This document shows positions 1 through 49,491 of a DNA stretch of 49,491 nt, one piece after another. Under the pieces are notes generated by a model, which saw only the letters and a list, made by a program, of their open reading frames with translations, did no database searches and was not told the origin of the DNA. The translations under genes were made by a program, and so were the position numbers. This DNA is from Bacillota bacterium (GTDB lineage: Bacteria; Bacillota; Limnochordia; DTU080), in assembly GCA_012840225.1 (NCBI GenBank), contig DULU01000035.1, positions 1 to 49,491 on the forward strand. Reading direction: 5' to 3'. The stretch's first letter is position 1. Each line of letters starts with the position of its first letter.

Positions 1-1
1 C

Positions 2-418
2 TCCCTGGACGAACTCCTGCGGCATTTCGTCGCTCCGGGAGCGGTGGTTTGCCGGGAAGCATTCCAGTTTATCCAGCCCTGGCTGGACGACAACCAGGTT
101 TTGCCGTCGACCGGTCCCGATCCCTTCCGGGATATGCCCCTGACGGGCGAAGAGAGAAAATGGGAGATATTGAAAGATATAATCAAGCCGGATACACCGA
201 ATATATATTGGCCTCGCTACCTGCGCAATTCCACGGAATTGATGTTCTCGGCCTCCGGTCAGTTCATAAAGCGGCTTTACCGGAGCTGGATCCGCTCCTT
301 TCGGGGCATCGGCCATTATTACCTGAATAAGTATACTGCCTGGTTCAACGTTTGCTGGCGGGATGCGGCCAAAAAGCTGAACATCCCGGGAAACAGGATG
401 TTCATACTGAAAAATTGA
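2..418 (+). CDS. C-terminal part of an unidentified protein (5' end outside window)
   Basis: The frame is open from the window edge to a TGA at 416-418 and gives about 138 residues with no stop, so the gene begins upstream. The visible part is rich in aromatic and basic residues (YWPRYLRNSTE, RLYRSWIRSFRGIGHYYLNKY) and ends KLNIPGNRMFILKN. I see no transmembrane segment or metal-binding motif and do not recognise the family. An ATG-like in-frame start near 44 would cut into sequence that reads equally well upstream, so I treat the gene as truncated by the window rather than short. The repeat-rich spacer that follows suggests it ends its transcription unit. Confidence 0.6.
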   Translation, partial: SLDELLRHFVAPGAVVCREAFQFIQPWLDDNQVLPSTGPDPFRDMPLTGEERKWEILKDIIKPDTPNIYWPRYLRNSTELMFSASGQFIKRLYRSWIRSFRGIGHYYLNKYTAWFNVCWRDAAKKLNIPGNRMFILKN

Positions 419-420
419 GA

Positions 421-532
421 CAAGGCTCCCCGTCGGTGTAAGGTCCTTGCCGGGGACAGGCTGCCGTTGTTGCAAGGACCCTGCCGGTGACGGGCTACCA
501 TTGTTGATACAAGGCTCCCGTTGGTGATGAGC
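421..532. repeat. degenerate short repeats with an inverted repeat
   Basis: Three imperfect copies of a CAAGG-(C/A)-(T/C)-CCC...GGTG unit begin near 421, 473 and 510. Between them lie two related units of the form GGCT(G/A)CC(G/A)TTGTTG. A perfect 9-base inverted repeat, GGTCCTTGC (442-450) and GCAAGGACC (472-480), can form a hairpin with a 21-base loop. No gene is credible here. It may terminate the upstream gene or be a decayed repeat family. Confidence 0.5.
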
Positions 533-615
533 AGCCGAAGTGGCTCGGTAGCCTGCCACCGGCGAGGGAGCACGGCTCTGCCCGGCATCACTGCAAACCG
601 AACAGAATCGGAGGA
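523..615 (+). other. possible structured RNA or multi-branched fold
   Basis: GGTGATG (523-529) can pair with CATCACT (586-592, one G-U). This closes a region holding AGCC/GGCT (533-536 with 542-545) and CGGT/ACCG (546-549 with 558-561) hairpins. A CCGA...TCGG hairpin and an AGGAG stretch follow, but the next ATG reads only two codons before a stop. The resemblance to a multi-helix RNA may be chance in GC-rich DNA. No known riboswitch class was recognised. Confidence 0.2.
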
Positions 616-647
616 GAGAAAAATGAGCTGAACCTGCCGTTCTTTGG

Positions 648-2057
648 TCAATAAAGCCAGGAGAAGTCTTGGACTTTACCCACCGTCAGCAGGGCGTTTT
701 TGATTACCTGGCATATCTCCTGCAGGCTTTCCGGGGTGGTGCCTTCACACCGGGTCACGATCTCCGGTTGGGTGTTGGAGGCGCGGATCACTCCCCAGCC
801 GTTGGGAAACAGCACCCTGACGCCGTCGACAGTGATCACTTCGTGGGTTTTCTGGAAATGCTTCACCAGATCAGCCACGGCCTTGAACTTGACATCATCC
901 GGGCAATGCACTCTGGTTTCCGCCGTGGAGTAATATTTTGGCAGCTTCCTCACTTCGTCGGCCAGGGTGACGCCTGGGCTATAATGGGAAAGGATGCGCA
1001 AGAGGCGGCCGGCAGCATAGAGCGCGTCGTCAAACCCGTAGAATTCGTCGGCAAAATACATATGACCCGACATCTCGCCGGCAAAGAGGGCGTTTATTTC
1101 CCGCATGCGGGCTTTCATCAGAGAGTGTCCGGTTTTCCAGAACTGCGGCTTGCCGCCCATGCGTTTCACTTCATCCACCAACACCTGGGAGCATTTCACC
1201 TCGATCAAGGCGTCGGCTCCAGGATGCTTGGCCAATATTTCCCGCCAGAAAAGGATCATCAACATGTCGCCGAACAGCATCTCGCCTTCATTATCTACCA
1301 CTCCCAGGCGATCGCCGTCGCCGTCGAAAGCCAAGCCGACATCGGCTTTATTCTCCACCACTACCCGCTGCAAGTCTGTCAAATTGGCTCTGATGGTCGG
1401 ATCCGGATGATGGTTGGGAAAACGCCCGTCCGATTCGCAGTAGAGAGGGATGACCTCGCAGCCCAACCTTTCCAGGAAGGGGACGGCGAACAGGCTGGTC
1501 GTACCGTTGCCGCAGTCTACGGCGACTTTCAGCTTTCGCGGTCCCAACATGATCTTGGAGAGCAGCATGTCGAGATATTTTGGGATGATATCCATCTTTT
1601 GCACCGAGGTTTTTCCGTCGTGGCTATGCAGGTGGTAGTGGCGGGGAGTCGGAGCCATTTCCGCCAGGTCGGCCAACTCCTGAATTTCCGCCCCGTGGAT
1701 CGTGCCCGGGCCCAAAGCGACTTTCAAACCATTATATTCTGCCGGGTTATGGCTCGCCGTCAGCATGACGCCGGCATCTATATCAAGGTAATGAAGAGCA
1801 TAGTAAAAAGCCGGGGTGATGACGATACCGATATCGATCACATCAATCTCCATACAGGTTAAACCTGAAAGCAAAGCTTGGTGTAGTTCCTGGCCGGTTA
1901 ACCGGTTATCCCTCCCGACTATGGCTTTCTTGCGTCCAGCTTTCTTAAAGTATTCACCGCAAGCATAGCCGAGGCGCCAAGCTACCTCCTCATTTAATTG
2001 ATCCGGCACCGTGCCGCGAATGTCGTACTCCCGGAAGATCGATCTATCCAAGCTCAT
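648..2057 (-). CDS. phosphomannomutase / phosphoglucomutase
   Basis: This is a cytoplasmic alpha-D-phosphohexomutase that interconverts hexose 1- and 6-phosphates and supplies mannose- or glucose-1-phosphate for sugar nucleotides. The 469-residue length is normal for the bacterial PMM/PGM group. The four family landmarks are in order: the phosphoserine loop GVMLTASHNP (about residues 97-106), the Mg-binding loop FDGDGDRLG (about 244-252), the sugar-binding GEMSGH (about 328), and the C-terminal phosphate-binding RASNTQPE. The start is supported by AAGGAG nine bases upstream of ATG 2057. It lies 158 bases downstream of the histidine kinase on the same strand, with a palindrome between. PMM versus PGM specificity cannot be read from the sequence. 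Confidence 0.93.
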   Translation of the reverse strand: MSLDRSIFREYDIRGTVPDQLNEEVAWRLGYACGEYFKKAGRKKAIVGRDNRLTGQELHQALLSGLTCMEIDVIDIGIVITPAFYYALHYLDIDAGVMLTASHNPAEYNGLKVALGPGTIHGAEIQELADLAEMAPTPRHYHLHSHDGKTSVQKMDIIPKYLDMLLSKIMLGPRKLKVAVDCGNGTTSLFAVPFLERLGCEVIPLYCESDGRFPNHHPDPTIRANLTDLQRVVVENKADVGLAFDGDGDRLGVVDNEGEMLFGDMLMILFWREILAKHPGADALIEVKCSQVLVDEVKRMGGKPQFWKTGHSLMKARMREINALFAGEMSGHMYFADEFYGFDDALYAAGRLLRILSHYSPGVTLADEVRKLPKYYSTAETRVHCPDDVKFKAVADLVKHFQKTHEVITVDGVRVLFPNGWGVIRASNTQPEIVTRCEGTTPESLQEICQVIKNALLTVGKVQDFSWLY

Positions 2058-2132
2058 GCTGTTGCAGCTCCTTTCACCGACAACCTGAACAAATAATAAA
2101 ACCTAAAGCTACGCTTGCATTTTTCGTTACCT

Positions 2133-2150
2133 GGAAAGGATATCCTTTCC
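2133..2150. promoter_or_regulatory. 18-base perfect palindrome upstream of the phosphohexomutase
   Basis: GGAAAGGATATCCTTTCC is exactly self-complementary with no loop, so it looks more like a dimeric repressor or activator site than a terminator. It lies about 75 bases before the mutase start. Two smaller palindromes, ACAATTGT and GCTTAAGC, lie within the next 60 bases. A regulatory role is inferred. Confidence 0.4.
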
Positions 2151-2215
2151 TTTTGCCCGCTACCTCATACAATTGTTAAACTGTTTAGCCGCTTAAGCCG
2201 CCTATCCTCTTCTGC

Positions 2216-4000
2216 CTAACCCTTCTGTCTGACCACCGATCCGGACGGCACACAAGTGAAGAGCCAATCCGGCCGGTAGAGAGGGAGGATGACGTGCAGG
2301 GAAGTGCCGCTATAGTCGCTTTCGGCAAAAATGTGGCCGCCATGGCGGTTGATGATGTCCCTGCACCTGAAGAGACTCAACCCGATGCCGCCGGGCCCTT
2401 TTTGATTGGCTACGTTGGAAGCCCGATAGAAGCCTTCGAAGATCCGCTCCAACTCGCCTTCGGGGATGCCTATTCCTTCATCGTGCACGGTGAGGACGGC
2501 TTCATTGGTGGTAGGCCGCAGGATGACGCGGATGGGCGTATCAGGATAGGAGTATTTAAGGGCGTTGTCGATTATGGAAGAGACAACCTCCTCCAGGCGG
2601 GCTGCATCGCCCAGGACATGCAGGACATTATTGTCCAACTGCACCTGGAACCTGTCGGCGTTTTTCTGCAAATAGGGTTCCAGGGCATGTTGTACCACTT
2701 CCACCAGGTTCACCGGCTCTCTTTTGATGGCGGTATTTTGATGCATGGAAAAAGCATTCAATACTCCATCCAATAGGTAGGATAGCCGGTTAATCTCATT
2801 ATCTATACGATCAGGCAGGTCGATTATGGATAAACCTTTATCTATGCGGCGCTTCATCAGGGCGCATAGGGCTTTGAGAGCGGCCATGGGGTTGCGCAGT
2901 TCGTGGGCGGCCACCTGGAGGAATCTGATGCGGTCCATCTCCATGTTTTCGATGCGCTCGGCCATATAGTCTATGGTCTCGCCCGCCGCCGCCAGATCAT
3001 CGTCGCCACGCAATCCGGTCCGGGTGGAGAAGTCGCCGTGGGCGATGGCCACAGCTGCCTGGCGCAGGCGGGAAGAGCGGCTCAGGATGGAGAAGGCATA
3101 AGTCGAGGAAACGGTGTAGGCCAGCATAATCAAAAGGATGAGGATCAGGACCTGCCGCAACATATCGAATCTTACTTCCCGCAACACTTGGTTCACCGGG
3201 GAAGAAGCGTAGGCCACCCAGCCGGGCAGGGAGACCGGTACGATGGCGGCCACCCAGGCGGTATCGGCATCGCTGGTATATAGCCTATGCTTCAATACCG
3301 TCTCCCCGTCTGATATGGCTTGTCGCTCGGCCGGATCCAGCTGGAAGTGAAGGCGCTCAATGGGCACTATGCCGAAGGAGCCGGCACCTGTCCTATGGAT
3401 CGGAAGCAAGGCCGCTTCCAGGGCGTCAGGATCAATTTCCGCCACCACCACGCCGTGGAATTTGTCCTCAACGATCAAGGCTTGCCATACGTAAAGCAGG
3501 AAGCCGGCGCCTGCCCCGGCTTCCGCACCGGCTTCCGCACCTGCTTCCGCGTCCGCCTCGGCCGGACCCGGATCCGGACCCACGACCAGGCCGTAGTGCT
3601 GCTCCTCTTCGGCACCCACCACCTCTACCGCCTCGCCATCCAGCCAAGTCAAATGGCGGAGGGGATACAGCATGTGCTGATCCTCATCCAAAATAAGGCT
3701 TCTGTCCGCCGCATCGAGGTTGCCTTGAACGATAGCCAGGCCGACGATATATTCATAATCCCAGAGGCAAGCGATGTAGTTGGCAAAGGTAACCCCGACG
3801 GTTTGCGCCAGCTCCAGGCTTGAGTTCAGCTCCAGCTGCAGGCGCTTCTCCTGGCTTTGGTAGATATTGACGAGGTTGTTGATGACAAAAGGCAGCAAAG
3901 CCAATGTCACAAGCAATAGCAGTTTTACATGAGAACTGGTAAACCTATATGGATGTAGTTTTAATTGATATCTCGCCACCAAATACACCTTGATTGCCAA
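2216..4000 (-). CDS. membrane-bound sensor histidine kinase
   Basis: A two-component sensor that autophosphorylates a histidine and would pass the phosphate to a response regulator. A first membrane segment (LLLLVTLALLPFVINNL, about residues 28-44) is followed by a 230-residue extracytoplasmic region, a second membrane segment (LILILLIMLAYTVSSTYAF) and a HAMP-like linker. The HisKA H-box AAHELRNPMAAL comes next, then an HATPase domain with N-box DNALKYS, G1 box DEGIGIPEGE and G2 box GPGGIGLSLF. All catalytic boxes look intact. The sensor region contains an odd tandem Ala/Glu/Gly tract (repeats of AEAG near 3520-3570) absent from ordinary sensors. No response regulator is adjacent, so the kinase is an orphan here. 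The signal is unknown. Confidence 0.93.
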   Translation of the reverse strand: MAIKVYLVARYQLKLHPYRFTSSHVKLLLLVTLALLPFVINNLVNIYQSQEKRLQLELNSSLELAQTVGVTFANYIACLWDYEYIVGLAIVQGNLDAADRSLILDEDQHMLYPLRHLTWLDGEAVEVVGAEEEQHYGLVVGPDPGPAEADAEAGAEAGAEAGAGAGFLLYVWQALIVEDKFHGVVVAEIDPDALEAALLPIHRTGAGSFGIVPIERLHFQLDPAERQAISDGETVLKHRLYTSDADTAWVAAIVPVSLPGWVAYASSPVNQVLREVRFDMLRQVLILILLIMLAYTVSSTYAFSILSRSSRLRQAAVAIAHGDFSTRTGLRGDDDLAAAGETIDYMAERIENMEMDRIRFLQVAAHELRNPMAALKALCALMKRRIDKGLSIIDLPDRIDNEINRLSYLLDGVLNAFSMHQNTAIKREPVNLVEVVQHALEPYLQKNADRFQVQLDNNVLHVLGDAARLEEVVSSIIDNALKYSYPDTPIRVILRPTTNEAVLTVHDEGIGIPEGELERIFEGFYRASNVANQKGPGGIGLSLFRCRDIINRHGGHIFAESDYSGTSLHVILPLYRPDWLFTCVPSGSVVRQKG

Positions 4001-4097
4001 TCTTGGAAAACACTGTTCACCTGTCCGGCAGGATTTCCTTTAAATTAGGTACGGCAGGATAAATAATTTCGGCATTGAAGTGGAATCCGGATAATAT

Positions 4098-4125
4098 TGA
4101 TGAACCGGAATTGTGATGAACCGGA
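4098..4125 (+). repeat. 12-base direct repeat at the murB translation start
   Basis: TGATGAACCGGA occurs at 4098-4109 and again at 4114-4125, four bases apart. The second copy supplies the GGAGG ribosome binding site used by murB. It looks like a short tandem duplication that created alternative starts. Confidence 0.5.
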
Positions 4126-4139
4126 GGCCGGTCCGCATT

Positions 4140-5186
4140 ATGCCTGAGATACATGAGCATGAGCTTTTGCCGTTTCAATATGACTTTGATTTAACCGATT
4201 ACAACACATTTGGTTTTGCGTCCATCGCCGAGCGTTTTGTCCGGCTGCATCAACCGGCCCAGGTGCCGGCCTTGTGTAGGCGGTGCCGGAAGGAGAAGTG
4301 GCCGCTTTTGATATTGGGTGGCGGCAGCAATCTGGTGTTGGCCGACCGCATCCCGGGTGTGGTGGCCCGGATGGAAATACCCGGCCGGCAGGTGGTAGGG
4401 GAAGACGGCGACATTGTAAAAGTGAAAGTGGCTGCCGGGGAATCCTGGGCGGACACTGTGGAGTGGGCGCTGGCCGAGAACCTTTTCGGCATGGAGAATT
4501 TAGCCCTGATTCCCGGCACGGTGGGAGCGGCGCCGGTGCAGAATATCGGCGCCTATGGCATGGAATTCCAGGACACGGTGGGTTTTGTGGAAGTGTATGA
4601 CCAGCTGGAGGAGCGTTTCACCTGCCTGTCCAAAGAGGAGTGCGCTTTCGGTTATAGGGACAGTTTGTTTAAGTCGGGGGAGCCCGGGCGCTACATCATC
4701 ACGGCCGTGGAATTCCACCTATCCAGGAAACCCCGGCTGAGGCTGGGTTATGCTTCTCTGGAAAAAGAATGCCGGGAGTTGGCCGGTGGCAGGGAGATCA
4801 CTCCCCATCACCTATATGAAGCCGTGTGCCGCTTGCGCCGGGCCAGGCTTCCGGAAACATTTACCTACGGCAATGCCGGCAGTTTCTTTAAAAACCCCGT
4901 GGTGTCGGTCGCGAGATTCAAGGAGTTGGCGGCGAAATATCCCCAGTTGGTGGCTTTTCCTGATAAGGACGGCTACAAGCTCGCCGCCGGCTGGCTGATA
5001 GAGCAATGCGGCTGGAAGGGGAGGCGCTGGAAGCAGGTCGGCGTATATGAAAAGCAGGCTCTGGTGCTGATAAACTGCGGCGGGGGGCACAGGGCTCAGA
5101 TTGAGGAGTTGGCAGCGGCTATTCAAAAATCGGTGTGGGAAAAATTCGGCGTCACCTTGGAGCCCGAGCCCAGGTTTTATCCTTGA
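4140..5186 (+). CDS. murB: UDP-N-acetylenolpyruvoylglucosamine reductase
   Basis: MurB reduces UDP-GlcNAc-enolpyruvate to UDP-MurNAc with NADPH and FAD, the second committed step of peptidoglycan synthesis, in the cytoplasm. The N-terminal FAD_binding_4 domain has the NTFG entry and ILGGGSNLV loop, then IPGTVGAAPVQNIGAYG. FGYRDSLFK follows, and the C-terminal domain carries the GNAGSFFKNP catalytic-serine motif and LEPEPR ending. The FGYRDS insertion and the FFKNP form match the type I (E. coli-like) enzyme. I chose ATG 4140 because GGAGG lies 12 bases upstream and the NTFG motif is already fully included. GTG 4113 or ATG 4116 would add nine or eight residues. It is divergent from the histidine kinase and followed after 23 bases by the LarA-like gene. 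Confidence 0.93.
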   Translation: MPEIHEHELLPFQYDFDLTDYNTFGFASIAERFVRLHQPAQVPALCRRCRKEKWPLLILGGGSNLVLADRIPGVVARMEIPGRQVVGEDGDIVKVKVAAGESWADTVEWALAENLFGMENLALIPGTVGAAPVQNIGAYGMEFQDTVGFVEVYDQLEERFTCLSKEECAFGYRDSLFKSGEPGRYIITAVEFHLSRKPRLRLGYASLEKECRELAGGREITPHHLYEAVCRLRRARLPETFTYGNAGSFFKNPVVSVARFKELAAKYPQLVAFPDKDGYKLAAGWLIEQCGWKGRRWKQVGVYEKQALVLINCGGGHRAQIEELAAAIQKSVWEKFGVTLEPEPRFYP

Positions 5187-5209
5187 GGGAGCATGGAGAG
5201 TGAGGGAGC

Positions 5210-6643
5210 ATGAAAATGGGCACGAAGCGTACCTTTATTGAATATGGCGACGGCCGGATGGATATCGAGGTGCCCGCCGGCGCCACGGTTTTAACCTGGG
5301 ATGATCTGCGCCGGGACCCGCCGGCCGTCGATCCATATGCCGCCACCAGACAGGCCCTGGACCACCCTCTGGGCATGCCGCCCCTTAAAGAGCTGGCCAG
5401 GGGGAAGAAAAAGGTGGTGATCGCCTTTCCCGACCGGGTGAAGGGGGGAGCGCAACCGACGGCGCATCGCCGGGTGAGCATTCCCATGATCGTGGGGGAC
5501 CTTTTGGCCGCCGGGGTGCAGAAAAAAGATATTACTTTGATCTGTGCCGTGGGCCTGCATCGCAAGAACACCAAAGCGGAGCTGGACTGGTATCTCGGTC
5601 CGGAGATTGTCGATGAGTTTTGGCCCGATCGCCTGCTGATGCATGATGCCCACGACCCGGAAGGCATCGTCAATTTCGGCTATGATGAGATGGGCAATGT
5701 GGTGGAGATGAACCGCAGGGTGGCCGAAGCCGATCTGGCCATACTTATCGGCCATGTGCAGGGCAATCCTTACGGCGGTTACAGCGGCGGGTATAAGATG
5801 GCGGCCACCGGCCTCACCACCTGGCGCTCGATTGCCTGTCATCATGTGCCGGAGACCATGCATCGTCCCGACTTCCTCCCGGTCAACACCACGAAGAGCC
5901 GCATGCGCCACCAGTTCGACTCTATCGGCAAAGCTATGGAAAAGGCCATGGGCCACCGGTTTTTCATGTGCGACGCCGTGCTGGGCACCGACTCCCAGCA
6001 GCTGGGAGTGTTCTGCGGCGTCGGGGAGTTGGTGCAGGAGGAAAGCTGGAAGCTGGCGGAGCAGCGCACCAATGTATATTTGGATATCGGGGACAAATAC
6101 GATGTTATGGTTTTCGGTGAGCCCCGCACCTTTCACTACGGCCCCGGCATGGGCACCAACCCCATCCTGATGCTGCAGGCCATAGGCTCCCAGGTGACCA
6201 GGCACTTCGATGTTTTCCGGGAGAACGGGGTCATCATCTGCGCTTCCATATGCGACGGCTGGTTTAACGATGCCTGGTTCCCGTCCTACCGGCCCCTTTA
6301 CCATAAGCTGCAGACCATCTGCGATTTTGCCGAGGTAGGCCGCTTTGCCGAAGAGTTGGCCAATGATCCCGAACTGATATACAAATACCGCTACGCTTAT
6401 GCCTACGCTCCGTTCCATGCCTGCTCCATGGTGTCCATGGGCGGGGTAGCCCTGAAGAACACTTCGGCCATTTTTATTGTCGGAGCCAGGGAACCGGGAT
6501 ATGCCCGGGGCATGGGGTGCATTCCCACAGACACCTTCTCTCAGGCCCTGAAGCTGGCGGAGAAATATGTGGGGAAAAACCCCCGCATCCTGGTGTTGCC
6601 CGAAGCCTTCCTCAAGGTGGCCGTGCACTTGAGAAAAGGCTGA
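5210..6643 (+). CDS. LarA-family (nickel-pincer lactate racemase-like) protein
   Basis: The 477-residue product belongs to the LarA/DUF2088 superfamily, whose founder racemizes lactate with a lysine-tethered nickel-pincer nucleotide. Recognisable elements are the N-terminal phosphate-binding FPDRVKGG, the AVGLHRKNT histidine segment, HDAHDPEG, and GNPYGGYSGGYKMA, which contains the lysine that should carry the cofactor. A histidine cluster ACHHVPETMH follows. By my own alignment from memory, the second catalytic histidine of lactate racemase, just before the GxSGGxK loop, is replaced by Asn (GNPYGG). That makes another 2-hydroxyacid or polyol substrate likely. No LarB, LarC or LarE gene for cofactor synthesis is in the window. 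The start may be ATG 5210 or 5216, both behind GAGGGAG. It is co-directional with murB and convergent with neuB. Confidence 0.8.
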   Translation: MKMGTKRTFIEYGDGRMDIEVPAGATVLTWDDLRRDPPAVDPYAATRQALDHPLGMPPLKELARGKKKVVIAFPDRVKGGAQPTAHRRVSIPMIVGDLLAAGVQKKDITLICAVGLHRKNTKAELDWYLGPEIVDEFWPDRLLMHDAHDPEGIVNFGYDEMGNVVEMNRRVAEADLAILIGHVQGNPYGGYSGGYKMAATGLTTWRSIACHHVPETMHRPDFLPVNTTKSRMRHQFDSIGKAMEKAMGHRFFMCDAVLGTDSQQLGVFCGVGELVQEESWKLAEQRTNVYLDIGDKYDVMVFGEPRTFHYGPGMGTNPILMLQAIGSQVTRHFDVFRENGVIICASICDGWFNDAWFPSYRPLYHKLQTICDFAEVGRFAEELANDPELIYKYRYAYAYAPFHACSMVSMGGVALKNTSAIFIVGAREPGYARGMGCIPTDTFSQALKLAEKYVGKNPRILVLPEAFLKVAVHLRKG

Positions 6644-6665
6644 GCCGGCCCGGCGGCAGGCGAGG

Positions 6666-7550
6666 TCATAGAGCGATAAACTGTTTCAGCTTTTGCCGCT
6701 GTATCACCTCGACCGGCAGGAGTACTTCCGGCTTAGGCTGCAGCGCTTTCCATACATTGCCCACATCACGCACCAGGCGGCGCAGGCCGTCGGGCTCAAG
6801 CGAGGCGGCGTGATCGGTGCCTTTCCAGGTGCGGTCCAGAGTGAAATGGCGCTCGATCCACTCCGCACCGAGGATCATGGCGGCAATGTCGGCGGCAATG
6901 CCCAAATGATGGCCGGAGAAGCCGATCCCTTTTACCTGGTCGCCGTAGGTTTCCTTGAGACGCCTGATTTCCAGGAGGCACAGATCCTCGAAGGCTACCG
7001 GATAGCCGGAAGTGCAGGCATAGAGCACCGTATCGGCCAGGCGCCCATGTTTATCAAGCAAAGAGATGATCTCTTCTTCTTCTTTTCTGGTGGTCATCCC
7101 CAGGGAGACATGCAGATCGCCGCCAAAATCCGTGCACAGAAAGGCCAGCATTTTAAAGTGCGTGTTGCAGGCCGAGGGGATTTTGATCATGGTGGGTGCC
7201 AAAGCGGTGATCTGCCGGGCGCTGGTCATGTCCCAAACGCTGGTGCTGTATAACACTCCGCAGGCGGTGCACAGCTCCATCAGCCGCCGGTGAGCCCCGA
7301 TATCCAGCTCCAGGGCTTCCCGATGCTTCCCGTAGGTATCGCCGTAGGCATTGCTCGGTACCGGGTGGGGCGCCGCATACTGTTCCGGGGTCAAAGATTC
7401 CCGCGGGTACCTTTTCTGGAACTTGACCACATCCACCTTGCAGGTGGTGGCGGCCACCTCTACCATCGCTTCCGCAGTGGCCAACTCCCCACGATGGTTG
7501 CATCCTATCTCAGCGACAATATATGGAGGTCTCGAATTTTTCATTTGCAT
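6666..7550 (-). CDS. N-acetylneuraminate synthase family protein (NeuB-like)
   Basis: A NeuB-type TIM-barrel enzyme that condenses phosphoenolpyruvate with an N-acyl hexosamine to form a nonulosonic acid (sialic, legionaminic or related). The signature segments are AEIGCNHRGELATA near the N-terminus, VKFQKRYP, KIPSACNTHF, and GFSGHHLGIAADIAAMILGA followed by IERHFTLDR and GTDHAASLEP. At 294 residues it lacks the C-terminal SAF (antifreeze-like) domain that usually brings NeuB to about 345 residues. It therefore belongs to a shorter subgroup or has lost the domain. It lies 74 bases after the neuA-kdsC fusion on the same strand, probably one operon. No NeuC-type epimerase is nearby, so the donor sugar cannot be deduced. 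Confidence 0.88.
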   Translation of the reverse strand: MQMKNSRPPYIVAEIGCNHRGELATAEAMVEVAATTCKVDVVKFQKRYPRESLTPEQYAAPHPVPSNAYGDTYGKHREALELDIGAHRRLMELCTACGVLYSTSVWDMTSARQITALAPTMIKIPSACNTHFKMLAFLCTDFGGDLHVSLGMTTRKEEEEIISLLDKHGRLADTVLYACTSGYPVAFEDLCLLEIRRLKETYGDQVKGIGFSGHHLGIAADIAAMILGAEWIERHFTLDRTWKGTDHAASLEPDGLRRLVRDVGNVWKALQPKPEVLLPVEVIQRQKLKQFIAL

Positions 7551-7624
7551 CCTGCCGATCCTTTCTATTACACTCAGGTCTGGTGATCAAACCGTTCCGC
7601 TAGTCACATCGTTCCGGGAAGGAA

Positions 7625-8773
7625 TCAAACCGTCCCGGGAAGCAGCAGCTCGGCCAACTCCCTGATACAGCCGTGGCCGCCCTTGGTCTCCAGGACGATC
7701 TGAGCGATCCTCCTCGCTCCCTCTGCGGCATCGCTGGGCGCCACGGCGCAGGCGGCATACTGCATGCAGGGAATATCCGGGTCATCGTTGCCAATATAGA
7801 TCATCGCCCCGGGGTCAATATCCCGGCGGCGCAACCAGTCCTTTAAGACCGGCAGTTTGGGCCCGCTCGTCGCCAGGCACTCTATCTTCAGCTTTTCACA
7901 CCGCTTCTTCACGCTGCCGTTTAGCTCGTTGGTGAGCGCCAACAGGCTCAATCCCGCCTCCCGCAGGCGGCTGATGGCCCAGCCGTCGCCCCTGTGACAG
8001 ACCACGGTCTCTTTTCCGTCCTCATCCACCCCGACCCGGTTGTCGGTCAACACCCCGTCGAAATCCATCACCAGGGCTTGGGGCGCCCGGGGCAGGAGAG
8101 CGGCCCGGCGGCGGTTCAGCTGGCGCCGCATCAAGGTTTCCGCCAGTAAGAAGTCGGTATGATCATCGATCTCCAGGCTTCTTTCCGGATCTATCAAGTG
8201 TATGGCGACGCGGCCGAAAAAGCGGTGCCGGTGGGTCAGGAACCCGGCTATGTCCAGGGCGTATACTGCTCCCACTTCCAGAAAGAGCGGCTCCCGTTGC
8301 TGGCGGAGCGGCCGGCTGGTTTTGCTGTGGGCCACCGGCTCGCCGCCTGCCGCCGTTTTTTTCCATATAAAGCGATGCCAGGGCACTGCCGTGAAAGCCG
8401 TATCGGCCTGGGCGAGTGCGGCTACCGTGCCGTCGATGTCTTCCGGCAACATCAGCGGAGCGGTACATTGCAGGAAGGCCAGGGTGCCTTCGCTCACCCC
8501 CAAGCTGCTCAAGGCATGCAGCAAGGCGGCTTCCGAGGGCGCCTCATCCCCGCTGATCTCCTTCGGCCGCCAGATCACCTCGGCGTCATATTGCAAGCTC
8601 ACCTCGGCTATTTCCGCATCATCGGTAGAGACCACCACCCTGCCGACCGTTTTCGCTTCCTGAGCGGCTTTGATGGTCCAGGCGATCAGGGGCAGGCCGC
8701 AGAAAGGCAAGACATTTTTGCGCGGCAAACCTTTTGAACCGCCGCGGGCCGGAATAATGGCCAAAGCAGGCAA
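7625..8773 (-). CDS. bifunctional acylneuraminate cytidylyltransferase / KdsC-like HAD phosphatase
   Basis: The N-terminal half (residues 1-225) is a CMP-nonulosonate synthetase with IIPARGGSKGLPRKN, VVVSTDDAEIAEV and LQCTAPL. It activates the NeuB product with CTP. The C-terminal half (about 240-382) is a small HAD phosphatase of the KdsC type, with nucleophile motif VMDFDGVLTDN, LLALTNE and IYIGNDDPDI, suited to removing the 9-phosphate before activation. Such fusions are known for sialic-acid-like pathways. The start is set at TTG 8773, because GGAGG lies eight bases upstream and the catalytic loop begins seven codons later. An in-frame ATG at 8854 would add 27 residues unlike any NeuA N-terminus and would read through the ribosome binding site. 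Confidence 0.88.
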   Translation of the reverse strand: MPALAIIPARGGSKGLPRKNVLPFCGLPLIAWTIKAAQEAKTVGRVVVSTDDAEIAEVSLQYDAEVIWRPKEISGDEAPSEAALLHALSSLGVSEGTLAFLQCTAPLMLPEDIDGTVAALAQADTAFTAVPWHRFIWKKTAAGGEPVAHSKTSRPLRQQREPLFLEVGAVYALDIAGFLTHRHRFFGRVAIHLIDPERSLEIDDHTDFLLAETLMRRQLNRRRAALLPRAPQALVMDFDGVLTDNRVGVDEDGKETVVCHRGDGWAISRLREAGLSLLALTNELNGSVKKRCEKLKIECLATSGPKLPVLKDWLRRRDIDPGAMIYIGNDDPDIPCMQYAACAVAPSDAAEGARRIAQIVLETKGGHGCIRELAELLLPGTV

Positions 8774-8947
8774 ATTCCATACCTCCTTATAAATCCGTCC
8801 AGGGACTTGTAGCTCATCATATGCAGCGGCGGGAGCGGAGAAATAGGAAGACAAAACCGTTTTTCACCCTGGAGTACTACGGCACACAAGCAGGCGACAA
8901 CGGCATAACATGTGGCAGGCTGAATGTATTATGCTGGGGAGCAACCG
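8774..8947. other. divergent intergenic region between neuA-kdsC and the paralogue pair
   Basis: The 174 bases separate divergent genes and should hold both promoters. I see AAGGAGG for the minus-strand gene (8778-8788) and GGGGAG for the plus-strand gene. There is no convincing -35/-10 pair, palindrome or small gene. Confidence 0.3.
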
Positions 8948-9688
8948 ATGGCAACTGTGGCTTCATTTCCCGATTCTGCCAGGAAGAAAGTGGCAATCAT
9001 CGGCGGTGCCGCAACTCGGACAGAGGCCCCGTGGGACGATCCCTCTTGGGAAATATGGTCTTTCTCCAGTTTGCGCTTGCCTCATCCTCGCATCACGCGC
9101 TGGTTTGAGATGCATGCCCTGGGCGATCTGGCCGGCCAGCTGAAAAAGGATACCAAGCGCAGGTGGTCTTTCCGTAACTATCTGCGCTTTTTGCAGCAGC
9201 TGGATTGTCCGGTATACATGCAGCACGTCTGTGACGTCGTCCCCAACAGTGTGGCATATCCGTTGCAGGAAGCCTTAGAGGCCTTCGGCAGATGCTTCAC
9301 CAGCACAGCATCTTATTTGCTTGCTTTGGCCATTCTGGAAAAATACGATGTCATAGGCGTCTGGGGGATACACCTGACGGAAAAGACGGTATATGCCCGC
9401 CAGCGCCCCGGAGTGGAATACCTGCTGGGAGTGGCCAAGCAAAGAGGAATACAAATTATTCTGCCAAGGGGCTCGCCTCTGCGCATTCCGGAGCATCCTG
9501 TCCTCACCCCCACAGAAGTGCTCTATGGGTACGACTGGGAATCCCCGGGAGCCTGGTGGCGCTGGTATCGGCGCCGGCGCCGGCGCAGAAAGCCTCGGCG
9601 CCGGCTACGCCTCATCCAGCCGCGCCTGGTCAAGTCACGCCTGGTTAAGCCGCGCCTCGTCAAGCCGCACCGCACAGGCAGAGGTTGA
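8948..9688 (+). CDS. uncharacterised Rossmann-like protein with Arg-rich repeat tail, paralogue 1
   Basis: The 246-residue product opens with a nucleotide-binding-like strand and loop (KKVAIIGGAATR), then WEIWSFSSL, HPRITRWFEMHAL, YMQHV and SVAYPLQ. A central GRCFTSTASYLLALAILEKYDVIGVWGIHL block follows. The order of these blocks is the same in the next gene, so the two are tandem duplicates. The fold resembles small DUF115/phage-type Rossmann proteins, but I assign no function. The last 50 residues are extremely basic: a run of Arg, then 5-residue repeats of the form xRLVK that follow a 15-base DNA repeat. The start at 8948 has GGGGAG seven bases upstream. ATG 8924 has none. Position beside nonulosonic acid genes hints at a glycan or surface role. 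Confidence 0.7.
   Translation: MATVASFPDSARKKVAIIGGAATRTEAPWDDPSWEIWSFSSLRLPHPRITRWFEMHALGDLAGQLKKDTKRRWSFRNYLRFLQQLDCPVYMQHVCDVVPNSVAYPLQEALEAFGRCFTSTASYLLALAILEKYDVIGVWGIHLTEKTVYARQRPGVEYLLGVAKQRGIQIILPRGSPLRIPEHPVLTPTEVLYGYDWESPGAWWRWYRRRRRRRKPRRRLRLIQPRLVKSRLVKPRLVKPHRTGRG
9620..9664 (+). repeat. three 15-base tandem repeats in coding sequence
   Basis: Units of the form CCGCGCCTGGTCAAG occur at 9620-9634, 9635-9649 and 9650-9664 with one to four differences. They encode the successive PRLVK/SRLVK units of the basic tail. The period is a multiple of three, so copy-number change would keep the frame. Confidence 0.75.
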
Positions 9689-9725
9689 GCTCAAATTAAC
9701 CATGATGCCAAAGGATGTGCGATAA

Positions 9726-10481
9726 ATGTCCGATACCGATAACAAGCCGGAAAAAGCCTTGAAAAAAGTGGCTATTGTCGGCGGAGGTCCGTCCCGCAGG
9801 AGAGCTCCATACCACAACCATTCCTGGGAGATCTGGGCTTTCTCCAGCAGGCTCTACCGCTATCCGCGGATCACCCGCTGGTTTGAGCTTCACGCCATGA
9901 CCGATTTGAGGCAAAGGCTTTCGACCTACCGGCCGGGCAGGCGGAGTTACCGCGGTTATATGCGCTTTTTGCGCAATTTGAAATGCCCGGTTTATATGCA
10001 GAGGAAACATAAAAACATACCCAATAGCGTGGTCTTTCCTCTCAAGAAAGTGAAAGCCGAGTTCGGGCGCTGCTTCACCAGTTCGGCTTCCTATCTGATC
10101 GCCCTGGCCATATTGGAAGGATATGACGTCATCGGCCTCTGGGGTATCGATGTGCGCCGCAAGGAGTACCTGCGCCAGCGGGGTGCCATCAAGTATTTAT
10201 TGGGCGTGGCCAAAAAGAAGGGCATAAAGATACTCATTGCCCGGGGCAGCCGCATCAGGGTACCTGAAAATCCCAAACCGGTGCGGACGAGGGTCCTATA
10301 TGCCTACGGCTGGCGTTCGCCTCACGCCTGGTGGAGATACAACATCAGGCGTCGGCTCAGACTGCACCGCCTCAGACTGCGTCGCCTCAGGAAACGCCGG
10401 CTGCGCGCCCAACCCCGCCGCCTCGGCCTCGGCCCCGGCCTCCGCCTCCGCTGCAAGCAGAAGGGGCAGCGCCGCCGGTGA
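9726..10481 (+). CDS. uncharacterised Rossmann-like protein with Arg-rich tail, paralogue 2
   Basis: The 251-residue product has the same ordered motifs as its upstream neighbour: KKVAIVGGGPSRR, SWEIWAFSS, YPRITRWFELHAM, CPVYMQ, NSVVFPLKK, GRCFTSSASYLIALAILEGYDVIGLWGID and YLLGVAKKKGIKI. The GGGPS loop is the more canonical of the pair. The last 50 residues are again Arg/Leu-rich (RLRLHRLRLRRLRKRR), but the repeat unit differs from paralogue 1. The core is therefore conserved while the tails have expanded independently. The start has GGATG eight bases upstream. It is 37 bases downstream of paralogue 1 and 116 bases before the YheC/YheD gene. Function unknown; the basic tail could bind nucleic acid or an acidic polymer. 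Confidence 0.72.
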   Translation: MSDTDNKPEKALKKVAIVGGGPSRRRAPYHNHSWEIWAFSSRLYRYPRITRWFELHAMTDLRQRLSTYRPGRRSYRGYMRFLRNLKCPVYMQRKHKNIPNSVVFPLKKVKAEFGRCFTSSASYLIALAILEGYDVIGLWGIDVRRKEYLRQRGAIKYLLGVAKKKGIKILIARGSRIRVPENPKPVRTRVLYAYGWRSPHAWWRYNIRRRLRLHRLRLRRLRKRRLRAQPRRLGLGPGLRLRCKQKGQRRR

Positions 10482-10597
10482 GGTTGCCGGCAGTAGTAGG
10501 CCGTGGGTCGGCCGGCAATAGCCTAAAGCCCCAGCGGCCCAGTGGGCGATCGGTCGATCGCCGGGAGAATAGACAGACGAATGCAGGTGACGGATTG

Positions 10598-11710
10598 ATG
10601 ATCGGCATTTTGGTAGACAAAATGACCATCGTAAAGACCAGGCGGGGGGAGCCGACCTATGAGCGCCTTGATCTTTATAGAGATATTGCCTTGAGCGAAG
10701 GGATAGAGCTGATCGTTTTTTCCCTGGGGAGGGTGAGCCTGCGCAGGCACAGGGTGACGGGATACATTCCTCTTGCCGGGCCGGAGGATTGGCAGAGGGA
10801 GACGGTGTCTATCCCCAAAGTGATCCATAAGCGGGTGCTTTACCAGACCAGCGCCCCGTTCAGGATCCTCAGGCGGTTGGAACGCCGGGGGGTGGTGTTC
10901 GTCAACCCCTACCTCATACAAAACAAAATGTTGATGAACAGCACCCTCTCCCGCCATCCCTCCATAAACCCCCATATCCCGACTACCTGGCGGTATAATT
11001 GGCTGAGATTGGAGAAAATGCTGCACAGAGGGGAGGCGGTCATATTAAAGCCGACCGTCGGCTCGGTGGGCCAGGGCATCATCCGCCTATTGCCGCTGGC
11101 GGCCGCCAACGGGAACGGGGGGCAAAACGGGTGGAGTGCAGCCGTGCAGATCACTACCGAGAGGGGAAGCAGGATCATCACTTCCCCGACCCTCCTGCGC
11201 CGCTATCTGCGGGCGTGGATGAAGACCATGTCCAGGAAATACCTGATGCAGCCCTACCTGCCCTTGGCCAGATATCAGGATAAACCTTTTGATCTGAGAG
11301 TGCCGGTGCAGCGGGACGGCCGGGGCGAGTGGACGGTGGCGGGCATGGTGGCCAAGGTGGCCGAGAAGCATCAGTTTTTGACCAATCTGGCCCAGGGGGG
11401 CAGGGCCATGCCCGGTGAAAAGGCCCTCGCCGCCGCCTTTGGCCCGCCGGCGGCTGAAGCCGTGCAGGAGAAAATCGTACGCCTGGCCAAGGATGTGGCC
11501 GAGGCGGTAGCCGGCCGTTACCCTCATGCCGCCGATCTGGGCTTGGACATTGGGGTGGATATCACCGGCCATCCCTGGCTGATCGAAGTGAACACCAGGG
11601 ATCAGAGGATCACCTTCTTTCAGGCGGGCATGTATGACACCTTGCGAACCATATATAAAAACCCCGTCGCCTATTGCGCCTACCTATCCAGCCGGCTGAC
11701 CACAAGCTAA
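10598..11710 (+). CDS. YheC/YheD-type spore-coat-associated ATP-grasp protein
   Basis: The product (370 residues from this start) has the YheC/YheD layout. An N-terminal domain begins IGILVDKM and contains IPKVIHKRVLYQ. An ATP-grasp domain follows, with NKMLMNSTL, HIPTTWRYNW, VILKPTVGSVGQGI, QPYLPLARYQDKPFDLRVPVQ and a metal-binding end GHPWLIEVNTRDQR. Members in Bacillus are made in the mother cell and sit in the spore coat, with biochemistry not fully known. The start ATG 10598 has AGGTGA seven bases upstream. The open frame extends back to 10331 but there overlaps the previous gene's repetitive tail and is Pro-rich noise. The gene supports a spore-forming host and may act with the two preceding paralogues. 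Confidence 0.85.
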   Translation: MIGILVDKMTIVKTRRGEPTYERLDLYRDIALSEGIELIVFSLGRVSLRRHRVTGYIPLAGPEDWQRETVSIPKVIHKRVLYQTSAPFRILRRLERRGVVFVNPYLIQNKMLMNSTLSRHPSINPHIPTTWRYNWLRLEKMLHRGEAVILKPTVGSVGQGIIRLLPLAAANGNGGQNGWSAAVQITTERGSRIITSPTLLRRYLRAWMKTMSRKYLMQPYLPLARYQDKPFDLRVPVQRDGRGEWTVAGMVAKVAEKHQFLTNLAQGGRAMPGEKALAAAFGPPAAEAVQEKIVRLAKDVAEAVAGRYPHAADLGLDIGVDITGHPWLIEVNTRDQRITFFQAGMYDTLRTIYKNPVAYCAYLSSRLTTS

Positions 11711-11844
11711 GCAGCCCAGGCCGACAGAATGCAGTGATATGTGCCGTCCATCCTTTTCTGATTGCTTTTTTCCTTTCGCCGGAAGCGCCGGTAGGTTACT
11801 ATATTATTATGATTAATTTAATTGAGGGAAAGAGGGTAGTGGGA

Positions 11845-12660
11845 ATGCGTTTGCACATTATGGGCAGTGCGGCGGCGGAAGGCTGGCCAGCGATGTGGTG
11901 CGATTGTCCAAGCTGTCATAAAGCCCACCAGGCAGGAGGAAAAAATTACCGTACCCGCTCCGGCGCCTTGATCGACGGGGTGATCAAGGTGGATTTATGC
12001 CCGGATACATATATGCAAGCCCGGCGCGACGATGTGGATTTGTCAAAGGTGACCGACCTATTGATCACTCATGCCCACCAAGACCATTTCACCCCTGCTG
12101 AACTCGGCTTTCACGTGCCGCCGTTTGCTCATGGAGCCACACCTCTTCATGTATGGGCCGCTCTGCAGGCTATCATGCTCGCCCGTGCCGCCACCCAGCG
12201 CTGGCCGGATGTGGAAAACAGGCTGCATGTGCTCACCCCGCTCGCCCCGGTGCGGCTCAGCGATGGCATTACGGAAGTGCTGCCGCTGCCGGCCAGGCAC
12301 GATCGGCATTCCGGCCCGCTCAATTACATCATCACCCGCAACGGGAAATCCCTTTTTTACGGCCTGGATTCCGGCTGGTATCCCGATGAGAGCTGGGAGG
12401 CGCAAAAAGGCAACAAGTTCGCCATCGTGGTGCTGGATTGCACGCATGGGGATATGGAGGCAAGCGACGGTCACGGCTCTCTGGGTACCGCCAAGCGCAT
12501 CAAAGAAGAGATGCTTGCCGCCGGTACCGCCGATCACAACACCGTCTTCATTGCCAACCATTTTTCCCACAACGGCGGCCTGCTTCATGAGGAGATGGAG
12601 GATATAGTGCGCTCTGCCGGCATTTTGGTGGGATATGACGGCATGATCGTCGAAGTGTGA
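11845..12660 (+). CDS. PhnP-like metallo-beta-lactamase-fold hydrolase
   Basis: A 271-residue MBL-fold phosphodiesterase-like protein. The metal-binding signature THAHQDHF lies about residues 78-85. Near the N-terminus GSAAAEGWPAMWCDCPSC matches the PhnP-type structural zinc site (two Cys-x-x-Cys-like cysteines after EGWP). YRTRSGALID, LPARHDRHSGP, FYGLDSGWYP and VFIANHFSHNGG give further ligands. PhnP itself cleaves cyclic ribose phosphate in phosphonate use, but no phn genes are nearby, so the substrate is open. Start 11845 fits the family N-terminus (MRLHIMGS) and has GAGGG upstream. ATG 11809 is an alternative adding 12 residues. It is followed after 13 bases by the methyltransferase, likely one transcript. 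Confidence 0.85.
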   Translation: MRLHIMGSAAAEGWPAMWCDCPSCHKAHQAGGKNYRTRSGALIDGVIKVDLCPDTYMQARRDDVDLSKVTDLLITHAHQDHFTPAELGFHVPPFAHGATPLHVWAALQAIMLARAATQRWPDVENRLHVLTPLAPVRLSDGITEVLPLPARHDRHSGPLNYIITRNGKSLFYGLDSGWYPDESWEAQKGNKFAIVVLDCTHGDMEASDGHGSLGTAKRIKEEMLAAGTADHNTVFIANHFSHNGGLLHEEMEDIVRSAGILVGYDGMIVEV

Positions 12661-12673
12661 AGTGTAGTGCAGT

Positions 12674-13453
12674 ATGAACGGACATACCTCTGAAAACATG
12701 ATCAAGGCCTATTCGCGTTTCGCCGAGATATATGACCGCATCGGCGGCGATGAATTCAGCCTGAACTTTTTGCCCCGGCTGCTGCAGATCATCGCCAAAT
12801 ATGGCGCCCAGACCCGCCGCGTCCTGGATTTGGCCTGCGGAACCGGCTCCCTGGCTATCATGCTGGCCAGAGAAGGCCTGAAGGTGACAGGCTTGGACCT
12901 GTCGCCGTACATGCTGGAGCGGGCTCGCAATAAAGCGCAGGCCGAGCCGGATTTGGCGGTCACCTTTATCGAAGGGGATATGCGCAGTTTTACCCTCGCT
13001 GAGCCGGTGGAGCTGATCACCTGCTTATTTGATGCCATGAATTACAATCTCGCCGATGAGGACATGACGGCCACTTTCCGCTCCTGCGCCCGGGCGCTGG
13101 TACCGGGAGGGCTTTTTGTCTTCGACCTGAACAGCATAAATTCCTTAAGCCAATTCTGGGGCGATGACGTCTTTGCCGAAGATCTGGGCGATGTGGCCTA
13201 CATTTGGGAAAGTTCCTATGATCCCGTCACTTGCTGCAGCGCCCTGAAAGCCATATTTTTCGTCCGGAAGGGCGAGTTTTACGAGCGGTTTACGGAAATG
13301 CATGTGGAGAGGGCTTATCCCATATCGCAAGTCCGCACCTGGTTGACGGAGGCCGGTTTTGAGGTGCTGGAAGTGATCACCCCGCACGGCAAGCCGGCGG
13401 GTGAGGCCGATAACAGGCATGTTTATGTGGCGAGAAAACGCCCTTGCTCTTAA
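12674..13453 (+). CDS. class I SAM-dependent methyltransferase
   Basis: A 259-residue Rossmann-fold methyltransferase. Motif I is VLDLACGTGSLAIMLA (about residues 54-69), the acidic end of strand 2 is VTGLDLSPYML, motif II is FIEGDMRSF, and LITCLFDAMNYN and LVPGGLFVFDLN follow. The second half has the small-molecule methyltransferase pattern seen in proteins annotated as Methyltransf_25 with an added beta-sheet. The substrate is unknown. It starts 13 bases after the PhnP-like hydrolase. Its last four bases overlap the end of the convergent FUN14 gene. Confidence 0.88.
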   Translation: MNGHTSENMIKAYSRFAEIYDRIGGDEFSLNFLPRLLQIIAKYGAQTRRVLDLACGTGSLAIMLAREGLKVTGLDLSPYMLERARNKAQAEPDLAVTFIEGDMRSFTLAEPVELITCLFDAMNYNLADEDMTATFRSCARALVPGGLFVFDLNSINSLSQFWGDDVFAEDLGDVAYIWESSYDPVTCCSALKAIFFVRKGEFYERFTEMHVERAYPISQVRTWLTEAGFEVLEVITPHGKPAGEADNRHVYVARKRPCS

Positions 13454-13770
13454 CCTTTGCGGAAACCGAGCCAGCAGCCGAGGATGAAGCTGCCGGAGCC
13501 GGGAATGTAGCGGGCAATTTTCTGGAAGAAGTTGGAGACGATCTCCAGGAATTTTTCGGGTTCCGCCGCTTTCTGAAAGGCCGATTCGGCATAATCCCAG
13601 TGTATGGTGATGATGTTTTGGGTTTCCAGAGCCACCAGGATCAGGATGATCAAGGCGACGAGGATGAGCACCATCTTCATGGCCTTTTTGGCGGCAAAAC
13701 CCACGGCAAAGCCCAGCACGGCTCCGATGCCCACTTCTTTGCCCAGTTCGGTCCAGTTGATGTCGTACAT
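13450..13770 (-). CDS. FUN14 domain-containing membrane protein
   Basis: A 106-residue integral membrane protein with the FUN14 pattern. A Gly-rich first helix (GIGAVLGFAVGFAAKKAMK) is followed by a very hydrophobic second segment (MVLILVALIILILVAL), an amphipathic middle, and a last helix GSGSFILGCWLGFRKG ending in the family's small-residue GxxxGxxxG spacing. In eukaryotes FUN14 (FUNDC1) is a mitophagy receptor. Bacterial members have no assigned role. The full length matches a stand-alone bacterial FUN14 protein. It is convergent with the methyltransferase and has no partner gene in its operon. Confidence 0.8.
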   Translation of the reverse strand: MYDINWTELGKEVGIGAVLGFAVGFAAKKAMKMVLILVALIILILVALETQNIITIHWDYAESAFQKAAEPEKFLEIVSNFFQKIARYIPGSGSFILGCWLGFRKG

Positions 13771-13839
13771 ATATCACCTGCGCTGATCTTGTTCATTTAT
13801 CTCCAATATAAACAGATAATCACCTTTTCACAAGTCGCA

Positions 13840-13869
13840 TTGACTAAGGGGCTATTTATGTGCTAAACT
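13840..13869 (+). promoter_or_regulatory. sigma-A-type promoter for tRNA-Ser
   Basis: A -35 TTGACT (13840-13845) and a -10 TAAACT (13864-13869) are 18 bases apart. The tRNA begins 16 bases after the -10. Confidence 0.65.
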
Positions 13870-13884
13870 ATGCATATCCGCCGC

Positions 13885-13979
13885 GGAAGGGTGGCCGAGC
13901 AGGCCGAAGGCGGCAGTTTGCTAAACTGTAGTAGGGGCTTAAACCTCTACCGAGGGTTCGAATCCCTCCCCTTCCGCCA
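13885..13979 (+). tRNA. tRNA-Ser (anticodon GCU)
   Basis: The acceptor stem GGAAGGG pairs with CCCTTCC, followed by discriminator G and an encoded CCA. The D arm is GCC/GGC, the anticodon stem GCAGT/ACTGT, and the loop TTGCTAA gives anticodon GCT, reading AGC and AGU. A long variable arm (AGTAGGGGCTTAAACCTCTAC) and a T arm GAGGG-TTCGAAT-CCCTC confirm a class II serine tRNA. Confidence 0.96.
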
Positions 13980-13992
13980 TCTGTTATGCGGA

Positions 13993-14017
13993 CCGGAGAC
14001 TGATCTCCGGCTTTTTT
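13993..14017 (+). terminator. Rho-independent terminator of tRNA-Ser
   Basis: A stem CCGGAGA/TCTCCGG with a four-base CTGA loop is followed by a run of six T's, 14 bases past the tRNA end. Confidence 0.85.
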
Positions 14018-14176
14018 ATTTGTTGCCCCTTCGGTTCACGCCCAGTTTCATATGGCAGTTTTTCCCTTTTTTACCAAACGTTTTCAATAAATGAAATCCG
14101 GCATATACCAGGTGCTACGGTTTCCAGGTAGAATGATAATATAGAACAGCTTCCCGGAAAAGGCAGAGAGTTGGCG

Positions 14177-14929
14177 ATGAAAGTGCCGCAAACCGAAAAA
14201 TTGCGACAGGCTTTGGAAAAGTCCCTGCGCCAGAGCGACGACCCCCGCCTTTCCGAATCCGCCCGCATCAAGCGGATTATTTTTCTCACGGCCGCAGTAT
14301 GCGCCGGGATAGCCATCCAGCCTTTGCCTTTTGCCGAAATGCTGGTCTTCACCCCGATCCAGGCCTTGATGGCCATGCAGATCGGTAATATCAAAGGATT
14401 CCCCATCTCCAAAAAGCAGGCCGAAGACATCATCAAGGAACTGGGCGGTATGGTCGGTCTGGGACTTCTGGCGCATCATGGTATAGCCGGACTGACCAAA
14501 CTGGGTCTGCCGGCCACAGGCGGCCTGATTGCGGCGCCGCTGGTCTTTGCGTCCACCTATGCCATGGGTTATATCGCCGAGTATTACTTCGATCAAAAAC
14601 GGGCCGGACGCCCCATCTTCGTCGAAGAGGTAAAGAAAGTGTGGGCGGCGGCTTTGGGGGAAGGCCGGCGCCGGGCGGAATTGTTCCTCGGCAAAGAACC
14701 GGCCGCTGCCGTACCGGTGAAGGCCGGACGCCGGCCGGCTTCATATGTGGCTCCCCGGGCCACAGTAATCCTTTACCCTGAGCAAAGGTATTCTGCCGGC
14801 TATAAGCTCATCACCAGCAAATGTCCCACCTGCGGCCAGGAGTATAAAGTGCCCCACGGGCTTTTGGGTCGGGACGTGCGCTGTTCCCGCTGCCGGACCA
14901 CCTTCGGCCTAAAGCAGGTGGAGAGCTGA
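14177..14929 (+). CDS. DUF697-like membrane protein with C-terminal zinc ribbon
   Basis: The 250-residue product begins with a charged helix. Two hydrophobic segments follow with a DUF697-like core: AAVCAGIAIQPLPFAEMLVFTPIQALMAMQIG, then LGGMVGLGLLAHHGIAGLTKLGLPATGGLIAAPLVF. DUF697 helices often accompany GTPases, but there is no GTPase domain here. The C-terminus is a separate zinc ribbon of the MJ0042 type: CPTCGQEYKVPHGLLGRDVRCSRCRTTF, with four cysteines in two CxxC pairs. The link between the two is Ala/Pro/Arg-rich. ATG 14177 has a weak GAGAG six bases upstream; TTG 14171 is an alternative. It follows the tRNA terminator and is convergent with the patatin gene. Function unknown. Confidence 0.7.
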   Translation: MKVPQTEKLRQALEKSLRQSDDPRLSESARIKRIIFLTAAVCAGIAIQPLPFAEMLVFTPIQALMAMQIGNIKGFPISKKQAEDIIKELGGMVGLGLLAHHGIAGLTKLGLPATGGLIAAPLVFASTYAMGYIAEYYFDQKRAGRPIFVEEVKKVWAAALGEGRRRAELFLGKEPAAAVPVKAGRRPASYVAPRATVILYPEQRYSAGYKLITSKCPTCGQEYKVPHGLLGRDVRCSRCRTTFGLKQVES

Positions 14930-14990
14930 AGCCCCAATCCCACACCCCCCTCCAACCGAGCCTGCAAACGCCGCACATCAAGCTCCGACC

Positions 14991-15944
14991 TCAGCCGGAA
15001 AGCCTATATTGGGCAATATATTGCTCGAAATCCCATTCATGGAAAAATTTGCGGGCGGCGTTCATGCCTGAGGCAAAAAGCAGATCACGCTGGGTGTCGG
15101 TGATATCGAAGTCGGTGGCCTGCACCCCAAGAGTAGGTATGGAAATGGTGCGCTTAAACTGCGCTTCTTCTATATAGCGGGCGTCGTGGGCTTCCATCAT
15201 GGTGGAGAATAGAGCGCCGAACATGGATACCGGCCCGTAGATCTGATGCGGTTTGCCTTCCTTCGGCTCCACAAGGCGAAAGCCGAAGGTAGGCCAGGGG
15301 GGGACATGCCCCGGTGGGGCGTCGAAAAGCCATACCGGGAAGTTGCTCAATATGCCGCCGTCCACCACTATGCTCCTGCCGCTTTGCCCTCTGATCTTTA
15401 CCGGCTTGTAAAAGAAAGGAATGGCTGTGCTCATCCTGACAGCCAAAGCCACCGGCAGGTCATCCGGGTTCTTTCCGTATATTTTATAATCCCCGGGCAG
15501 CACCAACATGCGCCCGAGCGAAATATCGGAGGCAATCACCTGCAACTTATACATGTATTTGGGGTTGGTCTCGCCGGGAATGCGCAGGTCTCTAAAGGTA
15601 TAAACCTGACGGGCGGCCAATAGGTCCGCCAGCCATTCCTCCAGAAAGCGGCCTTGGTATAAGCCCAGGCATATCCCGATGCTTAAGAGCGGGCCGATTA
15701 TGGGAACCCGTTTTAGCAGGGTGGGGTCGCAGAAGTCGGAGAATTTCAGCGCCTTCATGAGCCGGTATATTTCCCCGGCGGTATATCCGGCAGCTACCAG
15801 GGCGCCTACCAGGGCTCCGGCCGATGATCCGGCCACATTCTGCCATTGATAGCCTAAAGATTCGGCATAATATAATGCACCAACCAAGCCGATGCCTTTC
15901 ACTCCGCCACCCTCAAATACGGCATCGGCTTTTCTCTGCGGCAT
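14991..15944 (-). CDS. patatin-like phospholipase family protein
   Basis: A 317-residue serine lipid acyl hydrolase. The oxyanion-hole motif FEGGGVKGIG lies about residues 10-19. The nucleophile elbow GSSAG has the serine near residue 41. The dyad aspartate is in VVDGGILSNFPVW, near residue 195, so all catalytic features are present. No signal peptide is visible, so it should act inside the cell or be recruited to the membrane. A very good ribosome binding site (AGGAGGAG) stands before the ATG. It is convergent with the DUF697-like gene and divergent from the TM1266 regulator. The substrate is not predictable. Confidence 0.9.
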   Translation of the reverse strand: MPQRKADAVFEGGGVKGIGLVGALYYAESLGYQWQNVAGSSAGALVGALVAAGYTAGEIYRLMKALKFSDFCDPTLLKRVPIIGPLLSIGICLGLYQGRFLEEWLADLLAARQVYTFRDLRIPGETNPKYMYKLQVIASDISLGRMLVLPGDYKIYGKNPDDLPVALAVRMSTAIPFFYKPVKIRGQSGRSIVVDGGILSNFPVWLFDAPPGHVPPWPTFGFRLVEPKEGKPHQIYGPVSMFGALFSTMMEAHDARYIEEAQFKRTISIPTLGVQATDFDITDTQRDLLFASGMNAARKFFHEWDFEQYIAQYRLSG

Positions 15945-16255
15945 ATGGCTCCTCCTATCAGTGAACCGGCGGCCCGGCCGGTGCCCTGGTTGGCGACTCG
16001 GCCGGCGACCTGGCCGGCTGTTTCAGGCATATCTATATGGCACGATAATAATAATTACCACTCGATGGTGAACAATATGAGATAGTAATTATATACATAC
16101 TTGATGATTTCCTTTTCTTACCGTCGTGATAGGCGACGAAAATTTCTACCCCATCATATGCAGGAGTGGTGGAGTTTAGGCCGGCCAAGGTGGAAAAGCT
16201 ATATCCACCACACTTTTTGCCGGTGTGGTTCAGCTTGTCCGGGAAGGAGCCGATC
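15945..16255. other. 311-base divergent intergenic region
   Basis: Near the patatin end are short repeats of CCGGC and GGCGAC (about 15960-16020). The middle is AT-rich, with TAATTAC and GTAATTA arms about 30 bases apart (about 16052-16091). Further on are two small hairpins, CGTCG/CGACG near 16130 and CCACAC/GGTGTGG near 16208-16228. No small gene is supported. It should contain promoters for both neighbours. Confidence 0.35.
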
Positions 16256-16516
16256 ATGACAGGAAACAGATACCTGGGAGCTTTGGTGCTGATCATAGAC
16301 GACAGGCATCAGGTGGTGCCTGAGGTGCAAGCTATTTTAACCGATTACGGGGACATCATCATCGGGCGGATGGGCATACCCCGCCGGCCGGTCGGGCACT
16401 GTGTCATCACCGTGGCTGTGGAAGGCGGCCCGGTGCTGATCGATAATCTGATTAAAGCCCTGAAGGCCATCAAAGGTGTGCAGGTGGGAGCCACGGTGGT
16501 GGAGCTGGAAGATTAG
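16256..16516 (+). CDS. TM1266-type iron-only hydrogenase system regulator family protein
   Basis: The 86-residue product has the ACT/NikR-C-like ferredoxin fold pattern of the TM1266 family: LGALVLIIDDR, VPEVQAILTDYGDIIIGRMGIPRR, CVITVAVEGG, and IKALKAIKGVQVGATVVEL. The family is annotated as a putative regulator of [FeFe]-hydrogenase maturation because members often lie beside hydE/hydG/hydF. It has no DNA-binding domain here. ATG 16256 is set by AAGGAG six bases upstream. The frame is open further back to 16166 without support. No hydrogenase gene is in this window, so the gene is separated from its usual context. A terminator follows. Confidence 0.75.
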   Translation: MTGNRYLGALVLIIDDRHQVVPEVQAILTDYGDIIIGRMGIPRRPVGHCVITVAVEGGPVLIDNLIKALKAIKGVQVGATVVELED

Positions 16517-16604
16517 CAGAGCCGGCAGAATAGCCGGCAACCAACCGGTCCATGGTGATAGGCCGTCGATATACAGTCAGGTTTGGTCCAGTTTGGTCCG
16601 GATT

Positions 16605-16630
16605 GGCCGGCTTCCGGTCGGCCGTTTTTT
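16605..16630 (+). terminator. Rho-independent terminator
   Basis: GGCCG (16605-16609) pairs with CGGCC (16619-16623) around a nine-base loop, followed by GTTTTTT. It lies 90 bases after the TM1266-type gene. A GTTTGGTCC direct repeat sits just upstream. Confidence 0.7.
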
Positions 16631-16760
16631 AACTTTTCACCTTATAACCTTTCTTTTTTAGCAGGCTTGGCTAAATTACCAGCGAAAAGATCAATAACGA
16701 TACCGTCAAGGTGCCGATAAAGCATCTATTCTCAATCTATGGAAAGGAAGTCAATGTGCC

Positions 16761-17603
16761 ATGCAGCCATGTTTGTGGACGGATATGTTTGACGATCTGG
16801 AACCTGAAGAAGCGGTGCGGATCTGCGGGGAGGCCGGTTTCCGCCTGGTGGAGTTCGGCTGCAGCCACGAAGCCAAATATCTGGAAGGAAATGAGCGGGA
16901 AGGCGAGCGACTGGCCGGCATCAAGCAGGCAGCGGAGAAAGCCGGAGTGCAAATATTGCAGATGCACGGGCGCTTGTTCAACCTCTGCGGGGCCGATGCC
17001 GAAGCCAACATCGCCTGGGCGCACCGCTCCATAAGAAGAGCGGCGGAACTGGGCGTGCGGTGGGTGGTATTACATCCCGGCTCGAGCGAAAATTATGGGG
17101 CCGATGTTGAGGAGATGGAGTGGGTGCGCGCCCGCAATGTGGAGGTGTTTCGCTCATTTGCCAAGACGGCCGCCGAGGTGGGTGTGGGTATCGCTATAGA
17201 GAATATGTCCATGAAAAAGCATCGCTTCGGCGCCATGGTAGGCGATTTGCTTTGGCTGTTGGAGCAGTTGGCCGGCAGTCGGGTCGGTATTTGCTGGGAT
17301 ACCGGGCATGCACAACTGTCGCAGCTTAACCAAGCAGTGGCGGTGAAAACCCTTGGGAGCCGGCTGGTGGCTTTACATATTGATGATAACGACGGCCTCT
17401 CCGATAAGCACTGGACTCCGCTGCGCGGCAGTGTCAAATGGCCGGAATTTATGTCCGCCTTGAGGAGCATTGGCTTCACGGGGCCGTTCAACCTGGAGGT
17501 ACCCGGAGAGCGCAACGTAACTCCCCTTCCGGCCCGGCCGGCCAAAGCCCGCTATTTATATGAACTATGCCGCTACATGCTTAGCCCGGCTTTCGGCGCC
17601 TAG
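16761..17603 (+). CDS. sugar phosphate isomerase/epimerase (xylose-isomerase-like TIM barrel)
   Basis: A 280-residue AP_endonuc_2-fold TIM barrel. The barrel metal-site pattern is visible: a glutamate in VGIAIENMSM (about residue 145), Asp and His in GICWDTGHAQLS (about 185), His and Asp in LVALHIDDNDGLSDKHW (about 210), and Glu in FNLEVPGE (about 250). Members isomerise or epimerise sugars, inositols or hydroxypyruvate, using a divalent metal. The specific substrate is unclear. AAGGAAG lies ten bases before ATG 16761. The last four bases overlap the end of the convergent deacetylase-like gene. Confidence 0.83.
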   Translation: MQPCLWTDMFDDLEPEEAVRICGEAGFRLVEFGCSHEAKYLEGNEREGERLAGIKQAAEKAGVQILQMHGRLFNLCGADAEANIAWAHRSIRRAAELGVRWVVLHPGSSENYGADVEEMEWVRARNVEVFRSFAKTAAEVGVGIAIENMSMKKHRFGAMVGDLLWLLEQLAGSRVGICWDTGHAQLSQLNQAVAVKTLGSRLVALHIDDNDGLSDKHWTPLRGSVKWPEFMSALRSIGFTGPFNLEVPGERNVTPLPARPAKARYLYELCRYMLSPAFGA

Positions 17604-19186
17604 ACAACCGGTTGGAGGTCGAGGCGGATCGTATCCCGCTCGCCCTGAATATCCTTTCCTCTTATGTTAAGGCGTAATAAACCCATCCCACGGCCGCCGG
17701 GCAGATAGGGTAAATACTCTTCATCTTCGACCCGGAGTTTCCCTCCGGTCGCTGTCACTCGGTGTGGTGGGGCCGGCAGTTCTACCAAGAGGGGCTGCCG
17801 GCCATAAACCTCTACGCTGATCTCCAGGCTTTCTTGGTTTATTTTCATATCGAAGAGGTGACAGGAACCTTTTTCCCGTTTAACCAGAGGAGGATGCTCC
17901 CAGGTGGCTCCTTCCGCAATGCAGGTTCCTTTCGCCGGGCGAGCGTCAATGACCAACAGATGCCGCCCTTTGGTGATTCCGCTGAGGCCGATCAACTGGT
18001 AGCCGTCGGGGTCCGGATCAGATATGGCGATCAGCCGCAAAGTGGAGGAAAAGACGGCAAGAGGCGGAGTTCCGTGTCCCCGATGGGCCTGACCACCAGC
18101 CTGGTGGTGGGCCGGGCGGCGCAGTTTAAGCCACAAGGGTGAGCCTGCGGTCAGGGTCTCAGCTTCCGCCGGTATTTGGGTGGCATCCAGAACTATTTTC
18201 ACTGCCTCTCCATCCGCATCCACGACGTCGGTTTGGCGCAGGGTGACGAAGCGGCTGAAAACCCACTGTGTGAAGCATTCCCGGGTGTCGGCGGCCAACA
18301 TCTGCGCACCGGAGGCAGCTGTGTTGCTCAGATAGTGCACCCATTTCTCCAAGACCTCATGATGGCGGCTTGGATCCTCAGCCAACAGGTTGGGCCAGTG
18401 GATGCCGCAGATCGGCCCGCGCTCGGGCTGTTCCGGTACAGTAGACCAGCTGTCCCAGGGCACGCCGTTCCGCCCTCTGTCTATCACCAGCAAACCGTGT
18501 TCAAAGCCGCCGTCGGGAGCCGCCAGGGGACTGAAATGATGGAAGCCGCCCCGGAAAGGCGTGGAGACAAATTCCACGCCGGCCTGTCTAAACAGTGCCC
18601 CCGTGGAGTCGGGGTCCTCGGCATCGAAATAATAATTGAAAGCACAGGGTACGGCCGATACGGGCGGTCTGTGGCCGGCGGCCGGACCGAGATCATACTG
18701 ATCGAGGATGGCTTGAAACACCTCGATGTGCTTTTCCAACACCGGGCGGGGCCAGCGCCGATTATGCCGGGCGCTGTACCATTCGGCTCTGATGCGCTCT
18801 CCGTTTTCCCAGTGTTCATGACCCACGCCGTGCATGGTCAGCTCGATATAAGGCGCCCGCTGCCTGAATATGGCGGCGGCTTCGTCGCTCCAGGATCCGA
18901 TCCTGCTGCTGTTGTCCCAGGCCGCCCCGGCTGCCGTGCTGGTAGGACAGGTGGCACAGATGTTGGTCTTGTCCCATTCGCAAAGGACCATGGCGGCCTG
19001 CGGTCGCATGCCCAGGCGTTCCCCCAGCTCGGTGATGGCGTAATAGTCTGCCGGACCCATCAGCCGGTTAACCCCGGCCCTGAAGGGCCCACCGCTCTCG
19101 GCCAAACTCCAACCTTCGCGCCAGCCCACATCGTCAATTACCAGTTGCACGGCGGTAGGAATCGCTATTTTCAGCAAGCCGGCCAT
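17600..19186 (-). CDS. putative polysaccharide deacetylase-like (NodB-fold) protein
   Basis: The 528-residue product begins with a TIM-barrel-like region resembling the glycoside hydrolase/deacetylase superfamily. LVIDDVGWREGW supplies an Asp pair at the first strand. IELTMHGVGHEHWENG supplies a His-x3-His pair, the arrangement by which carbohydrate esterase 4 and DUF2334 proteins bind metal. FVSTPFRGGFHH and GIHWPNLL may be later barrel segments. From about residue 300 there is a beta-rich region with no family I recognise, perhaps a carbohydrate-binding or jelly-roll module. There is no signal peptide at this start, so a cytoplasmic location is implied. It sits alone on its strand between a TIM-barrel isomerase and a SIMPL gene. 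Enzyme activity is inferred only. Confidence 0.5.
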   Translation of the reverse strand: MAGLLKIAIPTAVQLVIDDVGWREGWSLAESGGPFRAGVNRLMGPADYYAITELGERLGMRPQAAMVLCEWDKTNICATCPTSTAAGAAWDNSSRIGSWSDEAAAIFRQRAPYIELTMHGVGHEHWENGERIRAEWYSARHNRRWPRPVLEKHIEVFQAILDQYDLGPAAGHRPPVSAVPCAFNYYFDAEDPDSTGALFRQAGVEFVSTPFRGGFHHFSPLAAPDGGFEHGLLVIDRGRNGVPWDSWSTVPEQPERGPICGIHWPNLLAEDPSRHHEVLEKWVHYLSNTAASGAQMLAADTRECFTQWVFSRFVTLRQTDVVDADGEAVKIVLDATQIPAEAETLTAGSPLWLKLRRPAHHQAGGQAHRGHGTPPLAVFSSTLRLIAISDPDPDGYQLIGLSGITKGRHLLVIDARPAKGTCIAEGATWEHPPLVKREKGSCHLFDMKINQESLEISVEVYGRQPLLVELPAPPHRVTATGGKLRVEDEEYLPYLPGGRGMGLLRLNIRGKDIQGERDTIRLDLQPVV

Positions 19187-19367
19187 CCCCTTTGCTCCCC
19201 TTATTTGCTCCTCATTGATGTAACTGTTTCACCTGGACAATTATATCATGTTTTCCAGTCTTCCATATCCCGGAGCAAACATGGATGGCGGAGCAGTAAT
19301 TGTCAAAAGGATCTTATCGCCGCCATCAAGAATCCAAAAATCAAAAGAAATTGCGGGGTGAGTTGAC

Positions 19368-20078
19368 ATGAAGGAAAAATATATACCGGCAGCCATCTTG
19401 GGAGGACTGTTGGCTCTGGGCATGCTGCTGGCAGGGATGCAGCTGCCCGACGCCGTGACTGCCTGGAAGAAAGCCGACCGTGTTGTCACTGTGAAGGGAC
19501 TGGCCGAGCGGGAAGTACGGGCCGATCTGGTACTTTGGCCGCTCAGCTATACCGTCAATGCCCACACCTTGGAAGGCCTGTATAACGGGCAAAACCAGTC
19601 GGAAGCCAAGATCCGATCCTTTTTGACGGCGAACGGTTTTACCCCGGAAGAGATCAGCACCGTGCCGTTGCAGGTCAGGGACACATGGTCCGACTATTAC
19701 GGTGACCATAAGCCTGAGGAGCGTTACCGGGGTGAAGGGGTCGTCCTGGTGCGCACCACCCAGGTCGACCGGGTGCTGGAAGTGATGCCGAAAACCAGCG
19801 ACCTGATCAAAGAAGGGGTGTTGCTTTCGGTCAACTATCAATACCGGCCACAATTTCTTTTTACCGGGCTGAATGACATCAAACCCGACATGATCGCCGA
19901 AGCTACCCAAAATGCCCGCCAAGCCGCCGAACAATTTGCCCAGGATTCCGGGAGCCGCGTGGGCAAGATCCGCTCGGCGCAACAGGGTTATTTTTCCATT
20001 GAAGATCTGGACAGCTTCACTCAGGATGTGAAAAAAGTACGGGTGGTCACCACCATAGAATTCTATGTGCTGGACTAA
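19368..20078 (+). CDS. SIMPL domain (DUF541) protein, membrane-anchored
   Basis: A 236-residue protein. One N-terminal hydrophobic segment (YIPAAILGGLLALGMLLAGMQL) is either a signal anchor or an uncleaved signal peptide, followed by a single SIMPL domain. Family features are VVTVKGLAEREVRADLVLWPL at the start of the domain, the SEAKIRSFLTANGFTPEEI helix, and the C-terminal ATQNARQAAEQFAQDSGSRVGKIRSAQQG segment. Bacterial SIMPL proteins are envelope proteins; examples such as BP26 of Brucella form large assemblies. The precise role is unknown. It is followed after 15 bases by the dipeptidase and is probably co-transcribed with it. Confidence 0.85.
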   Translation: MKEKYIPAAILGGLLALGMLLAGMQLPDAVTAWKKADRVVTVKGLAEREVRADLVLWPLSYTVNAHTLEGLYNGQNQSEAKIRSFLTANGFTPEEISTVPLQVRDTWSDYYGDHKPEERYRGEGVVLVRTTQVDRVLEVMPKTSDLIKEGVLLSVNYQYRPQFLFTGLNDIKPDMIAEATQNARQAAEQFAQDSGSRVGKIRSAQQGYFSIEDLDSFTQDVKKVRVVTTIEFYVLD

Positions 20079-20093
20079 GAAAGGAGTGCGGAG

Positions 20094-21209
20094 TTGGAGC
20101 GGGAGCGGGAGCCGGAGTTGGAGTTGGGTGATGATTATAGAACCTTTCATAATGAGACCATGGTGATCGATTCCCATAACGACACCATCGTCAGGCACTT
20201 GCGCAACCGCCTGCATTTGGCCGGGTGCGGGCGAGAGGTGCCTTCGGCGCCGGAGGCGAGTTGGGAGCCGTGGGAGGCGAGCGTGGTCGTCCGCTATGAC
20301 GGCAGGCCGGTGAGCGAACCCGAGAGCTCTTTGCAGCTGACCATGCCAAAAATAAAGGCCGGCGGCATCGACGTATTATATTGCGCTGTAGACGTGACCA
20401 GGGCCTGGAAAAGCCACCTGCCTTACCTCCTCGATGCCTTCGGCTATTTTTACCGCGAGCTTGAGGAAGCGGACGGGGAAGGCGGGGACGGGGAAGGCGG
20501 GGACGGAGCCGGCGGGCTGGTGCCGGTGACCACTGCAGCCGGTATGCAGGCCGCCAAGGATACCGGCCGGGTGGCGGCCGTGCTGGCAGTGGAGAATGCC
20601 GATGCCCTCGAAGGCAGCTTATATATCCCGCACCTCCTATATCGGCTGGGGGTCAGGGTGATGGGATTGACGCACAATCCCAGGGCGGATGCCGCCGACG
20701 GTAACGGGGAGCCGGCCGGAGGCGGCCTTACCGGTTTCGGACGCCGCCTGGTGCAAGAACTGAACCGTCTGGGCATGCTGATCGATGTTTCACATATCAG
20801 CCGGCGAGGCTTCTGGGATGTGGTAGAACAGAGCACGGCGCCGGTCATTGCCTCGCATAGCTGCTGCGCCGCCTTATGCCCTCATTCCCGCAATCTGGAC
20901 GACGACCAACTGCGGGCTTTGGCGCAAAATGGGGGTGTAGTGGGCATCACTTTCGTCCCCATGTTTGTTGATGACGATAAGCCGACCTTTTCCCGCCTGC
21001 TCGATCATTTTTGCCACGCCGTGGAGATCGCCGGCATCGATCATGTCGGGCTAGGTTCCGATTTCGACGGCGGCGGGGACCTATTGGCCGATGCGGCCGC
21101 CATGCCGTCCATCACCAAAGGACTCTTCGAGAGAGGCTTCAGCCGCGAGGAAGTAGCCAAGATTCTCGGCGGTAACCACCGGCGCGTGTTTGCTCAGGTA
21201 TGCGGGTAA
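20094..21209 (+). CDS. membrane dipeptidase (peptidase family M19)
   Basis: A zinc dipeptidase of the renal-dipeptidase family, 371 residues. The first metal motif DSHNDTI is near residue 25. Later motifs are VAAVLAVENADAL, VRVMGLTHNPRADA, GMLIDVSHISRRGFWDV, VIASHSCCAALCPHSRNLDDDQL and HVGLGSDFDGG. The start is TTG 20094, with AAGGAG seven bases upstream. Two low-complexity stretches stand out: an EREREPELELG N-terminus encoded by hexanucleotide repeats, and a GEGGDGEGGDGAGG loop near 20470-20515. No signal peptide is present, so it should act on peptides or D-amino-acid dipeptides in the cytoplasm. Confidence 0.9.
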   Translation: MEREREPELELGDDYRTFHNETMVIDSHNDTIVRHLRNRLHLAGCGREVPSAPEASWEPWEASVVVRYDGRPVSEPESSLQLTMPKIKAGGIDVLYCAVDVTRAWKSHLPYLLDAFGYFYRELEEADGEGGDGEGGDGAGGLVPVTTAAGMQAAKDTGRVAAVLAVENADALEGSLYIPHLLYRLGVRVMGLTHNPRADAADGNGEPAGGGLTGFGRRLVQELNRLGMLIDVSHISRRGFWDVVEQSTAPVIASHSCCAALCPHSRNLDDDQLRALAQNGGVVGITFVPMFVDDDKPTFSRLLDHFCHAVEIAGIDHVGLGSDFDGGGDLLADAAAMPSITKGLFERGFSREEVAKILGGNHRRVFAQVCG

Positions 21210-21233
21210 TAATTTGCTAAGGAGCCGACTGCT

Positions 21234-22040
21234 GTGGAAATAATCAACGACTACCAGCCACGGGGTAAATTCAAAGCAGCCCTATTTGACTTCGACGGCA
21301 CCGTCAGCCTGATCCGCCAAGGTTGGCAGGAAGTGATGGAGACCTATTTCACCGATGTCCTGATGCAGGCCTGCGGCTCAGGCGACAGGTCCGCCACGGC
21401 CGCCTATGTACGTAATTTCATAGATGAGCTGACAGGGGTGCAGACCATCTACCAGTGCATTCGATTGGCTGAGGAAGTAGCCGCCTGTGGCGGCCGTCCG
21501 GCTGATCCGCTGGAATATAAGCGGGAATACCACCGCCGCTTGATGCAGAAAATCGAGCATCGCATTCAGGGTCTTAAGGAAGGGCGCATCAAGACCGACG
21601 ATTTGTTGGTGCCGGGCGCGGTGTCGTTTCTCCGGGCTTTACAGGAGCGCGGCGTCGCTCTCTACCTGGCCAGCGGCACCGATGAAATCTATGTGCGCCA
21701 GGAAGCCGAGTTGCTTGGCATCAGCTCATTTTTTGCCGGGAATATCTACGGCGCGTTGGACAACTATAAATCATTTTCCAAGGAAATGGTCATACGGAAA
21801 ATCCTGGCGGAACATGACTATTCGGGCTGTAATCTGTTGGGTGTAGGCGATGGCTATGTGGAGATCCAGAATGTGAAAGCGGCCGGGGGTATGGCGGTGG
21901 GCGTGGCCACGGATGAGCTCGCCTGTATGGAGGTAGACACCTGGAAGCGCCACCGCTTGATCAATGCCGGCGCCGATGTCGTCATCCCCAATTACATAAA
22001 TCTGGAAGAAATCATGGATTACCTCTTCGGCAGCAATTAA
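21234..22040 (+). CDS. HAD superfamily hydrolase (cassette gene 1)
   Basis: A 268-residue HAD phosphatase. Motif I is ALFDFDGTVSLI (about residues 16-27), the second motif lies around ALYLASGTDE, and the acidic motif IV is LLGVGDGYVEIQNVKAAGG. A long helical cap lies between motifs I and II (type C1). GTG 21234 has AAGGAG nine bases upstream. It is followed by the deoxyhypusine-synthase-like and PfkB genes with gaps of only 24 and 14 bases, so the three form one operon. A sugar-phosphate phosphatase role fits this context but is inferred. Confidence 0.88.
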   Translation: MEIINDYQPRGKFKAALFDFDGTVSLIRQGWQEVMETYFTDVLMQACGSGDRSATAAYVRNFIDELTGVQTIYQCIRLAEEVAACGGRPADPLEYKREYHRRLMQKIEHRIQGLKEGRIKTDDLLVPGAVSFLRALQERGVALYLASGTDEIYVRQEAELLGISSFFAGNIYGALDNYKSFSKEMVIRKILAEHDYSGCNLLGVGDGYVEIQNVKAAGGMAVGVATDELACMEVDTWKRHRLINAGADVVIPNYINLEEIMDYLFGSN

Positions 22041-22064
22041 CAAAAAACTGAGTGAGGGATCGCT

Positions 22065-23024
22065 ATGCCTTTTCCGACTTTCGACCGCAGTGTTCTCAAG
22101 TTGAAGCCCCTCTCCGAAAGAGTTCATGACATGGATTTAAGTCACCTGCTTAAGCTGGATGATCCTATACCGCCGTTTTCTCATCCCTTCCTTGATATAT
22201 TAGCCGAGCGGATGCGGGCGGCCAGGGAGCGGAAGGCGGCGGTGATATTCATGATGGGTGCCCATGTCATCAAGGCCGGGGCATCGAACTTCGTCATCGA
22301 GTTGATGAAGCAAGGCTGGGTGACGCACTGTGCCCTGAACGGTGCCGGGGCCATTCATGATTTCGAGTTGGCCCTGATCGGCGCCACTACCGAAAGTGTA
22401 GCCCGCTACATCCGTACCGGCGAATTCGGCATGTGGCAGGAGACGGGCGACATCAACCTGGCAGCTGCCGAAGGATTGAAAGACGGCCTGGGTTTAGGTG
22501 AAGCCGTCGGCCGCATGATCGTCGCCAGGCGTTTTCCCCACAGCGAAAACAGCATATTGGCGACGGGTTACCGCCTGCAGGTGCCGGTGACCGTGCATGT
22601 CTCCATTGGCTGCGATATCATTCACCAGCATCCTTCCTGCGACGGGGCGGTGCTCGGTGCGGCTTCATATCACGACTTCCTGGTATTTGCTCATTCGGTC
22701 TCGAGGCTGGAGGGAGGGGTGTTCATCAATTTCGGGTCGGCCGTTACCGGGCCGGAAGTGTATCTCAAAGCCTTGTCCATGGCCCGCAATGCCGCCGGAC
22801 AGGAGGGTAAGGAGATCAGGCACTTCACGACGGCCGTGTGCGACCTGTATCCCTTGCCCGCAGAAGACTACCGCAACCAGCCCACCAAGGAGGACCATCG
22901 CTATTATTTCCGGCCCTGGAAGACGATACTGGTGCGCACGGTGGCCGACGGCGGTGAAAGCTATTATATACAAGGCGATCACCGCGCCGTCATTCCCAAC
23001 CTGGCCGCCAAGCTGTTGCATTGA
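22065..23024 (+). CDS. deoxyhypusine synthase-like protein (cassette gene 2)
   Basis: The 319-residue product resembles the NAD-binding deoxyhypusine synthase (DHS) fold. Matching parts are AAVIFMMGAHVIKAGASNFVIELMKQG, HCALNGAGAIHDFELALIGATTE in place of the TAGGxEED loop, and IHQHPSCDGAVLGAASYHDFLVF. Real DHS transfers a butylamine from spermidine to eIF5A through an active-site lysine in a KHH motif. Here the corresponding stretch reads INFGSAVTGPEVYLKA, without KHH, so classical DHS chemistry is unlikely. Bacteria have no eIF5A, and some DHS-like proteins are polyamine enzymes. Position between a HAD phosphatase and a RfaE-like kinase points to sugar or nucleotide-sugar chemistry. GAGGGA lies before ATG 22065. 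Confidence 0.72.
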   Translation: MPFPTFDRSVLKLKPLSERVHDMDLSHLLKLDDPIPPFSHPFLDILAERMRAARERKAAVIFMMGAHVIKAGASNFVIELMKQGWVTHCALNGAGAIHDFELALIGATTESVARYIRTGEFGMWQETGDINLAAAEGLKDGLGLGEAVGRMIVARRFPHSENSILATGYRLQVPVTVHVSIGCDIIHQHPSCDGAVLGAASYHDFLVFAHSVSRLEGGVFINFGSAVTGPEVYLKALSMARNAAGQEGKEIRHFTTAVCDLYPLPAEDYRNQPTKEDHRYYFRPWKTILVRTVADGGESYYIQGDHRAVIPNLAAKLLH

Positions 23025-23038
23025 TGCTAAGGAATGGG

Positions 23039-24079
23039 ATGATACGAATGACACCATTGCTGACCGGAAGGCAAATCGATAACCTCTTGGCGCAACTAAA
23101 AGATAAGACCATATTGGTCGTCGGCGACTATTTTCTTGATAGATATCTGATAATCGATGCGGCCAGGGATGAGCTGTCTTTGGAAACCAATCTGGTGGCC
23201 TACCAGGTGGTCGGGCAAAGGATCTCTCCCGGGGCGGCAGGCACCATCACCAACAACCTCAGGGCGCTCGGTGTAGGAAAGGTGCTGGCTTTGGGTTTTA
23301 CCGGAGACGACGGCGAGGGCTATGAGCTGAGGAGGGCCCTGAAGCAAAGCGGTGTGGATATCACCCACCTCTTGGTCGACAGCCGGCGCGTGACCCCTAC
23401 ATACTGCAAACCCATGAGAAAGGCCGGCGATGAAGAAAAAGAGATCAACAGGTTGGATATAAAAAACTGGACCGCCACACCTATCGAATTGCAGGAGCAC
23501 CTCATAGAAAATATGTTTGCTCTGGCCGGCAGTGTCGATGCCGTCATAGTGCTCGACCAGGTGACCGAGATGGACTGCGGTGTGGTGACGCAGCTTATGC
23601 GCTCGGCTCTTGGCAAGCTGATCACCACCCATCCTCATCTTCCTATCCTGGTCGACTCCCGCCGCCACATCAATTCCTTCCGGAGCACCATCATCAAGTG
23701 CAATGCCGCCGAACTCATGGGGAGCCGTACGGTGGCCGACCGCCGGGCGGTGCAGGAAGCGGCTCTGGCCTTGTCTGCCGAAAACAAACGTCCTGCCTTC
23801 ATCACCATGGGCGAGGCGGGACAGTTGGTGGCCGGTGACGGTGTGGTGCAGGTAGTGCCGGCCATTCCCGTGGCCGGACCCGTGGATACTGTCGGTGCCG
23901 GCGACGCCACTATGGCCGGCATCACCTGCAGTTTGATTTGCGGCTTTACTCCGGAGCAAGCGGCTTTCTTCGGCAATCTGGTCGCCTCCATAACTATCAA
24001 GAAGCTGGGGGTGACCGGTACGGCCAGCCCGGAGGAGATAAGGCGGCAATACGCCGAGCTGTGCAATCTGACGGGATAA
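23039..24079 (+). CDS. PfkB-family carbohydrate kinase, RfaE1/HldE-like (cassette gene 3)
   Basis: A ribokinase-fold sugar kinase of about 346 residues. The start of the fold is TILVVGDYFLDRYLI. The substrate region is ISPGAAGTITNNLRALGVGKVLALGFTGDD, and the anion hole with catalytic Asp is GPVDTVGAGDATMAGI. It is closest in style to D-glycero-beta-D-manno-heptose-7-phosphate kinase (RfaE domain I), but the SLETN stretch and lack of a nucleotidyltransferase domain make that tentative. I set the start at ATG 23039 because AAGG lies upstream. ATG 23024, overlapping the previous stop, is possible. It closes the HAD/DHS-like/kinase operon. Confidence 0.85.
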   Translation: MIRMTPLLTGRQIDNLLAQLKDKTILVVGDYFLDRYLIIDAARDELSLETNLVAYQVVGQRISPGAAGTITNNLRALGVGKVLALGFTGDDGEGYELRRALKQSGVDITHLLVDSRRVTPTYCKPMRKAGDEEKEINRLDIKNWTATPIELQEHLIENMFALAGSVDAVIVLDQVTEMDCGVVTQLMRSALGKLITTHPHLPILVDSRRHINSFRSTIIKCNAAELMGSRTVADRRAVQEAALALSAENKRPAFITMGEAGQLVAGDGVVQVVPAIPVAGPVDTVGAGDATMAGITCSLICGFTPEQAAFFGNLVASITIKKLGVTGTASPEEIRRQYAELCNLTG

Positions 24080-24208
24080 AGTCAGGCTAGGCCACAGGCC
24101 CGGTGGAAGAACGGATGATCAAAGGACCCAAACCGGTGGCAGTGGAATCAGGACATTGGGTTTCCTGTTAATATCCTGATCGACCTATCCTGACGGGGGT
24201 GTTTTACC

Positions 24209-25477
24209 TTGCATAAACGATTCAACGATGCCAGGGATTGGTTCTTTGAGAAAAGGTTCGGCCTTTTCGTGCATTGGGGACTTTATGCCATTCCGGCTTG
24301 GCACGAGCAGATCCTCTGGCGAACCAAAATGAAACGTTCCGAGTACGAGAAATTGAGGCATTCGTTCAACCCTACCCGCTTTGACCCCGATCGTTGGCTG
24401 GATATCATGGAAGAAGCAGGTATGGAATATATAGTGTTCACCACCAAGCATCACGATGGCTTCTGCCTGTGGAACACGCGTTATACCGACTATAACGTGA
24501 TGAACACGCCTTTTGGCCGCGATGTCGTGGAAATGCTGGCCAATGCCTGTCATAAGAGAAACATACCTCTCGGTTTCTATTATTCCATTCCGGATTGGCA
24601 TCACCCGAATTACCCCAATCAGGGACGACATCATGAGATGTTCGGGCCAAGGGCGACAGACTGTCCCGATCGGGAAGCATATCTCGAATATGTCGTCAAT
24701 CAGATGCGGGAGCTTTGCACCAACTATGGCGAGGTGCATCTGATATTCTGGGATGTAAACGTTCTGGGGTGGTATGATCCGCAAGTAAATGCCATGATCC
24801 GCTCGTGGCAACCCAAGGCGGTAATCAACGATCGCGGTCCCGATGGAGGAGACTTCGGTACCCCTGAACGCCATGTTCCCGATGGGCAGGAATTCTCACG
24901 TCCCACTCAAGCCTGTCAGTCCCTGGGCAGGGAGAGCTGGGGATACAAGGAAGACGAGGATTACTATACAGCTAAGTATCTCATCCAGAGCATCGATAAA
25001 GTATTAGCCATGGGCGGCAGCTATCTCCTCAATGTGGGGCCGAAAGCCGACGGGAGCTTTGCCGACATGGACATAGCGCTATTGCGACGCATCGGAAAGT
25101 GGTATAAGTCGGTCAAGGAAGCTTTCACCGGTACGGTGCCTGCTTCGCACTTGGTGGTGCCCGACGAAATAGCCAAAGCCGGCTCGGTGGAGCGGGCCAG
25201 GCGCGATGATTTCCTTTTGACCCGGGCCGGAAATACCATTTATGTGCATCTGTATCGCGATCCGCAAAGTACGGCGGTGATCCTGAAGCCGATCGATGTC
25301 CTGCCGAAGAAAGCTATAGTGTTGAACACCGGCGAAAAGCTTGAAACACGTGTCGATGTCACCCCGTGGCATTGGCGGGAAAAACCTTGGCTGCGGGTGA
25401 GAGGACTGCCTGTGGATCAATTCGCTGATTCTGTAATGGTGCTGAAGCTCGAATTTGCTCCGGAGGATATAGACTGA
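24209..25477 (+). CDS. alpha-L-fucosidase family protein (GH29)
   Basis: A retaining alpha-L-fucosidase of 422 residues. Family landmarks are FGLFVHWGLYAIPAWHEQ, FNPTRFDPDRWLDIMEEAGMEYIVFTTKHHDGFCLW, GFYYSIPDWHHPNY and LIFWDVN, where the Asp takes the place of the nucleophile. SWGYKEDEDYYT and GGSYLLNVGPKADGSF follow. A short C-terminal beta domain closes the protein. There is no signal peptide, so it would act on oligosaccharides after uptake. The start is TTG 24209 behind GGGGGTG; no in-frame ATG precedes the HWG region. It stands alone between the kinase cassette and a shared terminator, and with the sulfatase suggests use of fucose-containing glycans. Confidence 0.92.
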   Translation: MHKRFNDARDWFFEKRFGLFVHWGLYAIPAWHEQILWRTKMKRSEYEKLRHSFNPTRFDPDRWLDIMEEAGMEYIVFTTKHHDGFCLWNTRYTDYNVMNTPFGRDVVEMLANACHKRNIPLGFYYSIPDWHHPNYPNQGRHHEMFGPRATDCPDREAYLEYVVNQMRELCTNYGEVHLIFWDVNVLGWYDPQVNAMIRSWQPKAVINDRGPDGGDFGTPERHVPDGQEFSRPTQACQSLGRESWGYKEDEDYYTAKYLIQSIDKVLAMGGSYLLNVGPKADGSFADMDIALLRRIGKWYKSVKEAFTGTVPASHLVVPDEIAKAGSVERARRDDFLLTRAGNTIYVHLYRDPQSTAVILKPIDVLPKKAIVLNTGEKLETRVDVTPWHWREKPWLRVRGLPVDQFADSVMVLKLEFAPEDID

Positions 25478-25526
25478 AAAATACTCTTCTCAGTAGGCAA
25501 TGGAAGACAAGAATACCGCACCGCCT

Positions 25527-25554
25527 AACAGCTCCGGTAGCCACTGGAGCTGTT
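25527..25554. terminator. bidirectional terminator hairpin
   Basis: AACAGCTCC (25527-25535) pairs perfectly with GGAGCTGTT (25546-25554) across a ten-base loop. It lies between the convergent fucosidase and radical SAM genes. The stem's own A/T ends give short U tracts on both strands. Confidence 0.65.
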
Positions 25555-25570
25555 CGTTATCCTGCAGTTA

Positions 25571-26476
25571 TCACGCCAGCCTTGTCAGTCCCACTCGTTT
25601 TGCTATCTCCAGCGCTTCCATATACTCTTGCCGGGTGATTCGGCGGTCGAGTGGAGGGTGGAGATGTGCCTGGTAGGCCGGATGATACTGTGACATGATG
25701 TTGACGTATGTTTGAGGTGAGATTTCCTCTGCGATAAACCTCAAAACAGACTCGGTTCCGGCCAGATTACCAGGCAGCACCAGGTGACGAACCAGGAGAC
25801 CCCGATAGGCAATCCCGGCGCTGTCAACCGCTAGATCACCCACTTGCCTGTGCATTTCCCGGAGAGCATTTTGCGCTGCCTCCCAGTATCCTCGCGCTCC
25901 CGTGAGCCGGGCGGCCACGGCAGAATCGCTGAACTTAACATCGGGCATATAAATGTCGACTACCCCATCCAGCAAGCGCAGAGCCGTCTCCGATTCGAAC
26001 CCACCGCAGTTCCAAACCAGAGGTATGCTGAGCCCAGCCGGGCACGCCAGCTCCAGCGCAGCCAATATCTGCGGCAGGAAATGCGTCGGGGTGACCAGGT
26101 TAATATTATGACACCCCCTGTCCTGAAGCCGGATCATGATCGCGGCAAATTCTTCCAGAGAGACCGGATAACCGTCCCGCAGGTGGCTGATATCGTAATT
26201 CTGGCAGAAGATGCAGCGCAGATTACATCCTGTAAGGAAGATCGTACCTGAGCCCCGTCTGCCCACCAGGACATCTTCTTCTCCAAAATGGGGACCATAG
26301 CTCGAAATCTCGATCAAATTACCCGCCAGGCAAAAGCCCTTTTTGCCTTCCAGCCGGTTGACCCGGCATTCGTGGGCGCACATGTCGCAAGCCTCAAGCC
26401 GCTGCTGCGCTTCCTCAGCTCTGGCCGCCAGTTCCCCGTCGGCCCAAAGTTTGCGGTAGGATGGTGTGACCTTCAT
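25571..26476 (-). CDS. radical SAM protein, PflA-like (COG1313 type)
   Basis: A 301-residue radical SAM enzyme. The cluster-binding motif is CNLRCIFCQNYDIS (CxxxCxxC, about residues 85-92). Before it is an N-terminal cysteine-rich segment, CDMCAHECRVNRLEGKKGFC, typical of the PflA-like COG1313 group, which probably holds a further metal site. VTPTHFLPQI, VWNCGGFES and DIYMPDVKFSD belong to the barrel. Group members are annotated as putative pyruvate formate-lyase activating proteins, but no glycyl radical enzyme is nearby. It starts 12 bases after the Crp/Fnr gene on the same strand, so the two are likely co-transcribed and perhaps linked to redox or nitrosative stress. Confidence 0.88.
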   Translation of the reverse strand: MKVTPSYRKLWADGELAARAEEAQQRLEACDMCAHECRVNRLEGKKGFCLAGNLIEISSYGPHFGEEDVLVGRRGSGTIFLTGCNLRCIFCQNYDISHLRDGYPVSLEEFAAIMIRLQDRGCHNINLVTPTHFLPQILAALELACPAGLSIPLVWNCGGFESETALRLLDGVVDIYMPDVKFSDSAVAARLTGARGYWEAAQNALREMHRQVGDLAVDSAGIAYRGLLVRHLVLPGNLAGTESVLRFIAEEISPQTYVNIMSQYHPAYQAHLHPPLDRRITRQEYMEALEIAKRVGLTRLA

Positions 26477-26488
26477 TTCCTCACCTCG

Positions 26489-27184
26489 CTATTCCGCATA
26501 CCTCTGCAAAGCGTCAATATTCAAAATCCGGAATGTGGAGAGATGATAGTCGATCAGACCATCTTCTCTCATCCGCCCCAGTTCCCTTGACAAAGCCGGG
26601 CGGGCAACGCTTAAGAAGTCGGCCATTTCATTGCGGTTCAATGGCAGTTTCAGGGTAGTCTGCCCTTTCTTTTTATAGTGATCCAGCAGAAAGACGCAGA
26701 TCCGCCGGCGCAAGCTTTTTATCGACAGGTAATTTACCTTCTGGTTGAGCACCAATGCCCGTTCGGAAACGATCCTCAGCATATTCCTGATCAGGATCTG
26801 ATGCCAGGGGCAGTTTTCTCCGCACGTTCCGGCGATTCTCTCCCTGGGGATAAAAAGCACGGTGGAGTCGTCCTGCGCCTGAACAGTTGCCGGCCATCTA
26901 GGCTGCTCCTCGGCAAAAGCCACCATTTCGCCGAAAAGATCACCGGGCTCAAGTATGGTCATCACCATGCGCTCCCCTGTAACCTTCTCCTTGATCACGG
27001 CAGCTTTTCCCGTCACGACCACCCCTATGCTATCCAGGGCATCGCCGGCCATAATGATGTAATCGCCTCGCCGGCAATCGAGGCGTTTAGGGAGCAGGCA
27101 TTTCACCAGCGAAGATAAATCCTCATTCCTGATCCCCTGGAAAAGGGGAGAGCGAATGAGAGCTTGTCCAAAAGCCTCAAACAT
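26489..27184 (-). CDS. Crp/Fnr-family transcriptional regulator, HcpR-like
   Basis: A 231-residue regulator. An N-terminal cyclic-nucleotide-type sensor domain runs to about residue 125 (GDYIIMAGDALDSIGVVVTGKAAVI, GDLFGEMVAF). After the dimer helix comes a winged helix-turn-helix, with NRNEMADFLSVARPALSRELGRMREDGLI as the recognition part. No FNR-type N-terminal cysteine quartet is present. I infer HcpR, the regulator of hybrid-cluster protein and FrdX in anaerobes. The divergent gene is an FrdX-like ferredoxin, and the intervening palindrome matches the GTAAC-N4-GTTAC pattern I recall for HcpR of Clostridia and Thermotogales. GAGGAG lies nine bases before the start. Confidence 0.85.
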   Translation of the reverse strand: MFEAFGQALIRSPLFQGIRNEDLSSLVKCLLPKRLDCRRGDYIIMAGDALDSIGVVVTGKAAVIKEKVTGERMVMTILEPGDLFGEMVAFAEEQPRWPATVQAQDDSTVLFIPRERIAGTCGENCPWHQILIRNMLRIVSERALVLNQKVNYLSIKSLRRRICVFLLDHYKKKGQTTLKLPLNRNEMADFLSVARPALSRELGRMREDGLIDYHLSTFRILNIDALQRYAE

Positions 27185-27222
27185 AAATGATAACTCCTCG
27201 CAGAAATACTCATCCGATGTTT

Positions 27223-27236
27223 GTAACCATGGTTAC
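27223..27236. promoter_or_regulatory. perfect palindrome, proposed HcpR operator
   Basis: GTAACCATGGTTAC is exactly self-complementary. It sits in the 118-base space between the divergent Crp/Fnr and ferredoxin genes. Its centre (27229.5) is about 41.5 bases before the start point expected from the TATACT box at 27259-27264, the classical class II activator position. Confidence 0.7.
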
Positions 27237-27258
27237 CGACTTCCTGACTCGATCCTAC

Positions 27259-27264
27259 TATACT
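27259..27264 (+). promoter_or_regulatory. -10 element of the ferredoxin gene promoter
   Basis: TATACT matches the sigma-A -10 consensus at five of six positions. The expected -35 position (about 27235-27241) lacks a TTGACA-like sequence and touches the palindrome. This is what an activator-dependent promoter looks like. Confidence 0.5.
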
Positions 27265-27302
27265 GGAACCTTCAGAACAAGAGTGTGAAGGGAATGGGAT
27301 TA

Positions 27303-28130
27303 ATGAGACGGAAGATCGTCCATATAAATGAAGAAAAATGCAACGGTTGCGGGCTTTGCGTCGCAGCTTGCCATGAAGGTGCTCTGCAGATGGTTGATGG
27401 TAAGGCCAAGCTCGTTTCTGAATCATACTGCGATGGACTGGGAGATTGCCTGCCTGAGTGTCCCACGGGGGCGATTATCATAGAGGAACGGGAGGCCGCT
27501 CCCTATGATGAAGCGGCTGTGCAGGAGCATCTGGAAAAGAAATCACAGGCTACACCGATAGAACCAGACCTGGAAAACGCATCACCGCCCTTTGCCAGGT
27601 TTAAGCTGGAATGCGGTTGTCCCGGCACTGCAGCCCGGGAGATAAAGCCGACCACTTGCCCAGCCACCCGTCCGGCCTTCCGCCCGGCCACCCGCTTGCC
27701 TGTGCAGGAAGATGATACTGCTCATAATGGCGCACAGGCATCGCTGCGGTCGGCTGCTGTCTCTCAGCTGCGCCAGTGGCCTTGCCAGTTGAGGCTGGTT
27801 TCGGTAAATGCGCCGTATTTTGATCATGCTCATCTGCTGATAGCCGCCGATTGCACTGCATATGCATATGCCGGTATGCATGAGGATTTCATGCGGGGAA
27901 AGATTACCTTGATCGCCTGCCCAAAGCTGGATCATTATGATTACGCGGAGAAGCTGGCGGAGATACTTGAGCTGCATGAAATCAGGAGCATCACCATCTT
28001 GCGAATGGAAGTGCCCTGTTGCGGTGGCCTGGTGGAGATGGTTAAGTCGGCCCTGCGCAAGAGCGGTCGGCTGATCCCGTGGCACGTAACGATCATCGCC
28101 ACGGACGGGAGCATCGTGGAGGAGTGCTAG
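27303..28130 (+). CDS. 4Fe-4S ferredoxin-domain protein, FrdX-like
   Basis: A 275-residue iron-sulfur protein. The N-terminal 60 residues form a two-cluster ferredoxin: CNGCGLCVAACHEGAL, then YCDGLGDCLPECPTGAI. A linker follows with Pro/Thr/Arg repeats (ATRPAFRPATRLP). The C-terminal domain has additional conserved cysteines in ADCTAYAY, LIACPKLD and MEVPCCGGL. This domain order fits the proteins called FrdX that are co-regulated with hybrid-cluster protein. ATG 27303 is chosen because AAGGGA lies nine bases upstream; longer frames back to 27156 run into the regulator's promoter. The likely role is electron transfer in nitric oxide or hydroxylamine defence. No hcp gene is in the window. Confidence 0.82.
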   Translation: MRRKIVHINEEKCNGCGLCVAACHEGALQMVDGKAKLVSESYCDGLGDCLPECPTGAIIIEEREAAPYDEAAVQEHLEKKSQATPIEPDLENASPPFARFKLECGCPGTAAREIKPTTCPATRPAFRPATRLPVQEDDTAHNGAQASLRSAAVSQLRQWPCQLRLVSVNAPYFDHAHLLIAADCTAYAYAGMHEDFMRGKITLIACPKLDHYDYAEKLAEILELHEIRSITILRMEVPCCGGLVEMVKSALRKSGRLIPWHVTIIATDGSIVEEC

Positions 28131-28140
28131 AGTCCGGTTT

Positions 28141-28980
28141 TCACCGTGTCACCTGAATACCTGCGTCGCGGTAAGCCGAGGGAGACAATCCCTCGGCTCT
28201 TTTGAATGCCCGGCTGAAATGACGTGCATTATTGTATCCCACTTGAGTAGCAATCTCGCTGATAGTGTGCTGCGTACCTATAAGAAGCGCTCTAGCTCTT
28301 CTGATACGCATGCTGATTAATAAATCGCGAAATGACAGGCCGAAGGATTTCATAAATAAAAAGCGCAAATGGCTGGGACTGACATGCACGACGGAGGCGA
28401 CATCATCAAGGCTGATGTTTTTGTCCAGATTCTGCCTCATCCAGGTAACCGCCTCATGAGCTCTCACATCAACTATTCCGGGCTTCTGTAGCAGGTTCAG
28501 TCCCGTTTCCTTTATCAATTCAGCCCATATAAGACGGTGTATACCTGACATGCGCAGGTCCAGATAAGAATCGAGGTTTTCTTTTGCTTGATCGGTAAGT
28601 TTGCTGAGCATTTGCCACAGTTCAACTACCCTTTCGGGCAAGGGTTGTCTAAATATCATTGCCGACCGGCCGGCCATTGTATCGATGCCATCTACGTATA
28701 TCTCACTACCTAAAGAAAGGTAAACCAAAGTTTCATTTCCTGAGTTCCAGGATGAACTTGGTGCGTCGGGAGGGATGATAGCCAGTGTTCCTTGAGATAA
28801 GTCTACCTGTTGGTCGCCTAGATCGACTCCCATTTGTCCTGAGAGGACATACCAGACATTGGTATAAGGACGACGCAATGGACGGCTTCGCTTCCAGCCG
28901 GGCGGCATGGTCCACTTTGTTGCCCACCACAGATGCATTTGCAGTTTCTTATCGGAGGAAATAGCACCTATATACGCCAT
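28141..28980 (-). CDS. AraC-family transcriptional regulator with cupin sensor domain
   Basis: A 279-residue regulator. The first 100 residues form a beta-rich cupin-like ligand domain (YTNVWYVLSGQMGVDLG, QGTLAIIPPDAPSSSWNSG). The last 100 residues hold the two helix-turn-helix motifs of AraC proteins: ISLDDVASVVHVSPSHLRFLF, then ISEIATQVGYNNARHFSRAFKRAEGLSPSAYR. The second ATG (28980) is preferred, since GGGG stands nine bases upstream; ATG 28989 lies too close to it. It is divergent from the six-hairpin-barrel gene and near a solute-binding protein gene, which suggests control of a sugar-uptake or glycan-degrading locus by a sugar ligand. It is convergent with the ferredoxin gene. Confidence 0.9.
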   Translation of the reverse strand: MAYIGAISSDKKLQMHLWWATKWTMPPGWKRSRPLRRPYTNVWYVLSGQMGVDLGDQQVDLSQGTLAIIPPDAPSSSWNSGNETLVYLSLGSEIYVDGIDTMAGRSAMIFRQPLPERVVELWQMLSKLTDQAKENLDSYLDLRMSGIHRLIWAELIKETGLNLLQKPGIVDVRAHEAVTWMRQNLDKNISLDDVASVVHVSPSHLRFLFMKSFGLSFRDLLISMRIRRARALLIGTQHTISEIATQVGYNNARHFSRAFKRAEGLSPSAYRDAGIQVTR

Positions 28981-29096
28981 ACTGGTCATCCCCTATGATA
29001 GATTGACCCATCGTCGGACTACTTCCTGCTCTCAAACGACGTATTATCTCCCAAAATCGCCGGTCTGACTGTCTGCTGATGTTAACCCGTGATATG

Positions 29097-29110
29097 CTGG
29101 TTTTAACCAG
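29097..29110. promoter_or_regulatory. inverted repeat upstream of the barrel-protein gene
   Basis: CTGGTT and AACCAG are separated by TT and end 23 bases before the start codon. This may be an operator, for instance for the divergent AraC protein, though AraC sites are usually direct repeats. Confidence 0.35.
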
Positions 29111-29133
29111 AAAATGAGCGTGGTGTATGTCAA

Positions 29134-30549
29134 ATGATTAAGCATATTATCGCCCATGCGGATGCCCTGATCGAATTCGGCACCGACCATTACGGACCAG
29201 TGAAGACCCCCATGTTTATGGCCACTATCGATCCGGTAACAAGAAGTTATCCGGAAGATGACACACGTCCTGCGGGCTTTAAACACAGAGCATACCGGTA
29301 TATTTATGCCCCGAAGGGTTGCGCCGTCTATTGGGATCAACCTACGCTTAAAGCTCTTTACCTGCTTAGCAAGGTAACATCACAACCTGATTACGCTCGC
29401 GCGGCTGATGACTATATGGCCTATTTCATGCAGCACTGTACCAGTTCGTCAGGGGTCTTTATATGGGGAAATCATTATTTTTATGACGCTTATCAGGATT
29501 GTAATGTCGGCTTCGGCGAACAGATAAAACCTGTCGATCCAGCTCGGCATGCCGGTCTGCATGAAATGCGTCCATATACACCAGCTTGGGATGAGATGTA
29601 CCGCGTCAATCCTCAAGCAGTGACCAAAGCTATCAGTGCGGCAGCCGAGTGGCATCTTTTTGATGTTCAGAATGGTGGTTTTAATCGCCATGCCGACAAG
29701 AACCGTTCATGTGCCTTTCTTGAGGCCGGAGCAGTTCTCATCGAGAGTCTAGCCTTTCTGTACAGTAAAACCGGAGACATAGGCTTGATTGAACTAGCAG
29801 ATAAAATGGCTCGATACAGTTATCAACACAGGAACGAAGATACTTGTTTAATTATCAATAATCCTACGGTTACACGTTGGGATGGCTCAGTCACCACTAC
29901 AGAAGTCGGATTATGGGCTCACTATTTGGAAAAAGCCTGTCGCTGGATCGAGCGGGAGCCGGTGCGACCGGAGATAAAGACTATATGTCGCTCTTGGCGT
30001 GAGATGGCGGCTAAGGCCGCAGGTGCATATTTTAAATATGGCTATGATGAGCGTATAAATCGGTTCTTTGGGCGGCTGAAACCTGATGGAACTCCTGATC
30101 TGTCAAAACGGAGCACTCTTTACCAACCAGGAACCTATAGCAATCCCTGGGAGTATTTATTTCCCACGCATGATTATCCATTGCTATTAGGCATGGCGGC
30201 GCTAGATCACCTGGCAAAAGACACGGTTTTTGAAGAAGGTGCAGCTCGCCTGGCTCAGATAGTAAAAGAAGAAGCCTGCCACCATCCAGATGATCAAGTG
30301 CGATATGCTGAAAATTACGGACGGATGATAGCCTATCTTGCCCTATATGCCGAAATGACGGGAGAAAGTCACTATCGCCAAACAGCCTTGTGTCTGGCCG
30401 AAGAGGCTATCGCGCAACTTGAGCGGCCACCTTTCCTGGTGGGGCACACCGGGGCTAAGTGGTATGATGCTATTGACGGGGTGGGGTATCTGATGCTTGC
30501 CATACTCTATCTCGAGACAGGAGAAATCGCCGCATTGCAAATGTTTTAA
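29134..30549 (+). CDS. putative (alpha/alpha)6-barrel carbohydrate-active protein
   Basis: The 471-residue product shows repeated helical pairs and aromatic/acidic stretches typical of six-hairpin barrels: TLKALYLLSKVTSQPDYARAADDYM, FDVQNGGFNRHADK, AGAVLIESLAFLYSKTGDIGLIELADKMA, YAENYGRMIAYLALYAEMTG and HTGAKWYDAIDGVGYLMLAILYLETG. Such folds occur in glycoside hydrolases, lyases and epimerases acting on uronic or neutral sugars. I cannot name the family or the catalytic residues. No signal peptide is seen. It is divergent from the AraC regulator and shares a terminator with the solute-binding protein gene. Its base composition looks more AT-rich than the flanking genes, as does the following gene. 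Confidence 0.6.
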   Translation: MIKHIIAHADALIEFGTDHYGPVKTPMFMATIDPVTRSYPEDDTRPAGFKHRAYRYIYAPKGCAVYWDQPTLKALYLLSKVTSQPDYARAADDYMAYFMQHCTSSSGVFIWGNHYFYDAYQDCNVGFGEQIKPVDPARHAGLHEMRPYTPAWDEMYRVNPQAVTKAISAAAEWHLFDVQNGGFNRHADKNRSCAFLEAGAVLIESLAFLYSKTGDIGLIELADKMARYSYQHRNEDTCLIINNPTVTRWDGSVTTTEVGLWAHYLEKACRWIEREPVRPEIKTICRSWREMAAKAAGAYFKYGYDERINRFFGRLKPDGTPDLSKRSTLYQPGTYSNPWEYLFPTHDYPLLLGMAALDHLAKDTVFEEGAARLAQIVKEEACHHPDDQVRYAENYGRMIAYLALYAEMTGESHYRQTALCLAEEAIAQLERPPFLVGHTGAKWYDAIDGVGYLMLAILYLETGEIAALQMF

Positions 30550-30570
30550 GACTAATGTATTAAGCAAATA

Positions 30571-30618
30571 AAGGCCCCACCCTCTTGATGAATGATCATC
30601 AGTTGGGGGTGGGGCCTT
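30571..30618. terminator. strong bidirectional terminator
   Basis: AAGGCCCCACCC (30571-30582) pairs with GGGTGGGGCCTT (30607-30618). A further inner stem TGATG/CATCA extends the hairpin. It separates the convergent barrel-protein and solute-binding protein genes. Confidence 0.85.
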
Positions 30619-30646
30619 AGTTTGTGCCTGTTAGCGATTACAGTTG

Positions 30647-31864
30647 CTATTTCATGCTGCTGAATAATGATGCGGCACTATCAGCCAGCTGTACTGGTGA
30701 AAGCTCATTCGACCAAAATTGGCTGAATAGCTTTTTGCTTTGCGTATAGAAAGCTTCACCTGGAGGAAACACAGGCCGACCAAGTAACATGATGCTTAAA
30801 GTTTGCTCAAGAGACGACATATTCTTATCCTTTAAGAACAGCTCGGCAAAGTGCTTAATGGCGGACCATCTGGCAGGCATTTTTGTCTTTGCCCAATATA
30901 GCTCCATGCCACGCGGCCCCATCCAATCACTGAGAAAGATCCAGGCAGCTTCCTTCTGTTTAGACTGTCTCGAAATACCGTAACCGGAACTTTGAAATGA
31001 TGAATAGCGACCAGCAGGACCGACGGGTAGGAGTCCCAAATCGAAATCAAGCCCGGTTACAGCATTGTAGCTGCCGATTTCCCAAATGCCGGCAACCGCT
31101 AAACTCGTTTGGTTTTTTGGAAACGATTTGCCTACGACTATGGCAGGATCTTGCAGAGTTTGTTGCCACCAACTTAGCGCCGTTAAAGCCGCCGGTTCAC
31201 TTAACAAAAGAGATGACTCGTCGTCGCTAAACATCCTGGCACCCCATGGGGCGAGGTAGTTACCCTCAAATGACCATGAATTCCAGTTAACAGGGGTATA
31301 CCCGACGCGTGTTACCTGGCCGTCGGCATTTACGCGCATAAGTTTATGAGCCAAGTCCTTCATGTCGTTGAACGTCCAGTTATTAAGAAAACTGGCAGCC
31401 ACCCCGGCTTCTGCCAGATGGTCGCGATTATAGTACTGCACATTAACACCGATGTCATATGGTAAACCGTAAAGCTTTCCATCCTGTCCCTGAACGGAAA
31501 CCAGACTTTGGGCCACGAAGTCGTTTATCGAGTAATTATACTTTTGGATATACGCATCTATCGGTTCCAGAATACCCTTGGCGATATACATGTGTATTTC
31601 GGTGCCGCGCACATAATAAATATCCATGGGTGTCCCGGCGGCTTCCAGGGTAAATATCTTTTCGGGATTTGTAAAACCGGCACCGGCAAATTCCACTTTG
31701 ATGTTTGGATACCGTGAATAAAAATCTGCCATATAGGCATCCATCTCGGACTTATATGTGGCAGCGACAGTGATGGTTATTTGTTCGGCGGATCCAATGG
31801 CGATGGGGAATGCTGACAAAGTTAATGCCAGTGTAATTAATACGACTAACCCGGGCCTTTTCAT
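30647..31864 (-). CDS. extracellular solute-binding protein (family 1, sugar type)
   Basis: A 405-residue periplasmic-type binding protein. An N-terminal Sec signal (MKRPGLVVLITLALTLSAF...IGSA) is followed by a family 1 fold: YMADFYSRYPNIKVEF, GKLYGLPYDIGVNVQYYNRDHLAEAGV, WTFNDMKDLAHKL, and FPKNQTSLAVAGIWEIGSY. Unlike most Gram-positive binding proteins it has no lipobox cysteine, so how it is held at the cell is unclear. The start ATG 31864 is set by AAAGGAG seven bases upstream; the frame continues to 31939 without support. No ABC permease or ATPase genes are beside it, making it an orphan that must use a distant transporter or serve as a sensor partner. Confidence 0.88.
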   Translation of the reverse strand: MKRPGLVVLITLALTLSAFPIAIGSAEQITITVAATYKSEMDAYMADFYSRYPNIKVEFAGAGFTNPEKIFTLEAAGTPMDIYYVRGTEIHMYIAKGILEPIDAYIQKYNYSINDFVAQSLVSVQGQDGKLYGLPYDIGVNVQYYNRDHLAEAGVAASFLNNWTFNDMKDLAHKLMRVNADGQVTRVGYTPVNWNSWSFEGNYLAPWGARMFSDDESSLLLSEPAALTALSWWQQTLQDPAIVVGKSFPKNQTSLAVAGIWEIGSYNAVTGLDFDLGLLPVGPAGRYSSFQSSGYGISRQSKQKEAAWIFLSDWMGPRGMELYWAKTKMPARWSAIKHFAELFLKDKNMSSLEQTLSIMLLGRPVFPPGEAFYTQSKKLFSQFWSNELSPVQLADSAASLFSSMK

Positions 31865-32150
31865 CAAATATTCTCCTTTCGATTTTAGTGCGTTTTGCAT
31901 CGAAGTTACCCCAAATGGATTGCGACATCCTTTCCCCAAATCGCCTAGAAGAGTCCCCTTAGTGACTTTAGCCTGATGCCAAATAATGTCTCGGCGCAGG
32001 TTGTGGCGAATATGGCTTCCCTCAAGGATCAGATAGGACTCCGGCCGTATAAGGCGAATAGTTGAAACCGGTGAATTTGTGGATTAACTGGAAAAAAACG
32101 CCATAGTCACTGTAGCAATCCATTCACAGGCAGCGATGGAGGGATGCGGC

Positions 32151-33401
32151 ATGATCATCGACTGGAAAACCGGAAGCTGGAAGGCAAAGGCAGAAGAAGC
32201 CAAGTCTGGTGAACGCCTGCGCATTACGATTGCCGCCGATTGGGCGCCGATTCGGATGTATGAAAAAATATTGCTGGACAATCCCCTCGCTATATATGGC
32301 GATCTGCTTCCCACCCTGCAGAATAGTGATCTGTCTCTGGTAAATGTGGAAGGGGTATTGGGAGAGGTGGGTGAGCCCATTCCCAAAGGCGGTCCCAATC
32401 TCCGGGGCAGTGAGGAGACCGTGAAGGCGCTTTCCGCAGTGCCGTTTCATGTGGCCTGTCTGGCCAATAACCACACCATGGACTTTGGTCCCGCCAGCTT
32501 GGCTCATACCATCGCTGTGCTGCACAACGCCGGGCTGAAAACTGTGGGGGCAGGCATGTCTTGGGATGAGGCGGCGGCTCCTTTGTATATAGATCTCAAA
32601 GGGGTAAAAGTGGCCATCATCAACTGTGCCGAAGGAGAAGAATGCCGTTCGGTGCGGGGCGGACCGGGGGTATACGGCCTGGACGATGCCGCCATAGCCG
32701 CCCAAATCAAAGAAGTCAGAGCCAAAGCCTCTATTGTGCTGGTGGTCTTTCACGGGGGACGTGAGCATACACCCCTGCCGCCTCCTTATGTGGTAGAGAG
32801 ATTACGCAGAATTGCTGCGGCAGGGGTCAGCGCCGTGGTGGCTCATCATCCTCATGTGCCGCAGGGGATCGAATTCATTGATGGCGTCCCGATCTTCTAC
32901 AGTTTAGGCAACTTTGTCTTCTGGCAGGATACAGAATCTTTTTACCGCCATACCGGCCTGCTCGTCAGCCTGGATTTTGCCGGAGCCCGTCTGGAAGGAT
33001 TCCGGTTAACTCCATATCTGATCGATAGCCAAGGGCTGATGATGCTGCCGGAACCGGTCAGGACGAAACTTTACCAGAAATTGCAATATGTGTCCGACCT
33101 CCTCAAAGACCCTGCTACGGTGCTGGCGGCCTGGGATGCCTTTATTGACCACACAGGGATAGATGGCCTGCTATCACTGCTGACACGCAGCGCTGCGGCC
33201 ATACAAAACGGTAATATAAGAGGAGCCGTCAGCATAAAGAACTTGTTCTTTACGGAAGCGCACCGGGAGCTTTATATAAGAGGTATGGAACGCATAATCC
33301 GCCGGGAATTCGGCTCCGCTCCCAAATGGGCTATGGAGCTGGTGGATCACTGGTTGAATTACCCATATGCAGAAGCGTTGGCTGGGCGGGATGGAGAATA
33401 A
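32151..33401 (+). CDS. CapA family protein (PGA_cap metallophosphatase fold)
   Basis: A 416-residue member of the CapA family, related to the poly-gamma-glutamate capsule protein and to calcineurin-like phosphatases. Visible signatures are RITIAADWAPI, SLVNVEGVLGE, PFHVACLANNHTMDFG, LHNAGLKTVGAGMSWDEA, IVLVVFHGGREHT, AVVAHHPHVPQGIEFIDGVPIFYSLGNFVF. No signal peptide or lipobox is found, so it is probably cytoplasmic, unlike CapA proper. ATG 32151 has GGAGG eight bases upstream. CapB/CapC genes are absent. The product may be a phosphatase or phosphodiesterase in glycan metabolism; the substrate is unknown. Rubrerythrin follows after 58 bases. Confidence 0.85.
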   Translation: MIIDWKTGSWKAKAEEAKSGERLRITIAADWAPIRMYEKILLDNPLAIYGDLLPTLQNSDLSLVNVEGVLGEVGEPIPKGGPNLRGSEETVKALSAVPFHVACLANNHTMDFGPASLAHTIAVLHNAGLKTVGAGMSWDEAAAPLYIDLKGVKVAIINCAEGEECRSVRGGPGVYGLDDAAIAAQIKEVRAKASIVLVVFHGGREHTPLPPPYVVERLRRIAAAGVSAVVAHHPHVPQGIEFIDGVPIFYSLGNFVFWQDTESFYRHTGLLVSLDFAGARLEGFRLTPYLIDSQGLMMLPEPVRTKLYQKLQYVSDLLKDPATVLAAWDAFIDHTGIDGLLSLLTRSAAAIQNGNIRGAVSIKNLFFTEAHRELYIRGMERIIRREFGSAPKWAMELVDHWLNYPYAEALAGRDGE

Positions 33402-33459
33402 TTCCGCCTTCGCAGAGAAAGACGATAAATGGGGCATTTTATATTTTGGAGGGCTGATC

Positions 33460-33954
33460 ATGAGCGACAACAAAACACTTGAAAACCTGATGAAGGCCTT
33501 TGCCGGAGAGGCCGAGGCCAATAGAAAGTATACGGCTTATGCCAAAGCGGCCGAAAAAGAAGGCAAGCTCAATGCAGCCAAACTGTTCAGAGCCGCAGCT
33601 GATGCAGAAACCATTCATGCCCTGAGGCATTTTGAGGTGGCCGGTAAAATCGGTTCCACAGCAGATAACCTGAAAGATGGAGTGGCGGGAGAGACCTATG
33701 AGTATAAGGATATGTATCCCGACTTTGTAAAGGAAGCCGAAGCGGCGGGGAACAAAGCAGCTGCGAGAACCTTTACTTTTGCCATGAAAGCAGAAGAGGT
33801 CCATGCCCGGCTCTATCAGGATGCTCTGGATAATCTTGACCAGACGGAAGAAGTGTTCTATTACCTATGCCCGATCTGCGGGAATATTGAAAAATCCGTT
33901 CCTGATAAATGCAGCATATGCGGCTATCCGGGAGATAAATTTATTAAGTACTGA
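33460..33954 (+). CDS. rubrerythrin
   Basis: A 164-residue non-heme iron protein that reduces hydrogen peroxide in anaerobes. The N-terminal ferritin-like four-helix bundle carries the diiron ligands: AFAGEAEANRKY, ADAETIHALRHFEVAG, and AMKAEEVHARLY, with ExxH motifs. The C-terminal rubredoxin-like domain has LCPICGN and CSICGYPGDKF, four cysteines for one iron. Length and domain order match the classical two-domain rubrerythrin. GGAGGG stands seven bases before ATG 33460. It follows CapA without a terminator and is itself followed by one. It supports an anaerobic host. Confidence 0.95.
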   Translation: MSDNKTLENLMKAFAGEAEANRKYTAYAKAAEKEGKLNAAKLFRAAADAETIHALRHFEVAGKIGSTADNLKDGVAGETYEYKDMYPDFVKEAEAAGNKAAARTFTFAMKAEEVHARLYQDALDNLDQTEEVFYYLCPICGNIEKSVPDKCSICGYPGDKFIKY

Positions 33955-34029
33955 TGCCGATATAACCAGTTGAAACGGCGACCGATGCTTCCAAATGCCG
34001 AGTAAATAGTGTGTATTGAAACCTCAGCA

Positions 34030-34072
34030 AGCGATAAAGCCACCTCTTCCCCATAGAGGTGACTTTATCGCT
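34030..34072 (+). terminator. long hairpin after rubrerythrin
   Basis: AGCGATAAAGCCACCTCT (34030-34047) and AGAGGTGACTTTATCGCT (34055-34072) pair along 18 bases with one C-A mismatch and a seven-base loop. No long T run follows, so termination strength is uncertain. Confidence 0.6.
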
Positions 34073-34136
34073 GTCATATTGACAATATATCGTGAGAGGT
34101 AAACTTTGCAATAATAATGTACGAAGGAGGATAACA

Positions 34137-35177
34137 ATGCCACAAATTAGTTTCGGTGTGATATCGGCGAGCGGAATGGCGCGTGTGCATATGGATGCCA
34201 TCCGGGCTAACAATGATGCAAGGTTAGAAGCCATCTGTGACATTGACCTGGCAAAGGCGGAACGAGTAGCTGGTATGCTAGGCGTACCCCGTTTCTTTAA
34301 AGACTACCGGGAAATGCTTGACACAGACATCGATGCGGTGGTGGTATGTACTCCTGATCAGTTACATGCTGAGCAGACCATTGCTGCTTTGCAGGCGGGG
34401 AAGCATGTCTTGTGCGAAAAACCAATGGCTTTGACTGTAGGCGAATGCAAGGCTATGGTCACCGCGGCTGAAAAGGCCAAAAAGAAGTTGATGGTAGGGC
34501 AAGTATGCCGTTACGCTCCCGGTTTCGTATTAACGAAGAACTTAATTGATATGGGGCGTATTGGTGAGTTGTTCTTCGTTGAATCCGAATATGCGCATGA
34601 TTATACCAACTCGGCCGGAGTGGGCGAGTGGCGCAAGGATCCCGTAAACTTACGTCATCCTGTTGTCGGAGGCGGATGCCACGCAGTGGATCTATTGCGC
34701 TGGATCGCAGGAAATCCGTCAGAAGTGACCGCCTACGCCAACCATAAAGTGCTCACTACATGGCCGGTGGATGACTGCAGTGTGGCGATATTCCGGTTCC
34801 CTCAGGATGTGATCGGCAAGGTGTTCGTCTCCATAGGTTGTAAACGTAATTATACGATGCGTTCCGTTTTTTATGGAAACAAAGGCACAATCATTGCGGA
34901 CAACACCAGTCCGTTCATTACCATCTACCAGGAACGCATTGCCGAGAACGGGCGGGTATTCCCCCAATGTTCAGAACATACTGTGGGGATGCAGCTCCCG
35001 GTAGCAGTAAACAGTCACAATGTAGCCAGCGAGATCCGTGTTTTTGTCGATTGTATCATTAACGATAAACCGGTTCCTACCGATGGCCGTGAAGGGGCCG
35101 CTACAGTTGCTGTATGTAATGCAATTGTGCAGTCGGCACAAGAGAAGCGCGCGGTGACGATCAGCTATCCCTTTTGA
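34137..35177 (+). CDS. Gfo/Idh/MocA family oxidoreductase
   Basis: A 346-residue NAD(P)-dependent sugar dehydrogenase-type protein. The N-terminal Rossmann domain holds FGVISASGMARVHMDAI, ICDIDLAKAERVAG, AVVVCTPDQLHAEQTIAALQAGKHVLCEKPMALT (EKP motif at about residue 94), and KLMVGQVCRYAPGF. The C-terminal beta-sheet domain carries VVGGGCHAVDLLRWIAG, whose histidine is usually catalytic. Members oxidise inositols, hexoses or act as isomerases or glycosidases through transient oxidation. The first dinucleotide loop is GVISASGMA instead of the usual GxGxxG. AAGGAGG six bases before ATG 34137 is a near-ideal ribosome binding site. It stands alone as a transcription unit. Confidence 0.9.
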   Translation: MPQISFGVISASGMARVHMDAIRANNDARLEAICDIDLAKAERVAGMLGVPRFFKDYREMLDTDIDAVVVCTPDQLHAEQTIAALQAGKHVLCEKPMALTVGECKAMVTAAEKAKKKLMVGQVCRYAPGFVLTKNLIDMGRIGELFFVESEYAHDYTNSAGVGEWRKDPVNLRHPVVGGGCHAVDLLRWIAGNPSEVTAYANHKVLTTWPVDDCSVAIFRFPQDVIGKVFVSIGCKRNYTMRSVFYGNKGTIIADNTSPFITIYQERIAENGRVFPQCSEHTVGMQLPVAVNSHNVASEIRVFVDCIINDKPVPTDGREGAATVAVCNAIVQSAQEKRAVTISYPF

Positions 35178-35221
35178 AACTACGATCAAACATGAAATAT
35201 CAAGTAGTCAGAGGTTTGTGG

Positions 35222-35304
35222 AGGTGTGGACAACCGGAAGCGTAGTGGAAGGTTGTCCACAAGGCTCCGGCATCTCACATAAGGAGCCGTTTCGCTCCAC
35301 ACCT
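35222..35304 (+). other. intergenic element with mutually exclusive hairpins
   Basis: TGTGGACAACC (35225-35235) pairs perfectly with GGTTGTCCACA (35251-35261). The same 5' side, as AGGTGTGGA (35222-35230), also pairs perfectly with TCCACACCT (35296-35304). GGCTCC (35263-35268) pairs with GGAGCC (35283-35288). The first two stems share bases and cannot both form, as in an attenuator. There is no coding sequence in the 215-base gap 35178-35392. Confidence 0.5.
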
Positions 35305-35350
35305 GCACGGGCAGCACCTTGACAAGTACAAAGAGATCGAAAACAGGCTA

Positions 35351-35379
35351 TTGCATCATTCCGCAAGGGGTGTTATACT
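35351..35379 (+). promoter_or_regulatory. sigma-A-type promoter for tRNA-Arg
   Basis: TTGCAT (35351-35356) and TATACT (35374-35379) are 17 bases apart and end 13 bases before the tRNA. Confidence 0.7.
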
Positions 35380-35392
35380 GATTTAGCGGCAA

Positions 35393-35469
35393 GCGCCCGT
35401 AGCTCAGCTGGATAGAGTGTTTGGCTACGAACCAAAAGGTCAGAGGTTCGAGTCCTCTCGGGCGCACCA
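35393..35469 (+). tRNA. tRNA-Arg (anticodon ACG)
   Basis: The acceptor stem GCGCCCG pairs with CGGGCGC, with discriminator A and an encoded CCA. The D arm contains AGCTCAGCTGGATAGAG, and the anticodon loop gives ACG. The T arm is AGAGG-TTCGAGT-CCTCT. Anticodon A34 should be converted to inosine. Confidence 0.97.
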
Positions 35470-35470
35470 A

Positions 35471-35502
35471 GCGAAAGCCCCGCCAGGTAGCGGGGCTTTC
35501 GC
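35471..35502. terminator. hairpin terminator after tRNA-Arg
   Basis: GCGAAAGCCCCGC (35471-35483) pairs perfectly with GCGGGGCTTTCGC (35490-35502) around CAGGTA. It starts one base after the tRNA and can serve both strands, because the DUF2680-like gene converges on it. Confidence 0.75.
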
Positions 35503-35548
35503 AATTGGTACGGGGGGTTATGTGGGGGGTTCTTGCAAGTTCGCTGTT

Positions 35549-36175
35549 TTATTTTTTGCGGAATGGAATTCCGCTGCGATAGCGTTGTATTAAATCCCGG
35601 TTCATCTGGCGGTCGAAGATCATGCCCCGACCACGACCGAACCACATTCCTCTGCCAAGGCCACGATCCATTGCCGGACCACGGTTGCTGAACCACCGGT
35701 CCTGGCGGCGCTGGAATAACATACGCTGCCGATAGAGGCCGAAATTCTCGAGACGCTCAAGCCGCCTCAGCTGATTTCTCCCCTGTTCCGGAGTTATGAT
35801 ACCAACCTTGACCTTTTCTTTTATCAACTCTTTGTGCAACTGAAGCTGTTTTCTGTAGGCCTCGGCCAACTCTTTGCGTTCCTCTGCTGTTGGTTTGGTT
35901 TTTTCGGCCTGAGCCGCCCTCTTTTCGAGCCGATTCAGTATCCTGTCGGCTTGCTCCTGAGTGATAAGTCCTGCCTCGACCTGCTTTCTGATCAACTCCT
36001 TTCTTCCTTCCATTATTTCGGCTTCGAGGGCTGCTATCCGGTCGGTCGGCCCTGTTTGCCGTGTCTGCTCGACCTGTGGCGTCAGCTCCGCCGGTGATGT
36101 CGTTTCGGCAAAGGCTAGTGAGGATATGGCCAGCAGCATGCCCATAGCCAAGCCAACCACCAACAACCTTTTCAC
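35549..36175 (-). CDS. secreted DUF2680-like protein with Arg-rich C-terminus
   Basis: A 208-residue exported protein. A Sec signal peptide (MKRLLVVGLAMGMLLAISSLAFA) is followed by two copies of a DUF2680/YckD-like helical repeat: RKELIRKQVEAGLITQEQADRILNRLE and HKELIKEKVKVGIITPEQGRNQLRRLE. Each has the pattern V-x-x-G-x-I-T-x-E-Q. The last 60 residues are rich in Arg, Gly and aromatic residues (RGLGRGMWFGRGRGMIFDR). Start GTG 36175 is preceded by GGAGG ten bases away. Functions of the family are unknown. The positively charged tail might bind wall polymers. It is monocistronic, facing the tRNA-Arg terminator. Confidence 0.8.
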   Translation of the reverse strand: MKRLLVVGLAMGMLLAISSLAFAETTSPAELTPQVEQTRQTGPTDRIAALEAEIMEGRKELIRKQVEAGLITQEQADRILNRLEKRAAQAEKTKPTAEERKELAEAYRKQLQLHKELIKEKVKVGIITPEQGRNQLRRLERLENFGLYRQRMLFQRRQDRWFSNRGPAMDRGLGRGMWFGRGRGMIFDRQMNRDLIQRYRSGIPFRKK

Positions 36176-36295
36176 CTAGCGCATGCCTCCTTCTTGTGTT
36201 ATTGGGGTAAGTATTTCCAGGCATTTATAGCATAACAGCCGGAGAAGGCGTAAATGTGTTATTTCCATTAAGAGATCATTAACACATATGGTAAT

Positions 36296-37369
36296 TTATA
36301 CCAGCTCTATGGCATTGGCCAACTGCTTTATGCGGTCTGCTCCTTCCACCACGGCTATTTCCAGATGGGTAGTGCGCTCTTCGCCCGGCTCCAGCATCGG
36401 CAATAGACCGGCTGCCCTCACTTTGGCCCGATTCCGGCAGGGGGAATTGCACGGCTCGATCCCGACTACATATTCCCCCTGGCCCAGCATCTTCCACTCG
36501 TTGAAAAACGGCAGTTCCCCGGGGTTGAAGGCCAGATGGAGGGCCAGGCCGCCGGCCAGGTCGGCGTTGGCAAAAAGGGCATGGGCTTTGCCGCCCTCAT
36601 CGCCTTTCATGGTATAAAGCCAGTTCATTTCCCGGAAGCCTTGTACCGGTGCGCTGAAGGAAAACCTGTCCGCCATACCTTGTCCGGAGTGTTCGTCGCA
36701 GGGCTCACAGCTGGCGGCCGTGAGGTAAAGCCGGGCGGAGGCGTCCAGAAGGGGAAATCCGGGATTGACATGATATAGGATGGTGAAGGGGGCGGATTGG
36801 TAACCGAAATTCTCGGCTTTGTCCGTGATATGGATCGAGCTTTCTCCCATTTTGCACCGGATATTGCGGGTCAACCTGATTTTGTCCCCGAAAAGGACGG
36901 CATCTTCCACGATTCCGGTGAGGTCGATGATATAATCGTCGCCTTCGAAGCGGGAGAGGTCGTTGAGGCGCACCGCCGGCTGGCAGGAGTGACGCCCATG
37001 CAGGCCGAGTTCCTGATCGCCGTCCCTGCCGGGCTGTCCCAGGTAGGTGAGACCGCAGGTGGTGAGCAATCCGGCAAAAAAGGTGCGCAGCCAGCCCAGT
37101 CCCTCGGGTTCGTAATGAGCGGGATGTGCTTCGCCAATCGGGGTGCGGTAGGCCAGATTGATACCTTTATATGAGGCCAGGGAGATGTCCATACCTCTGT
37201 CGGCTACCACGGTGAAGCGCAGGCCGGAGCCGGTGTCGCAATCAATGCAGCGTACTCCCCGGGAGCGGCCTTCGTCCAGTATATAGTGCCGGGTGCCGCC
37301 GATTTGGCCGAGGCACCCTATCCTTTGCAGCAACTCCTCTTTGGTGTATTTTTTCCCTAAATAATCCAT
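36296..37369 (-). CDS. DUF4432 aldose 1-epimerase-like protein
   Basis: A 357-residue beta-sandwich protein of the galactose mutarotase-like superfamily. Features typical of DUF4432 are GTRHYILDEGRSRGVRCIDCDTGSGLRFTVVADRGMDI near the start, WLRTFFAGLLTTCGLTYLG, LGLHGRHS, ILYHVNPGFPLLD, and YVVGIEPCNSP (a glutamate often placed in the active site). Related proteins interconvert anomers or epimers of sugars. The precise substrate is unknown. It is divergent from uxuA with 186 bases between. Linkage to mannonate dehydratase suggests a role in uronate or deoxy-sugar use. Confidence 0.85.
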   Translation of the reverse strand: MDYLGKKYTKEELLQRIGCLGQIGGTRHYILDEGRSRGVRCIDCDTGSGLRFTVVADRGMDISLASYKGINLAYRTPIGEAHPAHYEPEGLGWLRTFFAGLLTTCGLTYLGQPGRDGDQELGLHGRHSCQPAVRLNDLSRFEGDDYIIDLTGIVEDAVLFGDKIRLTRNIRCKMGESSIHITDKAENFGYQSAPFTILYHVNPGFPLLDASARLYLTAASCEPCDEHSGQGMADRFSFSAPVQGFREMNWLYTMKGDEGGKAHALFANADLAGGLALHLAFNPGELPFFNEWKMLGQGEYVVGIEPCNSPCRNRAKVRAAGLLPMLEPGEERTTHLEIAVVEGADRIKQLANAIELV

Positions 37370-37555
37370 GGTTGCTTCCCCCCAAAACGATGAAGATGAA
37401 AATATAAATGAAAAAAGCAGTTGAGCATCTATTCATTTCGACCGCTTTTTGACCGCACCTTTATAATCCGGGGCAGGTGGAGGGCGCACTTTGTATAAGC
37501 ATATAAAGGTTTTGTAGGCTTGGCTGCCGCTCGCGGATGAAGGGGAAGGTGTAAT

Positions 37556-38638
37556 ATGAAGATCGTGTTTCGCTGGTATAACCGTGAAGATCCGGTGCCT
37601 TTAGGCTATATCAGGCAGATACCCTTGGTGGAGGGTGTGGTGACGGCGCTTTACGGCATCACGCCGGGCGAAGTGTGGCCGCTTGAGGCGATCCTGGCGC
37701 TCAAGAAAGAAGTGGAAGCCGCCGGTTTGTCCTTGGAGGTCATCGAAAGCGTGCCGGTGCGGGAAGAGATCAAGCTGGGGGCGCCAGGGCGCGACGAGCT
37801 GATCGCCAATTTTTGCCAAACCATTCGCCACCTGGGTGCGGCCGGGATCAAGGTGGTTTGCTACAATTTCATGCCGGTGTTCGACTGGATGCGCACCGAC
37901 TTAAGCTTTAGGGGGGCAGATGGCTCCACGGCTTTGGCCTATGATCAGACCATAATCGACGCCATGAAGCCTGAGGAGGGCAACTTGTCTCTCCCTGGCT
38001 GGGACACGGCTTTCAGCGCAGCAGGATTGCGACAGCTGCTGAAACAGTATGAGACCGTCGACAGCGAGAAGCTATGGGATAACCTGGCCTATTTCCTGCA
38101 CCAAGTGATACCGGTTTGCGAGGAGAGCGGCGTGAAACTGGCCATCCATCCCGACGATCCGCCCTGGTCCATATTCGGTCTGCCCCGGATCATCACCGGC
38201 CGGGAAAGCCTGGAGCGCTTGTGCCGCCTTCACCCAAGCAACTATAACGGCATCACCCTATGCACCGGTTCCCTGGCGGCCGCACCCGAAAACGATGTGG
38301 TAGACATGATCTACCGTTTCGGCGCCATGGGGCGCATCCACTTTGTCCATGCCCGAAACATCAAGCTGGGACAGGCCGGGCCGCATTCCTTTGTCGAGAC
38401 GGCTCATCCCTCCGCCTACGGTTCACTCGATATGTACGCCGTGGTAAAAGCCCTGCATGATGTGGGAGTTAACTTTTATATCCGCCCGGACCACGGGCGC
38501 ATGATCTGGGGAGAAGAAGGACGAAGCCGCCCAGGCTATGGTCTCTACGACCGGGCTCTCGGAGCCGTCTACCTCGGCGGATTGTGGGAAGCGGTGAGCA
38601 AAGCCATGATGAGCTGCGGCAGCGGCTCTGATGATTGA
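37556..38638 (+). CDS. uxuA: mannonate dehydratase
   Basis: UxuA dehydrates D-mannonate to 2-keto-3-deoxygluconate, the step joining glucuronate breakdown to the Entner-Doudoroff route. The 360-residue length matches the family. Landmarks are the start [84 protein letters not shown], and INFxxRPDH-like [16 protein letters not shown], with the His, Asp and Cys metal ligands present. AAGGTG lies before ATG 37556. No kdgK, kdgA, uxaC or uxuB gene is adjacent, so the rest of the pathway is elsewhere. It is divergent from the DUF4432 gene and convergent with the exporter operon. Confidence 0.93.
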
Positions 38639-38663
38639 TGCCGACTTTTCCGCCGCAGCTACC

Positions 38664-40826
38664 TCATTCGGCCATCCTTTCCGTCTTTTCCATGATCTCC
38701 TTATAACGTTCGGCGGCATTATCCGGGGTGATGATATAAAATCCCTTATTGGTGAACAACACCAAAGCCGGCTTGGTGCGATCGTCGGCTACCACTCGTC
38801 CTCGGCCTATGCCTTCGACGGTAAAGGTGCCCGAACGGTAATTGCCGATGGATGTGCCCACCCGGTTGGATAAAGGCGGTACTTCTTCCAGCAGGCGGAC
38901 TTCCACCAGCTCTTCGTAGGGTATGACGACGTTTTGGAATTTCACGTAGTCGGGGCCGAATTCATATTCCAGCGTCACTCCCATAATAAACTCCCGCCCC
39001 AGGAAAATGGCCAGACCGATGATGGTCAGGCCGGTCAGGATAATGCGCCCGTAGCGGTAGAAGAGATCCCATAATGAGAACCGGATGCGCAATTTGCCGC
39101 CATCCCTCACCCTGGCGGGAGCGGTCGTTTCGGCTCCTTTTCCGATCCCGAAAGATTGCTGCAGGTAAAGCAGGGGGGCAAGGCGATACATCACGGCTAT
39201 GGCGCCGACGCCCAACAGGAGAAAGATGATCCCCATGGCAGATATAATATACGACATATCCCACCCGCTTTTGTTCATGAAAAGGGCGGCCCGGATCAAG
39301 AGGTAGGCGAGGCCGGCGATGAGAGCCATGACGATCAGATTGTTGGTGTTGCCCTTCATGGCCTGCTGGGGGCTCACCCAATTCAGGCGGGGCCACAGGG
39401 TATCGACGGCGATGGAGAGGGCGGCCAGCGGCACGGCGAAAATGATGCCGAGGATGAGGCCGATGCCGGCGGCTTTCGCAGGCAAGCCCAGCGGAATAAG
39501 CACCACAGCCATCAGCGCCCCGATCACGGCAGCGATCACCAAGGTGAAGACGAGTTTGGCGAGAAGCTGGATCCGTGGCGCTACCGGGATCACCTGCGAT
39601 ATCCAAAACAGCATGCCCTCCCGGGAGATGGCAGTGGCCGGAATAGAGGCAATAATGGGATTGATGGCCACCAGGCCGGCAAAGCCCAGTGTGCCCCAGA
39701 GTTGGAATTCAGGCAAGGCAGCGAGTTGGCGCAATTGGGCCAGGCTGTTCCCTGATATAACGGCAATGAACAACAGCAGGGGAGGGATGATCAGAGCTTG
39801 TGCGGCTGTCATGGCGAAGATGGGGTTCCGGATGATGAGCAGCCATTCCCGGCTCACCAGGGCGGCCAAAACCGGCCGGGGGGAGATGAGCATCTCCCGT
39901 TCCAGAGGGCCGGATGCCTGCCGGCTTTTCTTTTTCGGTACAGCTCCGCTGCCCAGCAGTCCCTGGTAGAAGGAGTGTCGGGCGACAAACCACAGCCCGG
40001 CTAGGGAAAGGGCGGTGATCAGGAGAAACATGGCCAGATTGAGTCCGGCTTTGGCCCCCGGTTCCACCAAAGCCAAGGCGCCCCAGAGTGCCGGAGGAAA
40101 CCTGCGGCCGACGATGGACAAGAGGCTGTTGGGTCCTCCTGACAGGAGCCGCGCCACTTCGTCCGGAACGACACCGCGCGAGTCAAAGAAAGCGGAAATA
40201 GATGATACGGCAATAGTAATGCCAAAGAAGATCAGCATCAATATGACCCGCACCGTATCCGGGCGGTGGGCGAGACGGGTGAAGCGCATCAGGAGCACGA
40301 TCGCTATGCCGGCCAAGCCCAGCGGCAGCAGCGGCAAGAGCAGCATGATGATGGGAGAGAGCAGCCAGTATAGGAGACCGGCTTCCTGCTTCAGACCATA
40401 AATGATCAGCGGCGGCAAGGTCAGCGGTATGACGGTGAGATACTCGGAAATTACCACCAAACCGAGTTTGGCCCCCAGGATGATCTGTGGGGGAATAGGC
40501 AAAGGTACCAACAGCTCCAGATCATGCGAGAAGTAGAAAATGGAGATGAGGTAAAACAGGCCGAAAACCAGCACGATCATCTGGGCCAGCAAAAACCCGA
40601 GCAGCACGATCATACCGGGCTGGTTGAGCTGCACCGACACATTATGCAAGCTGTTCAGCAAGCGCAGGTAAAACGTGAGCAAAAGGTAGCCCACCCCGAT
40701 GAAGCCGGCCAGCGCCAAAAAGGGCTGCCACAGAGCTTCTTTCCGGCGCACATACCGGTCATAGGCGGCGGAGAGGCCGAATTGCTGTTTGAGAAAAACG
40801 CCGAGGAGAATCAGAAAGATTTTCAT
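38664..40826 (-). CDS. ABC-2 type exporter permease with C-terminal PH-like domain
   Basis: The 720-residue product is dominated by about 12 to 14 hydrophobic segments, for example FLALAGFIGVGYLLLTFYL, IIMLLLPLLPLGLAGIAIVLL and MGIIFLLLGVGAIAVMY. It resembles the putative ABC exporter family that pairs with a single ATPase. The last 110 residues, after one final membrane segment, read as a compact beta-rich soluble domain (EYEFGPDYVKFQNVVIPYEELVEVRLLEE, ALVLFTNKGFYIITP). It resembles a bacterial PH-like domain and is an unusual fusion. The start ATG overlaps the last four bases of the ATPase gene, indicating translational coupling. The substrate is unknown. Confidence 0.8.
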   Translation of the reverse strand: MKIFLILLGVFLKQQFGLSAAYDRYVRRKEALWQPFLALAGFIGVGYLLLTFYLRLLNSLHNVSVQLNQPGMIVLLGFLLAQMIVLVFGLFYLISIFYFSHDLELLVPLPIPPQIILGAKLGLVVISEYLTVIPLTLPPLIIYGLKQEAGLLYWLLSPIIMLLLPLLPLGLAGIAIVLLMRFTRLAHRPDTVRVILMLIFFGITIAVSSISAFFDSRGVVPDEVARLLSGGPNSLLSIVGRRFPPALWGALALVEPGAKAGLNLAMFLLITALSLAGLWFVARHSFYQGLLGSGAVPKKKSRQASGPLEREMLISPRPVLAALVSREWLLIIRNPIFAMTAAQALIIPPLLLFIAVISGNSLAQLRQLAALPEFQLWGTLGFAGLVAINPIIASIPATAISREGMLFWISQVIPVAPRIQLLAKLVFTLVIAAVIGALMAVVLIPLGLPAKAAGIGLILGIIFAVPLAALSIAVDTLWPRLNWVSPQQAMKGNTNNLIVMALIAGLAYLLIRAALFMNKSGWDMSYIISAMGIIFLLLGVGAIAVMYRLAPLLYLQQSFGIGKGAETTAPARVRDGGKLRIRFSLWDLFYRYGRIILTGLTIIGLAIFLGREFIMGVTLEYEFGPDYVKFQNVVIPYEELVEVRLLEEVPPLSNRVGTSIGNYRSGTFTVEGIGRGRVVADDRTKPALVLFTNKGFYIITPDNAAERYKEIMEKTERMAE

Positions 40827-41629
40827 TTGTCTTCACGGCTCCTCTCCTTCTCCCTCTCTCGCTTCCCTGCTTCCGCCTCCGTCTCCGTTTCTGTGGTCTC
40901 GGCTTCGGACTCGGTCAGCTCCAGGAACAGGGTTTCCAACGTGGTATCGGCCATCCTGTCGCGGCGCAACTGCTCCATGGTGCCGCAGGCGATAAGGCGC
41001 CCTTTGCGGATGATGCCCACCCTGTCGCACAGCCGCTCGGCCACGTCCAATATGTGCGTGGAGAAAAAGACGGTGCCGCCGGCCCGGCAGTGCTCGTGCA
41101 GGAGGTTTTTGAAGAGGTGCACCGAGCGCGGGTCAAGACCGGTGATCGGCTCGTCGAGCACCAGCAGGTCGGGTTGGGGAATTAAAGCGGCGATCAAGGC
41201 GATCTTCTGCCGCATGCCGTGCGAATAGCTTTTGATTAAGTCGGGAGCGGCGGCGGCCATATCAAAGATATGGAGCAGCCTTTCCAGGCGTTCCCGGCGC
41301 TCTTTGGCCGGTACGCCGTAAACATCGGCTATGAAGCGCACATATTCCAACCCTGTCAGGCGATCGTATATGTTGGGGTTGTCGGGCAGGAAGCTGATGC
41401 GCCGCTTGGCTACTAGCGGTTTCTTCCACACATCGATGCCGTCGAAGACGATAGTGCCGCGATCAGGAGGCAAAAGACCTACTATGGTGCGCAGGGTGGT
41501 GGTTTTGCCTGCACCGTTTGGACCTAAGAAACCGAATATCTCTCCGGAATTTATCTCCAGGTTTAAATTGTCGACCGCCCAGGTTTTCCCCCGGTCGTAG
41601 CTTTTGCTGACTCCTTTTAATTGCAGCAC
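40823..41629 (-). CDS. ABC transporter ATP-binding protein
   Basis: A 268-residue ABC ATPase. Walker A is GFLGPNGAGKTTTLR, the Q-loop region ISFLPDNPNIYDRLTG, the signature YSHGMRQKIALIAAL (SHGMRQ in place of LSGGQ), Walker B DLLVLDEPITGLD, and the H-loop histidine FFSTHILD. It powers the downstream permease. The C-terminus is a low-complexity tail, TETETEAEAGKREREKERSRE, encoded by hexanucleotide-like repeats. Start is GTG 41629 with AAGGTGA six bases upstream. The gene follows the sulfatase by 55 bases on the same strand and overlaps the permease by four bases. Confidence 0.93.
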   Translation of the reverse strand: MLQLKGVSKSYDRGKTWAVDNLNLEINSGEIFGFLGPNGAGKTTTLRTIVGLLPPDRGTIVFDGIDVWKKPLVAKRRISFLPDNPNIYDRLTGLEYVRFIADVYGVPAKERRERLERLLHIFDMAAAAPDLIKSYSHGMRQKIALIAALIPQPDLLVLDEPITGLDPRSVHLFKNLLHEHCRAGGTVFFSTHILDVAERLCDRVGIIRKGRLIACGTMEQLRRDRMADTTLETLFLELTESEAETTETETEAEAGKREREKERSREDK

Positions 41630-41684
41630 ATCAATTCACCTTCCCGCTTTTTCCTTTTCTCCCGCTTTTTTCGCCAGGTGATGA

Positions 41685-43046
41685 TCAGGCGTCGATTTCT
41701 TCGGCAAAAACCCGGCGCTGGCCGCTCTTGCGCACCGGTGCCGGCCGGATTTCCGCTTGTCCTTCCCCGGTCTCGGCCAGGCGCCGGAGGAGCCTCTCTC
41801 TCAGACGGGCAGCCACTTCCTGATGCGACTGCCAGCCGATGAGGTTGGTCAGCTCATAGGGATCGGCCTGCAAATCGTATAGGTACTCTTCTTCATACAC
41901 ATCCGAGCAGGAATATTTGCCGCCGTGCTTATCCGGAGCGGTCACGCCGTATTTCCATCTTTTCGTCCTGATGGCCCTGCCGACCTGAGATTCGCTGATC
42001 TGTATGAACACATCGTCCGGCCAGCCTTTCCTGTCGCCGCGCAAGAGCCGCATGAAGGAATGACCGTGCATTTGGCCTGGCGGAGGAGCGGGTATGCCTG
42101 CCGCTTCCAACAAGGTGGGAGGAAGGTCGATCAAGCTGACCAGCTCACGGATCTGGCCGCCGCTGTCGAAACCGGGTCCCTGGATGGCCATGGGGATGCG
42201 GATGGAGCTTTCATGGCAGGAACGCTTGTATTCGCTGTTGCGGGTGCGGAAATGACAGCCGTGGTCGGTGGTGAAAACCACGATGGTGTTATCGCTCAGA
42301 TTCAGGCTTTGCAAGGCATCAAGCAGGCGGCCCAACGCTTCGTCCAGGCGCCGCACCATGCCGTAATAGCCGCCCAGGTGCTGCGGGGCATTGCCTATCA
42401 AAACCTGCAGGTCCGGTGGGGTATAGCGGCCGATATAGCAGTCTTTATACACCTCGGGAGCCGGATAGTCGTCGCGATGGTTTTGAAAATGCGGTTCAAG
42501 ATAAGAGATAAAGAGGAAGAACGGCTCATTTTGATGAGCGTCGATATAGCGGATGGCGGCATCCGTCAAGGCATCCACCCGGTAACCAGGCAATTTCACT
42601 TCCCGGTTGTCTCCGTCGTAGACAATGGCATTATAGGCATCCGACACTGCCTCCAGGACATTGGCGCCTAGCCAGTATTGATATCCGCCGCGCTGTTCGG
42701 ACGCCACCGGCCCTTTGCCGTCGGCCAGGTGCCATTTGCCTATATAAGCCGTATGGTAACCGGCCTCGCCGAAATAATGAGCCAAGGTGCGACTGTCCGG
42801 CGGGAGCGGGATGCCGTTTCTCCAACATCCGACAGCCGTGGCATATTGGCCGGTCTGCAATACGGCCCGGGCCGGCCCGCACACCGGTTGCGGAGTGAAG
42901 GCGTTATATAAATGGGTGCCGCGCTGCGCCATGCGGTCAAAATTGGGCGTCAGGTTTAGCGGGTTACCATGCACTCCGGTGGTATCCCACCGCTGCTGGT
43001 CGGTAAAAAACACCACCACATTTGGCTTTTCTTGTCGATTTGCCAT
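41685..43046 (-). CDS. sulfatase, cysteine type
   Basis: A 453-residue type I sulfatase. VVVFFTDQQRWDTTG gives the first metal aspartates. PVCGPARAVLQTG is the C-x-P-x-R maturation motif, whose cysteine must be converted to formylglycine. YIGKWHL, FVFxxDHG-like VVFTTDHGCHF and SIRIPMAI follow. The start is ATG 43046 because AAGGAG lies eight bases upstream; the frame extends to 43181 with no support. No signal peptide is present, so desulfation would occur in the cytoplasm after uptake of sulfated sugars. No maturation enzyme (anSME or FGE) is in this window. The ABC exporter genes follow on the same strand. Confidence 0.92.
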   Translation of the reverse strand: MANRQEKPNVVVFFTDQQRWDTTGVHGNPLNLTPNFDRMAQRGTHLYNAFTPQPVCGPARAVLQTGQYATAVGCWRNGIPLPPDSRTLAHYFGEAGYHTAYIGKWHLADGKGPVASEQRGGYQYWLGANVLEAVSDAYNAIVYDGDNREVKLPGYRVDALTDAAIRYIDAHQNEPFFLFISYLEPHFQNHRDDYPAPEVYKDCYIGRYTPPDLQVLIGNAPQHLGGYYGMVRRLDEALGRLLDALQSLNLSDNTIVVFTTDHGCHFRTRNSEYKRSCHESSIRIPMAIQGPGFDSGGQIRELVSLIDLPPTLLEAAGIPAPPPGQMHGHSFMRLLRGDRKGWPDDVFIQISESQVGRAIRTKRWKYGVTAPDKHGGKYSCSDVYEEEYLYDLQADPYELTNLIGWQSHQEVAARLRERLLRRLAETGEGQAEIRPAPVRKSGQRRVFAEEIDA

Positions 43047-43150
43047 CTGACCTACTCCTTTATGTTTGCCTGATATGTTATACTTTCCGTGATCAAAGCC
43101 GTACTTCCTTTCGGAATAAATAAGCCGCCAAATTGATGAGGGGTGATATC

Positions 43151-44095
43151 TTGTCCATCCCACGAGTGCTCGTTTCATCATTTACCTTCGGTGAAATCGA
43201 CAGCTCACCTGTTGATCTGTTGAAAAGTTATCCGGCAGTCTACCTTCCCAATCCGTATAAGCGCAAATTGACGGCAGAGGAGATGAAAGAGCTTTTACCT
43301 GGTGTCGACGGGCTGATAGCCGGCACGGAGCCGCTCACCGGCGATGTGTTGGCCAAAGCCACCTCTCTTAAGGTGATTTCCCGTTGCGGCATAGGTATCG
43401 ACAACATAGATCTTAACGCCGCCCGGGAACTGGGCATTGTGGTGCGCCACACGGTGACCGGTCATCCGGAGGCTGTGGCGGAACTGATCCTCGCCGGCAT
43501 CCTTGATGTTTTGCGCAGCGTCTCGGAGAATGATCGCCTGGTGCGCCAGGGTGTATGGCGCCAAACTTTCGGCCTTCTTTTGCGCGGCAAGACAATCGGC
43601 TTGATCGGTTTGGGGCGTATCGGGAAGGTGCTCACCACCCTCCTCCAGCCGTTTGGGACGAAGCTTTTGGCCTTTGATCTTCAGCCCGATCATCAATTCG
43701 CCGAGGCGCATGGGGTGACATTCACTTCTCTGGAGGATCTGTTAACACGTTCGGACATTGTGTCGCTGCATATTCCCTATACGCCGCAATCACACTTCAT
43801 TTTGAATAAAGAGCGCTTGACCATGATGAAAGAGGGCGCCGTTTTGATCAATTGCGCCCGCGGGCGCCTGGTCGATGAAAAGGCTTTGTATGATCTTCTC
43901 AAAGGCGGCCGGTTGCGGGGCGCGTTTATGGACACTTTTGAAAACGAACCATACCATGGTCCCCTCACCGAGCTGCCCAATGTAGTCCTCACCCCCCACA
44001 TGGGTTCGGCTACCCGTGAATCCCGCTTGCAGATGGAGATTGAATCAGTGCAAAACCTGCTGGAGGAGTTCGATAAGATCAAAGCTCGTCCTTGA
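43151..44095 (+). CDS. D-isomer-specific 2-hydroxyacid dehydrogenase (phosphoglycerate dehydrogenase-like)
   Basis: A 314-residue NAD-dependent dehydrogenase. The substrate-binding arginine is in VISRCGIGIDNIDL. The dinucleotide loop is GLIGLGRIGKVL, the helper region LHIPYTPQSHFILN, INCARGRLVDEKALYDLL, and the catalytic Glu and His pair in DTFENEPYHGPL and VVLTPHMGSAT. It has no ACT or ASB regulatory domain, so it is shorter than SerA. Start TTG 43151 has GAGGGGTG seven bases upstream; upstream ATG 43136 has none. It is divergent from the sulfatase. A degenerate copy of part of its own 3' end follows directly after the stop. Confidence 0.9.
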   Translation: MSIPRVLVSSFTFGEIDSSPVDLLKSYPAVYLPNPYKRKLTAEEMKELLPGVDGLIAGTEPLTGDVLAKATSLKVISRCGIGIDNIDLNAARELGIVVRHTVTGHPEAVAELILAGILDVLRSVSENDRLVRQGVWRQTFGLLLRGKTIGLIGLGRIGKVLTTLLQPFGTKLLAFDLQPDHQFAEAHGVTFTSLEDLLTRSDIVSLHIPYTPQSHFILNKERLTMMKEGAVLINCARGRLVDEKALYDLLKGGRLRGAFMDTFENEPYHGPLTELPNVVLTPHMGSATRESRLQMEIESVQNLLEEFDKIKARP

Positions 44096-44181
44096 TTTCT
44101 TTTCAAAGGCAGCCGGTTGCGAGGCGCGTTGATGAACACCCTTGAAAACGAACCATACGATGGTCCCCTCACCGAGTTGCC
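44093..44181 (+). pseudogene. degenerate partial duplicate of the preceding dehydrogenase's 3' region
   Basis: About 88 bases here repeat bases 43891-43978 of the dehydrogenase, including the stretch for RLRGAFMDTFENEPY, with roughly a dozen substitutions and one or two small gaps. The copy starts at the dehydrogenase stop codon and breaks off at GAGTTGCCA. It carries no start signal and cannot give a functional enzyme. It abuts the end of the next gene on the other strand. Confidence 0.85.
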
Positions 44182-44186
44182 ATATA

Positions 44187-44641
44187 TCAATCCTTTTTGC
44201 CTTTCGCCTGGTATTCAGCTTCTATTTCAGATACTCGTGTTTCCAGTTGAGTCAGGCGATATGATGTTTCCTTTTCCCGAATGCCGGAGTCCCGAATCAA
44301 GCCGGTAATATCGCGTCTGATTTGCTCCAATTCCCGAGTCGGAAGGTTCGTATCCATCTTTCCAACATGAGTTTCATTTCGTCCTTGAATTCGCCGAACT
44401 CGTTGCGTATGATTACCAATTCGGCTTTGATCTCGTTGCTATCTTCACGCAGGAGTTTTATCGCAGCATTGGTAGCGTCGATCTCCTTGCGCAAAGTTTG
44501 TATTTCTGCCTTTAATTCTTTGTGGATTTCTTTTTTAAAGGTTTCAAATTGACTCAACATCAGGCTGCGAAATTCACCATTAGAGCGGATGAGCTCAACC
44601 ACCATGTCATACATTTGGTCTAATTTCTGCTCCCCATCCAC
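44187..44641 (-). pseudogene. frameshifted coiled-coil protein
   Basis: The first 95 or so residues, from GTG 44641, are a long helix with heptad-like spacing (FKKEIHKELKAEIQTLRKEID, IRNEFGEFKDEMKLMLE). The frame then ends LGNWSKSDAILPA within 24 residues. The neighbouring frame continues the same character without a break to a stop at 44187-44189: MDTNLPTRELEQIRRDITGL, then YRLTQLETRVSEIEAEY. The full span is 455 bases, one short of a whole number of codons. One base missing at the GGAAAG near 44355 would restore a single reading of 151 residues. A sequencing error in the A run is an equal possibility. The product has no assigned function. Confidence 0.75.
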
Positions 44642-44735
44642 GGCAAGTTCACCACCTTTCCCGTTTCAAGGTGTATTAAGTATATCGGGTGGTGTTTTTC
44701 GGCGGCAAACATCGTGGTGGGGCAAAAAGGACGGT

Positions 44736-45305
44736 TTAGAGAAAAATCGCCTGTAGGAAAACTCTTTCAGACTCATTCAGAGGTTGAATTTCGCCTGTCA
44801 GGTAGTCGACCAGCGGGGTGTGTTGACCTGGTCTGACGATGTCGGTCCCGAAGTATAATCTGTCCTGGAACTCTTCCAGGAACCTCGCCCCATACTCCGG
44901 GTCGCGGTTGACGGCATTAAACCCGCTGCGGGCAGAGAGATCACCGTGCAGGTTCGGGTGACGGCGCATGAGGCGGGGGAGAGCTCCTTCTTCGCGCACC
45001 AGTCCCGTGGGATAACCATGTCGTCCTTTGGGCGAGGGATCGTCGAGGGGGGCAATTTCGGCCCAAAATGGTTGCGAATGCCCGAGGAAAATTAGGCTGA
45101 CCACCTGATAGACCCCGCCGACTTCTTTCATCACCGGTCCTAAATGAACGAAGACGTTTTCGTGAGCAAAGTCGATGGGAGGCATGATGTTCTCTTCCAA
45201 GACTCTCTTCTGGAAGAGGCTGCGGCCGGTATAGAACTTTCCGGTCAGGTAAACGATCTGGCCCAGAACAAGGCTCCTTACATCCTCTTCGCTAGGCGAG
45301 GTCAC
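44736..45305 (-). pseudogene. chimeric remnant: truncated fumarase-type beta subunit joined to amidohydrolase C-terminus
   Basis: The open frame reads SEEDVRSLVLGQIVYLTGKFYTGRSLFQKRVLEEN and FVHLGPVMKEVGG, which match the N-terminal part of the Fe-S hydro-lyase (fumarate/tartrate dehydratase) beta subunit. At about residue 65 it switches to SLIFLGHSQPFWAEI, GALPRLMRRHPNLHGDLSARSG and RFLEEFQDRLYFGTDI, the C-terminal half of an amidohydrolase_2 protein. Neither enzyme is complete: the subunit's C-terminal catalytic part and the amidohydrolase's N-terminal metal site are both missing. GTG 45305 is a possible start, with GGGGAGG 14 bases upstream. The open frame extends further back to 45380 inside the aminotransferase gene. 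I read it as an in-frame deletion fusion, probably inactive. Confidence 0.75.
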
Positions 45306-45323
45306 GTTGTGGCACGTGACCTC
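45298..45323 (-). terminator. hairpin after the DegT aminotransferase gene
   Basis: GAGGTCACG (45298-45306) pairs with CGTGACCTC (45315-45323). It lies 15 bases past the aminotransferase stop on the minus strand and has no T run. It could be a weak terminator or a structure covering the GTG start of the chimeric remnant. Confidence 0.4.
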
Positions 45324-45337
45324 CCCGCAGCAGCGAT

Positions 45338-46633
45338 TTACGAGACCAGTTCCTTCTCCGTTTCCGGAATCATCGGCCAAACCTTGATGATGGCGCGGGC
45401 GATGTCTTCGATATCCTGTTCGGTGTAATTAGGTGACATGGCCACGCATACCAGGGATTCCAGGATATCGTCGGTATTTGGGCAGGATTCGGGGCTATAC
45501 ACCACATGCTCACCCGGCCAGTCGGCGCCGAAGGGCGGCAATGCCGGGTGGGCCAGTCTTTTGCTGGTGATAAAGGCATCCTGCAGCAGGTTTTTGCAGG
45601 AAGAAGAGGGTCCGACCCGGATTCCTTCCGCCGCCAAAGCTTTTTTCAGCCATCGTCCCCGCACCGGTGTGCCTAGATCCATGTAGAAGGCGATGCCGGC
45701 ATCGCCTTCCGGGTCTGCGGAACGGCGCATGACCAAGCCCGGGCATTGGTCGCTTATCAAGCTCAATAGTTTCTTATGGTAGGCCCTGGTTATGGAGATG
45801 ACGGCCCGGTCTATTTTCCTGATCTGTGCCAGCGCCACCGCCCCGGTGAACTCGTTCATGCGAAACTGTAAGCCGCAGAAGGGCTGCTCCTTCGGTCCCT
45901 CGCTTAACTGGGCGGCCAGCGCCGGCCGCAGGAAGCTCAGATCGTGATAACGCGCCGCCCGCTCAAAAACAAGCGGCGAATTGGAGAGGAGCAAGCCGCC
46001 TTCCCCGGTGACCAGCACTTTGTTTTGCTGGAAGCTGAAGCAGGCCACATCACCCAAAGAGCCGACTTTTCTGCCCTTATATTCAGCCCCAAAGGCCTGG
46101 GCGCAGTCTTCCACGACCATAATTTGCCGGCTCCGGGCCAGAGCCAAAATGCGATCCATATCTGCGGCCGCTCCCTGGAAATGCACCACAATTACTGCTT
46201 TGGTGCGCGGCGTGATCTTTTTGGCCAGGTCGTCCGGGTCCATATTGAGAGATCTGTCGATGTCCACAAAAACCGGGGTGGCGCCGAGCAACACAGGCGC
46301 CTCGAAATCGGTGTGCCAGGAGAAGGAGGGGATCAACACCTCATCTCCGGGACCGATACCCAAACCGGCCATGGCACAATAAAAAGAACCGCTGCCGGTG
46401 GCTGTGGCCAGAGCATGACGTACTCCGAAATATTGCCGCGCTTCGGCTTCGAAATCATTCACCATGTGCGGCGGATTGGCGCCATATGCACGGAAGGGCG
46501 CTTTATTTCGGATCACTTCGTTCAAAAGGCTTAATTCTTCTTCCCCGAGGACGCTCGCGCCGAGATACGGATTCGGCAGCGGCGTCGTTCTTACCGGTGT
46601 TCCCCCATCGATGGCCAGCTTTTCTCGGCTCAT
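45338..46633 (-). CDS. DegT/DnrJ/EryC1/StrS-family PLP-dependent aminotransferase
   Basis: A 431-residue sugar aminotransferase family member. The N-terminal AIDGGTPVR matches the family. TATGSGSFYCAMAGLGIGPGDEVLIPSFSWHTDFEAPVLLGATPVFVDID is the cofactor-entry region, given here in outline, and MVVEDCAQAFGAEYKGRKVGS carries the PLP-binding aspartate. SFQQNKVLVTGEGG contains the lysine for the internal aldimine. The active form usually makes amino sugars such as those of surface glycans, but some members are dehydratases. An imperfect palindrome lies 69-99 bases upstream. The gene ends just before a hairpin, and the chimeric remnant follows. Specificity is unknown. Confidence 0.9.
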   Translation of the reverse strand: MSREKLAIDGGTPVRTTPLPNPYLGASVLGEEELSLLNEVIRNKAPFRAYGANPPHMVNDFEAEARQYFGVRHALATATGSGSFYCAMAGLGIGPGDEVLIPSFSWHTDFEAPVLLGATPVFVDIDRSLNMDPDDLAKKITPRTKAVIVVHFQGAAADMDRILALARSRQIMVVEDCAQAFGAEYKGRKVGSLGDVACFSFQQNKVLVTGEGGLLLSNSPLVFERAARYHDLSFLRPALAAQLSEGPKEQPFCGLQFRMNEFTGAVALAQIRKIDRAVISITRAYHKKLLSLISDQCPGLVMRRSADPEGDAGIAFYMDLGTPVRGRWLKKALAAEGIRVGPSSSCKNLLQDAFITSKRLAHPALPPFGADWPGEHVVYSPESCPNTDDILESLVCVAMSPNYTEQDIEDIARAIIKVWPMIPETEKELVS

Positions 46634-46701
46634 TGCTGTTATCCTTCCTTTCCCTTATCCCTTTCCCATTCCTCGGCATCGCTTTTCCCTTATCACTATA
46701 A

Positions 46702-46732
46702 CATTATTCGTAATACAGCAATTACGATAATG
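46702..46732. promoter_or_regulatory. imperfect palindrome upstream of the aminotransferase gene
   Basis: CATTATTCGTAAT (46702-46714) and ATTACGATAATG (46721-46732) are inverted copies differing by one base insertion, around ACAGCA. On the minus strand TATAGT, a -10-like hexamer, lies just downstream, so a bound protein would overlap the promoter. Operator function is inferred. Confidence 0.45.
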
Positions 46733-46872
46733 TATGCAGAGGTTCAAATATATATAAACCTTTGCCGCTCCGCTTATTTCCATAGCAATAACCATCATAT
46801 TCAGTGGCCTTAGGGCGGAATCTCTAGTATAATTTTAATCGTACGCTGTGAAACCACGAAAGGATGGTATAT

Positions 46873-47568
46873 ATGCGAAGACCACTGGTGTTTCTATTGT
46901 CTGCGGTTTTAGGTATCTGCCTCTTTTCTTCTTTGGGTGCATTGGCGGCGGAAGAAAGCCCGATCAGGCTGGAGAAATTCAAGGCTCCAAAGATAGAAGG
47001 CGCAGTTAATACCGATGGCAAAACAACTGAAGCGATGTGGTCGAAAGCTACTGTAATTAAAATCCCGAGAAGAATGAATGAAAAGTCTCCTGGTTCCACC
47101 AATGATGTGTCGGGTGAAGCCAGGGTTTTCTGGAATGACGACGGGGTATATGTTGCTATAAATGTCACCGACAGAAAGCAATTCTTCGTCCCCGAGGACG
47201 AAAGGCTTGACGAATACGATTCCGTGGAACTGTGGCTCGGCAAACTGTGGATCACGGCCGGTCTGAATGCCAATAACGAAGCTCAGGCCAGAGTGATCAA
47301 CCTGGTAGATATGATTCCCCTGCCGGATGGTGCGGTGCGCGTCGGCGCTTCCAAGAGCAGCACTGCTTATGTCATAGAGATTGCGATCGCCAAGGACTAT
47401 GTACAGCTGTTCAAGGGCGAGAGCCTGCAACAGGGAAGCGAGTTGGAGATGGCTTTCGGCATCAACAACCGCTACAACAAGGACGACAAGGCCAATTCCA
47501 GCCATTATTATCCCTTCATGTATTTCTGGAACGCCAATGAATCCTATGCTCTGGTAGAGCTGCAGTAA
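46873..47568 (+). CDS. secreted CBM9-like (DOMON-type beta-sandwich) protein
   Basis: A 231-residue exported protein. The signal peptide (MRRPLVFLLSAVLGICLFSSLGALAA) is followed by one beta-sandwich that fits the carbohydrate-binding family 9 pattern: APKIEGAVNTDGKTTEAMWSKATVI at the start, EARVFWNDDGVYVAINVTDRK, EYDSVELWLGK, AYVIEIAIAK, GSELEMAFGINNRYN. CBM9 binds ends of polysaccharide chains, but related domains occur as haem or sugar binders, so ligand is uncertain. There is no catalytic domain or cell-wall anchor. ATG 46873 has AAAGGA eight bases upstream. A TATAAT at 46828-46833 is a plausible -10. It terminates at the shared hairpin. Confidence 0.8.
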   Translation: MRRPLVFLLSAVLGICLFSSLGALAAEESPIRLEKFKAPKIEGAVNTDGKTTEAMWSKATVIKIPRRMNEKSPGSTNDVSGEARVFWNDDGVYVAINVTDRKQFFVPEDERLDEYDSVELWLGKLWITAGLNANNEAQARVINLVDMIPLPDGAVRVGASKSSTAYVIEIAIAKDYVQLFKGESLQQGSELEMAFGINNRYNKDDKANSSHYYPFMYFWNANESYALVELQ

Positions 47569-47602
47569 TAAGAACGGTCGGTAGATTGCTAAAGAGCAAA
47601 AA

Positions 47603-47632
47603 GCCGGGGGCAGGTTAATTCTCTCCCCCGGC
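47603..47632. terminator. bidirectional terminator
   Basis: GCCGGGGG (47603-47610) pairs with CCCCCGGC (47625-47632) around a 14-base loop. Five A's stand before the stem and a T-rich stretch after it. It lies between the convergent CBM9-like and Na/Pi genes. Confidence 0.85.
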
Positions 47633-47657
47633 ACATTTGTCTTTTGTCACATATGTC

Positions 47658-49343
47658 TCAAACGGTTTCCTGTTCCTGCAGTCTATGCATCTGTCCGGTC
47701 TCCTGTGCGGTCTGCTGGATCAGCGACCAGGACTGGGCGAAGGCTTGGTCGATGATGGTATATGCAATGCCGGCGGCGTGATCGGCGATGCGGCGCAGGC
47801 AGTTGATGATCTCCAGATGGATGGAGCTGGTGCTGCGTGATTCGGAAAAGCCGGAACGCAGCCGGGTGATGTGGCTTTCTTTTAGATCACGTTCCTGAGC
47901 GGCCAGTTGACTATAATCCTGAAGCACCTGTCTGGCGAGCACCTTGTCGGGACCGGCAAACGACTTGATGGCCGAGGCCAATAACCCCTGCACTTCCGAT
48001 TGATAGATCACCAGTTCCTGACGCCCCGGATCGGAGAAAGCCAGGCCTCCGATCACCTTTTTCTGGGCCATCATGGCGATTTTCATCACGCAGTCGCCGA
48101 CATGTTCCAGCTCGCTGATCACGTGGAGCAAGGCGATGGTTTGCCTGGACTCTGCGGCGGTCAGCGGGTTTTGCGAGACATCGCTCAGATAGTTGCTTAT
48201 CTCTACATATAAGTTGTCGATGGCCGTCTCCTTGGCCAGTGTGTCGGCGATCAGTTCCTCATCGCCGCTGTTTACCAACTGGTTGATGGAGGCCACCATA
48301 CCGATGGCTATGTCGCCGACGCGCAGCACTTCCTTTTCCGCCAGCTGCAAGGCCACGGATGAGGTGTTGATGACATAGCGGTCGATGTAGCGCGGGCTGG
48401 AGAGCGAGGCGCTGCCTTTATCCTCCGGCACCAAGCGGTTGACGAAAGCAGCAAACAAGTTGGTGATAGGCAAAAATAGTAAGGCGTTGCCCACATTGAA
48501 AAGGGTATGGGCGTTGGCGATCTGCCTGGGCACATCTGCGGCGGTCATGACCACCAGCTGTTCAAAAGGCTTAATTAACGGCAAGACCACCAGCACGCCG
48601 GCCGCTTTGAACAACAAGCGCGCTATGGCTACTCTCTTGGCTTCCCTGGGAGCCCCCAGGCTGGAGAGGATGGCGGTGGAACAGGTGCCGATGTTGGCTC
48701 CCAGGACAACGGGTATAGCTGCCGAAAGAGGCAATAGCCCCTGGGTGGAGAGGGACAAGGCCAAGCCGATGGTGGCGGCGCTGCTGTTGATCACCACGGT
48801 AAAGAGGGTGGCCACCAACAAAGCCAGAAGCGGATTGCCGGCAAAGCTGACGATCGTCTCCCTGAAGAGGGCGGAATCGCGGAGCGGATATATCGCATCC
48901 GTCATGATTTTCATACCGAAAAAGGTCAAACCTATACCCAACACGGCTTGACTGAGGAAGCGAGTTTTCTGCTTTTTGGCAGTGAGCATGCGGAAAAATC
49001 CCAGGCCGACCAGGATCAGAGCATATTCATATATATTGAAGGCGATGAGCTGCACGGTCACAGTGGTGCCGATGTCCGCTCCCATGATGACCCCCAGGGT
49101 TTGGGTGAGATTGAGGATGGACGCGCTGGCTAAGCCGACCAGCATTACGCTGGTGGCGGTGCTGCTTTGCAACAGTATGGTTATTATAATGCCTGTCAGA
49201 AGGCCCATGAAGCGGTTCGTGGTCAGGCGGGTGAGGATGTTTTTCAGGCCGCCGGCCGCCGATTTCTGCAGGCCGTCGGAACAAAGTTGCATCCCGTATA
49301 GAAATATAGCCAATCCACCGCAGATGTTTATCAATATGATCAC
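47658..49343 (-). CDS. Na/Pi cotransporter family protein with PhoU-like domain
   Basis: A 561-residue membrane protein of the PhoU-containing Na+/phosphate cotransporter family (NptA/YjbB group). The two inverted repeats show the QSSTATS and NSSAATIGLAL motifs (about residues 55-75 and 205-225) with GADIGTTVT and GANIGTCST. About nine hydrophobic segments span residues 1-310. The C-terminal 220 residues are a helical PhoU-like domain (ISELEHVGDCVMKIAMMAQKK). Proteins of this group move phosphate in or out, coupled to Na+. GTG 49343 has AAGGAG eight bases upstream. It stands alone and terminates at the shared hairpin. No pst or pho genes are nearby. Confidence 0.9.
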   Translation of the reverse strand: MIILINICGGLAIFLYGMQLCSDGLQKSAAGGLKNILTRLTTNRFMGLLTGIIITILLQSSTATSVMLVGLASASILNLTQTLGVIMGADIGTTVTVQLIAFNIYEYALILVGLGFFRMLTAKKQKTRFLSQAVLGIGLTFFGMKIMTDAIYPLRDSALFRETIVSFAGNPLLALLVATLFTVVINSSAATIGLALSLSTQGLLPLSAAIPVVLGANIGTCSTAILSSLGAPREAKRVAIARLLFKAAGVLVVLPLIKPFEQLVVMTAADVPRQIANAHTLFNVGNALLFLPITNLFAAFVNRLVPEDKGSASLSSPRYIDRYVINTSSVALQLAEKEVLRVGDIAIGMVASINQLVNSGDEELIADTLAKETAIDNLYVEISNYLSDVSQNPLTAAESRQTIALLHVISELEHVGDCVMKIAMMAQKKVIGGLAFSDPGRQELVIYQSEVQGLLASAIKSFAGPDKVLARQVLQDYSQLAAQERDLKESHITRLRSGFSESRSTSSIHLEIINCLRRIADHAAGIAYTIIDQAFAQSWSLIQQTAQETGQMHRLQEQETV

Positions 49344-49485
49344 GTCGGTAACTCCTTGCGGCTACAGTAGCGTCCAGTATGATGGTGTAAATTCGAGAAG
49401 CAGGGTGGCGAAGCAGTAGGAAAGGCCATCCCCCTCCTGGTAATGGTTGAGTTGTGAAGACAAAACCAACAGGAGGTCGAAGAGG
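49344..49485. other. intergenic region before the gene at the right edge
   Basis: The region contains GTAGCGTCCAGTATGATGG and GTGTAAATTCGAG (about 49367-49401), which loosely recall the outer ends of IS256-type elements. A second copy is needed to test this, and it is not in the window. I see no gene and no clear promoter pair. Confidence 0.2.
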
Positions 49486-49491
49486 ATGGCC
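49486..49491 (+). CDS. start of a gene cut off by the window end
   Basis: AGGAGG at 49471-49476 lies nine bases before ATG GCC, giving Met-Ala. Only two codons are visible. The spacing and strength of the ribosome binding site make a real start likely; the product cannot be named. A transposase is conceivable given the upstream sequence. Confidence 0.4.

Follow-up and report, generated by a model that had tools for sequence, protein, structure and literature searches.

A conserved kinase, isomerase and phosphatase gene set around a DHS-fold protein probably belongs to an undescribed bacterial sugar-phosphate pathway

The described systems closest to the locus studied here are the ADP-heptose pathway, with the enzymes GmhA, HldE/HldA and GmhB, and the amine enzymes deoxyhypusine synthase (DHS) and ornithine cyclodeaminase. 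In G. sulfurreducens, transposon disruption of GSU2085, GSU2086 and GSU2087 gave defects on electrodes of -3.1, -3.2 and -3.7, respectively (PMC5585712). We found no description in the open literature of the pathway proposed below, nor any work that links PfkB, ROK or ADP-heptose to deoxyhypusine synthase; GSU2086 is named in a single paper among those found.

The window, a stretch of 49,491 nucleotides from a Bacillota genome (assembly of 3.55 Mb in 154 contigs, 96.6% complete), carries three adjacent genes, whose features are as follows.

21234-22040, forward strand: HAD-superfamily phosphatase of a module-specific subfamily, 268 aa, GTG start, PF00702
21288-21302, forward strand: HAD motif I, DFDGT (residues 19-23), with the nucleophile and acid/base aspartates; D19, F20, D21, G22 and T23 invariant
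21846-21863, forward strand: HAD motif IV, GDGYVE (residues 205-210), metal site; G205, D206, G207 and E210 invariant
22065-23024, forward strand: GSU2086-family protein, 319 aa, DHS/ornithine-cyclodeaminase-like Rossmann fold, ATG start, NF052581
22356-22367, forward strand: HDFE motif (residues 98-101) in the stretch common to ArgZ/AgrE and LOR/SDH proteins; H98, D99 and E101 invariant in 58 sequences
22767-22769, forward strand: Lys235, invariant in the alignment of relatives, in the context YLKAL and outside any KHH context
23039-24079, forward strand: PfkB-family kinase, HldA/RfaE-like, module-specific subfamily, ATG start, PF00294
23894-23905, forward strand: PfkB catalytic motif GAGD; G282, A283, G284 and D285 invariant in 29 relatives

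All three genes are intact. The gaps of 24 bases (HAD to GSU2086) and 14 bases (GSU2086 to PfkB) agree with the original prediction. Purine runs resembling Shine-Dalgarno sequences precede the three reading frames and are plausible ribosome-binding sites; the kinase frame as called mechanically opens at TTG 23021, versus the ATG at 23039. An alpha-L-fucosidase gene at 24209 and an M19 dipeptidase gene at 20094 flank the set, and neither was seen to recur beside it in other loci. A 528-aa reading frame on the minus strand of the window (17603-19186) has no Pfam or NCBIfam match.

Judged by sequence, the middle protein is a clear member of NF052581, a family already named in NCBIfam ("GSU2086 family") with no assigned function. 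It scores 402.2 bits (cut-off 250, 1.7e-120) and spans positions 2-300 of 301. Relatives from the same class share 44-72% identity with long invariant blocks, and 47 residues are invariant in a 58-sequence alignment drawn from many phyla. The structure was predicted with AlphaFold2 (pLDDT 89.7, pTM 0.90) and searched against the PDB with Foldseek. The matches are the ornithine-cyclodeaminase domains of AgrE and ArgZ, the archaeal LOR/SDH protein 3c2q, and archaeal and human DHS (E 3e-8 to 7e-7, TM-scores of about 0.5). The model thus has a DHS-like NAD-binding fold, supported at E of about 4e-8 to 7e-7 with a TM-score near 0.5, which suggests that the protein uses NAD. The viral structure library gave no significant match. 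In sequence the likeness is first to ornithine cyclodeaminases of the ArgZ/AgrE type: profile searches reach only ArgZ, AgrE and 3c2q, and do so over some 65 residues that include HD-x-E, and the match to PF21570 covers residues 46-109 only. Equivalog scores lie far below their cut-offs (NF052231, 20 bits against 1025; TIGR00300, 19.5 against 410.8). A second GSU2086 subfamily occurs at loci L013, L014 and L026; it shares about 45% of its residues with the window protein, differs at the N-terminus and directly precedes its own PfkB subtype.

The original prediction described a DHS-fold protein that lacks the KHH lysine. At the level of fold the model and Foldseek bear this out; what it overlooked is the existing, functionless NF052581. 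Assignment to the DHS family itself is wrong, because there is no PF01916 match (at 1e-3) and no KHH motif, which is absent from both the protein and its aligned relatives. What was found is therefore not an intact DHS active site. The absence of the DHS lysine is read from the missing motif and by eye: the Gly-rich strand that corresponds to the lysine site, located by eye only, reads GSAVTGPE, and a profile-profile alignment to DHS (19% probability) pairs 55 N-terminal columns, with the lysine region outside the aligned part. An enzyme of polyamine or hypusine metabolism, such as DHS or homospermidine synthase, placed by chance beside sugar genes would account for the DHS fold. Against it stand the missing family match and lysine, the strict association with a kinase of sugar type, a phosphatase and an isomerase, and the annotated neighbours, among which no polyamine family was seen; this explanation is largely refuted and very improbable. 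The polyamine-conjugate pathway once offered for the locus likewise finds no support: a whole-genome search of the window's genome found no PF01916 protein, and the annotated neighbours include no polyamine family. At L172 (1321-2499), a bacterial PF01916 protein carries its lysine in GGGSPKN instead of KHH and is possibly another DHS-type enzyme.

A scan of genome contigs found at least 584 relatives of the GSU2086 protein, of which 80 were kept. Their titles name Planctomycetota, Acidobacteriota, Chloroflexota, Armatimonadota, Bacillota, Latescibacterota, Omnitrophota, Aminicenantes, Acetothermia, Synergistaceae, WS1 and others, about a dozen phyla. Where the flank was long enough, a HAD gene lies directly upstream in 45 of 74 loci and a PfkB gene directly downstream in 54 of 72. 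When the GSU2086 gene is unlinked, its partners are usually elsewhere in the genome: the module PfkB in 17 of 20 cases (1e-107 or better) and the module HAD in 19 of 20 (1e-83 or better), counted by genome labels of which two pairs appear to denote the same genome. Several of these unlinked partners sit together as a HAD-PfkB pair. Among 101 related genomes, the PfkB subfamily is present in 19 of the 22 with GSU2086 and in none of the 79 without it, and the HAD subfamily has the same distribution (19/22 and 0/79; Fisher 9e-18 for each partner, a value that ignores the shared ancestry of the genomes). The module kinase separates cleanly from its paralogues, with best matches of 1e-80 or better against 1e-53 or worse. 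The grouping is non-random, being kept across phyla and in phylogenetic profiles, and the survey finds kinase and phosphatase recurring with GSU2086 homologues, as the original prediction had supposed, rather than homologues that never accompany them.

Two other arrangements were seen. In G062 (contig C105, 252-3127 and 20144-23019) the three-gene set occurs twice with identical scores, inverted and close to the two ends of the contig, which may reflect misassembly. In several same-class Bacillota (L038, L051 and L123), the GSU2086 gene comes last in a putative ABC transporter operon of MalEFG type and neighbours a gene of the uroporphyrinogen-decarboxylase family, with HAD and PfkB elsewhere.

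The set is larger than three genes. A SIS-domain protein adjoins it on two annotated plasmids, and when the plasmid protein was used as a query, about 25 loci proved to carry GmhA-like SIS proteins. SIS proteins of this type are present in 13 of the 22 GSU2086 genomes, against 1 of the 79 others, and in 23 of the 26 genomes of other loci (1e-57 or better). A ROK kinase is often adjacent as well. Neither is always adjacent; in the window's genome a ROK-SIS pair lies with a GFO/IDH/MocA gene on another contig (contig 70). Fusions join the same partners: SIS-HAD at L057 and L070 (8579-9997; Anaerotruncus), HAD-GSU2086 at L091 (9143-10951; Sulfopaludibacter) and GSU2086-SIS at L054 (3837-5534, minus strand) in Ornatilinea apprima, where a second, divergent GSU2086 protein bears a C-terminal SIS domain. 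The Ornatilinea fusion gene shares its operon with sugar permeases of MalFG type. The fourth member thus looks like a GmhA-like SIS isomerase and an often present fifth like a ROK sugar kinase. The earlier grouping of kinase, phosphatase and DHS-fold protein stands; these two partners had been missed.

The catalytic motifs of the flanking enzymes are intact. The HAD protein matches PF00702 (49 bits, 9e-13), and HAD motifs I (DFDGT), II (SGT), III (K) and IV (GDGxxE) are invariant or nearly so among 27 aligned relatives. The kinase belongs to the PfkB family (PF00294, 108 bits, 5.9e-31). Its nearest NCBIfam model is TIGR02198 (rfaE_dom_I), at 132.7 bits and 1.5e-38, below the equivalog cut-off of 345; its L109 homologue, at 138.6 bits, is likewise below. 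Its nearest solved structure is the heptose-7-phosphate kinase 4e84 (HldA; 2e-27), and fructoselysine 6-kinase is matched weakly. For the module SIS proteins the nearest solved relative is GmhA, phosphoheptose isomerase. The L109 and L108 proteins reach 118 and 66 bits against the TIGR00441 (GmhA) cut-off of 209. The invariant SIS residues Asp62 and His178 seem to match the catalytic Glu65 and His180 of E. coli GmhA. The similar groupings with RfaE-like genes in other bacteria, named in the original prediction, are supported: the kinase subfamily is HldA/RfaE-like and the grouping is kept across phyla.

These relationships raise the question of a variant ADP-heptose pathway, in which the SIS protein would be GmhA, the PfkB protein the HldE kinase domain and the HAD protein GmhB, with the GSU2086 protein as an accessory, for example for an unusual heptose of lipopolysaccharide or S-layer glycan. 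The closest relatives of the kinase and SIS protein, HldA and GmhA, are as it would require. In G. sulfurreducens, GSU2085 (annotated hldE), GSU2086 and GSU2087 (gmhA) are consecutive and share similar electrode defects, and on a Solidesulfovibrio plasmid a kinase fused to a nucleotidyltransferase stands beside GSU2086 and SIS genes in an acidic-sugar cluster. However, the kinase and SIS protein fall far under the HldE and GmhA equivalog cut-offs, and an NCBIfam search gave no match of the module HAD to the GmhB model. The heptose-1-phosphate nucleotidyltransferase model TIGR02199 has no match in a whole-genome search of the window's genome (96.6% complete), is missing from most module genomes of its class and is found mainly in genomes without GSU2086. 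Weaker paralogues, probably of the canonical type, can moreover coexist with the module enzymes. We consider this variant unlikely, and ADP-heptose synthesis as such is an unlikely function in the window's genome because of the sub-cut-off kinase and SIS scores, the missing GmhB match and the lack of TIGR02199.

We prefer another assignment: the three gene products are probably the HAD, GSU2086-type and PfkB components of an undescribed but conserved kinase/isomerase/phosphatase sugar-phosphate pathway, whose middle enzyme would be NAD-dependent. A sugar-phosphate pathway had been suggested from a kinase and a phosphatase around an NAD-type fold, and co-occurrence and fold agree with it. In the scheme that we envisage, a sugar would be phosphorylated on its terminal carbon by the ROK kinase, or a sugar phosphate drawn from central metabolism, and the SIS protein would interconvert the ketose and aldose phosphates. 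The GSU2086 protein, with tightly held NAD, might then transiently oxidise a carbinol (or amine) carbon, so that the substrate is epimerised, isomerised or eliminated, and give the hydride back, the course that DHS and ornithine cyclodeaminase follow with amines. A phosphate would be put on C1 by the PfkB kinase, which resembles HldA, and the HAD phosphatase would take one phosphate off. Our more specific and tentative proposal, to which we give somewhat less than even odds, places a DHS-fold enzyme between an isomerase like GmhA and a kinase like HldA in an undescribed pathway of about a dozen bacterial phyla, where it would shuttle hydride by way of NAD on a sugar phosphate and not on an amine. 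Against the preferred assignment, the TM-scores of the GSU2086 model to NAD-using relatives are only about 0.5.

The substrate could instead be an amine-bearing sugar. In amine-linked or amino-sugar catabolism the GSU2086 protein would cleave or deaminate a C-N bond with NAD, like ornithine cyclodeaminase and DHS, and the SIS and PfkB proteins would process the released sugar phosphate, loosely as in fructoselysine use. The nearest sequence relatives of the GSU2086 protein do act on amines, the weak PfkB match to fructoselysine 6-kinase points the same way, SIS-type deglycases exist, and ABC importers, GFO/IDH/MocA oxidoreductases and xylose-isomerase-like proteins are found nearby. Yet the SIS and PfkB proteins are much nearer GmhA and HldA than the fructoselysine enzymes, and the neighbourhoods surveyed show no recurring gene specific to amines, which leaves this route doubtful, more so than the heptose variant. 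The commonest identified neighbours of the module are ABC transporters and GFO/IDH/MocA oxidoreductases, and neighbour genes are too mixed to point to one substrate. The Geobacter and Solidesulfovibrio contexts look biosynthetic and suggest a glycan role; in Chloroflexota and Clostridia the many loci that adjoin importers of sugars and oxidoreductases suggest catabolism. One product may therefore not fit all.

The conservation of the four-enzyme set in Bacillota, Planctomycetota, Chloroflexota, Acidobacteriota, Armatimonadota and others points to a sugar pathway that is widespread and has no product assigned to it. The family name is already in NCBIfam; the probable pathway is conserved and functionally unassigned. 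The core of the original prediction is upheld and extended, and its polyamine branch is not supported. Such a pathway would carry the DHS/ornithine-cyclodeaminase fold over from amines to the chemistry of sugar phosphates. It would also account for heptose-kinase-like and phosphoheptose-isomerase-like genes where ADP-heptose synthesis is lacking, as in some genomes, and offer a way into the electrode-growth phenotype of Geobacter GSU2085-2087.

Compared with known systems, the module resembles the ADP-heptose pathway in its logic of isomerase, C1-type kinase and phosphatase and in the nearest solved relatives of its SIS and PfkB proteins. It differs in that its enzymes are separate sub-cut-off subfamilies with an additional NAD-type enzyme, and in that the window's genome has no nucleotidyltransferase. 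ArgZ/AgrE and LOR/SDH proteins (TIGR00300) are the top Foldseek matches of the GSU2086 protein and have in common with it the stretch G-x-x-VI-x-x-G ... NA/GA-x-x-HD-x-E; their N-terminal domains are missing from it, and the likeness is limited to about 65 residues of sequence and a TM-score of about 0.5. With DHS (PF01916) it shares the fold class detected by Foldseek, and it differs in sequence family, in the KHH lysine and in the polyamine context, none of which was seen here.
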